From an uncultured Clostridia bacterium (lineage in GTDB: Bacteria; Bacillota; Clostridia; UBA1381): a DNA stretch of 64,000 bases. Under the pieces are notes generated by a model. The model was not told where the DNA came from, ran no database searches, and saw only the letters and a program-made list of their open reading frames with translations. The position numbers were made by a program, and so were the translations under genes. Shown here piece after piece: positions 1 to 64,000 of the stretch (its first letter is position 1; each line of letters opens with the position of its first letter). The DNA is taken from NCBI GenBank assembly GCA_947623955.1, contig CANQIP010000007.1, forward strand, positions 1 to 64,000, written 5' to 3'.

Positions 1-558
1 GTCCGCAACATAGCTGTCCTCGCAATCTGCGCAAGTGTAGGTGGTATATCCCATTGTCGTACAAGTTGCCGGAGTTACGACCGCTTGATAATTATGCGGC
101 TTTTTGTCAATATAATCACTTTTGTATTCATCGCCGCACTCGGTACAGGTGTAGGTGGTATATCCCATAGCCGTACACGTCGCCGGAGTAATTACGCTGT
201 CGTAGTGATGCTCTGTCTTGTCCGTGTAGTTACCGACATAAGATTTGCCGCAGTCAGCACAGGTGTAAGTGGTAAAACCGCGTCCCGTACACGTCGGATC
301 GGTCACTTGTGTTCTGTAATCGTGCTTTGCAAGCGACGTTAAATCCGTGATGTACTTATATCCGCAGTCAATACACTTATGCTCGGTATAGCCGTTGGTC
401 GTGCAGGTAGCCGCCATGTCCGTTGTCTGATACTTGTGGTCGGTCATTGACGTTTCCTCCGTATAGAACGCTCCGCACTTACTGCACGAATGAAGCTCTA
501 AGCCGCCCTGCTGACAGCTTTTATTTAATTTTGTTGTCGATGTACTAAAAAAACCGCA
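1..558 (-). pseudogene. Truncated CxxC-repeat (zinc-ribbon-like) protein fragment running off the left edge of the window
   Basis: Minus-strand frame is open from 558 to 1 and encodes about 40-aa repeats (TPATCTxMGYTTYTCxxCGxxY). An in-frame TAG sits at 559-561. The first in-frame ATG (445-447) is internal to a repeat, so the N-terminus looks lost. Confidence 0.55.
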
Positions 559-571
559 CTAAGGCGGTCTG
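547..571 (-). terminator. Rho-independent terminator downstream of the DUF3846 gene
   Basis: Minus strand reads AGACCGCCTTAGTGCGGTTTTTTT: GC stem followed by a T-run. Confidence 0.75.
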
Positions 572-599
572 TACCGATAAACCAAGTATCGTCTCATAC

Positions 600-1211
600 T
601 TACAACTCCTGTCCTTTGGATTTTGCGTCCGTTTGTTTATTCGGTTCGATTTTTTTCGGCTCAACGGGTATTGCCATAATGCCTTTACCCATTTTCAAAA
701 ATGCTTCGGGTTTCCTGAACATCTTTTCAAACTTTTCCCTGTGTTCGGGCGGTAGTGATGTAAAGTTTTCATCGCCCGCGCCGCATACGAAGAATGTTCC
801 GGCGATAATTTCCAAGACATTGCCGCTCTCGTCCTTGATCGCTCGGTTCAGTTCCGCGCCGTTAATCTTGCCTTCCTCATTACACACAAGCACAACAGGC
901 TCATTGAAAGGCGAGATAGCTTCGATATATCCGCCGACGAGTTCCTGCATAGAAGAAAGCCCTGCGTCGATAGTGGTCATTTCCGCATATTGACCGGGCT
1001 TTACGAGCAGGACTTCCAACGTATTCGGTTTTTCAATTTCTATTCCGTCATTAGCGTCATAGTCAACATCCGTGAAATCACTGTCGGTTAAGATAATTTC
1101 CGAGCTTTTCCACATATCCTCAACCATCTGCATGGCTTCATCTCTTGACTCGGCTTCGACGGTAACTACTCTTTCGAGCGTTTCTGTTATTGTTACCTCA
1201 AACTCTTTCAT
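600..1211 (-). CDS. DpnD/PcfM-type N-terminus plus DUF3846-domain protein (conjugative element accessory)
   Basis: 203 aa; MKEFEVTITETLERVVTVEAESRDEA... followed by a DUF3846-like segment. Confidence 0.75.
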   Translation of the reverse strand: MKEFEVTITETLERVVTVEAESRDEAMQMVEDMWKSSEIILTDSDFTDVDYDANDGIEIEKPNTLEVLLVKPGQYAEMTTIDAGLSSMQELVGGYIEAISPFNEPVVLVCNEEGKINGAELNRAIKDESGNVLEIIAGTFFVCGAGDENFTSLPPEHREKFEKMFRKPEAFLKMGKGIMAIPVEPKKIEPNKQTDAKSKGQEL

Positions 1212-1224
1212 AGGTTAGCTCCTT

Positions 1225-2108
1225 TCATCGTTCATTTTTCTTCTGACGGTTTCTTGACCATATATCCAATAGTTTGAAAACCGTATTTCGTATTTGCCGC
1301 GGAGTAAAGGAACGAGGAAAATATTTTCTGATTTCATTTCCGGTAATTGTAAAATTATCAATTTCGCTTTTCTTTTCCTCCGACATAACCTCTCTCATAG
1401 CTTTTACAGTGCATTGTCCGTTTTGACTGAGTTTTTTAATACGCTGTGCCTGCGAAAGCGACGGCGTATTCTGCGAATATTCCATAGCATCTAAAAACCC
1501 TGCTGTTCCTCTCGCGTTAAATACGCAAGCTCGACCGCAGGGGTGACGGATATTTCCTTACTATCTACCTTAGAAAGAATTTAGGGGATAAGCTCCGCCA
1601 TTCTGATGTATCGCCGTATCTGAGTTGCACTCTCTCCCGTGTCCTGTGCCAGTTTTTCAGCCGCCCACAACTTCTGTCCATTTTGGACAGAAGTTAAATC
1701 ACTACGTTTTCCCTGATGTTTTAGGGTTTCCATTTTCATTTTATACGCAAGCGCGCGTTCGCTCGGCAGGATATTTTCTCTTTGCAAATTGCTGTCCACC
1801 ATAGAGATAACCGCTTCATCGTCCGTAAGGTCTTTTACAATGACGGGCATTGTTTCAAGCCCCGCGGCTTCACAGGCGTATAGTCTCCGATGCCCCGATA
1901 TGACTTCATAACCGCCGCCGGGGTCGGGACGGACAACAGCGGGGGAAAGTACGCCTACCTGTGAAATGCTGTCTATGGTCTGCTGCATAAGCTCATCGTC
2001 CAATACCTTGAACGGGTGATTTTTGAATGGGTGCAGTTCCGACAGCTTCACATTTACAATAACGTCCTGCTCAGTATCAACCTTTTTCTTTGCCGGCATT
2101 TTTATCAC
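1225..2108 (-). pseudogene. parB: ParB/Spo0J-family partition protein, disrupted by an in-frame TAA and a -1 frameshift
   Basis: ORF 1581..2108 has ParB motifs (ELHPFKNHPFKV, SGHRRLYA, ENILPSERALAYKMK). After the TAA (1581-1583) the same frame continues ILSKVDSKEISVTPAVELAYLTREEQQGF, then shifts frame at a T5 tract (1493-1497) into LDAMEYSQNTPSLSQAQRIKKLSQ... (ORF 1225..1485). Confidence 0.8.
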
Positions 2109-2132
2109 CTCCGTTTCTGTCGCAAGCGGCAG

Positions 2133-3008
2133 TTATTCACGTTTACCGTACAAGTCGTGCCGTACCATATTGGCAAGGCTTGTGTCAGCCGTTGCGGGAA
2201 TATTAAAGAGCGACGTTATGAGATAGGCTTTGATGTTATGGATTTTCTCGTTACGCCTTGAGAAGTCAAGCAAAAACGCTTCCAGTTTTTCGTAATTGAT
2301 TTCAAGAAACCTCTGCCTGACAAGCTCGGTCGGATACTGCTTTTTCTCTATGGTGTAGTAAGGCGTGTCGATGGTAAGCACTTCGGTCATTACCGCCACA
2401 ACCTCGTCTATGACAGCTTTATCGTGGTTGAGTATGAGAGTGTCGTACTCGATATTGCTTTTAATCAATTCCGTGTTTTTTCTGTATCTATCCATCAATC
2501 CCGTTTGGTCGGTCAAAGAGCCGCCCGCGCTCTGATTGGTAGATAAGTATTTAATATCATCAGTATTTGATTTTTTAGTATTTGTTTTATCTTTATTTAT
2601 TTGCGTTGGATTTTCCGTATGCGGGTTATCCGTATACGGATTTTCCGATATTGGATTTTCCAAACGCGGGTTTTCCGACATCGGCTGCTCCGTGATTGGA
2701 TTTTCCAAACACGGCTGCGGCACTTCATAAATGGTATATTCTATCGCCGCCATTTTGCCAAGCTCGTCACGTCCCTGCTTCCGAGTAATATATCCGGCTT
2801 TTTCAAGCTCCAAAACCGCTGTGCGGATTGCGTCGATCTTTTCCTTGTTTATACGGGCAAGACCTTTTAGGGTATAGTCCCAATCGCTCGGTAACGACAG
2901 CATTTGTGACAAAAGCCCTTTCGCCTTTAAGGATAATTCCTTGTTGCGTAGGTGATGATTGGACATCACGGTAAATCCCGCGCTCTTTTTAACTCTGAAA
3001 ACAGCCAT
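2133..3008 (-). CDS. RepA-like replication initiator / winged-helix protein (DUF6017-type)
   Basis: 291 aa; FTVMSNHHLRNKELSLKAKGLLSQMLSLPSDWDYTLKGLA N-terminal domain, ENP-repeat linker, conserved C-terminal domain. Confidence 0.75.
   Translation of the reverse strand: MAVFRVKKSAGFTVMSNHHLRNKELSLKAKGLLSQMLSLPSDWDYTLKGLARINKEKIDAIRTAVLELEKAGYITRKQGRDELGKMAAIEYTIYEVPQPCLENPITEQPMSENPRLENPISENPYTDNPHTENPTQINKDKTNTKKSNTDDIKYLSTNQSAGGSLTDQTGLMDRYRKNTELIKSNIEYDTLILNHDKAVIDEVVAVMTEVLTIDTPYYTIEKKQYPTELVRQRFLEINYEKLEAFLLDFSRRNEKIHNIKAYLITSLFNIPATADTSLANMVRHDLYGKRE
2600..2715 (-). repeat. Short in-frame tandem repeat encoding (S/L/T/I)ENP units in the RepA linker
   Basis: Protein ENPITEQPMSENPRLENPISENPYTDNPHTENP; DNA repeats of GGATTTTCC-type units. 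Confidence 0.7.
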
Positions 3009-3288
3009 TTCAGCCCCTCCTTTCCGTAAAAATATTTCAGTGTATCAGAGCTTTCGCCTGCTGACAGTTTTGGGCAGCTTGAACAATAACCGCATCGGCA
3101 AGCATTTTGTAATTTTACTCATTCGTCTACCTCCTTAAAATTTGGAATTAAAAAAACGCGTTCACATAGCTCATACCGAGCAAGCAAACGCGTGTTCAAA
3201 TTCATTTTAATTTTATTAAATTGTGTCAGACTATGACAAACTCATCAAATAAAAATCAAGGTAAAAAATCAAGATTTTGCACCCAAAA

Positions 3289-3352
3289 TTTCACCCATCA
3301 TTTAACCCATTTGGGGTCTAAAAAGTGAATTTCACCCCTATTTAACCCCTAT
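3289..3352. repeat. Iteron-like direct repeats upstream of the RepA-like gene
   Basis: TTTCACCCATCATTTAACCCAT (3289-3310) and TTTCACCCCTATTTAACCCCTAT (3330-3352). Confidence 0.4.
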
Positions 3353-3420
3353 AAATTGATTTATTTTGAGTTAAAATCTGTCAAAATCCGTTAAACCAAA
3401 CAGCCAAATCAGCGCACACA

Positions 3421-3455
3421 AAAACCCCGAAAGCCGCAAGGCTACGGGGTTTTTC
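3421..3455 (-). terminator. Terminator downstream of rpsI
   Basis: aaaaccccgaaagccgcaaggctacggggttttt: CCCCG/CGGGG stem flanked by A and T runs. Confidence 0.75.
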
Positions 3456-3473
3456 GCTATTCTGTATAAAAAT

Positions 3474-3869
3474 TTATCTCTTACTGAACTGCGGTGCGCG
3501 ACGTGCGGCTTTGAGACCGTACTTCTTTCTTTCCTTCATTCTCGAGTCACGGGTAAGGAATCCCGCGGCTTTAAGATCCGCTCTGTACGTCTCGCTGTCA
3601 ACCTCCAAAAGCGCTCTCGAAATACCGTGACGGATAGCGCCCGCCTGACCGGTGAAACCGCCGCCCTCAACCTTGGCGATAACGTCGAACTTATCGCCTG
3701 TCTTTGTAAGTTCAAGCGGCTGACGAACGATAAGCTTTAATGTTTCAAGACCGAAATAATCATCAATTGATCTGCCGTTTATGGTAATCGTGCCGTTGCC
3801 GGGAACAAGACGAACTCTCGCGACGGACGACTTTCTTCTGCCTGTGCCGTAATACTGTTCTTTTGCCAT
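3474..3869 (-). CDS. rpsI: 30S ribosomal protein S9
   Basis: [21 protein letters not shown]...APQFSKR; start chosen 8 nt after AGGAGG. Confidence 0.98.
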
Positions 3870-3882
3870 TTTCATATCCTCC

Positions 3883-4323
3883 TTACTTTATTTCGCCTGT
3901 CCATTCAATCGGTTTCTGCGCAGCATGCTCATGCTCCGCGCCCTTGTAAACGCGAAGTCTCGTGAGAGCCTTTCTGCCGATCGTGTTGTTCGGCAGCATA
4001 CCGTTTACAGCGTACATAACAGCCTTTTCGGGCTGCTCAGCCATCAGCTTGTCGTAGTGTATCTCCTTGATACCGCCTACCCAGCCTGTGTGATAGTAGC
4101 GAATTTTCTGATTGAGCTTGTTGCCCGTGAGGATAATCTTATCGGCGTTAATGACGATAACGTGATCTCCGCAGTCCACGTTCGGCGTGAAGGTGGGGAG
4201 GTGCTTTCCTCTTAAAATACTTGCGACTGTCGCTGCGACGCGTCCGAGTGGCTTGTCTGCGGCGTCAACCACATACCACTTGCGCTCAACGTCAGCCGGT
4301 TTCTGCAAATAGCTTGAATTCAT
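3883..4323 (-). CDS. rplM: 50S ribosomal protein L13
   Basis: 146 aa, [45 protein letters not shown]. Confidence 0.98.
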
Positions 4324-4380
4324 TGTTGTTTCCTCCTGTTTTATTCAATATGTTAAGGTCTTTCTTAACTCACAACGGCT

Positions 4381-4409
4381 ATTTTACTATCTTTACCTTC
4401 CGTTGTCAA
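4381..4409 (-). promoter_or_regulatory. SigA-type promoter for rplM-rpsI
   Basis: Minus strand TTGACA-N17-TAAAAT. Confidence 0.75.
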
Positions 4410-4513
4410 CACTTTTTTGAACAAAATAAAAATTTTTATATAAATCTTCTAAAATCTCTCTTATTCTCTTTAATACTCTTGCTTTCTCACACTTCATTTT
4501 ATTTTTACGCGGC

Positions 4514-4542
4514 TTGACTTATGAGCGTATATGGGGTACAAT
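4514..4542 (+). promoter_or_regulatory. SigA-type promoter upstream of the acyltransferase
   Basis: TTGACT-N17-TACAAT. Confidence 0.65.
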
Positions 4543-4557
4543 ATATAATAGGAAAGT

Positions 4558-5688
4558 ATGGGGGCGGTGAAGGAAGTGCGAAAAATAACGGGCGAGAATT
4601 TTGATTTCGGCTCAAACTGCTTTGATTTGCTGCGGCTTTTGAGCGCGCTGCACGTTATGACGCAGCACATACTGCGCCACATTCTTCACGTTGAAACGCC
4701 GCCCTTCTTTAACTGGTGGAGTGGGGTCGTCGTGCTGTTCTGCATAAGCGGCTTTCTGATACCAGCGTCGATGGAGCGCAGCAGGGGAGTGGGCGAATTT
4801 CTCAAAAAGAGAGTTCTACGCATAATACCGTCGCTGTGGATATGTATAATAATCGGCGTGATCGTTGCCGCCGCGTTCTGCGGCTTTACATGGAACGGCA
4901 CGTTTACAAAATGGTTTATCGGTCAGCTTTGCTTTATACGCGACTTCCCGCAGCCCGACTTTATATCCGCGTTCGGAACGGGTAATTTTCAGGGCAATTT
5001 GTGGACGATGATTTACACGGTGCAGTTTTACATCATCACCGCGCTCGTGTACAAGGCGATCAAAAACCGAAAAATCGGCGTGTGGATAGGCGTGCTGGTG
5101 TTTTCAATGGCTCTTAATATCGTCACGCCGTATGTGCAGGCAAGCGTTCCGGTGGCTGTAAAGAACGTGATTTCACACACCTGCCTGCCTTTTTTCTACA
5201 TTTACTTCGCGGGCTGGTTCATATATCGCTGGCGTGAAACGATCGTACCCATGCTGTGCCGCGCAAAGGTACTGCTCGCGCTGCTCATAATAGGGCGCGG
5301 CATTTGGCTCATGAACGGCGCGCCGCGTGTGGGCGAGTATCAGGACATGGTAATCGTGCTTTTGCTTATCATGCTTACAATAGGCGTAGGCTACAGTTTC
5401 GGCAAGCTGAGATTTAGTATTGATTTGTCATACGGACTGTACCTCTACCATATGATTGTCGTCGATGTGTTCGTACACCTCGGACTTACCGGCAATATCG
5501 GCTATGTAATTGCGGCTTATGCCGTTTCGGCTGTATTGGCGTTTATATCGTATTATCTTGTGGACGACACCGTCGCGCGGCTTTTTAAGAGCAAACCGCG
5601 CGCCGAAACGGTTACCGTTCCGATTGCGCCGCCCGAAACGGAGGCGGCAAAGGATGAGCCGCATGACGGTAAAGACAGTGATTTCTGA
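4558..5688 (+). CDS. Acyltransferase 3 family membrane protein (OafA/YrhL-like)
   Basis: FDLLRLLSALHVMTQHI...SGFLIPASMERSR; about 10 hydrophobic segments. Confidence 0.85.
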   Translation: MGAVKEVRKITGENFDFGSNCFDLLRLLSALHVMTQHILRHILHVETPPFFNWWSGVVVLFCISGFLIPASMERSRGVGEFLKKRVLRIIPSLWICIIIGVIVAAAFCGFTWNGTFTKWFIGQLCFIRDFPQPDFISAFGTGNFQGNLWTMIYTVQFYIITALVYKAIKNRKIGVWIGVLVFSMALNIVTPYVQASVPVAVKNVISHTCLPFFYIYFAGWFIYRWRETIVPMLCRAKVLLALLIIGRGIWLMNGAPRVGEYQDMVIVLLLIMLTIGVGYSFGKLRFSIDLSYGLYLYHMIVVDVFVHLGLTGNIGYVIAAYAVSAVLAFISYYLVDDTVARLFKSKPRAETVTVPIAPPETEAAKDEPHDGKDSDF

Positions 5689-5708
5689 CATAACATTCGG
5701 AGGAAACA

Positions 5709-6779
5709 ATGGGACAAAAGAGCGTTTTAATAGGCATGTCGGGCGGAGTTGACTCGTCCGTCGCGGCTGCGCTGTTAAAGGAGCAGGGCTATCATGTGAT
5801 AGGCGCGACGATGCGGCTGTGGACGTACTCGGACGCGGCGAATTCAAAGCACGAGGGCTGCTGCGCCGAAAGCGCGGTAGAGGATGCGAGGCGCGTGTGC
5901 GACAAGCTCGGCATAGACTTTTACGTTATGAATTTTAAAGACGAGTTCCGCGACAAGGTGGTCGATTACTTTGTGCGCGAGTACACGCGCGGCAGAACGC
6001 CTAACCCCTGTATCGCGTGCAACAAATATCTGAAATTCGACGCGTTTATGAAAAGGGCGCTCGCGATGGGTATAGATTACGTCGCGACCGGTCACTACGC
6101 GAAAATAGAGCGCGGCGCGGATGGGAAATATATACTCCGCGCGTCGGAGGCGGCAAAGAAGGATCAAAGCTACGTCCTCTACAATTTTACACAAGAACAA
6201 CTCGCGCACACGCTCATGCCGCTTGGAGACTATGACAAGGATTGGGTGCGCGCGAAAGCGGAGGAGCTGGGACTCGGCGTGGCGCGCAAGCGCGACAGTC
6301 AGGAGATATGCTTTGTCGAGGATGACGATTACGCGAAATTCATCACAGAATATTCGGATTACACGCCCTGCGAGGGCGATATACTTGACGTAAACGGAAA
6401 CGTCATAGGCAGACACCGCGGGCTTATATACTACACGATAGGTCAGCGCAAGGGCATAGGCGCTTACGGCAGACCGATGTTCGTCATGAAAATCGACGCG
6501 GAAAACAACACGATAACGCTCGGCGAGAAGGGTATGGAATTTTCGTCGGAGCTTACGGCGGAGGACGTTAATTTTATATCGGGCGAAACGCCGAAGGAAG
6601 AAATAAACGTCACCGCGCGTATACGCTATCAGGCTCCGCCTCGCGATGCGGTCTTAACGCCGCTTACGGGCGGCAGGGTACGGCTCGCTTTTAAAGAGCC
6701 TGTACGCGCCGTAACGCCGGGACAGGCGGTCGTGTTTTACGACGGCGATATAGTGCTCGGCGGCGGAACGGTAATGTGA
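5709..6779 (+). CDS. mnmA: tRNA-specific 2-thiouridylase
   Basis: GMSGGVDSSVAAALLKEQGYHVIGATMRLW; CNKYLKF; KDQSYVLY. Confidence 0.97.
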   Translation: MGQKSVLIGMSGGVDSSVAAALLKEQGYHVIGATMRLWTYSDAANSKHEGCCAESAVEDARRVCDKLGIDFYVMNFKDEFRDKVVDYFVREYTRGRTPNPCIACNKYLKFDAFMKRALAMGIDYVATGHYAKIERGADGKYILRASEAAKKDQSYVLYNFTQEQLAHTLMPLGDYDKDWVRAKAEELGLGVARKRDSQEICFVEDDDYAKFITEYSDYTPCEGDILDVNGNVIGRHRGLIYYTIGQRKGIGAYGRPMFVMKIDAENNTITLGEKGMEFSSELTAEDVNFISGETPKEEINVTARIRYQAPPRDAVLTPLTGGRVRLAFKEPVRAVTPGQAVVFYDGDIVLGGGTVM

Positions 6780-6792
6780 AAAGGAGGACGCT

Positions 6793-7641
6793 ATGGACGC
6801 ATTTATGGACGGGGTAATAAAATATATACAACTGCTGCGCATAACGGATTTTATCGACGTTTTGATAGTAGCCGTGATTTTCTATTACCTTATAAATCTT
6901 ATCAGAGAGACGCGCGCGATGCAGCTTGTAAAGGGAATAATATTTCTGTTCGCCGTGTTTTTCCTGAGCCAGAGGCTCAACCTAAACGCGCTCAACTACA
7001 TACTCGGCGGCGCGATGCAGATAGGCGCGTTCGCAATAATCGTGCTGTTCCAACCGGAGCTTAGAAGTCTGCTCGAAAGAATGGGACGGTTCAAGGTCGG
7101 TAAAATTATCGACTTCGCCGTCGATAACAGCGAGGAGGAGCTTGCGAGGACGATAGAGTCAATATCGCTTGCGGCTGAAAATCTGTCGCTCACGAAAACG
7201 GGCGCGCTCATAGTTATAGAGCGCAGCACGCGTTTGGGCGAATTTATAAGCACCGGCACAATGCTGGAGGCGAACGTGTCGAGTGGGCTTTTGGAAAACA
7301 TATTCGTACCGAACACACCACTCCACGACGGCGCGGTAATAATACGCGGCAGCAAGATAATCACCGCGGGCTGCCTTCTGCCCCTCACGGCTAACAACAA
7401 CCTCTCGCGCGACCTCGGTACGCGCCACCGTGCCGCTATAGGACTTAGCGAGGTCACGGACGCGGTAATAGTTGTGGTGAGCGAGGAGACGGGCAAGATT
7501 TCAATAGCATTAAACGGCTCGCTTACGCGCAACCTTAACCGTGATTCGCTCGGCAAGGCGCTTAAAAAGCTAATCATACAAAAACCGGAAACGCAGCAGA
7601 AGAAGATAGACAAAATAAAGTTTTGGAAAACAAAGGCGTAA
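6793..7641 (+). CDS. cdaA: Diadenylate cyclase
   Basis: DAC domain with LHDGAVIIRG and GTRHRAAIGLSE motifs; three N-terminal TM segments. Confidence 0.95.
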   Translation: MDAFMDGVIKYIQLLRITDFIDVLIVAVIFYYLINLIRETRAMQLVKGIIFLFAVFFLSQRLNLNALNYILGGAMQIGAFAIIVLFQPELRSLLERMGRFKVGKIIDFAVDNSEEELARTIESISLAAENLSLTKTGALIVIERSTRLGEFISTGTMLEANVSSGLLENIFVPNTPLHDGAVIIRGSKIITAGCLLPLTANNNLSRDLGTRHRAAIGLSEVTDAVIVVVSEETGKISIALNGSLTRNLNRDSLGKALKKLIIQKPETQQKKIDKIKFWKTKA

Positions 7642-7671
7642 GGAAAGACGGATTTGAAGGGAGTAGAAAAA

Positions 7672-8637
7672 ATGACCGATAGCAAAGTAACAAAACCTCA
7701 AAAGAAAAAAATCCGCACAATGGCGCTTTCCTTGCTGCTCGCCGTAATCGTATGGTTCATGGTAATGTCTCTTACAAACCCGACCATAACCGTCACGCTC
7801 ACGAATTTAAAGGTTCGGTTCGTCGGCGAAACGACGCTGCGCGACAGGGATTTGACCGTTACGGGACGCGGGAACATACCGCCGCTGTCGGTGACTGTCA
7901 GAGGCAGCCGCGGCGACCTTATGAACTATATGGACGATATTTACGTGCAGGTCGATTTGAGCAATATAACAGACGCGGGCACGTACAGCCTTGTCGGCAA
8001 AACCACGATACCGACAACGCGCATAGGCGTTGAAAAGGAAAATTTTGGCGACATCACCGTGAACGCGGAAAAGATTGTTTCAAAGGAAGTGGAGATTGAA
8101 CCGGTCTACGAGGGCGTTCCGGGCGACAAGCTTGTGCGCACGGATATTGTAAACCCCGTAGTTGAGATAAGCGGGGCGGAAAGCGAGATAAAGGAGGTCG
8201 ACCGCGCGCGGGCGGTTATAAACTGGCAGGACGTAAAGGAAGGCGCGGCTCGGATCGACTATATGCTTATAAATTCCTCCGGCGCGCCGATAACGGAAAA
8301 CGAAACCATAGAAAGTCCGCGCAGCGAGGCGGAGGTCGTAAACAGAATATACGACGCGGTAACGCTGCCCGTGGAGGCAAGGTTGTCGGACAGTCTCGGG
8401 GGCGACTATGAGCTTGACGACCCCAAGGTCGAGCCGGATACCGTTAAGGTTGGCATAGAGGACGGCGCGTCCGCGCCCGACCGCCTGACCGTCACGATCC
8501 AGACTATAGAAAGCGGCGAAAAGGAAATGAAAATAGACGCAGCGGAGGGTATATACATACCGAAGGACAGCCGGACGGTAAAGGTAAACGTCAACACGCA
8601 CGAAAAGCCGGTTGACAGTGACGGAGAAACGGGCTGA
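7672..8637 (+). CDS. cdaR: YbbR-domain regulator CdaR
   Basis: One TM segment plus YbbR repeats; directly follows cdaA; start after GGAG. Confidence 0.85.
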   Translation: MTDSKVTKPQKKKIRTMALSLLLAVIVWFMVMSLTNPTITVTLTNLKVRFVGETTLRDRDLTVTGRGNIPPLSVTVRGSRGDLMNYMDDIYVQVDLSNITDAGTYSLVGKTTIPTTRIGVEKENFGDITVNAEKIVSKEVEIEPVYEGVPGDKLVRTDIVNPVVEISGAESEIKEVDRARAVINWQDVKEGAARIDYMLINSSGAPITENETIESPRSEAEVVNRIYDAVTLPVEARLSDSLGGDYELDDPKVEPDTVKVGIEDGASAPDRLTVTIQTIESGEKEMKIDAAEGIYIPKDSRTVKVNVNTHEKPVDSDGETG

Positions 8638-8702
8638 TTACGTGATGTAATTTCATGCGGCATATTTTACTGTAAAGTTTTAAGACAAGCGGAGGGCAAG
8701 CG

Positions 8703-10658
8703 ATGAACAAAAGCGAAATAAAATATCTCGAACGGCTGTCGGAGCTTTATCCGACGGTGGACAGCGCGGCGACGGAGATTATAAACATGCAGGCGATACT
8801 CAATCTCCCGAAGGGAACGGAGCATTTTTTAAGCGATATACACGGCGAGTACGCCGCGTTTTCGCACGTTCTGCGTAACGGCTCCGGCGCGGTCAGCAAA
8901 AAGATTGACGACGTATTCGGTCACACGCTGAGCATCCGGGACAAGCGCGAGCTCGCGTCGCTCGTCTACTACCCGACGCAGAAAATAAGCTACATAAAGC
9001 ACCAGGGCAAGGACACGGAAAACTGGTACAAAATAATGCTTTACCGCCTTATCGACATATGCCGCGTCGTATCGTCGAAATACACGCGCTCGAAGGTGAG
9101 GAAGGCTCTGCCGAAGGCGTACGCGTACGTCATAGAGGAGCTTATCACAGAAAAGCCGGAGGTACTGAACCGAGGCGCGTATTTTGACGGCATAGTTGAT
9201 ACGATTTTGGAGGTCGGCATAGCGGAGAAATTCATTATAGCGATGGCTGAACTGGTACACCGTCTCGTCGTAGACCACCTGCACGTCCTCGGCGACATCT
9301 TTGACCGAGGCAGAGCGCCGCACGACATAATGGACAAGCTGTGCGACTACCATTCGCTCGACATACAGTGGGGCAACCACGACGTTATGTGGATGGGCGC
9401 GGCTGCGGGCAACACGACGTGTATCGCGAATATTATCCGCAACAGCGTGCGTTACGGAAATATGGACGTTCTGGAGGACGGTTACGGCATAAACATGCTG
9501 CCGCTCGCGACGTTCGCGATGGCTGCCTACGAGGACGACAAGTGCGAGAGATTTAAGATAAAGCGTCTCGGCAGGCGCGTTACCGACGTAGCCGACAACG
9601 ACATCGAGATGAAACTGCACAAGGCGATAGCGGTTATACAGTTTAAACTCGAGGGTCAGCTTATCGCGAAGTACCCCGAGTTTGAAATGGATTCGCGCAG
9701 ACTCTTGCACCGCATAGATTTCAAAAACGGAACGGTCGAGATAGAGGGCAAAACGTACCCGATGCTCGATACGAATTTCCCGACGATCGATCCCGCCGAC
9801 CCGTATGCGCTCACCGAGAAGGAAAGCGAGGTAATGGAAAAGCTGCGCTCGGCGTTCGTGCGCTGTCAAAAGCTGCAGCGACACACGCGCCTTCTCATGC
9901 AGAAAGGCAGCCTGTACAAGGTGTACAACGGCAACCTCCTGTTCCACGGCTGCGTGCCGATGAACAGCGACGGCACGTTCAAGGAAATGACGCTCGGCGG
10001 TAAACGTTACGGCGGCAAAGCGCTCTATGACGCGTTTGAGGCGGCGATAAGACGCTCGCTGCTGTCGCCCGACATAAAGGAACGCGTGCGCGGCGCGGAT
10101 TTGATGTGGTATCTGTGGAACGGTCCCACGTCGCCGCTTTTCGGACGCGACAAAATGACGACGTTCGAGAGGTATTTTATAGAGGACAAGGAAACTCACA
10201 AGGAGCATAAAAACGCGTACTACACGCTTATAAACAACGTGGAAACAGCCGATAAAATCCTCGAGGAGTTCGGTCTTGACGAGACGGGACACATAATAAA
10301 CGGTCACGTTCCCGTGCATCAGGGCGAGGGAGAAAATCCGCTGAAATGCGGCGGCAAGGTGATAATGATAGACGGCGGTTTTTCAAAGGCGTACCAAACC
10401 GTGACGGGCATAGCCGGCTACACGCTCACGTATAATTCCTACGGTCTCACACTCACGGCGCACGAACCGTTCAGCGGCGCGGAGGACGTTATTTACAATA
10501 ACAGGGATATTGTGTCGAACCAGGTAGCCGTCAGACATTCGGCTAACAGAATACTCGTCGGCGACACCGATAACGGCAAGCGGCTCAAAGAGCGAATAGA
10601 CGATTTAAAGGAGCTTATTAAGGCATACCGTCAGGGCTTTGTAGCGGAGAAGAGATAA
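8703..10658 (+). CDS. fbp: Class III fructose-1,6-bisphosphatase
   Basis: 651 aa; FLSDIHGEYAAFSHVLRNGSG, LGDIFDRGRAPHDIMD, WGNHDVMWMGAAAG. Confidence 0.96.
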   Translation: MNKSEIKYLERLSELYPTVDSAATEIINMQAILNLPKGTEHFLSDIHGEYAAFSHVLRNGSGAVSKKIDDVFGHTLSIRDKRELASLVYYPTQKISYIKHQGKDTENWYKIMLYRLIDICRVVSSKYTRSKVRKALPKAYAYVIEELITEKPEVLNRGAYFDGIVDTILEVGIAEKFIIAMAELVHRLVVDHLHVLGDIFDRGRAPHDIMDKLCDYHSLDIQWGNHDVMWMGAAAGNTTCIANIIRNSVRYGNMDVLEDGYGINMLPLATFAMAAYEDDKCERFKIKRLGRRVTDVADNDIEMKLHKAIAVIQFKLEGQLIAKYPEFEMDSRRLLHRIDFKNGTVEIEGKTYPMLDTNFPTIDPADPYALTEKESEVMEKLRSAFVRCQKLQRHTRLLMQKGSLYKVYNGNLLFHGCVPMNSDGTFKEMTLGGKRYGGKALYDAFEAAIRRSLLSPDIKERVRGADLMWYLWNGPTSPLFGRDKMTTFERYFIEDKETHKEHKNAYYTLINNVETADKILEEFGLDETGHIINGHVPVHQGEGENPLKCGGKVIMIDGGFSKAYQTVTGIAGYTLTYNSYGLTLTAHEPFSGAEDVIYNNRDIVSNQVAVRHSANRILVGDTDNGKRLKERIDDLKELIKAYRQGFVAEKR

Positions 10659-10670
10659 AGATAATCGAAA

Positions 10671-10691
10671 GACCCCCTCTCCGAGGGGGTC
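10671..10691. terminator. Shared hairpin between convergent fbp and ymdB
   Basis: GACCCCCTC-tcc-GAGGGGGTC; poly-T is weak. Confidence 0.5.
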
Positions 10692-11487
10692 ATATGTTAT
10701 TTGGCTTATCCTTAATAAAAATCCTCTCCGTGCCGACGCACTTGCCGCTGTTTTCGTCAATATCGAATATGCACCCGCAGAACTGCCCGCTGCCGGTGGC
10801 GAGGTCGAACTTCTGCGGCATACCGGTGCGGAAACGCTCCACGATCGGCGTTATGCCTCTGCCGAGAATGGACAGACCGACGCCCGTCATACCGAGGTCG
10901 GTTATATATCCCGTGCCGCCCGGGAGTATCATCTCGTCAGCCGTCTGCACGTGCGTGTGCGTGCCGAAAACTGCGCTCACCTTGCCGTCGAGGAAAAATC
11001 CCATCGCGAGCTTTTCGCTCGTAGCCTCGGCGTGGAAGTCCACCATAATTATATTCGTCTTTTCGCGCAGCTTTTCTATTTCCTCCTCCGCCTTGTCAAA
11101 CGGAGAACTCTGCTGGTATTCGAGAAACGTTCTGCCGATGAGGTTTATAACGCCGACCTTTACGCCGTTTTTCGCGGTGTACACCAGGCTGCCCTCGCCG
11201 GGGCAAGCCTTGTTGTAATTCGCGGGGCGTATAACGTTGTCCTCCTTGCGCATGATCGCCGAAATTTCCTTACAGTCCCACGTGTGGTTGCCCATTGTTA
11301 TAACGTCCGCGCCCGCGCGGACAAGCTCGTTGTACGCCGAGCGCGCCATGCCTCTGCCGTGCGTGGCGTTCTCGCCGTTTACGATGCACATATCGACGCC
11401 TTTACCGTATTTCATATCGTCAACATATTTAAAGAGCATTTCGCGCCCCACGGCGCTTACCACATCTCCGACACATAATATTTTCAT
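10690..11487 (-). CDS. ymdB: YmdB/TIGR00282-family metallophosphoesterase
   Basis: MKILCVGDVVSAVGREML...GNHTWDCKEI...FGTHTHVQTAD; follows rny as in Bacillus. Start set at internal Met26 of the ORF. Confidence 0.92.
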   Translation of the reverse strand: MKILCVGDVVSAVGREMLFKYVDDMKYGKGVDMCIVNGENATHGRGMARSAYNELVRAGADVITMGNHTWDCKEISAIMRKEDNVIRPANYNKACPGEGSLVYTAKNGVKVGVINLIGRTFLEYQQSSPFDKAEEEIEKLREKTNIIMVDFHAEATSEKLAMGFFLDGKVSAVFGTHTHVQTADEMILPGGTGYITDLGMTGVGLSILGRGITPIVERFRTGMPQKFDLATGSGQFCGCIFDIDENSGKCVGTERIFIKDKPNNI

Positions 11488-11647
11488 ATCCGTTGCCTTT
11501 CTGCTTACAAAATTACCGAAAAAAAAGGAGCGTATTACAGAACGGGTAGAAGCAAACCACAAGCGGCGCGTACAGTGCCTTTATCGCAAAGTATCTCCTC
11601 CGATGAGATTTACGCTCTGTAATAACCCCCATTTTTCTTTTTTTTGA

Positions 11648-13216
11648 TTACTTGGCGTAATCAACGGCTCTCGTTTCGCGTATCAGACTTACTTTGATCT
11701 GACCGGGATATTCGAGCTCCGCCTCGATACGCTTTACGATGTCCTTCGCTACAAGGATCATGCCGTCGTCGTTTATGACCTCGGGCTTAATCATTATGCG
11801 CACTTCGCGTCCCGCCTGAATGGCGTAGGACTTTTCGACACCGTTAAAGCCGTCGGCAATTTCCTCCAGCTTTTCCAAGCGTTTGATGTAGGTTTCGAGA
11901 TTTTCGCGTCTGGCTCCCGGACGCGCCGCCGATATTGCGTCTGCCGCCTGTATGAGCGTCGCGACAATCGTTTTCGCCTCAACGTCGCCGTGATGCGCCA
12001 TAACGGCATGCACAACATCTTTGTTTTCACGGAACTTCTTCACTATATCCGCGCCGATAGTTACGTGCGAGCCCTCGACTTCATGGTCAACCGCTTTGCC
12101 GATGTCGTGCAAAAGACCCGCCCTCTTGGCGAGATTGACGTCGACTCCCAGTTCACCTGCCATAACGCCCGCAAGGTGCGAAACCTCAATGCTGTGCTTG
12201 AGGACGTTCTGACCGTAGCTTGTTCTGAATTTCAGCTTACCGAGCAGCTTGACGAGTTCGGGATGAAGTCCGTGTACGCCCGTCTCGAACGTGGCGTTCT
12301 CGCCCTCCTGCTTGATAATCGCCTCAACCTCCCTGCGAGACTTTTCGACCGTTTCCTCAATGCGCGCCGGATGAATACGTCCGTCGACAATGAGTTTTTC
12401 GAGCGCAAGACGCGCAACCTCGCGCCTTATGGGGTCGAAACTTGACACTATGACTGCCTCCGGAGTGTCGTCGATGATAAAATCGACGCCGGTGAGCGTT
12501 TCGAGCGTTCTTATATTTCGTCCCTCTCTGCCTATTATACGACCCTTCATTTCGTCGTTAGGAAGGTTTACAACCGATACGGTTGTTTCGGCAACGTGAT
12601 CCGCGGCAACCTTCTGTATCGAAAGCGCAACGATGTTTCTTGCGTTTCTTTCCGCGTTATCCTTTGCCTCCTGCTCAATTTCTTTAACCATGACGGCTGC
12701 CTCGTGTCTCGTCGTTTCCTCGATGTTCTTCAGCAAAAGCTCTTTTGCCTCTTCTGCCGTAAGACCGGAAATCTTTTCGATAAGCGCCATCTGCTGTTCC
12801 TTAATTTCTGCTATTTCTGCTTCTTTGGCCTCAAGGTTCTTAATCTTCTGATTGTAAGATTGTTCCTTTCTGTCCAAGTTGTCTGTCTTTTTGTCTAAAT
12901 TCTCCTCTTTCTGAGCAATTCTGCGTTCCTGGCGGTTAAGTTCGTTTCTGCGTTCCTTAACCTCCGCGTCAAACTGAGCTCTGAGCTTTTGATTTTCCTC
13001 TTTGGCCTCGAGCATCATTTCGCGCTTTTTGGCTGACGCATTCTTCTCAGCCTCGGCAATTATAGACTTTGCCTGTTCCTCGGCGGAGCCGAGTTGGGCC
13101 TCGGCGATTTTCTTTCTGTGAGCGACGCCGCCGTTAAAGCCGATAACGGCTGCTGCCGCGCAGAGTATAACCGCCGCGATTATAACGATTATCAATGTAA
13201 TGTTAATCGGTAACAC
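11648..13216 (-). CDS. rny: Ribonuclease Y
   Basis: N-terminal TM segment, coiled coil, KH ([15 protein letters not shown]) and HD ([12 protein letters not shown]) domains; GTG start. Confidence 0.96.
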
Positions 13217-13450
13217 CCCCTAAATTTTTCTCCAAGACCTGCCAATGGGGGCTTTCTTAAAATGACTGCTGCCTATGAAACACCGCCTTGCGGGACGGAG
13301 CCCGTAACGCCGCGAATGCAGGTAAAAAGCGGCGTCGAGGTTACTGTAATCATACGGAGCAGTCTCTTTAAGACGGCTCCATTTTAAGTATTGGGATTAC
13401 ATATCAAATTTCATATTTTACAGAAAACTTATATTTAAAGAATATTAAGC
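13217..13450 (-). promoter_or_regulatory. Long structured 5' leader of rny (candidate cis-regulatory RNA)
   Basis: About 230 nt between the predicted promoter and the GTG. Closing stem CTTAAAATG/CATTTTAAG (13380-13388 with 13256-13264), internal hairpin GGAGCcGTCT-taaag-AGACtGCTCC (13356-13380), ACGCCGC/GCGGCGT hairpin (13306-13335). Confidence 0.5.
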
Positions 13451-13457
13451 ACATCAT

Positions 13458-13486
13458 ATTGTATACCATTTTCGCGAATATGTCAA
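13458..13486 (-). promoter_or_regulatory. SigA-type promoter for rny-ymdB
   Basis: Minus strand TTGACA-N17-TACAAT. Confidence 0.75.
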
Positions 13487-13665
13487 GCAGCGGCGATTAT
13501 TTGTAATATAACGGTAAATTTTTCCTTCGCGAGAGTGCCTATGCGGAAATGTACGAAAAAACAAATATTTTATCAAAAAAAGCATAAAACAATCGAAAAA
13601 AGACAAACTAATAGTATATCGTCAAAATGCACAAAAATTTAAAATAATTTTATTTATATATAGTC

Positions 13666-13694
13666 TTTACTGACTAAAAAAAATATGTTACAAT
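13666..13694 (+). promoter_or_regulatory. SigA-type promoter for the glycogen cluster
   Basis: TTTACT-N17-TACAAT upstream of glgB. Confidence 0.6.
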
Positions 13695-13759
13695 GTATAC
13701 CATAGATTGTATGCTCCGATGAGTATACCTGAAAAATAATCAACAAAGGAGGGAGATAT

Positions 13760-15736
13760 ATGGCAGAAGAGATGACATGGGCGGGCATAAGCCGTTTTCA
13801 GGTTTATCTTTTCAATTCGGGAGAAAATTTCCAGTCGTATAAAATGCTCGGAGCGCATAAAATAAAGCTTGACGGCAAGGAAGGCTGGCGGTTCGCCGTA
13901 TGGGCGCCGCACGCCAAAAGCGTCCGGGTGGTCGGCGATTTCAACGGCTGGGACGGCTGGGACAAAAAGCTTGAACCTATCGAGACAAGCGGCATCTGGT
14001 ACGGCTTTTTTACCGATATAAAGGAAAACATGCTTTATAAGTATGCCATAGAGACTCAAAACGGCGAGACGGTTTACAAAGCCGATCCGTTCGCCGTGAA
14101 ATGTGAGCTGAGACCGGGAACGGCGTCGCTCACAAAGGATTTGGCGGGCTACAAATGGGGAGATAAAAAATGGCTTGCGGAGCGCGAGAAGGAGTCGACG
14201 CTCCTCAAACCGGTAAATATCTACGAAATGCACGTCGGCTCGTGGAAGGTTCACGAGGACGGCAGCCTGTATACTTATAAGGAGCTCGCGGACGAGCTTG
14301 TACCCTATGTTAAGGACATGGGTTACACACATATAGAAATCATGCCGGTCACGGAATACCCGTTCGACGGCTCGTGGGGCTATCAGGTAACTGGATACTT
14401 CTCGGCGACGACGCGCTACGGCGACTGTCACGAACTCCAGTATTTCGTTGACAAGTGCCACAAGGCGGGAATAGGCGTTATCATGGACTGGGTTCCCGCG
14501 CACTTCCCGCGTGACGCTCACGGACTTAGAATGTTCGACGGCACGCCGACATACGAGTACGCCGACCCGCGCATGGGCGAGCATAAGGACTGGGGCACGA
14601 TGGTGTTCGACTATGAAAAGAGCGAGGTAATATCGTTCCTCATATCGTCGGCTTACTTCTGGGCGAAGGAGTACCACATGGACGGCATACGCGTGGACGC
14701 GGTATCGTCCATGCTCTACCGCGACTATTCCAGAAACGACGGCGAATGGGTGCCGAACAAGTACGGCGGCAACGGAAACCTGGAGGCGGTCGATTTCCTT
14801 AGGAAATTAAACCGCATAATGGGTACGGAGTTTGCGAACTTCATGATGGTTGCCGAAGAGTCGACGGCGTGGCCCATGGTTACGGCTCCGCCCGACAACG
14901 ACGGACTGGGCTTTAACTACAAATGGAATATGGGCTGGATGAACGACACTATAAGGTATATGTCCATGGATCCGTATTTCAGAAAGGACAATCACAGCCT
15001 TTTGACGTTCGTGATGATGTACGCCTACAGCGAAAACTTCATACTTCCGCTTTCGCACGACGAGGTCGTACATGGCAAGCACTCGCTTATCGACAAGATG
15101 TTCGGCAGTTATGACGAGAAGTTTGACGCGTACAGAGCGCTCCTCGGCTATTACATGACGATGCCGGGCAAAAAGCTGATGTTCATGGGCGGCGAGATAG
15201 GTCAGTTCCTCGAATGGCGTTACGACGACCAGCTTGAATGGAACGTGCTTGAAATAGATAAGCACAAAAAGCTGCATCAGTACGTCAAGGACATCAATCA
15301 CTTCTACCTTGAAAACAAGGGTCTGTGGGAGAACGAGACGAGTTGGGACGGCTTTAGGTGGATAAACGAGGCGGACAGCGAAAATTCCGTGCTTTCGTAT
15401 ATAAGACGCGGTAAAAATGTAAATGATAACGTCGTGGTTGTGGCAAACTTCACGCCGGTATCGCGCCCGATTTACAAGATAGGCGTTCCCGTCGCGGGCA
15501 GCTACGAGGTAATTATACATTCCAACGCCGCGAAGTACGGCGGAACGAGACGCATCGCGAAAAAGACCTACAAGACCGTAAGCGAGCCGTACAGCGATAT
15601 GGGCTACACGCTTGTGGTTGAGGTTGACGGAAATTCGGTGATGATGCTGAAGAAAAAGCAGGAGACTCCGAAAAAGAAGGCTCCCGCGAAAAAAGCCCCC
15701 GCGAAAAAGAGCGCGGCAAAGAAAACAAGCAAGTGA
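13760..15736 (+). CDS. glgB: 1,4-alpha-glucan branching enzyme with Lys/Ala-rich C-terminal tail
   Basis: CBM48 + GH13; EIMPVTEYPFDGSWGYQVTGYF, DGIRVDAVSSMLY, LPLSHDEVVHGK; ends KKKQETPKKKAPAKKAPAKKSAAKKTSK. Confidence 0.96.
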   Translation: MAEEMTWAGISRFQVYLFNSGENFQSYKMLGAHKIKLDGKEGWRFAVWAPHAKSVRVVGDFNGWDGWDKKLEPIETSGIWYGFFTDIKENMLYKYAIETQNGETVYKADPFAVKCELRPGTASLTKDLAGYKWGDKKWLAEREKESTLLKPVNIYEMHVGSWKVHEDGSLYTYKELADELVPYVKDMGYTHIEIMPVTEYPFDGSWGYQVTGYFSATTRYGDCHELQYFVDKCHKAGIGVIMDWVPAHFPRDAHGLRMFDGTPTYEYADPRMGEHKDWGTMVFDYEKSEVISFLISSAYFWAKEYHMDGIRVDAVSSMLYRDYSRNDGEWVPNKYGGNGNLEAVDFLRKLNRIMGTEFANFMMVAEESTAWPMVTAPPDNDGLGFNYKWNMGWMNDTIRYMSMDPYFRKDNHSLLTFVMMYAYSENFILPLSHDEVVHGKHSLIDKMFGSYDEKFDAYRALLGYYMTMPGKKLMFMGGEIGQFLEWRYDDQLEWNVLEIDKHKKLHQYVKDINHFYLENKGLWENETSWDGFRWINEADSENSVLSYIRRGKNVNDNVVVVANFTPVSRPIYKIGVPVAGSYEVIIHSNAAKYGGTRRIAKKTYKTVSEPYSDMGYTLVVEVDGNSVMMLKKKQETPKKKAPAKKAPAKKSAAKKTSK

Positions 15737-15771
15737 AAAGACAGAAAATCAATATATAGGAGATGATTTAA

Positions 15772-16977
15772 ATGGTATCAAAGGATTGCGTTGCAATGAT
15801 ACTTGCAGGCGGTCAGGGTTCAAGACTCGGCGCGCTGACGAAGAACGTCGCCAAGCCCGCTGTTCCGTTCGGCGGAAAGTACAGAATTATAGACTTCCCG
15901 CTTTCAAACTGTGTTCATTCCGGTATAGATACCGTCGGCGTGCTGACGCAGTATCAGCCGCTTGAACTTAACCGTTATATAGGTAACGGCAACCCGTGGG
16001 ATCTCGACAGAAGTCACGGCGGCGTGTACGTTCTGCCACCTTACCAGAGCGCAAAAACAGAGGAATGGTACAAGGGTACGGCGAACGCGATATATCAGAA
16101 TTTGAGTTTTCTCGAAGGTTTCAACCCCGAAAACGTGCTTATTCTTTCGGGCGACCATATTTACAAGATGCACTACGGCGAAATGCTGAAGGCTCACAAG
16201 GAGTCGGGCGCGGCTGCGACGATAGCGGTTATGCCCGTGCCGTGGGAGGAGGCGAGCCGTTTCGGTATCATGAACGTGGACGACAGCGGCGTTATAACGG
16301 AGTTTGAGGAAAAACCCGCGAATCCGAAGAGTAATCTTGCCTCGATGGGTATATACATCTTCCGTTACGATATGCTCAAAAAGTACCTCGAGGACGACGA
16401 GAGAAATCCCGAATCGTCGAACGACTTCGGTAAGAATATTATCCCGACGATGCTCGCGGACGGCGAAAAGATGGTAACGTACCGTTTCGAGGGTTACTGG
16501 AAGGACGTCGGAACAATTCACAGCCTGTGGGAGGCGAATATGGATCTTATCGACGATCCCCCGAAGTTTGACCTCGGCGACAGACGGTGGAGCATCTATT
16601 CGAGAAACATGGCGCTCGCGCCCCACTACGTAGGCGAACACGCGAAGATAACAAAATCGACCGTGACCGAGGGCTGCTACATCGACGGCGAGATCAACCA
16701 CTCGGTAATATTCGGCGGCGTGGAGCTCGGCGAGGGCAGCGTCATAACCGACTCGGTCGTTATGCCGGGCGCGAAAATCGGCAGAAACGTTATCATTGAA
16801 AGAACGGTTATCGGAAGTGAAGCCGTAATCGGCGACGGCGCGAAAATCGGCGTTGACAAATCGGACGATAACAAGTACGCATCCAAATTATGTACCAACG
16901 ACCTTGTGCTTATCGAGGGCGGCGCAAACGTGAGCGTCGGCGAGAATATCTACAAGGGCAGTATGGTAGAAGCCTAA
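15772..16977 (+). CDS. glgC: Glucose-1-phosphate adenylyltransferase
   Basis: [34 protein letters not shown]. Confidence 0.97.
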
Positions 16978-16995
16978 AGAAAGGGGACAGAGCCA

Positions 16996-18114
16996 ATGAG
17001 ACGAGAAACAATGGGTATTATTCTGACGAATAACGACAGAATACCCCCTATAACCGATATAAGAGCAAACAGCGCGCTCCCCGTTGCGGGACGTTACAGA
17101 ATAATCGACTTCGTGCTTTCCAATATGGCAAATGCCGGTATTACAAATATCGGCGTTGCCACGGAGTCGAACTACTCATCACTTATGGACCACATCAGAA
17201 GCGGCAGCCCGTGGGATCTTGACAGAAAGAACTGGGGACTTAACATTCTCCCCCCAAGCCTTGAAAAAATGACGTACGGCGCGATAAAGGGCAACATTGA
17301 TATGCTCGCCGGTATTCAGGACTTTATACAGAGAAGTCCGCAGACGTATGTTATACTGTCGCTCGGCAACAACATCTACAACATTGATTTCGAGGACGTA
17401 ATCGAAAAGCATATCGAGAGCCAGGCGGACGTAACGACGATATACACCGACATGACGGGCGCCGACGAGAGAGAACTGTCGCGTTTCACGATGCTGGAGC
17501 TTAACGACGATAAGCGCGTGGTCGATATAGAGGTTCAGCCGTATTACCCCAAGACAAGCACCGCCGGCATGGACGTGTACGTTATGGAGAAGGCGCTGCT
17601 CGAAAGTATCATCGACGAGTGCAGCGCACGCGGCGACAGCGATTTCGTAAAGGACGCGCTTGTAAAGAAGATTGACGGCTTACATATCTACGGCTACGAG
17701 TTTAAGGGCTACACCGAAAAGCTCGATTCCCTGAAGGCTTACTACAGAGCGAATATGGACTTCTTAAAGAAAGAAGTCCGCGACGAGCTGTTTAACCCCG
17801 CGAGACCTATCTACACAAAGACGAAGGATCAGTCGCCGACGAAGTACGGCGCGGACGCCGACGTAAAGAACAGCTTTGTGTCGGACGGCTGCGTTATAGA
17901 GGGAACGGTTATAAACAGCGTTCTGTCGCGCGGCGTAAAGGTCATGAAGGGCGCGGTCGTGAAGAACTCAATCATAATGCAGGACAGCGTTATCGAGGAG
18001 AACGTGGAGCTGAGCCATGTTGTGTTCGATAAGGAGGTATGCGTGACGAAGGGCAGAAAGCTCATCGGTCAGGAATCGTACCCCCTGTGCATAGCAAAGG
18101 GAACGCAAATATAA
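16996..18114 (+). CDS. glgD: Glucose-1-phosphate adenylyltransferase subunit GlgD
   Basis: GlgC paralogue lacking the intact GGQGSRL motif, directly downstream of glgC. Confidence 0.93.
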   Translation: MRRETMGIILTNNDRIPPITDIRANSALPVAGRYRIIDFVLSNMANAGITNIGVATESNYSSLMDHIRSGSPWDLDRKNWGLNILPPSLEKMTYGAIKGNIDMLAGIQDFIQRSPQTYVILSLGNNIYNIDFEDVIEKHIESQADVTTIYTDMTGADERELSRFTMLELNDDKRVVDIEVQPYYPKTSTAGMDVYVMEKALLESIIDECSARGDSDFVKDALVKKIDGLHIYGYEFKGYTEKLDSLKAYYRANMDFLKKEVRDELFNPARPIYTKTKDQSPTKYGADADVKNSFVSDGCVIEGTVINSVLSRGVKVMKGAVVKNSIIMQDSVIEENVELSHVVFDKEVCVTKGRKLIGQESYPLCIAKGTQI

Positions 18115-18198
18115 GCAATTTACATAATAGGACTGCCTCATATATAGGGGCAGCCCTGTTACGTTTTTGTATAATTTTACGATATTTTAACACAAGAC

Positions 18199-18228
18199 TT
18201 GACAAAATGAATACCGAGATAGTATAAT
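18199..18228 (+). promoter_or_regulatory. SigA-type promoter for glgA
   Basis: TTGACA-N18-TATAAT in the glgD-glgA gap. Confidence 0.65.
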
Positions 18229-18322
18229 TACAAGGTCTATGCGCTGTTTGAACGTGCAAACCGAACGATTTGAACGGAAAAACGCGGCACAGATGCTTCT
18301 TTAATGAAAGGAGTTTTTAAAA

Positions 18323-20023
18323 ATGAATGTATTATTCGCAACATCCGAATGTGCGCCCTTTGTAAAAACGGGCGGCTTGGGCGACGTAGCAGGTTCGCTC
18401 CCCGCGGTTCTGAGACAAAAGGGAGTTGACGCGAGAGTTATCCTGCCCTTGTACAAGTGCATACCGCAGGAGTACAAGGACAAGATGCGCTACATCGACC
18501 ACATCTATATCAATATCGGCTGGAGAAGTCAGTACGCGGGCGTGTTTGAGCTGGAGCATGACGGCTGTATCTACTATTTTGTGGATAACAAGTTCTACTT
18601 CAACGGCGACAAGCCCTACGACTATATCCACCTCGACTGCGAGAAGTTCATATTCTTCTCTAAGGCGGTGCTGTCGCTCTTGCCGACGATCGGTTTCAGA
18701 CCCGACGTTATAAACTGCAACGACTGGCAGACGGGCCCGATACCCGTGTTCCTCGACACGTTCCAGGACAATCCGTTCTTCCAAGGCATAAAGACGGTTA
18801 TGACGATACATAACCTCAAATTCCAGGGACGCTGGGATTTCAAGGCTATAAAGGACGTAATGGGCATAAGCGATTACTACTTCACCTCGGATAAGCTTGA
18901 ATTTTACCGTGACGCGAACCTCTTAAAGGGCGGCATGGTATACGCGAACAAGATTTCGACAGTAAGCGAAACGTACGCGGGCGAAATTCAGAGCGAGGAG
19001 TACGGCGAGGGTCTGCATAATCTTCTCCGCGCGAGAAGCGGCGACCTTATCGGTATAGTAAACGGCATATCCTACACGGACTGGGATCCCGCGAAGGATA
19101 AGATGATTTACAAGAATTACACTGCCAAGACCGTTCACAAGAACAAGGTCGAAAACAAGAAAAAGCTGCAGGAAGAACTCGGACTTCCCGTAGATCCCGA
19201 CAAGATGATGATAGGCGTTGTTTCGCGCCTTACCGACCAGAAGGGCTTTGACCTTGTGGCGTACAAGATGGAGCAGCTTTGCGAGGGCGGCGCGCAGGTA
19301 GTCGTTCTCGGAACGGGCGACGAAAAGTACGAAAATCTGTTCAGACATTACGCGTGGAAGTATCCCGACCGTTTCTCGGCACAGATTTACTTCTCGAACG
19401 AAATGTCGCACAAGATTTACGCCGCGTCCGACGCGTTCCTCATGCCGTCGCGGTTCGAGCCGTGCGGACTGTCGCAGCTTATAAGCCTTCGTTACGGCAC
19501 GGTTCCTATCGTGCGCGAGACGGGCGGCTTAAAGGACACCGTACAGCCGTACAATGAGTACACGGGCGAGGGCACGGGCTTTTCGTTCGCGAACTACAAC
19601 GCAGACGAGATGATGAACATTATCTGGTACGCAATGCAGATTTACTACGACAGAAAAGACGAGTGGAACAACATTGTCGATAACGGCATGGCTATGGACT
19701 ACTCGTGGAATGTTTCGGCAGACAAGTACATCAAGATGTACCGCGATTTGACGGGTATCTACGACGAACCCGCTGCCGAGCCGGCGAAGAAAAAAGCTCC
19801 GGCAAAAAAGACGGCGGCAAAGAAAAAGACGTCCGACTTTGACAAAAACATCAAGGCGGATGCCGAAAAAGCCACGGAAAAAGCGGTTAAATCACGCAAG
19901 GAGCCGGAAGTAGTCAAGGTGGAAAATCCGTTCGGCGAGGAAAAACCGGTCAAGAAAACAGCGGCAAAGAAAACAACGGCGAAAAAATCAACGGCAAAGA
20001 AAACAGGAAAAACAAAGAAATAA
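18323..20023 (+). CDS. glgA: Glycogen synthase with long Lys/Ala-rich C-terminal tail
   Basis: SECAPFVKTGGLGDVAGSLP, GT5 motifs; tail of about 85 aa ending KKTAAKKTTAKKSTAKKTGKTKK. Confidence 0.96.
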   Translation: MNVLFATSECAPFVKTGGLGDVAGSLPAVLRQKGVDARVILPLYKCIPQEYKDKMRYIDHIYINIGWRSQYAGVFELEHDGCIYYFVDNKFYFNGDKPYDYIHLDCEKFIFFSKAVLSLLPTIGFRPDVINCNDWQTGPIPVFLDTFQDNPFFQGIKTVMTIHNLKFQGRWDFKAIKDVMGISDYYFTSDKLEFYRDANLLKGGMVYANKISTVSETYAGEIQSEEYGEGLHNLLRARSGDLIGIVNGISYTDWDPAKDKMIYKNYTAKTVHKNKVENKKKLQEELGLPVDPDKMMIGVVSRLTDQKGFDLVAYKMEQLCEGGAQVVVLGTGDEKYENLFRHYAWKYPDRFSAQIYFSNEMSHKIYAASDAFLMPSRFEPCGLSQLISLRYGTVPIVRETGGLKDTVQPYNEYTGEGTGFSFANYNADEMMNIIWYAMQIYYDRKDEWNNIVDNGMAMDYSWNVSADKYIKMYRDLTGIYDEPAAEPAKKKAPAKKTAAKKKTSDFDKNIKADAEKATEKAVKSRKEPEVVKVENPFGEEKPVKKTAAKKTTAKKSTAKKTGKTKK

Positions 20024-20042
20024 GTAAAAGGGGTTTTATAAT

Positions 20043-22514
20043 ATGGCACAGGCTAAAACATCAAAGCTCACCGCCTCCGAAGAGGCGCTGAAGAACGAAA
20101 TTATAGGCAAGGTAAGACGGCATTTCGGTAAGGGCATGGAGGACGCTACTCCGCACATGATTTACACCGCGTGCGCTCTCACCGTGCGCGACCAAATCAT
20201 GGAACAGTGGTCGAAGTCGCACAAGGTGGTAAGAGACAAGGGTTCAAAAAAGCTTTATTATCTTTCCTTCGAGTTCCTCATGGGCAGACTTTTAAGCACA
20301 AACATTTTGAACCTGATGCAGACAAAGGCATATCAGAACGTGCTTGCCGACCTCGGCTACACGTTTAACGAGATTGCCGAAATGGAAAACGACGCGGGTC
20401 TCGGCAACGGCGGTCTCGGCAGACTTGCCGCGTGCTTTATCGACTCGCTCACAACGCTCGACCTGCCGGCTTACGGCTGCTCGATACGTTACGAGCACGG
20501 TCTGTTCCGTCAGAAGATAGTTGAGGGCTACCAGACGGAGCTCCCCGACTCATGGCTTGAAAACGGCAACGCGTGGGAGATAGCGCGTCCGGAGGAGGCT
20601 GTAAAGGTACACTTCGGCGGCAGCGTCGAAACGGTATGGAACGACGGTAAGGCTGAGATAAAGTACCATAACGCGAGAACAGTTCTCGCCGTGCCTTACG
20701 ATGTTCCGCTTGTGGGCTACAACTCAAAAATCGTAAACAAACTGAGACTTTGGGGCGCGACCGTTCCGAACGACTATGACTTCGTAAATTACAACCAGGA
20801 CACGTTTAACCGCGTAATGGAGGCGAAGGCGATAGCGCAGAGAATTTCTGGCATCCTTTACCCCGACGACACGACCGACGAGGGTAAGAGACTTCGTTTG
20901 AGCCAGCAGTATTTCCTCGTATCAGCCACGCTGCAGTGGATTTTGAGAGAGTTTGAGGAAAGAAACGGCGTAAACTGGTCGAAACTCCCCGACAAGGTCG
21001 TAATTCACATAAACGACACGCACCCGACGCTTGCGATACCCGAGATGATGCGCCTTCTCATGGACGAGAAGGGTCTGGGCTGGGACGAGGCGTGGGAAAT
21101 CGTGACGCACGTGTTCGCGTACACGAACCACACCGTAATGAGCGAGGCTCTCGAAAAGTGGAACGAAAACATGTTCCGTTCGCTTATGCCGAGAATATAC
21201 GAGATAGTCGCCGAAATCAACCGCCGTCTTATGGAAAAGCTCCGCGCGGTATACGGCGACGACCAAGGCAAGCTAGATTGGATGGCTGTTATCGCGAACG
21301 GTCAGGTCAACATGGCTAACCTCTGTCTTGCGAGCTGCTTTGCCGTAAACGGCGTGTCGCAGCTGCACACGCAGATACTTAAGGACGATATTTTCCATGA
21401 TTATTACGTGCTTGATCCGGATCGTTTCCACGCGATAACGAACGGTATCACGTTCAGAAGATGGATAGCCAACTGTAACCCCGCCCTTACAAAGCTTATC
21501 GACTCAAAGATAGGCAAGGGCTGGCTCAAAGACGCGGATAAGCTCGCGGAGCTCGCGAAGTACGCGAAGGATAAGGACTTCCAGAAGAAGTTTGACAAGA
21601 TCAAGCGTGACAACAAAGCCGCGCTCGCGGAGTATATCAAGGAGCATAACGGCGTTGAGGTCAACCCCGACTCGATATTTGACGTGCAGTGCAAGAGACT
21701 TCACGAGTACAAGCGTCAGATGATGAACGTACTCCACATAATCGCGGAGTATAACAAGCTGCTTGAGGATCCCAAGTACTTAAAGAACTTCTATCCCAAG
21801 ACGTATATATTCGGCGCGAAAGCCGCGCCGGGCTACGTGAGAGCGAAGAATATTATAAAGCTTATAAACTCTATCGCCGATATAATCAACAACGACAAGC
21901 GTATCGAGGATAAGATAAAGGTAGTATTTATCGAGAACTACGGCGTTTCGATAGCGGAGAAAATCGTTACCGCCGCCGATGTGTCGGAGCAGATTTCGAC
22001 CGCCGGCAAGGAGGCGTCGGGTACGGGCTGCATGAAGTTTATGCTTAACGGCGCGCTTACAATAGGAACGCTCGACGGCGCGAACGTCGAAATGGCTGAA
22101 AAGGTGGGCAAGGATAACATCTACATCTTCGGTCTTAAGGATGACGAGGTTGCCGCGAGACTTAAGTACCCCGGCAGCGACGAGGTAAAGCACATTTACT
22201 CCACAAACGCGTCGCTGCGCCGTGCGCTTGAAATGCTCATAGACGGCAGCATTATCCCGGGTAACACGACGATATTCAGCGACCTGTACAACACGCTGCT
22301 GTTCGGCGACTACGGCTACCCCGACACGTACATGGTACTGCGCGACTTCGAGGATTACATGAAGACGCAGGAGATAATCTCGGAGGACTATAAGAACAGA
22401 GATAAATGGCTTGAAATGGCTATTATGAACACGGCTATGTCGGGCTTTTTCTCCAGCGACCGTACCATTAAGGAGTACAACGACCAAATCTGGCACTTAA
22501 AGCCGATAAAGTAA
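20043..22514 (+). CDS. glgP: Glycogen phosphorylase
   Basis: LGNGGLGRLAACFIDSL; EASGTGCMKFMLNGALTIGTLDGAN. Confidence 0.98.
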   Translation: MAQAKTSKLTASEEALKNEIIGKVRRHFGKGMEDATPHMIYTACALTVRDQIMEQWSKSHKVVRDKGSKKLYYLSFEFLMGRLLSTNILNLMQTKAYQNVLADLGYTFNEIAEMENDAGLGNGGLGRLAACFIDSLTTLDLPAYGCSIRYEHGLFRQKIVEGYQTELPDSWLENGNAWEIARPEEAVKVHFGGSVETVWNDGKAEIKYHNARTVLAVPYDVPLVGYNSKIVNKLRLWGATVPNDYDFVNYNQDTFNRVMEAKAIAQRISGILYPDDTTDEGKRLRLSQQYFLVSATLQWILREFEERNGVNWSKLPDKVVIHINDTHPTLAIPEMMRLLMDEKGLGWDEAWEIVTHVFAYTNHTVMSEALEKWNENMFRSLMPRIYEIVAEINRRLMEKLRAVYGDDQGKLDWMAVIANGQVNMANLCLASCFAVNGVSQLHTQILKDDIFHDYYVLDPDRFHAITNGITFRRWIANCNPALTKLIDSKIGKGWLKDADKLAELAKYAKDKDFQKKFDKIKRDNKAALAEYIKEHNGVEVNPDSIFDVQCKRLHEYKRQMMNVLHIIAEYNKLLEDPKYLKNFYPKTYIFGAKAAPGYVRAKNIIKLINSIADIINNDKRIEDKIKVVFIENYGVSIAEKIVTAADVSEQISTAGKEASGTGCMKFMLNGALTIGTLDGANVEMAEKVGKDNIYIFGLKDDEVAARLKYPGSDEVKHIYSTNASLRRALEMLIDGSIIPGNTTIFSDLYNTLLFGDYGYPDTYMVLRDFEDYMKTQEIISEDYKNRDKWLEMAIMNTAMSGFFSSDRTIKEYNDQIWHLKPIK

Positions 22515-22544
22515 TTTTAACCCCCTCGAAAGAGGGGGTTAAAA
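22515..22544 (+). terminator. Terminator after glgP
   Basis: ttttaaccccctcgaaagagggggttaaaa hairpin. Confidence 0.55.
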
Positions 22545-22578
22545 TGTGTAAGGTGATTATTTCCCGTAGGAGGATTTT

Positions 22579-24507
22579 ATGGATATAGAGCATAATTCGC
22601 GTGAAAAATTTTACCGCCGTCCGTTCGGCGCGGTCACGTGCGGCACGGAGATACGTCTGCGTCTCGCGGTGTACGGCGCGGGCATACCGTCGGAGGTAAA
22701 GCTTGTCTATAAAGAGGACGGCAAGGACGAACGCCGCGCCGATATGTCGTACGCGTTCGATATAAACGGCAACTGCATATACACGGTAAAAATAAAAATG
22801 CCCGAAAAGGCGGGGCTTATATGGTACTATTTCGAGCTTAAAACCGACCGCGGCATGGTATACTACGGCAACAACTGCCGTCAGCTCGGCGGCAAGGGTG
22901 AAATGAGTTTTGAAAAGCCCGCCAACTCATATCAGATAACGGTTTACAACGAGGACTACAAAACGCCCGAATGGTTCAAAACGGGTATCGCGTATCAGAT
23001 TTTCCCCGACCGTTTTTACAACGGCAACGAGGACGGCTCGTTCCTCGGCAGCCGCACCGATATAATAAAGCGCGAATGGGGCGAACAGCCGTACTACAAA
23101 GCCGAGCAGTTCGGCGGAGAGTACCTCGCGAACGACTTCTACGGCGGCAATCTGAAGGGTATTATTAAAAAGTTGCCGTATCTGAGCGATTTGGGAATTT
23201 CGGTCATATATCTGAACCCGATTTTCAGGGCGTACTCCAACCACAAATACGACACGGGCAATTATGAGGAAATAGACCCGATGTTCGGCGACGAGGAAAC
23301 GTTTAAGGAACTGTGCGCCGAGGCGAAAAAGCTCGGCATACGCGTAATTCTCGACGGCGTGTTCAACCACACCGGCTCGGACAGCAAATACTTCAACAAA
23401 AAGGGCAAGTATGACAGCGTGGGCGCGTTCCAGTCGCAGGACTCGCCGTATTACACGTGGTACCGCTTTATGGACTGGCCCAACGTGTACGAGTCGTGGT
23501 GGGGCATGACGACGCTCCCGCAGGTCGAGGAACACAGCGAGGAACTCAGAAAATACCTGTTGTCCGACAAAAATGCAATCGTGAAAAAGTGGATAAGAAA
23601 CGGCGCGTCGGGCTGGAGACTTGACGTTGTGGACGAACTGCCCGGCTTTTTCGTGAAGGAGCTGCGCAGGGAAATAAAGAGCGTGGACGAGGACGCCGTG
23701 ATAATCGGCGAGGTGTGGGAGGACGCTTCGCACAAGACCGCTTACGGCGAGAGACGCGAATATTTTCTCGGCGGCGAGCTTGACGGCGTAATGAACTACC
23801 CCATGCGTAACGCGCTCATAGACGCGTCGCTCGGCAGAATTGACGCGGCGGGTCTCGACGAAAGACTTATGAGTTTAAAGGAAAATTACCCCGCGCCCGC
23901 TTACTATTCGCTGCTCAACATGGTGACGAGCCACGACGTTGAGAGAATAATGACGCTTATGGGCGACGCGCCGTCAAAGCATGACGTCGATAAGGAATAT
24001 CAGGCGCATTTTAAACTCGACGGCTACGCATTGGAGCTTGCGCGTGAAAGAGCGACGCTCGTTTTGGGCTTGCAGATGACGCTCCCGGGTGTGCCGTGCA
24101 TTTTCTACGGCGACGAGATAGGTATGCAGGGCTACGGCGACCCGTTCTGCCGCGCGACCTTCCCGTGGGACGGTATAGACGAGATCGACCCCGACGGACT
24201 TGTGCGGACGCGCTACAAGAACATGATAACTCTGCGCAATATGTCAAAGGCATTCTCGATAGGCGAGTTTGAAAGCGTGTACACCATAGGCAGCGTTTAC
24301 GCGTTTTTGAGACGCTACGAGGACGAAAGTTTTCTTGTAATAGTGAATTTCAGCGCCGGCACGGAAAAGGTGAGAGTTGACGCGGCGCGTTACGGCATAC
24401 GTAAGATCGTCGGTATAACGCTTGACGCTGAAACCACCGAGTCGAGTGACGGCATTTTCTATATCGAGATACCGCGCCACTTCCTTAAGGTATATAAAAC
24501 CGAATAA
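22579..24507 (+). CDS. GH13 alpha-glycosidase (neopullulanase/cyclomaltodextrinase-like)
   Basis: IFPDRFYNG, VILDGVFNHTG, GWRLDVVDELP, PGVPCIFYGDEIGMQG. Confidence 0.9.
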   Translation: MDIEHNSREKFYRRPFGAVTCGTEIRLRLAVYGAGIPSEVKLVYKEDGKDERRADMSYAFDINGNCIYTVKIKMPEKAGLIWYYFELKTDRGMVYYGNNCRQLGGKGEMSFEKPANSYQITVYNEDYKTPEWFKTGIAYQIFPDRFYNGNEDGSFLGSRTDIIKREWGEQPYYKAEQFGGEYLANDFYGGNLKGIIKKLPYLSDLGISVIYLNPIFRAYSNHKYDTGNYEEIDPMFGDEETFKELCAEAKKLGIRVILDGVFNHTGSDSKYFNKKGKYDSVGAFQSQDSPYYTWYRFMDWPNVYESWWGMTTLPQVEEHSEELRKYLLSDKNAIVKKWIRNGASGWRLDVVDELPGFFVKELRREIKSVDEDAVIIGEVWEDASHKTAYGERREYFLGGELDGVMNYPMRNALIDASLGRIDAAGLDERLMSLKENYPAPAYYSLLNMVTSHDVERIMTLMGDAPSKHDVDKEYQAHFKLDGYALELARERATLVLGLQMTLPGVPCIFYGDEIGMQGYGDPFCRATFPWDGIDEIDPDGLVRTRYKNMITLRNMSKAFSIGEFESVYTIGSVYAFLRRYEDESFLVIVNFSAGTEKVRVDAARYGIRKIVGITLDAETTESSDGIFYIEIPRHFLKVYKTE

Positions 24508-24535
24508 AAAAACTTCCCGAAAGGGAAGTTTTTTT
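24506..24535. terminator. Bidirectional terminator
   Basis: aaaaaaaCTTCCCgaaaGGGAAGttttttt. Confidence 0.85.
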
Positions 24536-24555
24536 CTGCGCAATTTCACCGTATA

Positions 24556-26967
24556 TTACTCATATCCGAAAAACTCGTTCGCGTAATGCACGGACGAGAG
24601 CGCGTCGGGGCAGTACTTGTCCGCGCCTATCATATCGGCGTACTCCTGCGTCAGCACCGCGCCGCCGACCCATATTTTCGCGTCAAGACCAGCCTTACGC
24701 ACGGCTTTAATCGTTTCCTCCATGCTTACGACCGTCGTTGTCATAAGCGCAGACAGTCCGCAAAGGTGAATATCGTTCTTTTTTAATTCCTCCACGACCG
24801 TCTCGGGCGGCACGTCCTTGCCGAGGTCGTGTACCTCGTAGCCGTAATTTTCCAAAAGCACTTTTACTATATTTTTACCTATATCGTGAATGTCGCCCTT
24901 TACCGTTGCGACAATTATTTTACCGCGGCTTTCACGCTCCTTACCGCTTTTCGCGAGATGCTCCTTTATAGCCTCGAACGACGACGCGACCGTTTCCGCG
25001 CTCATCATAAGCTGCGGCAAAAACATCGCGCCTTTTTCAAATTCGCGTCCGACGACGTTTAAAGCCTCGACGAGCACGCCGCTTACAAGCTCCATAGGAT
25101 CGGTCGTTTCGAGCTGCTTTACCGTCTCGTCATACGCCGCGTCCTTAAGACCTTTTACAATTATGTCAAAAAGCGGGTTCGCGTTTTCCGACTTTTCCTC
25201 GGTTTTGTTTTCACGCGTCACCGTCGTTTCCGACTTCGTACCCGCGTACGCCGCAACGTAATCCGCGCAGTCGCGGTCGTGGCACGAGAGAGCCATGTAT
25301 GCGCGGTACGTGTTCATCATCGCGTCGGCGCACGGGTTTATTATGCACGCGTCAAGCCCCGAGTGGAGCGCGAGCGCAAAGAAAGTGCCGTTTACAATCT
25401 CGCGGCGCGGCAGTCCGAATGATATGTTTGACACGCCGAGAGTGGTACAAAGTCCGAGTTCGTTCTTGATTTTCGCGAGCGCCTTAATCGTTTCCGCCGA
25501 TTCGCGCTGCTGCGCCGATATGGTGAGCGTAAGCGCGTCCATTACGAGGTTTTTCGGCTTAATGCCGTATTCCTCGGCGCGGGAGCGTATTTTTTTCGCT
25601 ATTTCCACGCGCTCGTCGGCTGTCGGCGGTATGCCGTTTTCGTCGAGGCACAGCCCGACGAGCACGCCGCCGTACTTTTTCACAATCGGCATAATCGCCC
25701 GTATGCTTTCCTCTTTGCCGTTCACGGAGTTTACCATCGGCTTGCCGTTGTAAATCCTCAGAGCGCGTTCGACCGTCACAGGGTCGGAGCTGTCTATCTG
25801 CAGCGGCAGATTTACAGCCGCGCTTATCGCCTTAACGGCGCGCTCCATCATCGCGCACTCGTCTATTTCGGGCAGCCCGACGTTCACGTCGAGTATGTGC
25901 GCGCCCGCGTCACGCTGCGCGAACGCCTCGCCGAGAATGTAGTTAATATCGCCGCCGCGAAGTGCGTCCTTAAACTTTTTCTTGCCCGTCGGGTTTATTC
26001 TCTCACCGACGATTTTCGGCGATTCGCCGAGCACGACGGTCTTTGAATACGACGCGACTACGGTAATATTTTTTTCCTCCACGATTGGCTTGTACGCGCC
26101 GCACCGTTTCGCAAGACGGCGTATATGCTCCGGCGTTGTGCCGCAGCAGCCGCCCAGCACCGACGCGCCGAGCCGTGCCATTCTTTCACTTTGCACGGCA
26201 AATTCCTCCGGCGACACCTTGTACACCGTTTCGCCGTTTTCTATCTGCGGCAGACCTGCGTTCGGCTGCGCCATTATGGGTATCGACGAAACGGCTGCAA
26301 GCTCTTCCATCATCTCGCCTATCTGCTCCGGACCGAGACCGCAGTTTATACCGACGCAGTCAACGCCCAGACCCTCCATAATCGCCGACATGACCTTCAC
26401 GTCGCCGCCCGTGAGCGTCTTGTGGCTTTCGTCGAACGTCATTGTGCAGAACACGGGGAGAGACGTATTTTCCTTCACCGCCAGTACAGCCGCCTTCGCC
26501 TCCAGCGTGTCGGACATCGTTTCGATTATCACCAAATCCGCGCCGCACCTTTCGGCAGTTTTCGCGATAGAGCCGAACGCCGCGCAGCAGTCGTCGAACG
26601 ACAGTTCGCCAAGCGGCTCCAAAAGAGAACCGCAGGGCCCCATATCGAACGCGACAAAACGTGGCTTGTCCTCCGATTGGTAACGGCTCACGGCTTTTTT
26701 CGCGCAGCCTACCGCAGCCGCGATTATAACGTCAATACCCGCGTCAGTTTCAAGCTTTAAAGGGTTCGCGCCGAACGTGTTTGTCGTGATAATATCCGCG
26801 CCCGCGTCGAGATATTCGGAATGTATTTTTTCTATAAGCTCGGGGTTTGTCAGATTGAGTGTTTCGGGGATTTCACCCGCACCCATACCGTTTTTTTGCA
26901 GCATTGTACCCATGCCGCCGTCGAAAAACAGCAGCTTTTTACCGAGCAATTCTCTTATATTCGCCAT
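24556..26967 (-). CDS. metH: Cobalamin-dependent methionine synthase, lacking the C-terminal reactivation domain
   Basis: Homocysteine-binding (GGCCGTTPEHI), pterin-binding and B12-binding (GDIHDIGKNIV) domains; 803 aa, ends after the B12 domain. Confidence 0.92.
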   Translation of the reverse strand: MANIRELLGKKLLFFDGGMGTMLQKNGMGAGEIPETLNLTNPELIEKIHSEYLDAGADIITTNTFGANPLKLETDAGIDVIIAAAVGCAKKAVSRYQSEDKPRFVAFDMGPCGSLLEPLGELSFDDCCAAFGSIAKTAERCGADLVIIETMSDTLEAKAAVLAVKENTSLPVFCTMTFDESHKTLTGGDVKVMSAIMEGLGVDCVGINCGLGPEQIGEMMEELAAVSSIPIMAQPNAGLPQIENGETVYKVSPEEFAVQSERMARLGASVLGGCCGTTPEHIRRLAKRCGAYKPIVEEKNITVVASYSKTVVLGESPKIVGERINPTGKKKFKDALRGGDINYILGEAFAQRDAGAHILDVNVGLPEIDECAMMERAVKAISAAVNLPLQIDSSDPVTVERALRIYNGKPMVNSVNGKEESIRAIMPIVKKYGGVLVGLCLDENGIPPTADERVEIAKKIRSRAEEYGIKPKNLVMDALTLTISAQQRESAETIKALAKIKNELGLCTTLGVSNISFGLPRREIVNGTFFALALHSGLDACIINPCADAMMNTYRAYMALSCHDRDCADYVAAYAGTKSETTVTRENKTEEKSENANPLFDIIVKGLKDAAYDETVKQLETTDPMELVSGVLVEALNVVGREFEKGAMFLPQLMMSAETVASSFEAIKEHLAKSGKERESRGKIIVATVKGDIHDIGKNIVKVLLENYGYEVHDLGKDVPPETVVEELKKNDIHLCGLSALMTTTVVSMEETIKAVRKAGLDAKIWVGGAVLTQEYADMIGADKYCPDALSSVHYANEFFGYE

Positions 26968-26981
26968 ACGCGTTACTCCCT

Positions 26982-27848
26982 TCAGAACAGGCTGCTGACA
27001 ACCGTGACAATCTTTTCCGCGATTTCGGGCTTGTTCATCGTGTATATGTGTATGCCGTCGGCGTCGTTTGACAAAAGGTCTATAATCTGCTCCACCGCAT
27101 ACGCGATACCCGCCTGCTTTAACGCGTCGGGGTTATCCCGGTACTTCGAGATTATCCTCAAAAACTTCACCGGCATCGACGAGCCGCCCGACAAAATCGC
27201 CATGCGCTGTATCTGACCCGCGCTCGTCAGCGGCATAATGCCCGGATTGATCGGCACGTTTATGCCCTTTTTAACGCACCTGTCGCGGAACGCGTAAAAC
27301 TTGTCGTTGTCAAAAAACATCTGCGTCACGAGGAAGTCCGCGCCCGCGTCAACCTTGATTTTGAGGTTGTCAATATCCGCGTCGAGACTGTCCGAGTCGG
27401 GGTGACCCTCGGGGTAGCACGCACCGCCGACGCAGAAACCGCCGTATCCCCTAATTTCCTCTATAAGCTCCGACGCGTACTTGTAGCCGGGGAAAAGCTG
27501 ACCGTAATAGTCCTTCGGCTTGTCTCCGCGCAGCGCGAGAATATTATCTATGCCGAGAGCGCGGTACTCGTCAAGACGCTCCTTTACCGCCTCTCTCGTG
27601 TTCGCTACGCACGTAAGGTGCGCGAGCGACGGAACGGAAAGCGTGTCTTTAAGGTATGCCGCGATTTTAGCCGTGCTTTTACTGCCCGCGCCGCCCGCGC
27701 CGTACGTGACGCTCATGTAGTCTATCGGCAGATTTGACATTCTGTCCACCGCGCCGAGTACCGCGTCAAGTCCGCTGTCCTGTTTTGGCGGAAACACCTC
27801 GAACGACAGCACCGGCTTTTTCTTTTTGAATATATCCTTTATAAACAT
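26982..27848 (-). CDS. metF: 5,10-methylenetetrahydrofolate reductase
   Basis: LSFEVFPPKQ...YMSVTYGAGGAGSKSTAKIA; start at MFIKDIFKKK after GGAG. Confidence 0.93.
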   Translation of the reverse strand: MFIKDIFKKKKPVLSFEVFPPKQDSGLDAVLGAVDRMSNLPIDYMSVTYGAGGAGSKSTAKIAAYLKDTLSVPSLAHLTCVANTREAVKERLDEYRALGIDNILALRGDKPKDYYGQLFPGYKYASELIEEIRGYGGFCVGGACYPEGHPDSDSLDADIDNLKIKVDAGADFLVTQMFFDNDKFYAFRDRCVKKGINVPINPGIMPLTSAGQIQRMAILSGGSSMPVKFLRIISKYRDNPDALKQAGIAYAVEQIIDLLSNDADGIHIYTMNKPEIAEKIVTVVSSLF

Positions 27849-27882
27849 ACTGCTGCTCCTTATCGAATAATCATGCACTGTC

Positions 27883-27911
27883 ATTTTACCATAATTTGCG
27901 GACAATAACAA
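27883..27911 (-). promoter_or_regulatory. SigA-type promoter for metF-metH
   Basis: Minus strand TTGTTA-N17-TAAAAT. Confidence 0.5.
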
Positions 27912-27941
27912 GTGTAAAGCCGATTTTTGTTAAAATAAACG

Positions 27942-27970
27942 TTGCAAATATCGGATAATTATGGTATACT
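27942..27970 (+). promoter_or_regulatory. SigA-type promoter for the small membrane gene pair
   Basis: TTGCAA-N17-TATACT. Confidence 0.55.
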
Positions 27971-28000
27971 ATGAGGGTAAATTGTATTGAGGAGGAAATG

Positions 28001-28390
28001 AAAATGGCTTGTTTTTTGGTACCCGCCGCCGAGGCGGTAATCACGACCGCCGTTAAAAAGGGCGCGGACGTGTCGGCAAAAAATTCACATAAGGAGATAA
28101 AAAATCCGTTCATAAAGAGAATGAATTGGCTCAACAATATGCTGTGGGGCGGCAGCGCGCTTTTGGCGTTCGAGCATGTGTGGCATGGCGAGGTCGTGCC
28201 GTGGTTCCCGTTTTTGACGGCAGCTGAACAAGGTCCCGCCGCAATAGCCGAAATGCTCGGTGAAATGGCTGTGTCGGGCGTGGCGATGACTGCGCTTGTG
28301 ACGGCAGCGTGGGCGGCTATGGTCGTTGTGACGAATATCGCGCAAAAACGCGCCGCGCAGAGCGAGCTTACCGAGGGAGGTAACGCGTAA
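28001..28390 (+). CDS. Small multi-TM membrane protein of unknown function
   Basis: MKMACFLVPAAEAVITTAVKKGADV...; hydrophobic segments; TAATG overlap with the next gene. Confidence 0.75.
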   Translation, partial: KMACFLVPAAEAVITTAVKKGADVSAKNSHKEIKNPFIKRMNWLNNMLWGGSALLAFEHVWHGEVVPWFPFLTAAEQGPAAIAEMLGEMAVSGVAMTALVTAAWAAMVVVTNIAQKRAAQSELTEGGNA

Positions 28391-28701
28391 TGACGCTGCT
28401 TTTAACCGTTATCGCCGCGATAACGGCGACAGTAATCTGGTACGTACGACCTGCGAGCAAAATGAAGATAGGCACGCTGTGTCTCATGTACTGGGGCGCG
28501 TCGCTGATGTGGCTCGTGGACGCGGTTGTCGAGTATAGCGAGGTCGGCGCGGAGTATTTCACGCCTGCGGCGGCGGATATGCTGAACGACGCGTTTCTCG
28601 GACTGTCGGTAATCGTGCTCGGCATGGTTATATGGCTTGCCGTGCTGCTCATAAAAGATCCCGAGGGCAGGGTTAAGGCTATGCTTAAAGGTAAAAACTG
28701 A
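28390..28701 (+). CDS. Small membrane protein of unknown function, coupled to the upstream gene
   Basis: 103 aa, three hydrophobic segments. Confidence 0.75.
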   Translation: MTLLLTVIAAITATVIWYVRPASKMKIGTLCLMYWGASLMWLVDAVVEYSEVGAEYFTPAAADMLNDAFLGLSVIVLGMVIWLAVLLIKDPEGRVKAMLKGKN

Positions 28702-28706
28702 TACAT

Positions 28707-28744
28707 AAAGCGGTTTGACACAGCGCAAGCCGCTTTAATTTTTA
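28707..28744 (+). terminator. Terminator after the small membrane pair
   Basis: AAAGCGGtttgacacagcgcaagCCGCTTTaattttt. Confidence 0.6.
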
Positions 28745-28759
28745 ACGGAGGTAGACAAG

Positions 28760-29629
28760 ATGAAGGTCAGAAAAGCTGTAATACCGGCGGCGGGTTTCGG
28801 CACGCGTTTTCTTCCCGCGACAAAGGCTGTACCAAAGGAGATGCTCCCGATAGTGGACAAGCCGACGATACAGTACATCGCCGAAGAGGCGGCTGCGGCG
28901 GGAATTGAGGATCTGCTGATAATAACCTCGCGCGGCAAGGACGCGATTGTTAACCACTTCGACCGCGCACACGAGCTTGAAAGCGTTCTCACGCGTGACG
29001 GCAAGGACGAGCTTTTGTCGCTCGCGCGCGGCGTGACGGATAAGATAAACGTGCATTTCGTGCGTCAGCGCGAGCAGAAGGGCTTGGGTCACGCGATACT
29101 GTGCGCGAAAAGCTTTGTCGGAAACGAGCCGTTCGCGGTACTGCTCGGCGACGATGTGGTAGTATCGGAAAAGCCGTGTATCGGTCAGCTTATTGACGAG
29201 TACAAAAAAACGGGCGCGACCGTTCTCGGCGTGCAGAGAGTCGGCGCGGACGACGTGTCGAAGTACGGCATTGTGGACTGCGACAGCGTAGGCGGCAGGC
29301 TGTACCGCGTAAAGGGCATGGTCGAAAAGCCGGCGAAGGAGGACGCGCCGTCCGACATAGCGGTACTGGGCAGGTACGTTATAACGCCCGCGATATTTGA
29401 GTGCATAGAAAAAACGCCCAAGGGCGCGGGCGGCGAGATACAGCTTACCGATGCGCTCGTATCGCTCGCAAAGAGCGAGGAAATGTACGCGTATGACTTC
29501 GAGGGCAAGCGGTACGATATAGGGAACAAGCAGGGATTTTTGTCCGCGACCGTTGACTTCGCGCTTGCGCGGGAGGATTTGAAGGACGATTTTGCGGAGT
29601 TTTTGAGGAAAACGGTGCGTGAGATGTAG
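28760..29629 (+). CDS. galU: UTP-glucose-1-phosphate uridylyltransferase
   Basis: KAVIPAAGFGTRFLPATKAVPKEMLPIVDKPTIQYI. Confidence 0.97.
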   Translation: MKVRKAVIPAAGFGTRFLPATKAVPKEMLPIVDKPTIQYIAEEAAAAGIEDLLIITSRGKDAIVNHFDRAHELESVLTRDGKDELLSLARGVTDKINVHFVRQREQKGLGHAILCAKSFVGNEPFAVLLGDDVVVSEKPCIGQLIDEYKKTGATVLGVQRVGADDVSKYGIVDCDSVGGRLYRVKGMVEKPAKEDAPSDIAVLGRYVITPAIFECIEKTPKGAGGEIQLTDALVSLAKSEEMYAYDFEGKRYDIGNKQGFLSATVDFALAREDLKDDFAEFLRKTVREM

Positions 29630-29648
29630 TATAAATTTGGTTTTACAC

Positions 29649-29815
29649 AAACCCCTCTGTCATTTGCCTTGCAAATGACACCTCCCCTATTAGGGGAGGC
29701 ATACGAGTGAGGCTCCCCTGATAGGGGAGCTGTCGCCGTAGGCGACTGAGGGGTTTATGCGGGCGACCGCGAGGGTCGCCCCTACACGGGATATTCGACC
29801 ATAGGGGCGAGAACG
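29649..29815. repeat. Composite palindromic repeat cluster 1
   Basis: AAACCCCTCTGTCATTTGCcttGCAAATGACACCTCCCCTattAGGGGAGG; GGCTCCCCTgatAGGGGAGCTGTCGCCgtaGGCGACTGAGGGGTTT; GGGCGACCgcgaGGGTCGCCC. Confidence 0.85.
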
Positions 29816-29865
29816 TACCATCCTCAATATTTCCATACAAAAATGCGGTTTATTGCTTATTTTAC

Positions 29866-29894
29866 TTGCTTTTTTCGTGAAAAAATGGTATAAT
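29866..29894 (+). promoter_or_regulatory. SigA-type promoter for recJ
   Basis: TTGCTT-N17-TATAAT. Confidence 0.55.
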
Positions 29895-29965
29895 AAAATA
29901 TATATGTGTCCGCTTTCACACAGGGGCGGCGCGGACTTAAATTCGGTGGTTTGGAGCAGGATAGA

Positions 29966-31690
29966 ATGGAGAAGGCATGGATTTTCAGACATCTTCGTCT
30001 GAAAGAAAATGACATCACGGATATTGCGAACGAATATCACATACCCAAAATGATTGCGACCATACTCTTAAACCGCGGCGTGAGCAAAGAGGACGTTCCG
30101 TCGTTCATAAAAAAATCAATGGCAAACATCATAGACCCGTCACGGATGCTCGACATGGACAAGGCGGTAAAGCGCATAAACTCCGCGATTGAAAGCGGCG
30201 AAAAAATCGTCGTGTACGGCGACTACGACGTTGACGGCATAACGTCCACGGCTCTTATGTACGAATTTCTTGAAAAGCTCGGCGCGAACGTCGAATACTA
30301 TATACCCGACCGCAAGGGCGAGGGCTACGGCATAAACATAATGGCTGTGAACAAGTTGCTCCGACGCGGCGTAAAGCTGCTTATAACGGTTGACTGCGGC
30401 ATTACGGCGATAGGCGAGGTTGAGTTTGCGAAACTGCAGAAGATGGACGTTATAATAACCGACCACCACACCTGTAAGGACAGACTTCCGACCGCGGCTG
30501 CCGCGATTTTGAACCCGAAGCGTCCCGACTGCGAATACCCGTTTGACTCGCTCGCGGGCGTGGGAGTGGCGTTTAAGCTGATACTTGCTCTTGCGGTAAG
30601 CCGTGGTATGAGCAGCAGAGAGGTGTTCGACGAATACATTGACCTCGCGGCGCTCGGCACGATAGCCGACGTTGTACCGCTTTTGGGCGAAAACAGAATT
30701 ATTGTGGACAAGGGACTTTGCGCTTTGCAAAACCCGACGCGTGTCGGTATACGCGCTTTGGAGGAGGTCGCGGGCGTTACAGATAAGCCGTTTACGGCGT
30801 CCACGATTGCGTTCGCTATCGCGCCGCGTCTTAACGCCGCCGGCAGGCTCGGCACGGCGACGACAGCCGTTGAACTCCTGCTTATGCGTGACGAAAACCG
30901 AGCGCGTGAAATCGCGCTTGCGCTCGACGAGGAAAACAAGGAACGCCAGCAGACCGAGAAGGAAATATTCGACGAGGCGCTGCAAATGATAGCCAAGGAC
31001 GCAAATTTCGAGAAAAAGAAGGTTATCGTCCTCGCGCGTGAAGGGTGGCACCAGGGCGTTATCGGCATAGTCGCGTCACGGCTGTGCGACATGTACTATA
31101 AGCCCTGCATACTGATTTCCACTGATAACGGCGCGGGAAAGGGCAGCGGTCGGAGCATAAAGACGTTTAACCTGTTCGACGCGCTTTCCGCGTGTGAAAA
31201 GCACCTTACCGACTTCGGCGGTCATGCCGTCGCTGCAGGACTTAACGTAAACCAAAACGAAATTGAAAACTTTGAAAAGTCGATAAACAAGTACGCCGAC
31301 GAAACACTCGGCGAAAAGGATATGATACCGACGGTCGAAATTGACTGCCCGCTGTCGGAACAGTCATTGACACTCGAAAACGCGCATATGCTCTCACGGC
31401 TCGAACCGTTCGGCATGGGCAACGAAAAGCCCGTGTTCGCCGTATCGTCAGTGACTGTGACGGCTGTATCGGCTGTCGGAGCGGACAGTAAGCATTTAAG
31501 GCTCAGGGCTTTAAAAAACAACAAAACCATAAACTGTATAGGTTTCGGAATGGGCGCGCTCGCAGAGACGCTCCGCGAGGGCGACGTCGTTCACATAGCC
31601 TTTCACATGGATATAAATTCATACCAGCGTACGGAAAGCGTACAGCTTGTGTTAAAGGATATAAAGAAAAAAGGAGAGCCGAAAGCGTAG
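29966..31690 (+). CDS. recJ: Single-stranded-DNA exonuclease RecJ
   Basis: VVYGDYDVDGITSTALMYEFL; VDCGI; ITDHHTC; start after GGAG. Confidence 0.95.
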   Translation: MEKAWIFRHLRLKENDITDIANEYHIPKMIATILLNRGVSKEDVPSFIKKSMANIIDPSRMLDMDKAVKRINSAIESGEKIVVYGDYDVDGITSTALMYEFLEKLGANVEYYIPDRKGEGYGINIMAVNKLLRRGVKLLITVDCGITAIGEVEFAKLQKMDVIITDHHTCKDRLPTAAAAILNPKRPDCEYPFDSLAGVGVAFKLILALAVSRGMSSREVFDEYIDLAALGTIADVVPLLGENRIIVDKGLCALQNPTRVGIRALEEVAGVTDKPFTASTIAFAIAPRLNAAGRLGTATTAVELLLMRDENRAREIALALDEENKERQQTEKEIFDEALQMIAKDANFEKKKVIVLAREGWHQGVIGIVASRLCDMYYKPCILISTDNGAGKGSGRSIKTFNLFDALSACEKHLTDFGGHAVAAGLNVNQNEIENFEKSINKYADETLGEKDMIPTVEIDCPLSEQSLTLENAHMLSRLEPFGMGNEKPVFAVSSVTVTAVSAVGADSKHLRLRALKNNKTINCIGFGMGALAETLREGDVVHIAFHMDINSYQRTESVQLVLKDIKKKGEPKA

Positions 31691-31706
31691 GAAGGAGGTC
31701 ACTCAT

Positions 31707-33968
31707 ATGCCCGAAACAAAGGAACAGGTAATACTCTCACCCGAAAAAATACCGCAGCACGTTGACGATACCGACGTTCTTGTGGACAAAATAATCGAGT
31801 CCGTGAAGGGCTACAGCCCCAACGCGAACACCGACCTTATCTACGTTGCCTACCGACTGGCAAAATCGGCGCACTCTCACCAGTTCAGGCGCAGCGGCGC
31901 GCCGTATATAGAGCATCCTGTTCAGATAGCGTATATCGCGTCGCAGCTTTCGCTTGACGCGACGGCGATAAGCGCGGCTCTTTTGCACGACGTTGTCGAG
32001 GACACGCCGTACACCTACGAGGATATCGAGGCGTTGTTCGGCAAGAGCGTCGCGGAGCTTGTGGACGGCGTTACGCACCTCAAACAAATCCAGTATAACA
32101 CGCGGGAGGAACAGCAGGTCGAAAATCTGCGCAAGATGTTCCTCGCGATGGCGAAGGACATACGCGTCGTAATAATAAAGCTTATCGACCGCCTTCATAA
32201 TATGCGCACGCTCAACTTTATGCCGCGTGCGAAACAGCTGCTCATATCGAAGGAGACGCTCGATGTTTACGCGCCGCTTGCTCACCGTCTCGGTATGTCG
32301 AAGATTAAAATAGAGCTTGAAGATTTGGCTCTCAAATACCTCGACCCCGTGGCGTACGAGGAAATCAGACAGAGCATAAACCAGAAAAAAGAGGAGCGCG
32401 AAAAATACATAAGCGATATTATGGATATACTCCGCGCAAAGCTTGAAGAAATGGGTATAAAGGGTCAGGTGACGGGACGCGCAAAGCATTTTTACTCGAT
32501 TTTCCGCAAGATGTACACGCAGAACAAAACGCTCGACGAACTTTACGACCTGTTTGCGGTACGCGTCATAGTCGATACGGTCGCGGACTGCTACGCGGTT
32601 CTCGGTATGGTACACGATTTGTACACGCCCGTGCCGATGCGGTTTAAGGACTATATCGCGATGCCTAAGCCCAATATGTACCAATCGCTGCACACGACGG
32701 TCATAGGGCCGAACGGCACGCCGTTTGAAATACAGATAAGGACGTGGGAGATGCACCGCATAGCGGAAAACGGTATCGCGGCGCACTGGAAATATAAAGA
32801 AGGCATATCTGGTTCGACCGATATGGACTCAAAGCTTGAATGGGTAAGGCAGCTACTCGACACGCAGACGAACCTCATAGATACCGACGACTTCTACAAC
32901 ACGCTGAAATTTGACCTGTTCGAGGACGAGGTGTTTGTGTTCACGCCGCAGGGCAAGGTTATATCGCTGCCGGCGCGCAGTACCGTCATAGACTTCGCGT
33001 TTGCTATCCACTCGCAGGTCGGATATAAAATGAGTGGCGCGAAGGTGAACGGCAAAATAGTACCGAACAACTATCAGGTGCAGAACGGCGAAATCGTGGA
33101 AATACTCACTGCGAACACGCACGGCCCGAGCCGCGACTGGCTCAAACTCTGCCGCACGTCCACGGCGAAGAACAAGATAAATCAGTGGTTCAAGCGCGAG
33201 CGACGCGACGAGAATATAGAGCGCGGCAAGGAGCTTATAGAGCGTGATTTGCGCCGCATAGGCAACACGCACGAGCAGCTTTTTAAGCCCGAATGGATAA
33301 ACCTGCTGATTAAGCGTTACGGTTTCCAGACGCTCGACGACCTTTACGCGAGCGTCGGCTACGGCGGTCTCACGTCTCAGAAGGTCGTTATGAGACTGCG
33401 CGAGGAATGGATAAAGCAGAACCGCGAGGCGGAGCAGAAGAAAAAGCTGGAGGCGGTATACAACGAGGAAAGCAAGACCGTTGAGGCCGAGCCCGCGAAA
33501 CGGTACGCGTCGAGCAAGGGTATCGTCGTCAAGGATATTGACAACTGCCTTGTGCGTCTGGCGCGGTGCTGCAACCCCGTCGCGGGCGACGATATTGTCG
33601 GCTTTATAACTAAGGGCAGGGGAGTGAGCGTACACCGCCGCGACTGCCCTAACATGAACCCCGACGTTATGAGCGAGGAGGACAGAGGACGGTTCATAGA
33701 GGTAATGTGGGACAGCGAGCGTTCCACGTCGTACACGGCAAATCTCAAAGTAGAGTGTCACAACCGTGACGGCGTGATGCTCGAAATCACAAATATACTC
33801 GCGAACCTCAAAATACCGTTTAAGTCAGTAAACGCATACGTCAACAAGGACGAAATCGCGATAATACAGCTCGGCGTGGAGATACGGAACACATCGGATC
33901 TCGCGCTGCTGCGGAAAAAACTGCTCCAGCTGCACGGCGTTATAAGCGTGGCGAGACTGTCGAATTAA
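31707..33968 (+). CDS. relA: Bifunctional (p)ppGpp synthetase/hydrolase
   Basis: HD domain (LLHDVVEDTPYT), synthetase, TGS and ACT domains. Confidence 0.96.
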   Translation: MPETKEQVILSPEKIPQHVDDTDVLVDKIIESVKGYSPNANTDLIYVAYRLAKSAHSHQFRRSGAPYIEHPVQIAYIASQLSLDATAISAALLHDVVEDTPYTYEDIEALFGKSVAELVDGVTHLKQIQYNTREEQQVENLRKMFLAMAKDIRVVIIKLIDRLHNMRTLNFMPRAKQLLISKETLDVYAPLAHRLGMSKIKIELEDLALKYLDPVAYEEIRQSINQKKEEREKYISDIMDILRAKLEEMGIKGQVTGRAKHFYSIFRKMYTQNKTLDELYDLFAVRVIVDTVADCYAVLGMVHDLYTPVPMRFKDYIAMPKPNMYQSLHTTVIGPNGTPFEIQIRTWEMHRIAENGIAAHWKYKEGISGSTDMDSKLEWVRQLLDTQTNLIDTDDFYNTLKFDLFEDEVFVFTPQGKVISLPARSTVIDFAFAIHSQVGYKMSGAKVNGKIVPNNYQVQNGEIVEILTANTHGPSRDWLKLCRTSTAKNKINQWFKRERRDENIERGKELIERDLRRIGNTHEQLFKPEWINLLIKRYGFQTLDDLYASVGYGGLTSQKVVMRLREEWIKQNREAEQKKKLEAVYNEESKTVEAEPAKRYASSKGIVVKDIDNCLVRLARCCNPVAGDDIVGFITKGRGVSVHRRDCPNMNPDVMSEEDRGRFIEVMWDSERSTSYTANLKVECHNRDGVMLEITNILANLKIPFKSVNAYVNKDEIAIIQLGVEIRNTSDLALLRKKLLQLHGVISVARLSN

Positions 33969-33972
33969 GGTA

Positions 33973-34209
33973 ATGAATATGGAAAAGATGACAATACCCA
34001 TTACAACGGAATATATAAAGCTCGACCAGCTCCTGAAATTTTCCGCGCTCGCGGAGCATGGGGCTATGGCTAAGGAAATGATACTCGACGGCATCGTTTC
34101 CGTAAACGGCGAAACGTGTACCATGCGCGGCAAAAAGATACGCGCCGGCGACGCCGTGACGGTCGCGTTTGAGGACGGAACGGTCGAAATTACGGTGGAG
34201 GACGGATAA
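33973..34209 (+). CDS. yaaA: S4-domain RNA-binding protein YaaA
   Basis: YIKLDQLLKFSALAEHGAMAKEMILDGIVSVNGE; overlaps recF start. Confidence 0.9.
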   Translation: MNMEKMTIPITTEYIKLDQLLKFSALAEHGAMAKEMILDGIVSVNGETCTMRGKKIRAGDAVTVAFEDGTVEITVEDG

Positions 34210-35291
34210 TGTACATTTCATCCCTTACTCTTACGAATTTCCGCAACTACCGCAAAGAACAAATAGAGTTCTCGCCCCACACGAACGTCATATACGGCGA
34301 CAACGCGCAGGGCAAAACGAATATCCTCGAGGCGGTATACATCTTCTCGCAGGGGCGCAGCCACAGGACGAAAACCGACGGTGAGCTCATACGTTTCGGT
34401 GAGGAGTTCGCGAAGCTCGGTCTGGAGTTCCACGACGCGGAGCGCGACTATAAGGCTGTGTTGCAGATAATAAAAAACGGCAAAAAAAACATCAGGATAA
34501 ACGGCGTGCAGATAACGCGGCTGTCAATGCTTATGAATTACCTGAACGCGGTCATGTTCTCGCCGGAGGATCTGACGCTCGTAAAGGGTTCGCCGTCGGC
34601 AAGACGGCGGTTCACGGACGCGGCGATAAGCCAGCTTTACCCGCGTTACCTCACGAGCCTTATAGATTACCACAAGGCTCTTATGCAGAAAAACAGCCTG
34701 CTTAAAACGCTGAAAACGTCGGACGCACGCAGCGACACAATGCTGTCGGTGTGGAACGACCGTCTCGCGTCTGAGGCGGAGAAAATCATAAAATACCGCC
34801 TTGAATTTGTAAAGCTGATAAACTCGTTCGCGTCACGCGTGCAGAGCGAGATTTCAAAGGAAAGGCTCGAAATAGAGTATCTTCCGGGCGTCAAATGCGG
34901 CGCGTATGACAAGGAAACGATATACAACTATTTCGAGCAAAACAGGTACCGCGAGATCAAGCTTGCGTCGGCTCAGGTCGGAGTGCAGCGCGACGACCTC
35001 GTAATATCGGTAAACGGTAAGGACGCGAGGCTTTACGGGTCGCAGGGTCAGCAGCGTACGGCTGCGCTTTCGATGAAGATAGCGCAGGCGGACTATATCG
35101 AGAATATAAAGAACGAGTACCCCGTGCTGCTGCTGGACGACATAATGAGCGAGCTTGACGCGCACAGGCGCGCTTACCTCGCCGAAAGAATACGCGGCAG
35201 ACAGGTGCTTATAACCTCGACCGACACTGATTTGAAGTTCAGCACCGACAGAACGAAACTAATTCATATAAAAGGCGGAACGGTGATATAG
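34209..35291 (+). CDS. recF: DNA replication/repair protein RecF
   Basis: NFRNYRKEQIEFSPHTNVIYGDNAQGKTNILEA; GSQGQQRTAALS. Confidence 0.97.
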   Translation: MYISSLTLTNFRNYRKEQIEFSPHTNVIYGDNAQGKTNILEAVYIFSQGRSHRTKTDGELIRFGEEFAKLGLEFHDAERDYKAVLQIIKNGKKNIRINGVQITRLSMLMNYLNAVMFSPEDLTLVKGSPSARRRFTDAAISQLYPRYLTSLIDYHKALMQKNSLLKTLKTSDARSDTMLSVWNDRLASEAEKIIKYRLEFVKLINSFASRVQSEISKERLEIEYLPGVKCGAYDKETIYNYFEQNRYREIKLASAQVGVQRDDLVISVNGKDARLYGSQGQQRTAALSMKIAQADYIENIKNEYPVLLLDDIMSELDAHRRAYLAERIRGRQVLITSTDTDLKFSTDRTKLIHIKGGTVI

Positions 35292-35292
35292 A

Positions 35293-35538
35293 ATGTATAT
35301 ACGAATAGAGGACGATGCCGTCGTGCGCGGCAAGGACATAGTCGGAATATTTGACATGGATAATACGACCGTCTCTCGGCTCGGACGGAACTTTCTGCCG
35401 AGCGCGGAAAAGAGAGGTCTTATAATAAACACGACGGACGATTTGCCGAAATCCTTCGTCGTGACGAACGCAAACGGCGCGACGGAGGTTTTAATTTCCT
35501 CCGTATCGTCAAAAATATTAGCGAACAGAAGTAAATAA
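35293..35538 (+). CDS. remB: RemB-like (DUF370) regulator
   Basis: MYIRIEDDAVVRGKDIVGIFDMDNTTVS; between recF and gyrB. Confidence 0.9.
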   Translation: MYIRIEDDAVVRGKDIVGIFDMDNTTVSRLGRNFLPSAEKRGLIINTTDDLPKSFVVTNANGATEVLISSVSSKILANRSK

Positions 35539-35556
35539 TAACAAGGAGATAAAACG

Positions 35557-37488
35557 ATGAGTGAAATGGAAAACAAGATTGAAACGACCTATGATGAAAA
35601 TCAGATACAGGTCTTGGAGGGTCTGGAGGCGGTGCGTAAGCGCCCGGGAATGTATATAGGCTCGACCTCCTCGCCCGGTCTGCACCATCTTGTGTATGAA
35701 ATTGTGGACAACTCCATAGACGAGGCTCTCGCGGGCTACTGTACGGAAATCAAGGTCGACATCAACCCCGACAACTCCGTAACGGTAACGGACAACGGAC
35801 GCGGCATACCCGTCGGTATCCACCCGCAGCAGGGTATACCGACCGTAGAGGTCGTGCTTACGATCCTGCACGCGGGCGGTAAGTTCGGCGGCGGCGGATA
35901 TAAAGTGTCGGGCGGTCTGCACGGCGTCGGTTCGTCGGTCGTAAACGCGCTGTCGGAAAAGCTGGAGGTAGAGGTATCGGACGGTACGCACGTGTACTAC
36001 CAAAGCTACGAGCGCGGCAAGCCGACGTGTAAGCTCAAAGTAATAGGCGACACCGACAAGATGGGTACGAAGATAACGTTTAAGCCCGACCCCGAAATTT
36101 TCGAGGTGCTTGAATTTGACTACGAAATACTCTTAAAGCGTTTGAGGGAGCAGGCGTTCCTCAACAAGGGCGTAAAAATACTGCTCACCGACTACCGTGT
36201 TGAAAATCCCGAAACGGTAACGCTCCACGCCGAGGGCGGCATCAAGGAGTTTGTCACGTATATAAACCGCGGCAAAGACCCGCTGCACGACGATATTATT
36301 TACTTCGAGGCGTCGCGCGAGGATATGATGGTAGAGGTCGCCATGCAGTACACGACCGCGTATTCGGAGATACTTCTGTCGTTTGCGAACAACATTCACA
36401 CCGGCGACGGCGGCACGCATGAGACGGGCTTTAAGGCGGGTCTTACGCGTGTCATAAACGACTACGCGAGAAAGAACAATATACTCAAAGAAAAAGACCA
36501 GAACCTTTCGGGCGAGGACACGCGCGAGGGTCTTACGGCTGTCATAAGCGTTAAGGTGACCGAACCGCAGTTCGAGGGTCAGACAAAGACCAAACTAGGC
36601 AACAGCGAGGCGAGAACGCTCGTTGAGTACGCGTTAAACGACAAGCTGTCGGAGTTTTTGGAGGAAAATCCGCGCGTCGCGAGAACGATCGTGGAAAAAA
36701 CAATCACCGCCTCACGCGCGAGAGAGGCGGCAAAGCGTGCGCGTGAGCTTACGCGCAAAAACAACAACGCCACAAACTCGTCTCTGCTCGGCAAGCTTGC
36801 AAAGTGCACCGACGAGGGCGCGGACTACGCGGAGCTGTTCATCGTCGAGGGCGACAGCGCGGGCGGCAGCGCGAAACAGGGACGCAACAGACGTTTCCAG
36901 GCGATACTTCCGCTGTGGGGCAAGATGCTCAACGTCGAGAAATCGCGTATAGACAAGGTGTACTCGAACGAAAAGTTGCTCCCCGTCATACAGGCTCTCG
37001 GCACGGGTATCGGCGAGGACTTTGACATTACAAACCTCAAATACGGCAAGGTCGTTATAATGGCTGATGCCGACGTTGACGGCGCGCATATAAGAACGCT
37101 GCTTTTGACGTTCTTCTTCAGATATATGCGTCCGCTTATCGAAAACGGCAATATCTACATCGCGCAGCCGCCGCTTTACAAGGTGTTTAAGGGTAAGAAC
37201 AAGACGCTCGTCGAGAAGTTCGCGTTTGACGAGGACGAGCGCGACAGACTTATCGAGGAGCTGGGCCCCGGCGCGAAGGTGCAGCGGTACAAGGGTCTCG
37301 GCGAGATGGACCCCGCGGAGCTTAAAGAGACGACCATGGATCCCGCAAAGCGCACGATGCTTAAAGTAAGTCTCGACGACGCGATTGCAGCCGACAGGAC
37401 GTTTACGATCCTCATGGGCGACAAGGTCGAGCCGCGCCGCGAGTTTATCGAGGCAAACGCGAAGTATGTTTCAAATCTCGATATTTAA
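35557..37488 (+). CDS. gyrB: DNA gyrase subunit B
   Basis: [11 protein letters not shown]...[32 protein letters not shown]. Confidence 0.98.
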
Positions 37489-37500
37489 TAAAAGCACATC

Positions 37501-37531
37501 AAAAAACAGGCGTTTAAAACGCCTGTTTTTT
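37501..37531. terminator. Bidirectional terminator
   Basis: aaaaaaCAGGCGTTTtaaAACGCCTGtttttt. Confidence 0.85.
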
Positions 37532-37533
37532 GA

Positions 37534-39642
37534 TTATTCGTTCGTTTCACCGGAGCCGGTGTTTTCACCGCCGGTCTCGCTGCCTGTTTCACCGGTGCCG
37601 CTTTCGTTTCCGGTATCGCCTTCGCTGTCACCCTCATCGCCGCCATCGCCTGTTTCTTCACCGTCGCCTGTTTCGCCTTCACCTTCGCCGGACGGACGTT
37701 TTTGCACTGTTACCGACGCGCTGCCGAGATACGGTTCGTACTCGCTGCTCCACGCGTACACCGTAACCGCTGTTGTTTCCGTATAAGGAATGTTATCCTC
37801 AGCCGTAAGCGTAAACTCGCCGCTATCGCTCTTTCTCAGCGCGACAAGCACATTATTGTCATACACCGCCAGCATATACGCGGGTGCCTCGCGGTATGTA
37901 TCGTCAAAGTCGGATAAAGACGTTTTAAGCGTTCCTATAAGACAATCTTCGGACGCTCTGAGCATTGGCTGCATTTGCCAGTTTGTCTTTTTCGTTTCGG
38001 CGTAAAGAGTTATATCATCCGTTACAACGTCATTCTCAAAATCCCATTTCAAGGCTGATTTCGCGTCTCTGTTCCAGCCGGTCACAACATATCCGTACTT
38101 GTTGTATTCGGGTATATTCACGCCAAATCCGCTGTCAACCTGCGCCGTCGCAACAACATTTGCGCCGTCGGGAAGATCGGGATCGACGAAAGTAACGGTA
38201 TGCTTTGCAAGTGAAGTAAAATCATCCTTAAAATTTTCAAACGACACATACAATGGAGCACCGGTTTCGGAATCTTTGTGGAGAACAAGATCCACCGACT
38301 CAAACCGCAGAACCGACCCGTCCGTAAATATGCCGAACAGACAATTTACGTTCTCGTTTTCCTCGGGCGTGTACGTGTACACGGTTTCTGCCTCATGCGT
38401 TTCGTTTTCGGGGTTTAACGAGATTTTCTTGATGCAGTCGGGCGTGTTGAAATAGAGTTCGTTGTTAAACATGCCTATGCCGCCGTAGTAAGCGCTGGCA
38501 GAGAAGAGTTTGTCTTTATCTACGTGCCATTTTCCGCCCTCTATCTCTTTGAACACTTCCGAGTTTTCGAGATTTGCGCCGCATTTGAAAATAACGCTAA
38601 CGCTCGTTTGCTTTTCCCAGCCGCCATAGTATCTGTCATCTCCGTTAAACGCAACCGCCGTCTTTATGTCATGCCATTCCTTACCCGCGAATTCGTCTCC
38701 GATTACAACGTCGTCTCTTTCGGTTATGAACGCATTTTCGGAATGAGTTCCTCCCGCTAAAATTTCAGGTTCGTTTACAAGGAAAAATTCGTGTGAAACA
38801 TAGCCGAGATTACGGCTTTCGTCAACGTCGTCTTGCGTGACGTCAACATAATACCACTTATCTCCTATTTTGACAGCCGACCATTCATGCTCCTCGGAGC
38901 TATCATATACGTTTACACAATCTACGCCGAAAGACTCCAAAAGATACTTGTATGCTTTGGCGTAACCCTCGCAGACGGTCAGACGGTCTATAAGCGCCGC
39001 CTCGATCGTGCGCTTTACTTTGTTTCTCTCGGTTGCGTCCTCGGAATATGTGCGTTCATCATATTTGATTGAATTTACAAGATAATCGTGCAGCCAGAGC
39101 GCAACGTCAAATTCATGCTGCGCTCCCTGACCGTCCGACGTGATCCCGTCCGCCGCCATCAGCTTTTTTATTCTTTTTACTTCGTTGTCGATCAGCCATG
39201 CGTGTTCCTCTATATTATCCTCGTAGACAAACACATTTTGAATATTTGTCAAAGTTTTATCTTCATTAACTATGGAAGTATGATAGGTTATACTTCCCGT
39301 CGTAATGGCAGCATAGAAATACTCCGGTTTGTCGGCAAGCGTATTGTTGCATATATTTAAGATATTTTGCACTATAGCGCTTTCATTTTCGGCAGTGACG
39401 GGTATTTTTAACTCTTCCAAATCCAAATCAGTATTTCTTTCCTCAACGGCGGCTATGACAGCATTCTCGACAGCCGATATTTGCTCGTCTGTAAGTTCCG
39501 TCAAACTCTCTATCGGTGTGGATGTAAGTTCTATATCGTTATCCGTCGTAATGTCATTTGTTATCGTGTCCGTTTCGGCGTATGCCGCGCATTGTGCCGC
39601 AAGCATTGAGACTGCAATAAGCGCGCATAAAAATTTTTTCAT
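37534..39642 (-). CDS. Secreted transglutaminase-like protein with InlB-type repeat and acidic Gly/Glu/Thr-rich tail
   Basis: Signal peptide MKKFLCALIAVSMLAAQCAAYA; VCEGYAKAYKYLLESFGVDCVNV...HEWSAVKIGDKWYYVDVTQDD; VTFVDPDLPDGANV...YGYVVTGWNRD. Confidence 0.85.
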   Translation of the reverse strand: MKKFLCALIAVSMLAAQCAAYAETDTITNDITTDNDIELTSTPIESLTELTDEQISAVENAVIAAVEERNTDLDLEELKIPVTAENESAIVQNILNICNNTLADKPEYFYAAITTGSITYHTSIVNEDKTLTNIQNVFVYEDNIEEHAWLIDNEVKRIKKLMAADGITSDGQGAQHEFDVALWLHDYLVNSIKYDERTYSEDATERNKVKRTIEAALIDRLTVCEGYAKAYKYLLESFGVDCVNVYDSSEEHEWSAVKIGDKWYYVDVTQDDVDESRNLGYVSHEFFLVNEPEILAGGTHSENAFITERDDVVIGDEFAGKEWHDIKTAVAFNGDDRYYGGWEKQTSVSVIFKCGANLENSEVFKEIEGGKWHVDKDKLFSASAYYGGIGMFNNELYFNTPDCIKKISLNPENETHEAETVYTYTPEENENVNCLFGIFTDGSVLRFESVDLVLHKDSETGAPLYVSFENFKDDFTSLAKHTVTFVDPDLPDGANVVATAQVDSGFGVNIPEYNKYGYVVTGWNRDAKSALKWDFENDVVTDDITLYAETKKTNWQMQPMLRASEDCLIGTLKTSLSDFDDTYREAPAYMLAVYDNNVLVALRKSDSGEFTLTAEDNIPYTETTAVTVYAWSSEYEPYLGSASVTVQKRPSGEGEGETGDGEETGDGGDEGDSEGDTGNESGTGETGSETGGENTGSGETNE

Positions 39643-39757
39643 ATAAATTCCTCCTGTTTCCATGTAATGCCGATTAAATTCGCATATGACCGCATGGCAT
39701 ACACGCTAACTATTATATACTACTTTTAATGTGCCGTCAACAATTTTTTTGATATAA

Positions 39758-40711
39758 TCACATTCCCTGAATTAAGGCTATAAGGCGGTACACGAGCGGC
39801 AGCGTCAAAAGCCCCAAAAGGTGGCTTACAAACACGCCCTCGGCGCAATATATAACATCGCCCTTGTTTTCGTTCGCGAGTACGGCGAGCACGGTAGACG
39901 TGGGCATCGCCGCCTGCAGCGCAACAACGGCGGCGGGTATGTCGTCAAAGCGCAGACATTTTAATATAAATATAAGTCCTATCGGTATAAGTATCATCTT
40001 TACCGCGACAAGCACGTAAAGCCACACGCGCCTGTATATGCGGCGAAAATCCACCATCGCGAGCGTGCCGCCGATAAAGAACATAGAGAGGTACGTCGTC
40101 GTTGAGCCTATGCCGCTTACGACCTCGCCGACGATGCCGGGGATTTTAATTTGAAACGCCATCATTATAAACGCAATCACAAACGCGATCGTGCCGGGGT
40201 TCGCGAGATGTTTGAGGTTCGCGCTTATTTTCTGCTTGCCATCCGCGTCAGCCGAGCGTATGCCGTACACGCCGAGCGTCCACAAAAAGCCGTCGTTCGC
40301 AATCTCGTACACAGCGGCGTACAAAAGCCCCTTCGTGCCGTAGAGAGCCTGTATCAGCGGGAACGCCATAAATACGACGTTTCCGAAACACATCATGCAG
40401 CGCAGCATTACCGCCTTCGGCTTTTCGAGGCGGCTCGCCTTCATCATGACCGTGCCGACCGCGTATAAAAGCGTTTCGGTGCACAGCGCGGCAATGAGTA
40501 CCTTCGCCGACGTTATGAGCGTTTTGTAGTCGAAGTCCATGCTCGTGAGCGACGATATTATTAAAAGCGGCAGCGTCACGCGCACGACTATCCGCGACAT
40601 ACCGTCGTTCTGCTCCTTCGTTATGTATTTTGTTTTGACGCATATAAAACCGATAAGCATCGCGACTGCAAGCTTTGCGATGCTTAAAAGTATAGTTTCA
40701 AATCCTGCCAT
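39758..40711 (-). CDS. AEC-family transporter
   Basis: 317 aa, about 10 TM segments, FETILLSIAKLAVAMLIGFICVKTKYI. Confidence 0.85.
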   Translation of the reverse strand: MAGFETILLSIAKLAVAMLIGFICVKTKYITKEQNDGMSRIVVRVTLPLLIISSLTSMDFDYKTLITSAKVLIAALCTETLLYAVGTVMMKASRLEKPKAVMLRCMMCFGNVVFMAFPLIQALYGTKGLLYAAVYEIANDGFLWTLGVYGIRSADADGKQKISANLKHLANPGTIAFVIAFIMMAFQIKIPGIVGEVVSGIGSTTTYLSMFFIGGTLAMVDFRRIYRRVWLYVLVAVKMILIPIGLIFILKCLRFDDIPAAVVALQAAMPTSTVLAVLANENKGDVIYCAEGVFVSHLLGLLTLPLVYRLIALIQGM

Positions 40712-40714
40712 GAC

Positions 40715-41254
40715 TTACTTTTCATAAACCTCCCTCTTTAAAATTCCCACATACGGGAGGTTTCTGTACATCTCGGCGTAGTCGAGACCGTAGCCGACGA
40801 CGAACTCGTCGGGTATTTCCATACCTATGTACTTCGCGCTTACCTCGGTTTCGCGCCTGTCGGGCTTTGACAAAAACGCGCAGATCTCGACGTTCGCGCC
40901 CCGTTCCTCCAAAAGCGAGCGCAGCGAGGCAAGCGTGTTGCCGCTGTCGATTATGTCCTCGATAATCAGCACGTTCTTGCCGTTCACGTCGTTTTCGCAG
41001 TCCTTTTTTATGACAAGCTCGCCCGACACCGACCCCGCACCGTAGCTTGACACCTGCATAAAATCAATCATAATATCTATGTCGAGCATACGCATAAGGT
41101 CGGTCGAAAACACCGCGCTGCCCTTCAAAATAATCATAAGTATGAGCTGTTTGCCCGCATAATCGGCGTTTATGCGTTTTGCGAGCGCGCCGACGGTCTC
41201 GCGGATTTTATCCTCCGTTATGAGTATTTCCCGTAAATCCTTATTCATTGTCAT
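40715..41254 (-). CDS. hpt: Hypoxanthine phosphoribosyltransferase
   Basis: VLIIEDIIDSGNTLASL; FVVGYGLDYAEMYRNLPYVGIL. Confidence 0.96.
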   Translation of the reverse strand: MTMNKDLREILITEDKIRETVGALAKRINADYAGKQLILMIILKGSAVFSTDLMRMLDIDIMIDFMQVSSYGAGSVSGELVIKKDCENDVNGKNVLIIEDIIDSGNTLASLRSLLEERGANVEICAFLSKPDRRETEVSAKYIGMEIPDEFVVGYGLDYAEMYRNLPYVGILKREVYEK

Positions 41255-41419
41255 TCATCTCCTTAAATTCGCGTTATATTCTATCACACTTTTCGGCAAA
41301 CGTTAATAATTTTTACAAAAATTTTATCTTATTGTAAAAATAGTTTCATAAGCGATTATTTTACAGACAATCCTTTGTGTTTTTCGGGAAATATATAATA
41401 TAAAACCGACGGAGGAAAT

Positions 41420-42181
41420 GTGATGAAAAAAATAATTATCGCCGCGCTTTACCTCGCGCTTGCCGCACCTGCGGTATACGCCGCCGCCGAACCGCGCGAC
41501 ATGACAGCCGTCAGGGCGACCGTCGCGTCATGCGCCGACATTGCGGAGTTTGACATAAAAAATTACGATTACGATAAAATTTTTCGCTGCGCGCTGTACA
41601 CGCACGAAAATTTCCGCGTGCTTACCGATATTGACCCGAAGGAGGGCGAGAGCAGTACGCTCGGCTACAACAAAATTTCGCTCGTAAGCGGCGAGTATAT
41701 GGATTTTGTGATGGAGAACGTACTCGGCATAACGCCCGAAAAGCCGCCGATAGGCGACCTCACGGAGCGCGGGTTCTGTTTTAACAACGGCTATTACCTT
41801 TACACCGGCGGCTACAGCACGTATTTTGCGACCGAAATAACAGGCATAGACGGCACGGAGCATCTCGGCGGCGGTGTTTTTCTCGTGAATTTCAGCGACG
41901 TCTACACCGAGGGCAATACGCACACAGCCGAAAAAAGCTACGCCGTGCTGATTGAACGCGGGGATAATACGTATACGCTGCTGCGTCTCGGTATGGGGCA
42001 AGACCCGCCCGATAGGGAAACGCTTATGTCGTACGTGCCGTCGCCCGACACGGGAGACGCAGAGCAGGACGGGCAGCATGATAAATTCGGCGGTATGCTG
42101 CTCCCCTTGCTGCTGCTCGCGTGCGGTTGCAGTACGGTCGGGGTTATTTTTTGCGTAACGATTATGATGAAGAGGAAGTAG
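41420..42181 (+). CDS. Secreted/membrane-anchored hypothetical protein
   Basis: Signal peptide MMKKIIIAALYLALAAPAVYA and C-terminal TM segment with KRK. Confidence 0.7.
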   Translation: MMKKIIIAALYLALAAPAVYAAAEPRDMTAVRATVASCADIAEFDIKNYDYDKIFRCALYTHENFRVLTDIDPKEGESSTLGYNKISLVSGEYMDFVMENVLGITPEKPPIGDLTERGFCFNNGYYLYTGGYSTYFATEITGIDGTEHLGGGVFLVNFSDVYTEGNTHTAEKSYAVLIERGDNTYTLLRLGMGQDPPDRETLMSYVPSPDTGDAEQDGQHDKFGGMLLPLLLLACGCSTVGVIFCVTIMMKRK

Positions 42182-42226
42182 GGGAACCTTGCGGTGAATA
42201 GGCTACGGCAATTCAAAATTACGGGT

Positions 42227-42568
42227 GTAGGGGCGACCCTCGCGGTCGCCCGCCCCAAAAGACCCCCTCTTTGAGGGGGGGGTCTAAACTTGCAAAGCAA
42301 GTTTAGGGGGGTGTTATAATGTGATACGAATTTTATACACCCCCCGAAATCAAAGATTTCGACCCCCTCATAGAGGGGGTCATGCGGTCAGCGGTGCGAA
42401 TTTCGCCCCCCTCATAGAGGGGGGTCATGTGTAGGGGCGGCTATTAGCCGCCCGCAAGCCTCTCCTTGAGGAGAGGTGGCATTGCGCAGCAATGACGGAG
42501 AGGTGGCATCTGATTTGAACGACCACCTCTCAGTCGCCTTCGGCGACAGCTCCCCTCAAGGGGAGCCA
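42227..42568. repeat. Composite palindromic repeat cluster 2
   Basis: At least six hairpin units, including paired inverted half-elements GACCCCCTC...GGGGGGTGT and ACACCCCCC...GAGGGGGTC, plus a CCTCTCC-type composite (42458-42567). Confidence 0.85.
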
Positions 42569-42609
42569 CACACAGCATCACATTTTCCTAAAATTTCCAA
42601 ATATTTTAG

Positions 42610-42638
42610 TTTACATAAAGCATCAAATGTGTTATACT
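42610..42638 (+). promoter_or_regulatory. SigA-type promoter
   Basis: TTTACA-N17-TATACT. Confidence 0.65.
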
Positions 42639-42668
42639 GTAAATGCTGTGTATCAAGGAGGGAAAACA

Positions 42669-44966
42669 TTGAAAAAGACTGCAATATCAATAATATCGGC
42701 TGTTGCCGCCGCGGCTCAGCTTACGGCGGGCGCGGAGGTGCTCGGCACGCCGAACGGCGGCTGGACGACGTACATGGGAGCCGATACATATTTTTACAAT
42801 ACCGAATTTCATTCGGACAGTGTCGGCGCGCAAAATGAATATTACGTTGAATACACGCCGAACAGCGATGCCGTACCCATTGTCGTAAACGGCTACACGA
42901 TATGGGGAACGCGCACGATAAAACAGGCGGAGCAGTACATGGAGGATAACGGTCTGCGTCCGCTTGTCGGTATAAACGGCGACTATTTTTCGTTTAAAAC
43001 GGGCATACCGATGGGCTACACGATTATAGACGGCGAGATCGTTTCAAAGGAGCTGGGCGGTCAGGACGCGGTGGGTTTCCGCTACGACGGCACGGGCTTT
43101 ATCGGCTGGCTCGACATAGCGTCGTCCGTATCGCGCACCGACGGCGAAAAGGTTGAAATTCAGTATATAAACAAGTGGTGCCAGCCCGGTTTTGATCCTA
43201 TTTACCTGCTTACGGACAAATTCGGCGGCTCGTCGAGAACATCGTCCGAGTGTATATTCGTAATATGCACGCCGACGTCGGGCGCGCTGCGCGTGGACGA
43301 GAGCATGGTTGTAACGGTTGACGACGTTTTTATTTACAACGGCGCGATTGAAATTCCCGACGGCAAGATGGCGCTCGTGATGGATACAAGCGGCGATGCG
43401 GATTGTTACGATTTTCTTAGCCGCTGCCATGTCGGAGAGGAGCTTATAATATCGAACGAGTCGCTTGACGACAACGGACTGTGGCAGGAGGCTGCAAACG
43501 CCATAAGCTCGGTCGGCGGCAGACTTATCAAGGACGGCGAGGTGCAGAGCAGTTTTGAGGCGGGAGCCGCGCCGCGTACAGCCGTCGGAATAAAAGAAAA
43601 CGGCAACATAATATTCTACACGCTCGACGGCAGGCAGCCCGGTCACAGCTACGGCGCGCAGCTTACAACGCTCGCCGCACGCATGAAAGAACTCGGCTGC
43701 GTTGACGCGATAAACCTTGACGGCGGCGGTTCGACCGTCATATCGGCGCTTTTCCCCGGCGAGGACGCGAGCAAGGTCGTAAACTCACCGTCCGACGGCT
43801 ATCTCAGGAGCGTCGCGAATTACCTGTTTTTAAAGGATAACCGTGAAAACACAAATATCCCCTGGATAGTGAACCTGCGCGACGCGGGCAACACGAATTA
43901 TCTTTCGGGCATGAGCAGCAAGATTGAGATAGAAAGTATGTACGACACGGGCAATTACAAGATGTCCGAGCCGTACAATATAGATTTTCGCGCCGAAACC
44001 GACACCGACAGCTATATTGACGACGACGGTTATATAATCTTCAGCGGCAGCGGTATTGTCAATATCGTGATGAGTGGCGAGGACGGCGACGTTGCGAGCG
44101 TTGTGTACACCACTTACGAAACGCCGGAGGAAATAAAAATATATAACGAGGCGGACTGGCATGAAATAGATGAAATCAACGCCTTGCCGTCGGACGAAAT
44201 GCAGCTTGCATTGTCTGCCGCGTCATACGTGAACGGTATCGAACTCCACTCGAACAACAACCTCTACACGTGGAAGGTTGAGGGCGATATAGGTACGATA
44301 ACCGACGACGGAATATTCACGCTCGCTGACACGAACGACGCGGAGGGTAATATAATCGTGAGCGTCGGCGGTACGGAAAAGAAAATACCCGTGCATATTT
44401 CGGATAACGTGAGCGCGTTCGCCGACACGGAAACGCACTGGGCGAGAGCGATTATAGACGAAATGGCTGAAACGGGAATTATAAACGGTATGGAAGAGGA
44501 CGGCGTAACGGTATTTAAGCCCGACAACAATATAACGCGCGCCGAGTTCGCGGCAATGATAGTGAGGTATATGGGTCTCGACCTTGACAGCTACGCGGGC
44601 GACAGCCTTGACTTTGCCGACAGCGCGGACATACCGCTTTGGGCGCAGAACGCCGTAAAAGCCGCGTATGCCGAAGGCTATATCCTCGGCAGAACGGGCG
44701 AAAACGGTACGGAGTTTGCGCCGTATGACAATATAACACGCGCCGAGGCTATGACAATTCTCGGCAGGGTTCTGCCCGACGATACGCCGTACCTTGATAA
44801 CGTAAGCTTTACCGACAGCGCGGATATACCCGACTGGGCTGCGGAAGGAGTAAAGAAATTGTACACGCTCGGCGTTGTGAACGGTTACGAGGACGGCTCG
44901 ATTTTGCCGCTAAGTAACATGACCCGCGCCGAAACCGCGGCTATGCTGTATAAATTGAGTGAGTGA
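42669..44966 (+). CDS. Phosphodiester glycosidase (NAGPA-like) with C-terminal S-layer homology domains
   Basis: TTG start after AAGGAGGG; VGINGDYFSFKTGIPMGYTI, AINLDGGGSTV; three SLH-type repeats (ITRAEFAAMIVRYMG, ITRAEAMTILGRVL, MTRAETAAMLYKLS). Confidence 0.85.
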   Translation: MKKTAISIISAVAAAAQLTAGAEVLGTPNGGWTTYMGADTYFYNTEFHSDSVGAQNEYYVEYTPNSDAVPIVVNGYTIWGTRTIKQAEQYMEDNGLRPLVGINGDYFSFKTGIPMGYTIIDGEIVSKELGGQDAVGFRYDGTGFIGWLDIASSVSRTDGEKVEIQYINKWCQPGFDPIYLLTDKFGGSSRTSSECIFVICTPTSGALRVDESMVVTVDDVFIYNGAIEIPDGKMALVMDTSGDADCYDFLSRCHVGEELIISNESLDDNGLWQEAANAISSVGGRLIKDGEVQSSFEAGAAPRTAVGIKENGNIIFYTLDGRQPGHSYGAQLTTLAARMKELGCVDAINLDGGGSTVISALFPGEDASKVVNSPSDGYLRSVANYLFLKDNRENTNIPWIVNLRDAGNTNYLSGMSSKIEIESMYDTGNYKMSEPYNIDFRAETDTDSYIDDDGYIIFSGSGIVNIVMSGEDGDVASVVYTTYETPEEIKIYNEADWHEIDEINALPSDEMQLALSAASYVNGIELHSNNNLYTWKVEGDIGTITDDGIFTLADTNDAEGNIIVSVGGTEKKIPVHISDNVSAFADTETHWARAIIDEMAETGIINGMEEDGVTVFKPDNNITRAEFAAMIVRYMGLDLDSYAGDSLDFADSADIPLWAQNAVKAAYAEGYILGRTGENGTEFAPYDNITRAEAMTILGRVLPDDTPYLDNVSFTDSADIPDWAAEGVKKLYTLGVVNGYEDGSILPLSNMTRAETAAMLYKLSE

Positions 44967-44968
44967 AT

Positions 44969-44998
44969 GAAAATTCCCACCTTAGGGCGGGAATTTTG
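44969..44998 (+). terminator. Terminator after the SLH protein
   Basis: AAAATTCCC...GGGAATTTT hairpin. Confidence 0.6.
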
Positions 44999-45001
44999 TA
45001 T

Positions 45002-45117
45002 GCCTCCCTTGTTAAAGGGAGGGGGACCGCCGTAGGCGGTGGAGGGATTCATTGTAAAATTAAAAAGGAATCCCCCAGTCACACTTACGTGTGACAGCCC
45101 CCTTTGACAAGGGGGCC
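45002..45117. repeat. Composite palindromic element, copy A (cluster 3)
   Basis: GCCTCCCTTGTTAAAGGGAGG...GGAGGGATTC-AT core-GAATCCCCCAGTCACACTTACGTGTGACAGCCCCCTTTGACAAGGGGGCC. Confidence 0.85.
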
Positions 45118-45121
45118 TTTC

Positions 45122-45406
45122 GTAGGGGCGACCCTTTACTACAGCGTTTGTTGCTGCGCAACACGCCTACGACGCTAAAGCGTCGTCCACCTCGGAGAGG
45201 GGGTCGTGCGTTTTTGTGAATTTTGCCCCTACGTGAGGCTCCCCTTTGCTACGGCGTTTGTTCGCAAGCGAACACGCCTACAACACGCAAGCGTGTTGTT
45301 CACTTGAGGGGAGCTGTCGCCGAAGGCGACTGAGAGGTGGTTTTAAAAATTCGTTGCCACCTCTCCGTCATCGCTCCGCGATGCCACCTCTCCTCAAGGA
45401 GAGGCA
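45122..45406. repeat. Palindromic repeat cluster 3 with two nested inner elements
   Basis: Inner elements at 45136-45190 and 45247-45304 share ACnGCGTTTGTT...AACACGCCTAC...CAC; the host element 45237-45406 is homologous to 42458-42567. Confidence 0.8.
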
Positions 45407-45412
45407 AACGGC

Positions 45413-46879
45413 TCAATCCAATAAAATCTTAAACGTCACGGGCATGTCGGTGTCGATTGTTTTAGTCGTAACCGTCAGCCCGTTTCCGTTACGCGTCCAT
45501 TCGGGCGACGTGTCGCGGCCGAGAACCTTGACCGATTTTACGATACCGTGAAAATTCGGCTTTCTCGATGCGTCAGCCTCGGCGAGCGACTTTATACAAA
45601 CGCTGTTTTTACCCCGCATATTAAGGCACACCGCGTAAAGATAGCTGCCGTTTACGGTGAATCGAATATCCTCGGACGTGTACGATTTCGCCTCGCTGTC
45701 GGCGAACTGACCCTCCTCTATCACGGTAGGGCCTTCCGCGCTTTTTCGCCACAGGCGCGATGAGTAAATCGCCTCACCGTTTACCTTTAACCACTTTCCT
45801 ATTTCAAGCAGAATATTTTTATCCTCGTCGGGAATTGTTCCGTCAGCTCTCGGACCAATGTTCAGGAGCATACGCCCGTTTTTACTCACTATGTCAATGA
45901 GGTCGCGCACTATCTGCGCCGCGCTCTTGTAATTATTTCCCTCGGTGTAGCACCACGAATTTTTCGCGACAGCCGTATCGGTCTGCCAAATGTAGGGCTT
46001 AGCGTCCGCGAACTGACCGCGCTCCACGTCGGGAACTGCCGCACCGAACATAAACGCGTCGTGCTTGTACGTTATCACCGCGCCCGTACCCCACTCGTCG
46101 GCGCGGTTGTAGTAGTACGCGGCAAATTTTTTGAGGTACGGCTTTACCGCGCTGTGCTGGATCCACCAGTCGAAATACACGATTTTCGGGCGGTACTTGT
46201 CCACTATCTCACAGCAGCGGCAGAGCCAGTCGTTTAAAAATTCATCGGTCGGGGTCGGAACGGAGAACAGGTCGTGATGATCCGCCTCGCTCATCGAGGG
46301 CCAGTAGAAGTCGCCACGTTTTAACGGCTCTTTTATGTCCGACTCAAATTCCTTGCCGTGACCCATAAAAAACCAATGCTCGACGCGGTGACTCGACGCG
46401 CCGTTTACAAGCCCCGCCTTTTCACATTCACTCGTAAGCTCGCCGAGAACGTCGCGGCACGGCCCCATTTTTGCCGCGTTCCAGTCGGACAGCTCACTGT
46501 TGTACATCTGAAACCCGTCGTGATGCTCCGCGACAGGCACGACGTACTGTGCGCCCGCATTTTTGAACAAACCGACCCACTCCGACGGGTCGAATTTTTC
46601 AGCCTTAAACATCGGGATAAAATCCTTGTAGCCGAAATCCTTGTGCGCGCCGTAGGTCTTTATGTGATGCTCGTACTCCTTGCTGCCCTGTATGTACATG
46701 TTGCGCGAGTACCATTCGCTGCCGAACGCCGGCACGGAGTACACGCCCCAGTGAATGAATATGCCGAATTTCGCGTCCTCGTACCACCTCGGCGGACGGT
46801 ACTGCGAAAGCGACTCCCACGTGTCCTTGTACCGTCCGTTTGCGATTACATCGTTTATTTTTTCAAGATATTTTTCCAT
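45413..46879 (-). CDS. GH29 alpha-L-fucosidase
   Basis: WYEDAKFGIFIHWGVYSVPAFGSEWY; QYVVPVAEHHDGFQMYNSELSDWNA; GRMLLNIGPRADGTIP. Confidence 0.93.
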   Translation of the reverse strand: MEKYLEKINDVIANGRYKDTWESLSQYRPPRWYEDAKFGIFIHWGVYSVPAFGSEWYSRNMYIQGSKEYEHHIKTYGAHKDFGYKDFIPMFKAEKFDPSEWVGLFKNAGAQYVVPVAEHHDGFQMYNSELSDWNAAKMGPCRDVLGELTSECEKAGLVNGASSHRVEHWFFMGHGKEFESDIKEPLKRGDFYWPSMSEADHHDLFSVPTPTDEFLNDWLCRCCEIVDKYRPKIVYFDWWIQHSAVKPYLKKFAAYYYNRADEWGTGAVITYKHDAFMFGAAVPDVERGQFADAKPYIWQTDTAVAKNSWCYTEGNNYKSAAQIVRDLIDIVSKNGRMLLNIGPRADGTIPDEDKNILLEIGKWLKVNGEAIYSSRLWRKSAEGPTVIEEGQFADSEAKSYTSEDIRFTVNGSYLYAVCLNMRGKNSVCIKSLAEADASRKPNFHGIVKSVKVLGRDTSPEWTRNGNGLTVTTKTIDTDMPVTFKILLD

Positions 46880-47006
46880 GATTATCCCCTCCGAAACGTA
46901 TATTTTTATTCTACCATAATGCGCCGCGCTTGTCCACGCAAATATTATTTTGTTGACTAATCTGCGCCGCTGTGGTAAAATTGTACGCGGTTGGGAGGTG
47001 TGCGCC

Positions 47007-47660
47007 GTGACAAAAAAGGAGACGGCAAAGCGTTACACGCTGTTTATAATAGGATTGTTTCTGTCGGCGCTCGGCGTGGCGTTCACAAAGCGCGGCGAGC
47101 TCGGCGTGTCGCCCATATCGTCGGTGGCGAACGTGATGAGCTACAAATTCACGTTTTTCACGATGGGAACGTGGCTCATAATATGGAACTGCGTGCTGAT
47201 TGTCGGACAGATTGTGATACTCGGAAGAAAATTTCAGCCGATACAGCTTTTGCAGGTGCCGCTGTCGTTTTTGTTCGGGTGGTTCACGGACTTCGGGCTG
47301 TGGTGCGTGTCGCATATTCCCGCCGATGTTTACGCGGTAAGGCTCGCCATGGTAATAATCGGCGTTGTGATACTGGGCTTGGGTATCGCGCTCGCGGTAA
47401 TCGCGAACGTGATAATGAACTCGGGCGAGGCGTTTGTAAAGGCGGTCGCCGACACGGCTCATAAGGAATTCGGGAACGTGAAAATAGCGTTCGACGTTTT
47501 CTGCGTCGTGAGTTCGATTATACTGTCGCTCATATTTTTTGATTTCAAGATTGTCGGCGCACGCGAGGGAACGGTCATTTCCGCGCTGTTCACCGGAGTG
47601 GTCGTGAAGTTTTTCACAAAACGGCTGAAGGAACCGATTGGGAGCGTGCTTACGAGGTAG
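47007..47660 (+). CDS. YitT/YczE-family membrane protein
   Basis: GTG start after GGGAGG; LFIIGLFLSALGVAFTKRGELGVSPISSVANVMSY. Confidence 0.8.
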   Translation: MTKKETAKRYTLFIIGLFLSALGVAFTKRGELGVSPISSVANVMSYKFTFFTMGTWLIIWNCVLIVGQIVILGRKFQPIQLLQVPLSFLFGWFTDFGLWCVSHIPADVYAVRLAMVIIGVVILGLGIALAVIANVIMNSGEAFVKAVADTAHKEFGNVKIAFDVFCVVSSIILSLIFFDFKIVGAREGTVISALFTGVVVKFFTKRLKEPIGSVLTR

Positions 47661-47678
47661 GTGCGAATATCGCGTGAG

Positions 47679-47795
47679 GCCCCCTTGTCAAAGGGGGCTG
47701 TCACACGAAGTGTGACTGGGGGATTCCTTTTTGGATTTTTATAAAGAATCCCTCCACCGCCTTCGGCGGTCCCCCTCCCTTTGACAAGGGAGGCT
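47679..47795. repeat. Composite palindromic element, copy B (inverted relative to copy A; cluster 4)
   Basis: Reverse complement closely matches 45002-45117 except in loops and the AT-rich core. Confidence 0.85.
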
Positions 47796-47804
47796 AAAGA
47801 CGTG

Positions 47805-48013
47805 CGCCCGCAAGGGTCGCCCCTACACCCGTATTTTATGAATTTGTGCGCCGTAGGGGCGACCCTTGGTCGCCCGAGGGAGGATAATATCCGCCCCTAC
47901 GGTGAGCCTCCCCTGCTAGGGGAGGTGTCGGCAGAGCCGACGGAGGGGTTTTTGGAATTATTATAAAATAAACCCCTCAGACGCCTACGGCGCCAGCTCC
48001 CCTAGTAGGGGAG
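47805..48013. repeat. Palindromic repeat cluster 4, remainder
   Basis: GGGCGACC-type hairpins, then GAGCCTCCCCTgctAGGGGAGGTGTCGGCagaGCCGACGGAGGGGTTT and AAACCCCTCAGACGCCtacGGCGCCAGCTCCCCTagtAGGGGAGCC. Confidence 0.8.
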
Positions 48014-48067
48014 CCATACGCAAATCGTAAAAATTTCCAAAAATTTCCATTTTTTTAAAAAATTCTA

Positions 48068-48096
48068 TTTACATTTCCGTGAAAAAATGATATACT
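48068..48096 (+). promoter_or_regulatory. SigA-type promoter positioned to start transcription at the long inverted repeat
   Basis: TTTACA-N17-TATACT; hairpin begins 7 nt downstream of the -10. Confidence 0.65.
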
Positions 48097-48102
48097 ATTC
48101 TT

Positions 48103-48262
48103 GCGAAACATTTCAATTTAATATTTTTGTGTTATGTTTTTTTAATATTTTTTTCTCATTTATACAATAATTGTGGTTTAGACTGCTAAAAACGCAGGCT
48201 TTGTTCAATACCACAGTTGATATAAATGAAAAAAAATATTAACTTGAATTGAAATGTTTCGC
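48103..48262 (+). ncRNA. 160-nt AT-rich imperfect inverted repeat / predicted giant hairpin (candidate RNA or MITE)
   Basis: Perfect 16-bp ends GCGAAACATTTCAATT (48103-48118) and AATTGAAATGTTTCGC (48247-48262); second stem 48142-48177 with 48210-48242. Confidence 0.5.
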
Positions 48263-48347
48263 AGCATTTAAAGCCTCGTTTTATTGCGCGGCTTTGAAAT
48301 ACAGGCTGCGCATTTTTTATTTGCGCCGAGCAGGGGAGGTGTAGGAT

Positions 48348-48485
48348 ATGAACGATTACGAGGAAATGTACAAGGCGCTGTTTAACAAGATTACGGATGT
48401 GATAGAGGAACTTAAAGAGGTTCAAAAGCAGACCGAGGAAATGTACATAAATGCCGATGATAAAAAGGATGCTCCCGAAGGTTGA
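48348..48485 (+). CDS. 45-aa small protein of unknown function
   Basis: ATG preceded by aGGGGAGGTGTAGGAT; MNDYEEMYKALFNKITDVIEELKEVQKQTEEMYINADDKKDAPEG; predicted helical; followed by a terminator. Confidence 0.7.
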   Translation: MNDYEEMYKALFNKITDVIEELKEVQKQTEEMYINADDKKDAPEG

Positions 48486-48505
48486 TACCTCGGGAGTTTT
48501 TTTTC
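48472..48505 (+). terminator. Terminator overlapping the small-ORF stop codon
   Basis: CTCCCGAAGGTTGATACCTCGGGAGTTTTTTTT. Confidence 0.85.
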
Positions 48506-48516
48506 GGTGAACGTAA

Positions 48517-48773
48517 AAACCCCTCAGTCACGCTGCGCGCGACAGCTCCCCTAGTAGGGGAGCCATACGGTGGGCGACCGCACTGCGTGAGCCTCCCTAG
48601 TAGGGGAGGGATCGCCGAAGGCGGTGGAAGGGTTTTGTTAAAATAAACCCCTCAGTCACGCTGCGCGCGACAGCTCCCCTATTAGGGGAGCCATACGGTG
48701 GGCGACCGCACTGCGCGAGCCTCCCCTACTAGGGGAGGTGGCGGCGAAGCCGACGGAGGGGTTTGCATACAAT
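48517..48773. repeat. Palindromic repeat cluster 5: two direct copies with 128-bp period
   Basis: AAACCCCTCAGTCACGCTGCGCGCGACAGCTCCCCTA(g/t)TAGGGGAGCCATACGGTGGGCGACCGCACTGCG(t/c)GAGCCTCCC at 48517 and 48645. Confidence 0.88.
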
Positions 48774-48865
48774 ACCGCCCCGCGTTGTTTTTCACGTAGA
48801 AAAGCATAATCACCTCCGATGTGCATATATATAGAGTATATTTGGACAAAAGGAGGAAAATCAAA

Positions 48866-50344
48866 GTGGAGGACTATAACATTTACAACGACATTGCCGA
48901 GAGAAGTCAGGGCGATGTATACATAGGCGTGGTAGGACCGGTAAGAACAGGAAAATCCACATTTATAAAGAAGTTCATGGATATGCTTGTAATCCCGAAC
49001 ATTGAAAACACGTACCAGGCGGAGAGGGCGAGAGACGAGCTGCCGCAGTCCGCGTCGGGAAGAACAATAATGACGACCGAGCCGAAATTCATACCGAACG
49101 AGGCTGTTGAAATCGCGCTCGGCGACAACGCGCATTTGAAGGTGAGAATGATCGACTGCGTGGGGTATATAGTTGACAGCTCGCTCGGTTACATTGAGGA
49201 CGACGAGCCGCGCATGGTGACCACGCCGTGGTTCGACGAGCCGATACCGTTCGGCGACGCGGCGGAAATCGGTACGCGCAAGGTTATAACCGAACACAGC
49301 ACGATAGGTCTTGTTGTGACGACCGATGGCTCGATAACCGAGATCGACCGCGAGGATTACGTCGAGGCGGAGGAACGCGTCATAAACGAGCTTAAAGCGA
49401 TAAACAAGCCGTTTATCGTGATGCTCAACAGCGTGAACCCGCTTGCGAAGGACACGCAGCGTCTTAAAGACGAACTTACCGCAAAATACGGCGTGCCGGT
49501 GCTTGCCGTAAACTGCGAGGAACTGCAGCCGGGCGACATACACGACATAATAGAGACGGTGCTGTTCGAGTTCCCGCTTAAAGAGATCGACATAAGCATA
49601 CCCGACTGGATAGAGGGACTCGACGGCGAGCATTGGCTCAAAAAGAACCTTTACGACGCGGTTATGAACAATATGGAGAACGTGAACCGCATACGCGATG
49701 TGCGCGCGCTGTCGGACGGTCTCGACGCGAACGAGTACGTTCAGAGGGCGTACATAGACGGTATGGATTTGGGCGACGGTATGGTTAAGCTGTCGATGGA
49801 GCTGCCGCAGCCGCTTTACTTTAAGGTGCTCGGTGAAATGTCGGGCTTTAATATCGATAACGAGAAAAAGCTTATGTCGCTGATGAAGGAACTTGCCGAT
49901 ATGAAGTCGGAGTACGACAAGGTCGCGTCGGCGCTTAACGACGTTGTGGAAAAGGGTTACGGTATCGTGTCGCCGTCAACCGACGAAATGACGCTCGACG
50001 AGCCGAAAATCGTCAAGCAGGGCGGTCGGTACGGCGTGCGTCTTAAGGCGAGCGCGCCGAGTATTCACATGATGAGGGCGGACATCGAGACGGAAGTAAG
50101 CCCGATAGTCGGCACGGAAAAGCAGTCGGAGGAACTTGTGCATTACCTGCTTTCCGAATTTGAGACCGACCCCGCGAAGATATGGCAGTCGAACATATTC
50201 GGAAAGTCGCTTTACGAGCTTGTGAACGAGGGTCTGCACAACAAGCTGTCGCGTATGCCGGACAGCGCGAGAATGAAACTGCGCGAGACGCTGCAGAGAA
50301 TTATTAACGACGGCTCGAACGGGCTTATTTGCATAATTCTGTAA
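48866..50344 (+). CDS. spoIVA: Stage IV sporulation protein A
   Basis: DIAERSQGDVYIGVVGPVRTGKSTFIKKFM; GTG start after AAAGGAGG. Confidence 0.96.
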   Translation: MEDYNIYNDIAERSQGDVYIGVVGPVRTGKSTFIKKFMDMLVIPNIENTYQAERARDELPQSASGRTIMTTEPKFIPNEAVEIALGDNAHLKVRMIDCVGYIVDSSLGYIEDDEPRMVTTPWFDEPIPFGDAAEIGTRKVITEHSTIGLVVTTDGSITEIDREDYVEAEERVINELKAINKPFIVMLNSVNPLAKDTQRLKDELTAKYGVPVLAVNCEELQPGDIHDIIETVLFEFPLKEIDISIPDWIEGLDGEHWLKKNLYDAVMNNMENVNRIRDVRALSDGLDANEYVQRAYIDGMDLGDGMVKLSMELPQPLYFKVLGEMSGFNIDNEKKLMSLMKELADMKSEYDKVASALNDVVEKGYGIVSPSTDEMTLDEPKIVKQGGRYGVRLKASAPSIHMMRADIETEVSPIVGTEKQSEELVHYLLSEFETDPAKIWQSNIFGKSLYELVNEGLHNKLSRMPDSARMKLRETLQRIINDGSNGLICIIL

Positions 50345-50366
50345 TGAAAGGATCGGTGGAGGGCGG

Positions 50367-51062
50367 ATGATAAAGAGGGTTATCGCGGCGGTTCTGGGCG
50401 TGATGTGCCTTTCCTCCTGCGCCGTCGGGGGCGGCGTCGAGACGGATATTGTCACGAAGGAATATGAAACGGACTATTCGAGCGTGAAGGCGGAGATAAT
50501 AGAGCTGTCGGGGCTTGCGGACACGGAGTTTGAGGATGAGTTTAACGAGGACGTCGAGGAAAGCACAGACAGCGAGCTTGTCGCGTTCGACACTGCGGCG
50601 GCAGAAATCGCAGACGAATTGAAAATGGGGAACAAGTGCGTGTTTCAGACCTCGTGGGACGTAAAGTACAACAAAAATGATTTTCTGAGTCTTGTAGAAG
50701 AACGGTACGTGTACATGGGCGGCGCGCACGGTGAGACGGCGTGGCTGCCGCGAAATATAGACGTCGCCGCGTCGAAGGAGATTAAGCTTGCCGACCTTTT
50801 CGCGGACAGCGGATATGTGAACACGCTGAACCGCCTTATAACCGAGCAGGTCGAGGAAAACAAGGACGAGTACGCCGACCTGTGGGAAAAGCCCGAAATA
50901 AAGGACAGCAACCAAACCGATTTTTACATAGAGGACGGCAATCTCGTGATATTCTACCAGCCGTATGATTTAAGCTACTACGCGCGCGGATTTGTCGAAT
51001 TTCACCTGCCGCTTGAAGAGCTTAAAGGTTACATGAAAGAGGAATACGCGAGACTTATATAA
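50367..51062 (+). CDS. Putative lipoprotein with DUF4163/DUF3298 (RsiV-like) domain
   Basis: Lipobox-like VMCLSSC; YVYMGGAHGETAWLPRNIDVAASKEIKLADLF. Confidence 0.75.
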   Translation: MIKRVIAAVLGVMCLSSCAVGGGVETDIVTKEYETDYSSVKAEIIELSGLADTEFEDEFNEDVEESTDSELVAFDTAAAEIADELKMGNKCVFQTSWDVKYNKNDFLSLVEERYVYMGGAHGETAWLPRNIDVAASKEIKLADLFADSGYVNTLNRLITEQVEENKDEYADLWEKPEIKDSNQTDFYIEDGNLVIFYQPYDLSYYARGFVEFHLPLEELKGYMKEEYARLI

Positions 51063-51078
51063 AAATAAAAACACAGCG

Positions 51079-51104
51079 CAACGGCTTTGAGCCGTTGTTT
51101 TTTT
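51079..51104 (+). terminator. Terminator after the lipoprotein gene
   Basis: CAACGGCTttgAGCCGTTGttttttt. Confidence 0.75.
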
Positions 51105-51172
51105 GTGCGCGGGTCTTGACATTATATCCGAGGTGGAGTAAAATATATCGGAAGTTTGCGGAGGTGTTTGGG

Positions 51173-52915
51173 ATGAGGTTAAGCTATCTCATAGGACGGT
51201 TTGTGCCGTATTTTAAAAAATATAAGTGGATTTTGGTTATGGATCTTCTGTGCGCATCGCTCACGACGGTGTGCGAGCTTATTTTCCCGATGCTTGTGCG
51301 CGAGATCACGAGTCTGGGCATAAGCGACCCCGCGTCGCTCACGATTGGATTTGTGGTAAGGATAGGCGTTTTTTACCTCGCACTCCGCGTAATAGACTCC
51401 GCGGCGAATTTCTACATGGCCGATACCGGTCACATAATGGGCGCGAAGATCGAGACGGATATGCGCCGCGACCTGTTCGCGCACCTCGAAAAGCTGTCGC
51501 ACGCGTACTACGCGGAGCACAAGGTCGGACAAATCATGGCGCGTATCACGAGCGACCTTTTCGACATAACCGAGTTTGCGCACCACTGCCCCGAGGAATT
51601 TTTCATAGCGGGGCTTAAAATAATCGTGTCATTCATAATACTGTGCGGCGTGAACGTGACGCTGACGCTCATAATGTTCGCCGCGCTGCCTTTGATATTC
51701 GTGTTCGTAAAATTCTTTAACACGCGTATGCGCCGTGCGTTCAAGGCACAGCGGTACCAGATAGGCGAGATAAACTCGCAGGTCGAGGACACGCTTTTGG
51801 GTATGCGCGTCGTAAAGTCGTTCGCGAACGAGGATATTGAGGCTGAAAAGTTTGAAAAAGGCAACGAGACGTTCCTTGACACGAAAAAGACGGGTTATTT
51901 CTACATGGCGGGTTTTCAGACGTCGAACCGTGCGTTCGAGGGACTTATGTACCTCACGGTGCTTGTGACGGGCGCGATATTTATAATGAAAAGCATAATC
52001 GAACCCGCCGACCTCACGGCGTACCTTCTGTACGTAAGCACTTTGCTCGCGTCACTTAGGACTATCATACAGTTTACGGAGCAGTTCCAGAGAGGTATGA
52101 CGGGTATAGAGCGTTTCCTCGAAATAATGGACGCGCCGGAGGATATAAAGGAAAAGGATGACGCGGTCGAGCTTAAAAACGTGCAGGGCAACATTGTGTT
52201 CGACAACGTGTCGTTCCGTTACGGCGACTCGGAGGGAAACGTGCTGCACAACATAAACCTCGATATTAAAAAGGGTGACAGTGTGGCGCTCGTCGGACCG
52301 TCGGGCGGCGGCAAGACGACGCTCTGCAACCTCATACCGCGCTTTTACGACGTGACGCGCGGCAGAATACTCATAGACGGCTGCGATGTCAGAGACGTTA
52401 CGCTCCACTCTTTAAGAAACGCGATAGGCGTTGTGCAGCAGGACGTGTATTTGTTCTCGGGTACGGTGTACGAGAATATTTCCTACGGCTTGCCCGGCGC
52501 AAGCTACGAGGCGGTAAAAGAGGCAGCCAAACGTGCGGGTGCGCACGAGTTTATCGAGGCTCTGCCGCACGGCTACGATACATACGTCGGCGAGAGGGGA
52601 GTAAAGCTGTCGGGCGGTCAGAAACAGAGGATAAGCATAGCGCGTGTATTTTTGAAAAACCCGCCGATACTTCTGCTCGACGAGGCTACGTCCGCGCTCG
52701 ACAACGAGAACGAAAAACTTGTGCAGGAGTCGCTGGAGGAACTTGCGAAGGGCAGAACGGTGCTTACGATAGCGCACCGCCTGACCACGATACGCAACGC
52801 AAAGACGATACTCGTACTCACCGAAAACGGAATAGAGGAACGCGGCACGCACAAGGAGCTTATAGAAAAGGGCGGACTGTACGCCGACATGTACAGCATG
52901 TACGCGTCCTTGTAA
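51173..52915 (+). CDS. ABC transporter, fused permease and ATP-binding domains
   Basis: VALVGPSGGGKTTLCNLIPRFYD; LSGGQKQRISIARVFLKNPPILLLDEATSALD; start after GGAGG. Confidence 0.95.
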   Translation: MRLSYLIGRFVPYFKKYKWILVMDLLCASLTTVCELIFPMLVREITSLGISDPASLTIGFVVRIGVFYLALRVIDSAANFYMADTGHIMGAKIETDMRRDLFAHLEKLSHAYYAEHKVGQIMARITSDLFDITEFAHHCPEEFFIAGLKIIVSFIILCGVNVTLTLIMFAALPLIFVFVKFFNTRMRRAFKAQRYQIGEINSQVEDTLLGMRVVKSFANEDIEAEKFEKGNETFLDTKKTGYFYMAGFQTSNRAFEGLMYLTVLVTGAIFIMKSIIEPADLTAYLLYVSTLLASLRTIIQFTEQFQRGMTGIERFLEIMDAPEDIKEKDDAVELKNVQGNIVFDNVSFRYGDSEGNVLHNINLDIKKGDSVALVGPSGGGKTTLCNLIPRFYDVTRGRILIDGCDVRDVTLHSLRNAIGVVQQDVYLFSGTVYENISYGLPGASYEAVKEAAKRAGAHEFIEALPHGYDTYVGERGVKLSGGQKQRISIARVFLKNPPILLLDEATSALDNENEKLVQESLEELAKGRTVLTIAHRLTTIRNAKTILVLTENGIEERGTHKELIEKGGLYADMYSMYASL

Positions 52916-52987
52916 CAAAAATTTAACAATTAAGGTGTAAATCGGTAACAATCCGTAATCAATATGTAACAAAATACGGTAAAACTC

Positions 52988-53016
52988 TTGCATTTAACCA
53001 CAATATGTTGTATACT
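52988..53016 (+). promoter_or_regulatory. SigA-type promoter
   Basis: TTGCAT-N17-TATACT upstream of the zinc-ribbon gene. Confidence 0.55.
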
Positions 53017-53054
53017 GTAATAGATATAGGAAAAAACATTCGGAGGATATATAG

Positions 53055-53840
53055 ATGCAGTATTGCAAAAATTGCGGCAGACAGCTTAAAGACGGTATGC
53101 GTTTCTGCGACCGCTGCGGACAGTCGGTTCGCAAGGTGCAGGAGAACGGTCAGGCTGCGCGTCATAGAGAGATAAGGGAACTTCAGGAGGAGCGTCTGAA
53201 CAGGAAAAAACGCCTTGCCGAAAAAGAGGAAAGGCAGCGGACAGTGCGTGAAAAGCGGCGTAAAAGCAGGGGCAGACGCGCCGTGATATACATATTTGTA
53301 CTTTTGCTTATCACGCTCGCGAGCGTATTGGTAGGATATTTCTTCTTTGCGGGAAAGAGTGGAAGTGACAACGCGGCGCGTACAGGCACGGCTGTGCTGG
53401 AGACGACGGCAACGCCCGCGCCGACGGAGGCGGTCGTTTCGGAAGGCGAATACGCGGAAATAACGGTCGGAAATGTGAGATGTCCGTACCCCGCGGCGTT
53501 CCATTCGGGCAGCGCGTCGGGAAACGTTAAAATGAACCTTACCGACCCGTTGGGCGGCGCGAAGATGGTTATAGCGCAGGACGTTATGGAAAATTCCCTT
53601 ACCGAGCTTGCGAAGGACTATCTGCGGCAGATAGGTGCGACAAGCCCCACGGAGATGAAGAGCAACGACAGTGAAAATTCATACACGGTCACGGCTGAAG
53701 TAAACGGAACGGTGTACCACAGAAAATGCGTTTTGCGCAACAATCTCGCGGTCTATTACGACTTCGAGTATTCCGAGTCGTCGGGTTCTGCTCCGGCGTA
53801 TAAAAAGTACATCGAGACCATAGATTCGCGGTTTAAATGA
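53055..53840 (+). CDS. Zinc-ribbon membrane protein of unknown function
   Basis: MQYCKNCGRQLKDGMRFCDRCGQSV plus one TM segment and an extracellular domain. Confidence 0.8.
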   Translation: MQYCKNCGRQLKDGMRFCDRCGQSVRKVQENGQAARHREIRELQEERLNRKKRLAEKEERQRTVREKRRKSRGRRAVIYIFVLLLITLASVLVGYFFFAGKSGSDNAARTGTAVLETTATPAPTEAVVSEGEYAEITVGNVRCPYPAAFHSGSASGNVKMNLTDPLGGAKMVIAQDVMENSLTELAKDYLRQIGATSPTEMKSNDSENSYTVTAEVNGTVYHRKCVLRNNLAVYYDFEYSESSGSAPAYKKYIETIDSRFK

Positions 53841-54108
53841 TAACGCGGAAATAAATCGCCGTTCCGAACGCGGCGGCGCACAAAAAAGCGAATAAAAATC
53901 CGACAAGCTTATTTTTGCGGCGGACAGACGACGGCGGCTGTCCGTCTTTTTTTGCGCGTTCTATATATTTCGCGACAATTTTTTCCGCGTCGGCGATAAC
54001 CTTTCCCTCCAGCATCGGATTATAGTCGCGCAGGACGATGATCGCCTGACTTATATACGGCGACGAAAAATTGTTGAGTATAACGACCTTCTTGGTTAAT
54101 TCCTTCAT
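53833..54108 (-). CDS. Small C-terminally anchored membrane protein
   Basis: MKELTKKVVILNNFSSPYISQAIIVLRDYN...; GGGAG RBS; 3' end overlaps the zinc-ribbon gene. Confidence 0.6.
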   Translation of the reverse strand: MKELTKKVVILNNFSSPYISQAIIVLRDYNPMLEGKVIADAEKIVAKYIERAKKDGQPPSSVRRKNKLVGFLFAFLCAAAFGTAIYFRVII

Positions 54109-54202
54109 AGCGAACACTCCCCGTATCGTATTATCTGTTTCATATTATTTCCATGCCCGAGCCGTAATATACGGCGGCTTACAAAAAAATCTCCCCATAC
54201 TC

Positions 54203-54231
54203 TTGTATTTGCGCGAAAAAAAAGGTATAAT
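54203..54231 (+). promoter_or_regulatory. SigA-type promoter for the division cluster
   Basis: TTGTAT-N17-TATAAT. Confidence 0.6.
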
Positions 54232-54273
54232 ATACACGTAACGCGCATGATGTATAAATTAAGGGGAAAAAGT

Positions 54274-55452
54274 ATGAAGAAGTTTTTTGCGGCGGTACTG
54301 TGCATAGCCGTTGCCGCGATAGCGGGCTACGGCATAAAATACGCGCTTACGCCGGTAAACACACAGAAAACCGAATATACGACGCATGAGACAGCCGTGT
54401 CCTGCAGGGGTTACATAGTGCTTGACGAATGGCTCATGATTTCGCGCAGCGCGGGTACGTTCTACCACTCCGCCCGCGAGGGCAGCCGCGTGGCGAAGGA
54501 CGGCGTGATAGGCGAACTGTTTTTCGGCGACGTGTCCGACGACCGACTCCGCGACCTTACGTCCATCGACGACAGGCTAAAGAACGTTTCCGACAGCGTC
54601 GGCGCGGATACGGAGCTTGACTCCTCCGACGTCGAGAACAATATTTACCGCCGTGAGAACGATATAATAGAGGCGTCGGCTGATAACAATATTCTCAAAA
54701 TTTCGGATTTTAAACGCGATATAAACAGCCTGCGGACGAGTAACCGTCTCGCGTCCGACGGCGAAAGGGAGGAACTGCTTGCCGAGCGCGATGAAATACT
54801 CGGCGGCATAGGCGTTTCAAAGGAGCAGATCACGTCGCAGATGTCGGGCGTGCTCACGCTTTACACCGACGGTTTCGAGGATCTTTTAAGGCTTTCGGAT
54901 ATGGCGAATTACACCGTGGATTATCTCGACACACTGCCCGAAAACGCCGAAACGCAGAAAATATCGTCGAGGGTGGACGTCGGCGACCCGGTGTGCAAGG
55001 TGGTAAACAACCATCTGTTCTATGTGATGATGGCTGTACCCACCGACCAAACGGAAGGCTGCGCGGTCGGCGACAGCGTTAAACTGCGTTTTAACAATAT
55101 GGCAGGTGAAACAAGGTCGGGTATTATAAATTCCGTAAGCGACGACCAAGGCGGCAGAACGCTTATAGTCGTCCAGTGTCCCGAATACCTTGAAAACGCG
55201 TTTTCATACCGCATTGCGGACGTTGATTTGATTTTCGCAAGCTACACCGGCTACAAAATACCCGTGCAGGCGATACGTACCGAGGAAAACGGCAAGCAGA
55301 AGGTCATAGGCATAAAGAACAATGTCGAGCGTGATTGCTATTTTGACCTCGTTTACACATACGCCGACGGCGGCTACGCGATAGTGCGCTCGTCCGAGGA
55401 CAGTCAGTACAAGCTGTCGGATATGGATAAAATCGTTGTCGGTGAACGGTAA
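54274..55452 (+). CDS. HlyD-like membrane-anchored protein
   Basis: TM segment, coiled coil and barrel-sandwich-like region; upstream of yggS-sepF. Confidence 0.65.
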   Translation: MKKFFAAVLCIAVAAIAGYGIKYALTPVNTQKTEYTTHETAVSCRGYIVLDEWLMISRSAGTFYHSAREGSRVAKDGVIGELFFGDVSDDRLRDLTSIDDRLKNVSDSVGADTELDSSDVENNIYRRENDIIEASADNNILKISDFKRDINSLRTSNRLASDGEREELLAERDEILGGIGVSKEQITSQMSGVLTLYTDGFEDLLRLSDMANYTVDYLDTLPENAETQKISSRVDVGDPVCKVVNNHLFYVMMAVPTDQTEGCAVGDSVKLRFNNMAGETRSGIINSVSDDQGGRTLIVVQCPEYLENAFSYRIADVDLIFASYTGYKIPVQAIRTEENGKQKVIGIKNNVERDCYFDLVYTYADGGYAIVRSSEDSQYKLSDMDKIVVGER

Positions 55453-55477
55453 AACCTGCGGAAAGAGGGAGTAAATT

Positions 55478-56173
55478 ATGAATATCAGGGAAAACTTAGA
55501 AGAAGTCGAGAGACGCATAACGGCTGCGGCGGAAAGGAGTGGCAGAAAAAGAGGCGACATACTGCTCGTCGCGGTCACAAAGACGCATCCCGCGGATATG
55601 ATGAACGAGGCGATACGGCTCGGCGTGACCGACATAGGCGAGAACAAGCCGCAGGAGCTGCGCGACAAGTACGCGGACGTTTTGCCCGTAAAGTGGCACC
55701 TCATCGGGCATTTGCAGACGAATAAGGTAAAGTACGTGATAGACAAGGTGTGTCTCATACACTCGGTCGACTCGGTAAAGCTCATGGACGAGATAGAGCG
55801 TCAGGCGGAAAAGCACGACGTCAATATGGATATACTCATACAGGTGAACATCTCCGGCGAGGAAACAAAGTCGGGCGTGAGCACCGATGAAGTGGAGCAG
55901 CTTTTGCTCCACGCGGGGACACTAAAGCGCGTCAAGGTCATGGGGCTTATGACAATCGCGCCCAAAACCGATAATTCTGTTACAAACACTTTACATTTTG
56001 ACAACATGCGACAACTTTTTATTGACATACAAGCGAAAAAATACGATAATGTTAATATGAAGTATTTGTCGATGGGCATGAGTGGCGATTACGAGACGGC
56101 TATCGAATGCGGAGCCAATATCGTACGCGTCGGCAGCGCCATTTTCGGCGAAAGAGATTATACTCACAAATAA
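55478..56173 (+). CDS. yggS: YggS/PLPBP-family PLP-binding protein
   Basis: LVAVTKTHPADMMNEAI; GENKPQELRDKY; WHLIGHLQTNKVKYV. Confidence 0.95.
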   Translation: MNIRENLEEVERRITAAAERSGRKRGDILLVAVTKTHPADMMNEAIRLGVTDIGENKPQELRDKYADVLPVKWHLIGHLQTNKVKYVIDKVCLIHSVDSVKLMDEIERQAEKHDVNMDILIQVNISGEETKSGVSTDEVEQLLLHAGTLKRVKVMGLMTIAPKTDNSVTNTLHFDNMRQLFIDIQAKKYDNVNMKYLSMGMSGDYETAIECGANIVRVGSAIFGERDYTHK

Positions 56174-56194
56174 TGCAGAAAGGGATACGGTATA

Positions 56195-56656
56195 ATGAGC
56201 TTTATAAATTCAATAAAGAACTTTATAGGAATTGAGACCGACGACGATTATTATGACGACGAGTATTACGACGAGGAAAACGAGATCGACGAAGAGGACG
56301 ACGATGAACCGAGACGCTCTCCGCGCATAGCGAGAAAGAGCGCGGCGAAGGTCGTAACGCTCAATCCGGGCTCTTCCTCGAGAGTCAGAATAATGACTCC
56401 GTCGCAGTTTGACGAGTCGACGACGATCGCGGACGAGATCAAGAGTGGCAGACTTGTCATATTCAACATCGGTCAGCTCGGAAACGACGACGCGAGACGC
56501 GTTGTAGACTTCATTTCCGGCACGGCATACGGCTTAAACGGCAACGTTCGCCGCGCGTCGAGAGATATATTTGTCGCGGCTCCCAGAAACATCGACATCA
56601 CCGGCGACAACCTGAACGAGCGCACAAAGAGCAGCACCTTTGACTGGAGTATGTAA
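56195..56656 (+). CDS. sepF: Cell division protein SepF
   Basis: DEIKSGRLVIFNIGQLGNDDARRVVDFISGTAYGLNG. Confidence 0.93.
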   Translation: MSFINSIKNFIGIETDDDYYDDEYYDEENEIDEEDDDEPRRSPRIARKSAAKVVTLNPGSSSRVRIMTPSQFDESTTIADEIKSGRLVIFNIGQLGNDDARRVVDFISGTAYGLNGNVRRASRDIFVAAPRNIDITGDNLNERTKSSTFDWSM

Positions 56657-56663
56657 ATAACAA

Positions 56664-56700
56664 ACGGGCGGTATAACCGAAACGATTTACCGCCCGTTTT
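56664..56700 (+). terminator. Hairpin/terminator between sepF and ylmH
   Basis: ACGGGCGGTa...ttaCCGCCCGTttt. Confidence 0.6.
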
Positions 56701-56718
56701 CTGTAATTGAGGTAAATA

Positions 56719-57465
56719 ATGGACAAAAAGCTGATACAGGCACGCGTCGACGATTTGTTCAATATGTGCCTGCGGCGCGGAACGGCTGTGTTTTCCTCGT
56801 TCCTTGACGGCGGCGGCGCGGCGGTTATCGAAAAGAACTTTCATATATCGCGGTCGGAAAACGCGATGTTGTTCGGCGGTTATGAAGGCGCGGAGCGTAA
56901 AATGCTCGGCGTATTTCCCGAGTGGGAGGAAAAGAACCGCGGCGCGTTTCCGATAGCGGTCATTCGCTTTGACGTTCCGAAATTCCGCGCTCTCACTCAC
57001 CGCGATTACCTCGGTGTCCTGATGTCGCTCGGTATTGACAGGAGCAAGATCGGCGATATACTGACCGACGAAACGGGCGCGTATGTGATAGCCGAAAGCG
57101 GCATATCGGAGTATATTTTGAATAATATAAACAAGATAGCGAACGTGGGCGTAAAGGGACGAATAATACAGACTGCCGAGTTTGAACCGCCCGAGCCGAA
57201 AACCGAGAAAAAGCAATGCGTCGCCGCGTCCGAGAGGCTCGACGCGGTAATCGCGGCGGTGTACGGCATATCCCGCGCACAGAGCGAAAGACTCGTAAAG
57301 GACGGGGCGGTAAAGGTAAACCACCTCGAAACGGTTGGCGGCAGCGTTTCGCTTAAAGAAGGCGACCTCGTGTCCGTCAGGGGTAAAGGAAGATTTGTGT
57401 TTCAAAGCGCGGACGGCGCGACCATGAAGGGCAGACTGCACATAACAGTCTTAAAATATATATGA
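56719..57465 (+). CDS. ylmH: YlmH-like S4-domain RNA-binding protein
   Basis: C-terminal S4 domain SERLDAVIAAVYGISRAQSERLVKDGAVKVN; sepF-ylmH-divIVA order. Confidence 0.9.
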   Translation: MDKKLIQARVDDLFNMCLRRGTAVFSSFLDGGGAAVIEKNFHISRSENAMLFGGYEGAERKMLGVFPEWEEKNRGAFPIAVIRFDVPKFRALTHRDYLGVLMSLGIDRSKIGDILTDETGAYVIAESGISEYILNNINKIANVGVKGRIIQTAEFEPPEPKTEKKQCVAASERLDAVIAAVYGISRAQSERLVKDGAVKVNHLETVGGSVSLKEGDLVSVRGKGRFVFQSADGATMKGRLHITVLKYI

Positions 57466-57482
57466 CGCAAGGAGAGAAAGCT

Positions 57483-57923
57483 ATGCTAAGACCCATTGAT
57501 ATTCAGAACAAGGAATTTGACAAGAAGTTCAAGGGTTACGACTGCGACGCGGTTGACGATTTTTTGGACGTTGTAATTCAGGATTACGAGCTTTTGTGCA
57601 AGGAAAATCAGACGCTTAAAAATAAAATAGGACTGCTGACCGAGACGGTCGACAGGTATAAGCAGATGGAGGCGGCTATGAGCCGTTCGCTCGACCTCGC
57701 GCAGAAGTCGGCCGAAGAGGCGAGAAAGAACGCGCAGACTGAGGCTGACGCGATAATCAGCAAGGCGAAACTCGACGCGTCGTACCTTGCGCGTCAAATT
57801 GACGATGAACATATGAAACGCCGCAGCGAAATGCTCGCCATAAAGGAAGAAATAGACCGTTATCGCTCACGTGTAAAGCTTTTGTGCGAGAATGTGATAA
57901 AAATGGTGGACGGTGTGGAGTAA
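57483..57923 (+). CDS. divIVA: Cell division/polarity protein DivIVA
   Basis: MLRPIDIQNKEFDKKFKGYDCDAVDDFLDVVIQDYE. Confidence 0.95.
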   Translation: MLRPIDIQNKEFDKKFKGYDCDAVDDFLDVVIQDYELLCKENQTLKNKIGLLTETVDRYKQMEAAMSRSLDLAQKSAEEARKNAQTEADAIISKAKLDASYLARQIDDEHMKRRSEMLAIKEEIDRYRSRVKLLCENVIKMVDGVE

Positions 57924-57925
57924 CG

Positions 57926-57989
57926 CACGGGGACACTAAAGTTTGGGGGCACTAAAAATACGGGGACACTAAAATTTTAGTGTCCCCGT
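57926..57989. repeat. GGGGACACTAAA repeats ending in a perfect 30-bp palindrome
   Basis: ACGGGGACACTAAAATTTTAGTGTCCCCGT (57960-57989) preceded by two partial copies. Confidence 0.85.
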
Positions 57990-58696
57990 TGTATTTTTAT
58001 TAAATCCTTTACGACCTCGCCCGCCGCGATAAGCCCCGCGGCTGCCGGTACAAACGCCGCGCTCCCGGGAACGGCGCGTTTTTCGGTCTGCTCATCGGAG
58101 GGCAAAGGCTTTATCGGCTCTTCCTTCGAGTAAACGACCTTTAATTTTTTAATGCCGCGTTTTTTCAGTTCATGCCGCATCACCCTCGCGAGAGGACAGA
58201 CCGACGTTTCGTATATGTCGGCGACCTCAAACATCGCGGCGTTAAGCTTGTTGCCCGCGCCCATGCAGCTTATTACCGGCACGTTCGCGTCAGCTGCGCG
58301 CATTATGATCTCTATCTTGCCCGTAACGGTGTCGATCGCGTCCACAATGTACGAGTAAACCGAAAAATCGTACTCGTCGGCGTTGTCGGGCATGTAATAG
58401 CACTTGTGCGCGTTTACCTTAATATCTGGATTTATCGACAGCGCGCGCTCCTTCATCACATCGACCTTGTATCTGCCTACTGTGTCACGCGTTGCGATAA
58501 TCTGGCGGTTTAAATTCGTTACGGCAACCGTGTCGCCGTCGAAAATATCTATCTCACCGACGCCACTCCGCACGAGAGCCTCGACAGCGTAACCGCCCAC
58601 TCCGCCGACGCCGAACACCGCGACGTGTGCGTTTTTGAGTTTTTCCATGCCGTCCGCGCCGAGCAGAAGTTCGGTTCTCGAAAGCCAATCAACCAT
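57977..58696 (-). CDS. tcdA: tRNA threonylcarbamoyladenosine dehydratase (ThiF/HesA family)
   Basis: VAVFGVGGVGGYAVEALVRSGVGEIDIFDGDTVAVTNLNRQI; start after GGAG. Confidence 0.92.
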   Translation of the reverse strand: MVDWLSRTELLLGADGMEKLKNAHVAVFGVGGVGGYAVEALVRSGVGEIDIFDGDTVAVTNLNRQIIATRDTVGRYKVDVMKERALSINPDIKVNAHKCYYMPDNADEYDFSVYSYIVDAIDTVTGKIEIIMRAADANVPVISCMGAGNKLNAAMFEVADIYETSVCPLARVMRHELKKRGIKKLKVVYSKEEPIKPLPSDEQTEKRAVPGSAAFVPAAAGLIAAGEVVKDLIKIQRGH

Positions 58697-58709
58697 ATCC
58701 GCACGCTCC

Positions 58710-59567
58710 TTATTTCTTTTCGTCGTAGTCGTCCATAAAATTGTACTCACGTTCGTTGTCGTGGTAGCCGATAATCGTTGTGAGATTGATGTTTTTGACG
58801 CTGTTAAAAATATTTTTCTCGATGTACGGGCTTGTGCGGCGGAACTGCTCGATAAGCCTTTTCATCTCCTGCCGCTTTGAACCCGTCTCCATATCCTCCG
58901 TCGCGATACGCTCCGTGAAACGGCACGCGCACCGTATAAAATCGAGTTCGTTGTACCGCGCCCACGCCTTAATATCCTTTTCCCTTACCATGTACATCGG
59001 GCGTATAAGTTCCATACCGGGGTGGTTCGTGCTGTGGAGCTTGGGCATCATCGTCTGAATTTGCGCGCCGTAGAGCATACCCATAAGTATCGTCTCAATC
59101 ACGTCGTCGAAATGATGACCGAGCGCGATTTTGTTGCAGCCGAGTTTTTGCGCCTCTTTGTAGAGGTAGCCGCGCCGCATACGCGCGCATAGGTAGCACG
59201 GGTGGTCGTCCACGTTCACGACCGAGTCGAAAATACGCGTCTCGAATATGTGTATCGGCACGCCCAGAAGACGGGCGTTGTCCTCGATTTTTTTGCGGTT
59301 CTCACTGTTGTAGCCCGGATCCATGACAATGTATTCGAGGTCAAACTTAACAACGCCGTGACGGTGGATTTCCTGCATACACTTTGCCATAAGCATTGAG
59401 TCCTTGCCGCCGGAAATGCACACGGCTATCCTGTCGCCCTCGTTTATCATCCTGTACTCGTTTATGCCGCGTATAAACTTGCGCCATATATTTTTTCTGT
59501 ACGTTTTTATAATGCTGCGCTCGGCTTTTTTGCGCCGTTCCTCCGCGCTCAATACCTTATTTTCCAT
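58710..59567 (-). CDS. TtcA/TilS-like tRNA thiolation ATPase
   Basis: RIAVCISGGKDSMLMAKCM; CYLCARMRRG. Confidence 0.88.
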   Translation of the reverse strand: MENKVLSAEERRKKAERSIIKTYRKNIWRKFIRGINEYRMINEGDRIAVCISGGKDSMLMAKCMQEIHRHGVVKFDLEYIVMDPGYNSENRKKIEDNARLLGVPIHIFETRIFDSVVNVDDHPCYLCARMRRGYLYKEAQKLGCNKIALGHHFDDVIETILMGMLYGAQIQTMMPKLHSTNHPGMELIRPMYMVREKDIKAWARYNELDFIRCACRFTERIATEDMETGSKRQEMKRLIEQFRRTSPYIEKNIFNSVKNINLTTIIGYHDNEREYNFMDDYDEKK

Positions 59568-59572
59568 ATCAC

Positions 59573-60415
59573 TTAAATAATCTCCGTTGCGTGGCGCGTC
59601 GCGTGGCAGCTTATGTTTACCGCGACGGGCAGCCCCGCTATGTGAGTGGGGAAGGTCTCTATGTTCACCGCGAGCGCGGTCGTCGTGCCGCCCATACCCT
59701 GCGGGCCTATGCCGAGTTTGTTCACGCGCTCAAGGAGCAGTTTTTCAAGTTCCGCGTAGTACTCGTCGCCGTTCGGCGCGTCTATGTCGCGTGTGAGCGC
59801 CTTTTTGGAAAGCTGCGCCGCCTTGTCGAGCGTGCCGCCTATGCCCACGCCGACAACCATCGGCGGACACGGGTTCGCGCCCGCTTTCCTTACCGTCTCC
59901 GTCACGAAGTCAATAACGCCCTCCACGCCGTCGGACGGGTTTAACATCTTAACCGAGCTCTTGTTCTCGCTGCCGAAACCCTTAGGCGCGAGCGTTATCT
60001 TGATTTTGTCGCCCTTTACAAAGTCGCAGTAAATGACGGCGGGCGTGTTGTCGTTCGTGTTGACGCGCCGCAGCGGGTCGGCGACTACGGATTTACGGAG
60101 ATAACCCTCGGTGTAACCGCGTCTCACGCCCTCGTTTACCGCGTCCGTTATCGTCGCGCCCTCGACGTGTACGTCGCAGCCTATCTCGATAAAGAACACA
60201 GCCATACCCGTGTCCTGACAAATAGGTACTTCCTTTTCGTGCGCTATTTCCGCGTTTTTGAGAAGGTTTTTGAGCACGCCTCTCGCGACCTCCGATTTTT
60301 CCGTTTCCGCGCTTTTTTCGAGCGCCGCTTTTATGTCGCCGTTAATGTGGCAGTTTGCGCGTATGCACATATCGCGCACAGCCCTCGTTATATCGTCCGA
60401 TTTTACAATTCTCAT
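59573..60415 (-). CDS. Class I fumarate hydratase, alpha subunit
   Basis: [54 protein letters not shown]. Confidence 0.92.
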
Positions 60416-60431
60416 TTTTAACCCTCCGTTT

Positions 60432-63400
60432 TTACATAAAATACCACCGCGGGAACCATTCGAGGTAATTGTTTACGTAATCCGTGCTGCACGGCTTGCC
60501 CGAAAGCACGGGATAGAACATCACGAACAGCCCGATAACAATCACCGCGTAGCTTGCTATCATACCGACAGTCAGCTTTTTGTTTCGCGCGTTTTCGTAA
60601 ATGCACATAATCGAGTAGCCGACCATAAGCACAACAAACGGCACGCTCGGGAAGTAGTGGTAGATGAACGTCATTCTGTCCACGAACGTCCACGGCAAAA
60701 GCTCCGAGAGATACGCTATGATAAGGAATACCGCGCTTTTGTCCTTGTTCTTTATTGCACGGTACACGAGGTATATAAACGCCGGAACGCCCACCCACCA
60801 TACGAAAGGGTTGCCGAACGTGCTCAGTCCTTCCTTCACGCCGTCGGCTATGACGTAGTCATTGAACAGCAGCGGACGGCTCATTAAAATCCACTCGTAC
60901 CAGTCCGAGGAATAACCGTGTTCTTTTTGCGTCAGCATGTATTCGCCGTGGTACCATTTCATGTAGTCGATGTTGTCCTGTATAATTTTCATGCTGTCCG
61001 CGAAAGACGCGCCGTGCCCGCCCGTCGAGGCGTTTATGAACGGTATATACGCGAGAATGAGTATTATAATCGGCACTGCCACGAAGAAAACGGCGCACCA
61101 TACTATCGTTATTACGACGTGCTTTTTGAAGTTATCGCGTATAAGAGTATTGCTTATGCCGTTCGTCATGTCGGGTTTCTTTTTGCCTTTGTGCGTGGCT
61201 TTGTTATACTCGTTTATATGAACGAAAAGCATTATCATCATTATAATGAACAGTCCGAGTGCGGCGTACACAGCCGTGACCTTGCTCGCTATGCCCATTC
61301 CCGTCGCGATGCCGCACAGCGCGAGGTACACAAGACCCTTTTTAAAGCCCTTCTTATCGTAGAAGTTCGTCGTGCAGTACAGGTACATGAGGAAGAACAT
61401 CAGCATTATGAAGAACGTGACGTACACGTCGATTGTGGCTATTCTCGACTGCGCGAAGTGCATGAAGTCGAATGTAAACAGCACGCACGTAAGCGCGGCA
61501 GCCCACGATTTTTTAAGGAATTTGAGCGCGAACAGGTATATAAGAGGTACCATCATCACGCCGAAGAACGTTCCCGCGAACCGCCAGCCGAACGGGTTCA
61601 TGCCGAAGATACGTATACCGAGCGAGATGAATATTTTGCCCAGCGGCGTGTGAGTTGTTTCGTAAGGCTTTAGGTGATGAATAAACTCGTAAGCCGTGCG
61701 GGCGTGATATATTTCGTCGAAGTATGTGCTGTTGTGGAAGTCGGACAGTAACGGCACTTCGCTTTGCTCGTCAAAAAGCGCTTTCGCGCCGTTGTCCGTA
61801 AACGAGACGGGCGTTATGAGATTGCCGTCCGCGTCGCGCACTCCTATTTCCTTTATCGACACCCAGTTTTCGTCCGAGGCGAGGTGCGAGCAAATGTCTA
61901 TATAGCGCACCGAGGCGTTGACGTCGGTGCTCTCCCACTTAAATACATCGCCCTCCGTCAGTGTTTCGGAATACGTTTGAGACAATGCCGAATTGCGCCC
62001 CGACACAAGAAGGCTCTGCGCGGAGTTAAGCTCCTTTGAACCCAAAAAGTACTGTATCTCGCTTACGTCGTAGTCCGCCCCGAGGTCGATCGTAACACCG
62101 CTTTGCGGGATAAGATACTCCGTTTCGGCGGCGTGCATGTCGCCGAGGTCGTAAAACGCTACGCACGAGTAAACGACGGTGATAACAGCCATCGCGATAA
62201 TATCGGCGCGTTTTATGCGCGGCGTTTCCCTTTCCCAAAGCGGCTGCAAAGACGAAATTTTCTTCGGTTTTTTCTCGCCGCTTGCGAGGTAGTGTCTGTG
62301 CACGTAGTAAAAGAGCGCGGCTGTTATTGCGAGGTTTATTATTGACGCCACAGCCACGACGGGCGAGAACGCGTATTTGTTCATATCGGTCTGGTACACG
62401 AACAGCACCCACGCCGTGTTAAAGAACTGCGACGCGGTGATAAGCGACAAAATGCCGCACGTTTTTATGTCGGTCATGCTTATAAACGTAATAATCAGCA
62501 GCACGACGGCGGGGAACGCGTAACGCTCGTGCATTCTCGTCGAGAACATATAAACGAGGAACGTAATAATTGCTCCCGCGAAATAATACTTCGACTCCCT
62601 CTTTGATTTAAGTACAATATACACGATGTACAGCGAAATACCCGCTATGAACACGTTTCTCAAAATCTCCGAAAGCGTCGTGAGCGCCATCCAGTTCTTG
62701 CCTATCGCGCCCCAGAAGTTAAACGCGTTGACGGTGTGGTAGGGGTATGAGCCGATCGTTTTTATATACTGGTCAACGACGTTTCCTATACCGAACGGCA
62801 GCGCGAGCAGAAAGATCAGCGCTATAGCGCAAAGCCCCGCGCCAATATGCGTCATGAGTTTTTTCACGCTGAAATCGTCGAGTATGACGTTTTCAATAAA
62901 TCCGCCTATAAGCACGGGCGCGAGAATAAGCGCCTGCGGTTTTATGAACAGACAAATCGCGAACATAAAATATGAAACGTACAGCTTTTTATCGGTAAGG
63001 AAGTACAGCATAAGCACCGCGAACAGTGTGTACACGCTGTCGACCTGTCCCCAGACGGCGCTGTTTAATATAGAGACGGGGTTAAAAAGCCACAGCGCGG
63101 CGAACACCGCCGATATTGCCGACGAGTACTTTTTCGCGGCGATTTTGTACACGATATATCCGATAAGTATGTCGCATACAATCGCGGGCAGTTTGATAAG
63201 CGCGTACAGCGCGCCGTCCGAAAGCGGTATAATACTGCGTATAAAGCCTATCGCGTACAGCACGTACATATATCCCGGCGGGTAATCGTGGAAACCCTCG
63301 GACGCGTAAAAGGCGTTGATGCCGCCGTTAAACACGTCGTATGACCACGCGTCAAAGCAGCCCATGTCCTGCTCGTGACCGCGGTAAAGCGCGGCTATTA

Positions 63401-63557
63401 TAATTCGGAGCAGAAACGCCGCCGCTGCCGCAGCGATTATATACACGGCTTTGTTGTCAGTCTTTTGCCCCTTCTTCACCGCGGGCGCAAGCACGTACGT
63501 CCACACGGAGTACATCGCGAAAAGCGTGAATAAAACAATCAAAATTATAGCTGTCAT
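60432..63557 (-). CDS. Two GT-C glycosyltransferase modules fused (COG5542-like + PMT/GT39-like) with an intervening discoidin-like segment
   Basis: 1041 aa; N-terminal half DYPPGYMYVLYAIGFI...SAVWGQVDSVYTLFAVL, C-terminal half FDEIYHARTAYEFIHHLKPYETTHTPLGKIFISLGIRIFGMNPFGWR. Confidence 0.85.
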   Translation of the reverse strand: MTAIILIVLFTLFAMYSVWTYVLAPAVKKGQKTDNKAVYIIAAAAAAFLLRIIIAALYRGHEQDMGCFDAWSYDVFNGGINAFYASEGFHDYPPGYMYVLYAIGFIRSIIPLSDGALYALIKLPAIVCDILIGYIVYKIAAKKYSSAISAVFAALWLFNPVSILNSAVWGQVDSVYTLFAVLMLYFLTDKKLYVSYFMFAICLFIKPQALILAPVLIGGFIENVILDDFSVKKLMTHIGAGLCAIALIFLLALPFGIGNVVDQYIKTIGSYPYHTVNAFNFWGAIGKNWMALTTLSEILRNVFIAGISLYIVYIVLKSKRESKYYFAGAIITFLVYMFSTRMHERYAFPAVVLLIITFISMTDIKTCGILSLITASQFFNTAWVLFVYQTDMNKYAFSPVVAVASIINLAITAALFYYVHRHYLASGEKKPKKISSLQPLWERETPRIKRADIIAMAVITVVYSCVAFYDLGDMHAAETEYLIPQSGVTIDLGADYDVSEIQYFLGSKELNSAQSLLVSGRNSALSQTYSETLTEGDVFKWESTDVNASVRYIDICSHLASDENWVSIKEIGVRDADGNLITPVSFTDNGAKALFDEQSEVPLLSDFHNSTYFDEIYHARTAYEFIHHLKPYETTHTPLGKIFISLGIRIFGMNPFGWRFAGTFFGVMMVPLIYLFALKFLKKSWAAALTCVLFTFDFMHFAQSRIATIDVYVTFFIMLMFFLMYLYCTTNFYDKKGFKKGLVYLALCGIATGMGIASKVTAVYAALGLFIIMMIMLFVHINEYNKATHKGKKKPDMTNGISNTLIRDNFKKHVVITIVWCAVFFVAVPIIILILAYIPFINASTGGHGASFADSMKIIQDNIDYMKWYHGEYMLTQKEHGYSSDWYEWILMSRPLLFNDYVIADGVKEGLSTFGNPFVWWVGVPAFIYLVYRAIKNKDKSAVFLIIAYLSELLPWTFVDRMTFIYHYFPSVPFVVLMVGYSIMCIYENARNKKLTVGMIASYAVIVIGLFVMFYPVLSGKPCSTDYVNNYLEWFPRWYFM

Positions 63558-63669
63558 TACGGTGTTCCTTTCGATTTAATTCTGTACAATATATTCCAAT
63601 TTATTATTTTACTATATTTTTCACAAATTATCAAGCAAAAACTCCAAAACGGCGCAAAAAATACGCGGA

Positions 63670-63698
63670 TTGACTTTGCGCCGCGCAGACGGTATAAT
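63670..63698 (+). promoter_or_regulatory. SigA-type promoter
   Basis: TTGACT-N17-TATAAT. Confidence 0.7.
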
Positions 63699-63727
63699 AT
63701 AGTCATACATACAAAGGCGGTGAGCAT

Positions 63728-64000
63728 ATGATATATACCGTTACGTTTAACTGCGCGCTCGACTGTGTTATGAGCGTAAAAAACTGCCGCGCGGGCGAAG
63801 TGAACCGAGCCGAAAGCGAAAGAGTTTTCGCGGGCGGCAAGGGTATAAACGTTTCGAGGGTACTTGCGGAACTTGGCGCGGACACCGAGGCGGCGGGCTT
63901 TGTCGCGGGCTTTACGGGCTCGGAGGTCGAACGGCTTGTCAAAGCCGCGGGCGTCAAGACGGATTTTATACGGCTTAAAAGCGGCATGACGCGCATAAAC
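63728..64000 (+). CDS. fruK: 1-phosphofructokinase/PfkB-family kinase, truncated by window end
   Basis: MIYTVTFNCALDCVMSVKNCRAGEVNRAESERVFAGGKGINVSRVLAELG; open to 64000. Confidence 0.85.
   Translation, partial: MIYTVTFNCALDCVMSVKNCRAGEVNRAESERVFAGGKGINVSRVLAELGADTEAAGFVAGFTGSEVERLVKAAGVKTDFIRLKSGMTRIN

Follow-up and report, generated by a model that had tools for sequence, protein, structure and literature searches.

Why does one palindromic repeat lie inside a hairpin of another, and was it directed to the tip of that hairpin? The question is raised by a single intergenic locus in the window, i.e., the 64,000 nucleotides of an uncultured Clostridia bacterium analysed here (contig CANQIP010000007.1, positions 1 to 64,000).

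The interrupted hairpin and its insert

The host repeat, here called element A, is a palindromic repeat of ~110 bp, and its filled copy occupies 45237-45406. The first terminal hairpin of A, CTCCCC-TTGA-GGGGAG, is split in this copy by an insert which we designate F. The homology to the reverse complement of 42458-42567, proposed in a first-pass annotation, was confirmed: with the insert excluded, 45237-45406 is 87.7% identical to the reverse complement of 42458-42571 over 114 columns. The uninterrupted hairpin of A reads GGCTCCCC-TTGA-GGGGAGC, the interrupted one GGCTCCCC, then TTTGCTACGG...GTTCAC, then TTGAGGGGAGC. The same annotation placed a 58-bp insert at 45247-45304 within the loop. The insert and the split are real, but F measures 59 nt and extends from 45245 to 45303 or, equally, from 45244 to 45302, because a C at each join leaves the boundary ambiguous by one base; further, the site is the 5' edge of the TTGA loop, not its middle. 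The two hairpins ascribed to the insert are both present. The features are as follows (window coordinates).

42458-42567, minus strand: empty copy of A, with the uninterrupted hairpin GGCTCCCCTTGAGGGGAGC at 42549-42567.
45122-45134, plus strand: left half (GTAGGGGCGACCC) of the E2 hairpin, ending at the tip and joined to the second F copy; compared with intact E2, GGGCGACCCTTGCGGTCGCCC.
45135-45190, plus strand: second, diverged F copy (TTTACTACAGCG...GTCCAC), ~80% identical, from sequence matches; absent from the first-pass annotation.
45191-45205, plus strand: right half (CTCGGAGAGGGGGTC) of the D hairpin, beginning at the tip; compared with intact D copies.
45237-45244, plus strand: 5' arm (GGCTCCCC) of the first terminal hairpin of A, read directly and the same as in empty copies genome-wide.
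45245-45303 (±1 nt), plus strand: nested element F, 59 nt, TTTGCTACGG...GTTCAC, in full TTTGCTACGGCGTTTGTTCGCAAGCGAACACGCCTACAACACGCAAGCGTGTTGTTCAC; delimited by filled and empty host families and by orthologous loci.
45253-45278, plus strand: hairpin 1 of F, GGCG(TT)TGTTCGC..GCGAACACGCC, with a TT bulge, near-invariant among copies; from the fold and pair counts.
45280-45299, plus strand: hairpin 2 of F, ACAACACGC..GCGTGTTGT, variable in sequence, its pairing kept by compensatory changes; from pair counts.
45304-45405, plus strand: remainder of host A, i.e., TTGAGGGGAGC as 3' side of the interrupted hairpin and the other hairpins up to ..CTCAAGGAGAGGC; homologous to reversed 42458-42560 and to ~35 further copies.

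When the filled copy is folded as single-stranded DNA, the stem of A closes over both hairpins of F (z -4.2 versus shuffles). An alignment of 31 distinct F sequences has standard pairs in 97.1% of the pair cells, and both sides have changed in 7 of the 16 F pairs (hairpin 2: 6 of 8). On four of five covariation measures none of 500 shuffles scored as high; slid controls were likewise far below. This is how a recognised structure, be it DNA or RNA, would be expected to look. The ends of F, TTTGCTAC and GTTCAC, are not inverted repeats. Rfam 15 gave no match over F at the gathering score; the matches were sub-threshold, and none covered F in L001.

Variant forms of F exist. A class without the GTTCAC end is found in L037, L085, L129, L136, L196, L215, and L247; here hairpin 2 runs directly into a complete new host hairpin (..GCGTGTGGCTCCCCTTGAGGGGAGC), and GGCTCCCC flanks F on both sides. 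The F-like elements of L075, L089, and L103 possess the second hairpin of F and a different first hairpin; the one in L089 adjoins CCTCC, the Shine-Dalgarno complement, by a gene start, and CCTCCTACGCTACGC is repeated to its left and right. Three tandem F copies, joined TTCAC-CTTG-CTACGG, are located at 3699-3815 of L145 (minus strand). In genus g15 a third level of nesting is encountered, a hairpin CTGGTCGGACGCAAGCGTCC... inserted inside hairpin 1 of F (minus strand of L195 near 5733 and of L235 near 7679). As for a longer, gene-carrying element with F ends, the candidates were dismissed: F cores lacking the second hairpin are fragments, mosaics, or chance matches, not IS-like units.

Copies, hosts and orthologous empty sites

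The genome to which the window belongs comprises 2.13 Mb in 56 contigs; similarity searches and fetched loci yielded ~28 copies of F (E below 1e-3) and 47 matches to the whole unit at 45237-45406, ~35 of which are uninterrupted A. With such numbers the insert is not a chance occurrence. F was found in 17 of the 101 genomes searched (the window's own counted), all from one family and six genera; most or all of the compared genomes are metagenome assemblies, and the copy numbers of F are approximate. Since an ordinary sequencing read is longer than F, assembly artefacts at the joins are unlikely. When 84,980 species genomes were scanned with an exact pattern there were, among the matches listed, only MAGs named Clostridia, Clostridiales, or Oscillospiraceae, many of the F-positive ones labelled Lapin or goat ileum. 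The related records are uncultured gut Clostridia/Oscillospiraceae MAGs. F was found neither in IMG/VR viral contigs (exact pattern) nor in PLSDB plasmids. Altogether 167 distinct F contexts from the genome and its relatives were examined and the nesting pattern holds; the ratios of filled to empty copies are not frequencies because the loci were fetched for containing F.

The flanks of the F copies identify A as one of many hosts in this genome. The others are given below, the bar marking the joint with F; still further hosts are present beyond these.

Host B: CCCCC|TTTGACAAGGGGG, also filled on the other strand.
Host C: CTCCCC|TAATAGGGGAG.
Host D: GACCCC|CTCATAGAGGGGGTC.
Host E1: GAACC|GTGTTC.
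Host E2: GACCC|TTGCGGTC.
Host G: GGCGCC|CTCGACGTCC.
Host H: GGCGCC|CTCGACAGCC.

Over nine host families, what stands immediately before the right half of the hairpin is, with hardly any exception, its own left half or the F end GTTCAC; it is rare for other repeats to occupy these tips. F leaves both host arms in place, and the target inverted repeat is not removed. In hosts C and D and in some of g15 one or two C are missing at the left joint, i.e., the joints are clean within 1-2 nt; in the other hosts no bases are lost. Genus g15 from goat ileum has different host hairpins, and filled and empty versions again differ near the tip: in CCACCTCC|CTCAAGAGGGAGGC and CAGCTCC|CTCATAGAGGGAGCC F is situated just before CTCAAG or CTCATAG. 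Over two well-sampled genera, at least 15 different hairpins of unrelated repeats carry F in an equivalent position, displaced by 0-4 nt from the apex to its 5' side.

At the locus of the window itself no empty site was readable in the orthologue: in G008 the intergenic region between the same two genes (L251) contains a repeat set entirely different from that of window 44970-45412, and other loci were used. Such intergenic regions thus turn over very fast. L012 (this genome, C1) is empty, GCCTCTC|CTTGAGGAGAGG, and its orthologue L144 in G001 has a 59-nt F at exactly this position; the A element of L144 has a second, inverted F in its other terminal hairpin. L039 (this genome, C56) is empty as well, and the orthologous L156 and L247 from other records carry a 58-nt F, in L247 with a variant right end, GGCTCCC instead of GTTCA. 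In neither set is the target duplicated, and apart from one ambiguous C no base is lost. Duplicated bases at the junctions, for which a check had been suggested, are absent.

Within each host family, too, the empty state is the common one, and the filled form is therefore derived. The first-pass annotation had considered that the uninterrupted hairpin may arise by deletion. This is rejected: in the nine host families most copies are empty and F, where present, occupies a single point in each, and L012/L144 and L039/L156/L247 differ by exactly F. The insertion pattern is established, i.e., fixed ends, clean insertion at orthologous loci, many hosts, an asymmetric position at the apex, and covarying hairpins.

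Hairpin tips, the CC|(C)T motif and fused half hairpins

Is it the hairpin or merely a short sequence which is selected? Left of F a CC is conserved; the right flanks depend on the host, many starting with T or CT, and most host joints read CCC|T or CC|CT. One may argue that this short CC|(C)T motif is all that is recognised, that the repeats simply carry it at their tips, and that the hairpin is incidental. Matched motif sites within 150 bp, either strand, are located at an apex in 30% of cases anyway, and in one g15 host F joins away from the apex, within the C-run of the 3' arm. Against this stands that 96 of the 146 copies with the standard right end have the joint between -4.5 and +0.5 nt from the apex, about twice the frequency of matched sites. 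For CCCT sites alone, F is at the apex in 61 of 83 (73%) compared with 35% of neighbouring CCCT within 200 bp (odds ratio 5). Further, 35 of the 63 copies whose site lacks CCCT are at an apex, and E1 is filled at its tip without any CCT. Targeting by sequence alone is therefore, in our assessment, unlikely. The nominal p-values of the apex comparisons, 6e-19 and 2e-11, are not to be taken literally, since the copies are not independent events: they have descent and host families in common. A better argument is that F recurs in at least 15 host hairpins.

Read in the orientation TTTG..TTCAC, the offset from the apex is nearly always 5'. A strict measure, the joint inside the minimum-energy apical loop, gave 26% and was replaced by the distance to the apex; the value is low because the joint usually falls 2-4 nt to the 5' side of the apex, within the closing pairs or next to them. 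By the automatic measure about a third of the F copies score off-apex, and some are clearly outside hairpins: single copies in L090, L092, L093, L102, and L108, and those at CACCTCATC in L088, L202, and L224. Copies outside loops, which the first-pass annotation regarded as adverse to its proposal, thus exist as a minority, set against 66-73% of the copies with the standard right end at 0-4.5 nt 5' of the apex and 30-35% for control sites. The preference of F for the apex is strong but not absolute. Targeting to a hairpin tip, originally deduced from one filled and one empty copy, is upheld on this broader basis.

Hairpin tips are also places where different repeats are fused. The second F copy of the window bridges the halves of two repeats, E2 left, F, D right (45122-45205), and other fusions of different hairpin halves at tips with F are present in L078, L121, and L193. 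A fusion without F is seen in L031, where the left half of E2 and the right half of B' share CCCTTG. Chains of 5' half hairpins occur in L198 (5950-6300), L174 (110-290), and L160 (minus strand, 7440-7050); the unit, which consists of a left arm and the part of F that ends at the apex of hairpin 1, recurs 2-3 times before one complete filled element. Such fusions and the chains in L198 and L174 would fit a process in which, at stalled forks or nicked tips, template switching or break repair by the host joins palindrome tips to other hairpin copies, F being the commonest pick-up. SbcCD is described as cutting hairpins 5' of the loop (PMC12323751), where F joins; yet neither SbcD nor a full-length SbcC was found in this genome or in most F-rich ones. 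Nor does such a process agree with the fixed ends and near-constant length of F at dozens of sites, with clean orthologous insertions between two intact host arms, or with the rarity of other repeats at host tips. We consider it improbable.

This brings us back to integration of F as a unit. We judge it somewhat probable that F, a short element with fixed ends, is mobile but non-autonomous and cleanly integrates 5' of hairpin apices, mostly at CC|(C)T and in any repeat family, served in trans by a single-strand transposase (HUH/Y1) or something similar. The target would be the single-stranded DNA that becomes accessible at the tip when a hairpin or cruciform is extruded. Joining may be carried out by an HUH/Y1 enzyme, a REP- or IS200/605-like single-strand transposase or a similar protein, and the repeated, clean insertion at the tips of unrelated hairpins suggests that the mover of F recognises not only a sequence but also the folded shape of DNA. 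It is also conceivable, if somewhat doubtful, that an unrecognised enzyme integrates F by choosing DNA shape, the single-stranded 5' side of a hairpin or cruciform apex, in almost any host sequence.

Comparison of filled with empty hairpins of one family between close species makes many natural integration events available for study, and the nesting of F provides a concrete route for building mosaic palindromic repeats. If apex targeting is true, the F copies would be a natural record of hairpin or cruciform formation in living cells and would lead to an enzyme for which a structure, not a sequence, marks the site of joining.

Candidate mobilisers and known systems

Y1, RAYT, IS110, reverse transcriptase, and SbcCD were looked for in F-bearing genomes and no mobilising enzyme could be tied to F; because MAGs are incomplete each absence is weak by itself. 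Y1/RAYT was set aside as mobiliser since its presence or absence does not track F; the same applies to IS110 and reverse transcriptase, which are missing from F-rich genomes. SbcCD was discarded as hairpin opener given its absence, noted above, from the window's genome and most F-rich genomes. Most of the palindrome-rich genomes compared yielded no SbcD and no full-length SbcC, yet these are present in a few close relatives (G000, G003, G005-G011 versus G001, G013-G015); a loss of SbcCD might let palindromes accumulate.

Classical REPs and REPINs are, like F, intergenic palindromes of high copy number, thought to be moved by RAYT (TnpA_REP), and one may ask whether F is a REP of the GTAG type moved by the resident RAYT. 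On its reverse strand F reads GTAG-GCGTGTTCGC..GCGAACaaACGCC, i.e., a GTAG foot beside hairpin 1, here imperfect with an AA bulge, and forward-strand joins are mostly C|T, resembling TnpA_REP cleavage (PMC8266576). RAYT is present in G000, G001, G007, G008, G010, and G011, and in 6 of 8 F-rich versus 2 of 8 F-poor genomes of the genus. Yet GTAG and the cleavage-like C|T joins are on opposite strands: CT (or CA) cleavage on the same strand as GTAG is not what we find, the C|T joins being on the CTAC strand and the joins on the GTAG strand mostly A|G or G|G. In the F-bearing G005, G015, and G029 no RAYT was found, G029 being 98% complete with many F copies. Within 3.3 kb around the RAYT gene of this genome there is no copy of F, and the repeat inside its reading frame is a different GTAG repeat. 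A REP moved by RAYT is consequently a very improbable description of F. The single RAYT of this genome, L047 1459-2034 (minus strand), contains two in-frame copies of a GTAG palindrome, GTAGGGGCGAACCGTGTTCGCCCG, which read GANRVRP and GRTRFAPT. REPs inside tnpA_REP genes were already known (Quentin et al., 2018, PMC6006769).

IS608 habitually inserts into the lagging strand. F has no orientation bias, 42:42 by GC skew and 43:44 by genes, and a control of 47:7 demonstrates that the proxy works; such an absence of bias would agree with a target which cruciform extrusion makes accessible on one strand as well as on the other. Single-strand transposition of the IS200/IS605 type involves bulged or variable subterminal hairpins, no target duplication, and a conserved flank at the 5' side only (PMC8266576, PMC6006769), features which F shares with these elements and with PATEs. 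F differs in that it has only 59 nt, targets hairpin apices, and shows no replication-strand bias; also, no parent element with the same ends, nor any F-like full-length hairpin 1, was found beside the 13 Y1 loci examined, a subset of the Y1 genes of the genus. The likeness to HUH/Y1 single-strand transposition is drawn from the fixed ends, near-constant length, clean joins, bulged subterminal hairpins, and mainly 5' conserved bases; it is a likeness and would not make F a member of that group.

Other systems resemble F in part. ISPpu9, ISPpu10, ISPsy8, ISPa11, and ISRm22 are mobile DNAs which, like F, use palindromic repeats as insertion site; these are full-length ISs with one REP family each, whereas F is a minute repeat with many hosts (PMC1525189). 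IS1272 also targets an inverted repeat without target duplication, yet replaces it (PMC5678879), whereas F keeps both arms. A MITE of a DDE transposon was rejected as F ends are not inverted repeats and no target is duplicated. Mitochondrial double-hairpin elements and GC clusters are, like F, tiny intergenic mobile hairpins with fast turnover, merging, and shuffling; they reside in organelle DNA, GC clusters have putative AG/ACT target duplications, and in the portions of these reports consulted no apex targeting was found (PMC2800124, PMC4478555).

The closest precedent are GTAG and CGTC REPs, small palindromic repeats inside other palindromes as is F. Di Nocera et al. (2013, PMC3733652) mention briefly that in T. 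roseum GTAG-23 is located inside small palindromes, of which hundreds of copies are empty, and that GTAG-15 and CGTC-1 dimers occupy longer ones. There, each family has one target consensus, whereas F enters at least 15 unrelated hairpins; and neither orthologous filled and empty sites nor the position relative to the apex were given, both of which are available for F. In the open-access literature searched, there was no account of a single small element that inserts at the tips of many unrelated hairpins. REPs inside palindromes were already reported in 2013, and what would be new is a single element in many unrelated hairpin tips.

Follow-up and report, generated by a model that had tools for sequence, protein, structure and literature searches.

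Does a giant hairpin that stands between its own promoter and the gene for a 45-aa protein form an autonomous unit with that protein, or does such an RNA serve whichever gene lies behind it? The locus that raises this question belongs to an uncultured Clostridia bacterium and lies in a window of 64,000 nt (contig CANQIP010000007.1, positions 1-64,000), in which the coordinates of the unit were read directly from the letters (Table 1).

A giant hairpin followed by a second terminator

The original prediction, made from the letters of the window, placed here a promoter (TTTACA/TATACT, 17-nt spacing), a 160-nt hairpin with 16-bp perfect ends, a ribosome-binding site and a 45-aa open reading frame (ORF) about 85 nt further on, and a terminator overlapping the stop codon. 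All of these parts are present in the sequence, with small corrections: the hairpin, henceforth P1, spans 162 nt, its perfect basal arms measure 17 bp and the gap that precedes the ORF is 84 nt long. The transcript is predicted to start at or beside the base of the stem. P1 folds at -53.0 kcal/mol, compared with -23.1 +/- 3.2 kcal/mol for dinucleotide shuffles (z = -9.4, 0/200), and the whole 461-nt unit also folds better than expected (z = -6.1).

What the original prediction had missed is an attenuator-like region within the 84 nt separating P1 from the ORF. This interval holds a second intrinsic terminator (48285-48318) and an alternative hairpin that overlaps it; in addition, the interval is complementary to the loop of P1 over 14 bp. 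Segment a can pair either with L, the apical strand of P1, or with b, while b can pair either with a or with c. Thus, L:a and a:b are mutually exclusive, as are a:b and b:c, which have strand b in common. In the window copy the pairing energies are -16.1 kcal/mol for L:a, -12.1 kcal/mol for a:b and about -15 to -15.9 kcal/mol for b:c. An intrinsic terminator ahead of a gene, overlapped by an exclusive helix, is the arrangement by which an attenuator is recognized, with the support for a:b being weaker than that for b:c.

Table 1. Features of the unit in the window
Feature	Position	Strand	Basis or remark
-35 box TTTACA	48068..48073	+	sequence; sigma-70-type promoter
-10 box TATACT, 17-nt spacer after the -35 box	48091..48096	+	sequence
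Stem start TGCGAAAC (conserved), 5 nt past the -10 box	48102	+	sequence
Giant imperfect hairpin P1, span 162 nt	48102..48263	+	sequence, folding energy
P1 basal arms, perfect 17 bp: TGCGAAACATTTCAATT and AATTGAAATGTTTCGCA	48102-48118 and 48247-48263		
Segment L, apical strand AAAAACGCAGGCUUUGU, complementary to a	48188..48204	+	energy, covariation, swap tests
Match to covariance model R1 (L-a-b-c core)	48189..48320	+	88 bits, this copy being one of the 28 sequences behind the model
Segment a UUAAAGCCUCGUUUUAU, partner L or b	48268..48284	+	energy, covariation, swap tests
Segment b UGCGCGGCUUUG, partner a (antiterminator) or c (terminator)	48285..48296	+	pairing energies
Segment c and T6, intrinsic terminator, 29 nt 5' of the ORF	48303..48318	+	c alone 48303-48312
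Shine-Dalgarno GGGGAGGTG / AGGGGAGGTG ahead of the ORF	48332..48341	+	sequence
45-aa ORF, acidic single-helix small protein	48348..48485	+	TGA 48483-48485
Terminator after the ORF, hairpin then T8, overlapping the stop codon	48473..48504	+	sequence

The surroundings of the unit are also as first described: G+C-rich palindromic repeat clusters (AAACCCCTCAGTCACGCTGCGCG...CTCCCCTANTAGGGGAG...) lie on both sides (47677-48013 and 48517-48774). Similar repeats occur near window position 29690 and, in relatives, around rearranged junctions. The next gene after the unit is spoIVA (TIGR02836; 48866-50341). The gene order 5' of spoIVA varies among close relatives (a DUF6198/fucosidase block, other genes), marking the locus as a rearrangement hot spot, and an empty-site comparison found the flanks rearranged in the relatives. 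In genome G008 a gene of ~400 aa lies between the unit and spoIVA (locus L080, G008:C7 around 83348).

Pairing and promoter across divergent leaders

Counting six L:a and eight b:c pairs per leader in 28 divergent leaders, we found standard pairs in 98.7% of the 392 cells, in an alignment (MAFFT) that leans somewhat to L because its input was trimmed to begin at the A-run of L. Double changes occur in 35 cells and affect eight of the pairs, and no shuffle of 500 reached any of these measures; the pairing therefore covaries. Sliding one strand by a single column lowered the pairing to about 36%. The L:a helix had an energy of -15.1 kcal/mol with a leader's own strands and of -8.1 kcal/mol with strands swapped between unlike leaders, a loss of about 7 kcal/mol.

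A more independent check relied on a DNA pattern comprising the b:c core and the loop of a only. A scan of 85,462 genomes with this pattern gave 80 readable loci, and cmsearch on the loci chosen in this way returned 89 matches, nearly all of full length and including L. In swap tests on 88 copies, own strands paired better than swapped ones for L:a (-15.4 versus -9.6 kcal/mol), b:c (-15.9 versus -11.1 kcal/mol) and a:b (-11.3 versus -9.1 kcal/mol). The a:b helix is the weakest, being better than 90% of swaps in only 34 of the 88 copies, and a static RNA of L:a and b:c with an incidental a:b could therefore also fit.

L lies inside an enclosing hairpin in 104 of 105 copies (median of 37.5 enclosing pairs), and a -10 box with at most one mismatch is found near the stem start in 91 of 104. 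Indeed, a sigma-70-type promoter with 17-nt spacing occupies the same position ahead of most copies: a typical copy has a TTGACA-like -35 box, 17 nt, TATAAT, ~5 nt and then TGC(G/C/T)A-C, a motif whose pairing partner is the 3' end of the stem. Upstream of the -35 box we found no box common to the copies, the enriched k-mers being only A/T-rich. Conserved bases lie beside the stem (GYRRCA) and the apical loop, while the middle of the stem is hypervariable. When the window copy is compared with the syntenic copy in genome G007, the core is 98% and the outer arm 100% identical, whereas the rest of the 5' arm is only 39% identical; stem starts in this comparison were guessed from the promoter and are off in some long leaders, so that only the best pairs are readable. 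The G007 copy is resembled by a copy at another locus in genome G011. Copies that are unlike in sequence at both ends have kept their complementarity. At some loci two or three RNA copies stand in tandem before one gene, each with its own promoter (L246, 2287-2885; L201, L186, L227 and L163).

Distribution of the RNA and the genes behind it

The covariance model R1, built on L-a-b-c, detected 18 copies in the window's own genome. In the order it matched 79 of 95 genomes, the richest having at least 29 copies (copy counts in these large searches are lower bounds, as no more than a few candidates were scored in each genome), and in the class 95 of 392 sampled genomes, from 53 of 222 genera. None of 299 other genomes sampled evenly across the phylum gave a match, which also shows that the model yields few false positives. 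The named records from the 85,462-genome pattern scan are Clostridia, mostly metagenome-assembled gut genomes, with labels such as Oscillospiraceae, Clostridia bacterium, Eubacteriales and Candidatus Avimonoglobus. The positions of the copies are patchy between relatives.

The original prediction recognized no family for the layout of the unit, and database searches likewise returned none. For the RNA, cmscan of the window against Rfam 15 gave no match at the gathering cut-off, the unit gave chance-level matches only at E up to 10, and 19 copies gave just two sub-threshold matches at E up to 0.05; a search of phages and plasmids found no RNA match. For the 45-aa protein, Pfam, NCBIfam and PHROG returned insignificant matches only, and phages and plasmids one weak match, in an unannotated phage record. 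A literature search confined largely to open-access papers, with Rfam as the motif collection consulted, found no description of the RNA. The leader RNA is apparently a conserved RNA switch that has so far gone undescribed.

Which genes stand behind the copies? A Shine-Dalgarno-preceded ORF of at least 35 aa begins within 130 nt in 54 of the 84 copies with enough sequence, compared with 10.5% of random positions and 8 of 83 on the divergent side, ORF starts being called by a simple Shine-Dalgarno rule rather than by a gene finder. These ORFs are co-directional, and most start 13-40 nt past the T-run. Secreted BspA-type leucine-rich repeat proteins (LRR_5) account for 19 of 62 targets, and the others include lipoproteins, proteins with CHAP or lipase domains, an SLH protein, an HTH regulator and zinc ribbons. 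Orphan small proteins make up several further target families, one of them that of the 45-aa protein. We found no pathway common to the genes downstream of the RNA copies. In the window's own genome, three of the 18 copies lie ahead of a gene for the 45-aa protein and about two have no close co-directional gene behind them. A second small target family recurs behind the RNA in several genomes and is cysteine-rich (ITGIxLxPGNxGxxCxGNGE...ECCCDECxYLxCC; L208, L229, L233, L219 and L174).

The 45-aa protein was expected to be helical, and AlphaFold2 indeed models it as a single helix over residues 3-40 (mean pLDDT 86.8). Conservation of the ORF, which the original prediction had proposed to check, was likewise observed: relatives carry the protein, which occurs in 24 of 95 genomes of the order and 22 of 392 of the class. 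There are three paralogs in the window's own genome and often two to six paralogous copies in relatives. In relatives, most family genes follow the same leader, though its stem differs, and some have no leader. Several family genes, a number of them leaderless, have an XRE-type regulator as neighbor or directly follow a tRNA gene (L007, L024, L010, L017, L026 and L067), which suggests mobile or integration-site contexts.

A candidate attenuator and its alternatives

We consider it likely that the element acts in cis as a transcription attenuator within the 5' leader of the gene that follows, here that of the 45-aa helical protein. The RNA probably decides whether transcription ends ahead of the next gene or continues into it; the best reading of the copies together is a new family of cis-acting transcription attenuators, and the best explanation of their neighbors is that many accessory genes, a good number of which encode secreted proteins, are served by this RNA family. 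At the level of sequence, the comparison of copies establishes that L:a and b:c pairing is conserved, that a:b and b:c overlap, where the promoter lies and that co-directional genes follow closely.

In the most economical model, termination would be the default. The sigma-70-type promoter would begin the RNA at the base of the giant hairpin, which would display strand L in its apical loop. Segment a, once made, would pair with L and thereby free b for c, and the b:c terminator would end transcription ahead of the gene, the predicted OFF state. If L were withheld from a, a:b would form instead, no terminator would arise and read-through would turn the gene ON. We infer two states that switch in the cell, with L:a as the OFF state, and some factor, RNA, ligand or cleavage that acts on the giant hairpin or its loop, as well as the direction of switching and a role for the variable stem. 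A more speculative version, which is quite unlikely to be right, has hypervariable double-stranded stems exchanged or diversified among dozens of leaders per genome across the class, with loop, attenuator and promoter fixed; the variable stem or loop might then be the address of a trans-acting signal (an RNA, a nuclease or a phage factor) that switches on individual surface or orphan genes.

Every copy brings its own promoter and a good terminator, tandem arrays included, as would an independent small RNA, stable at ~215 nt and trans-acting, whose proximity to genes is incidental. The copies with no gene close behind would suit such an RNA as well, as would the likeness of L segments across copies, many of which could bind the a segments of other copies in the same genome (three of the 18 entries in this analysis were mis-segmented). 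However, co-directional genes with a Shine-Dalgarno sequence follow the terminator at short distance far above chance, and an a:b helix overlapping that terminator is expected of an attenuator, not of a plain small RNA, which makes this reading unlikely. Multi-copy leaders with a terminator and antiterminator before many genes also recall riboswitch or T-box regulons. The giant hairpin could then be the scaffold of a sensor for a ligand, protein or tRNA, with L:a as the output helix, and the conserved bases around the stem and the apical loop would fit. This is very unlikely, since the targets share no metabolic pathway, the hypervariable long stem leaves little conserved sequence for a binding pocket and no Rfam riboswitch or T-box matched; a T-box riboswitch itself was rejected on this last ground (RF00230 included).

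The original prediction had favored a structured-RNA/small-protein module, and part of this stands: the RNA is conserved and covaries, and the ORF is conserved and has leader-bearing paralogs. The unit is not autonomous, however, since most copies precede unrelated genes, and the expected co-occurrence of hairpin and ORF failed, with the RNA in 79 but the protein in only 24 of the 95 genomes of the order and some protein genes lacking the RNA. For the same reason we regard as extremely unlikely a dedicated module, for example one resembling a toxin-antitoxin system, in which leader RNA and protein act on each other. The RNA does precede most genes of this conserved protein in the order, but it is far commoner than the protein, and LRR, CHAP, HTH and other genes lie behind other copies. 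The data can be explained without any action of the 45-aa protein on the RNA. The original prediction had itself named a MITE with target duplications as one finding that would overturn it. Many copies per genome and patchy positions between relatives would be in keeping with a non-autonomous mobile repeat, such as a MITE, with terminal inverted repeats that fold by chance, yet the copies differ and covary, keep a fixed promoter spacing and precede co-directional genes, and no target duplication was seen at 48102/48263 in the window copy. We give this reading next to no credence and rejected it, as the copies are not near-identical and DNA similarity found only one match in the own genome. LoaP-dependent antitermination was also rejected: nearly all RNA-carrying genomes have one NusG-type gene and none more than two, which makes a NusG paralog devoted to this RNA, as LoaP would be, unlikely.

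A cis-acting attenuator is thus our preferred reading, and as a kind of regulator it is already known; what would be new is the design, in which the loop of a giant hypervariable hairpin, anchored at the promoter, competes for the antiterminator strand. T-box leaders (RF00230 and relatives) and the attenuation riboswitches of Firmicutes likewise have 200-300-nt 5' leaders, exclusive terminators and antiterminators and many copies before different genes. In contrast to them, the RNA described here lacks an Rfam match, its giant hairpin begins at the promoter and carries the competing strand in the apical loop, and its targets are mostly secreted or orphan proteins. In the countertranscript-driven attenuation of plasmid rep genes (pT181, pIP501 and pAMbeta1), the formation of a terminator depends on a loop of the leader and on a preemptor strand. 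The likeness lies in a loop and a competing strand that set a downstream terminator, but the loop of the present element pairs in cis, with the leader that carries it, and the element is chromosomal, multi-copy and without a rep gene. Type III toxin-antitoxin and AbiF-type loci also join promoter, structured RNA, intrinsic terminator and protein gene in one unit, whereas this RNA has no repeats, no known toxin family lies downstream and the following gene varies by copy. The put, EAR and LoaP-type antitermination elements are promoter-near RNA hairpins that alter termination as well, but here the terminator belongs to the element.

If the attenuator reading is true, a single undescribed leader RNA is in use in about one in four of the sampled Clostridia genomes, mostly from uncultured gut lineages, and up to 29 copies per genome would control the genes of secreted LRR proteins, lipoproteins and orphan small proteins. 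It would account for the silencing or induction of these target genes, and the known attenuators would gain a design in which a giant hairpin anchored at the promoter governs the terminator through its loop. The attenuator would also open a way into the surface biology of gut bacteria that still resist cultivation.
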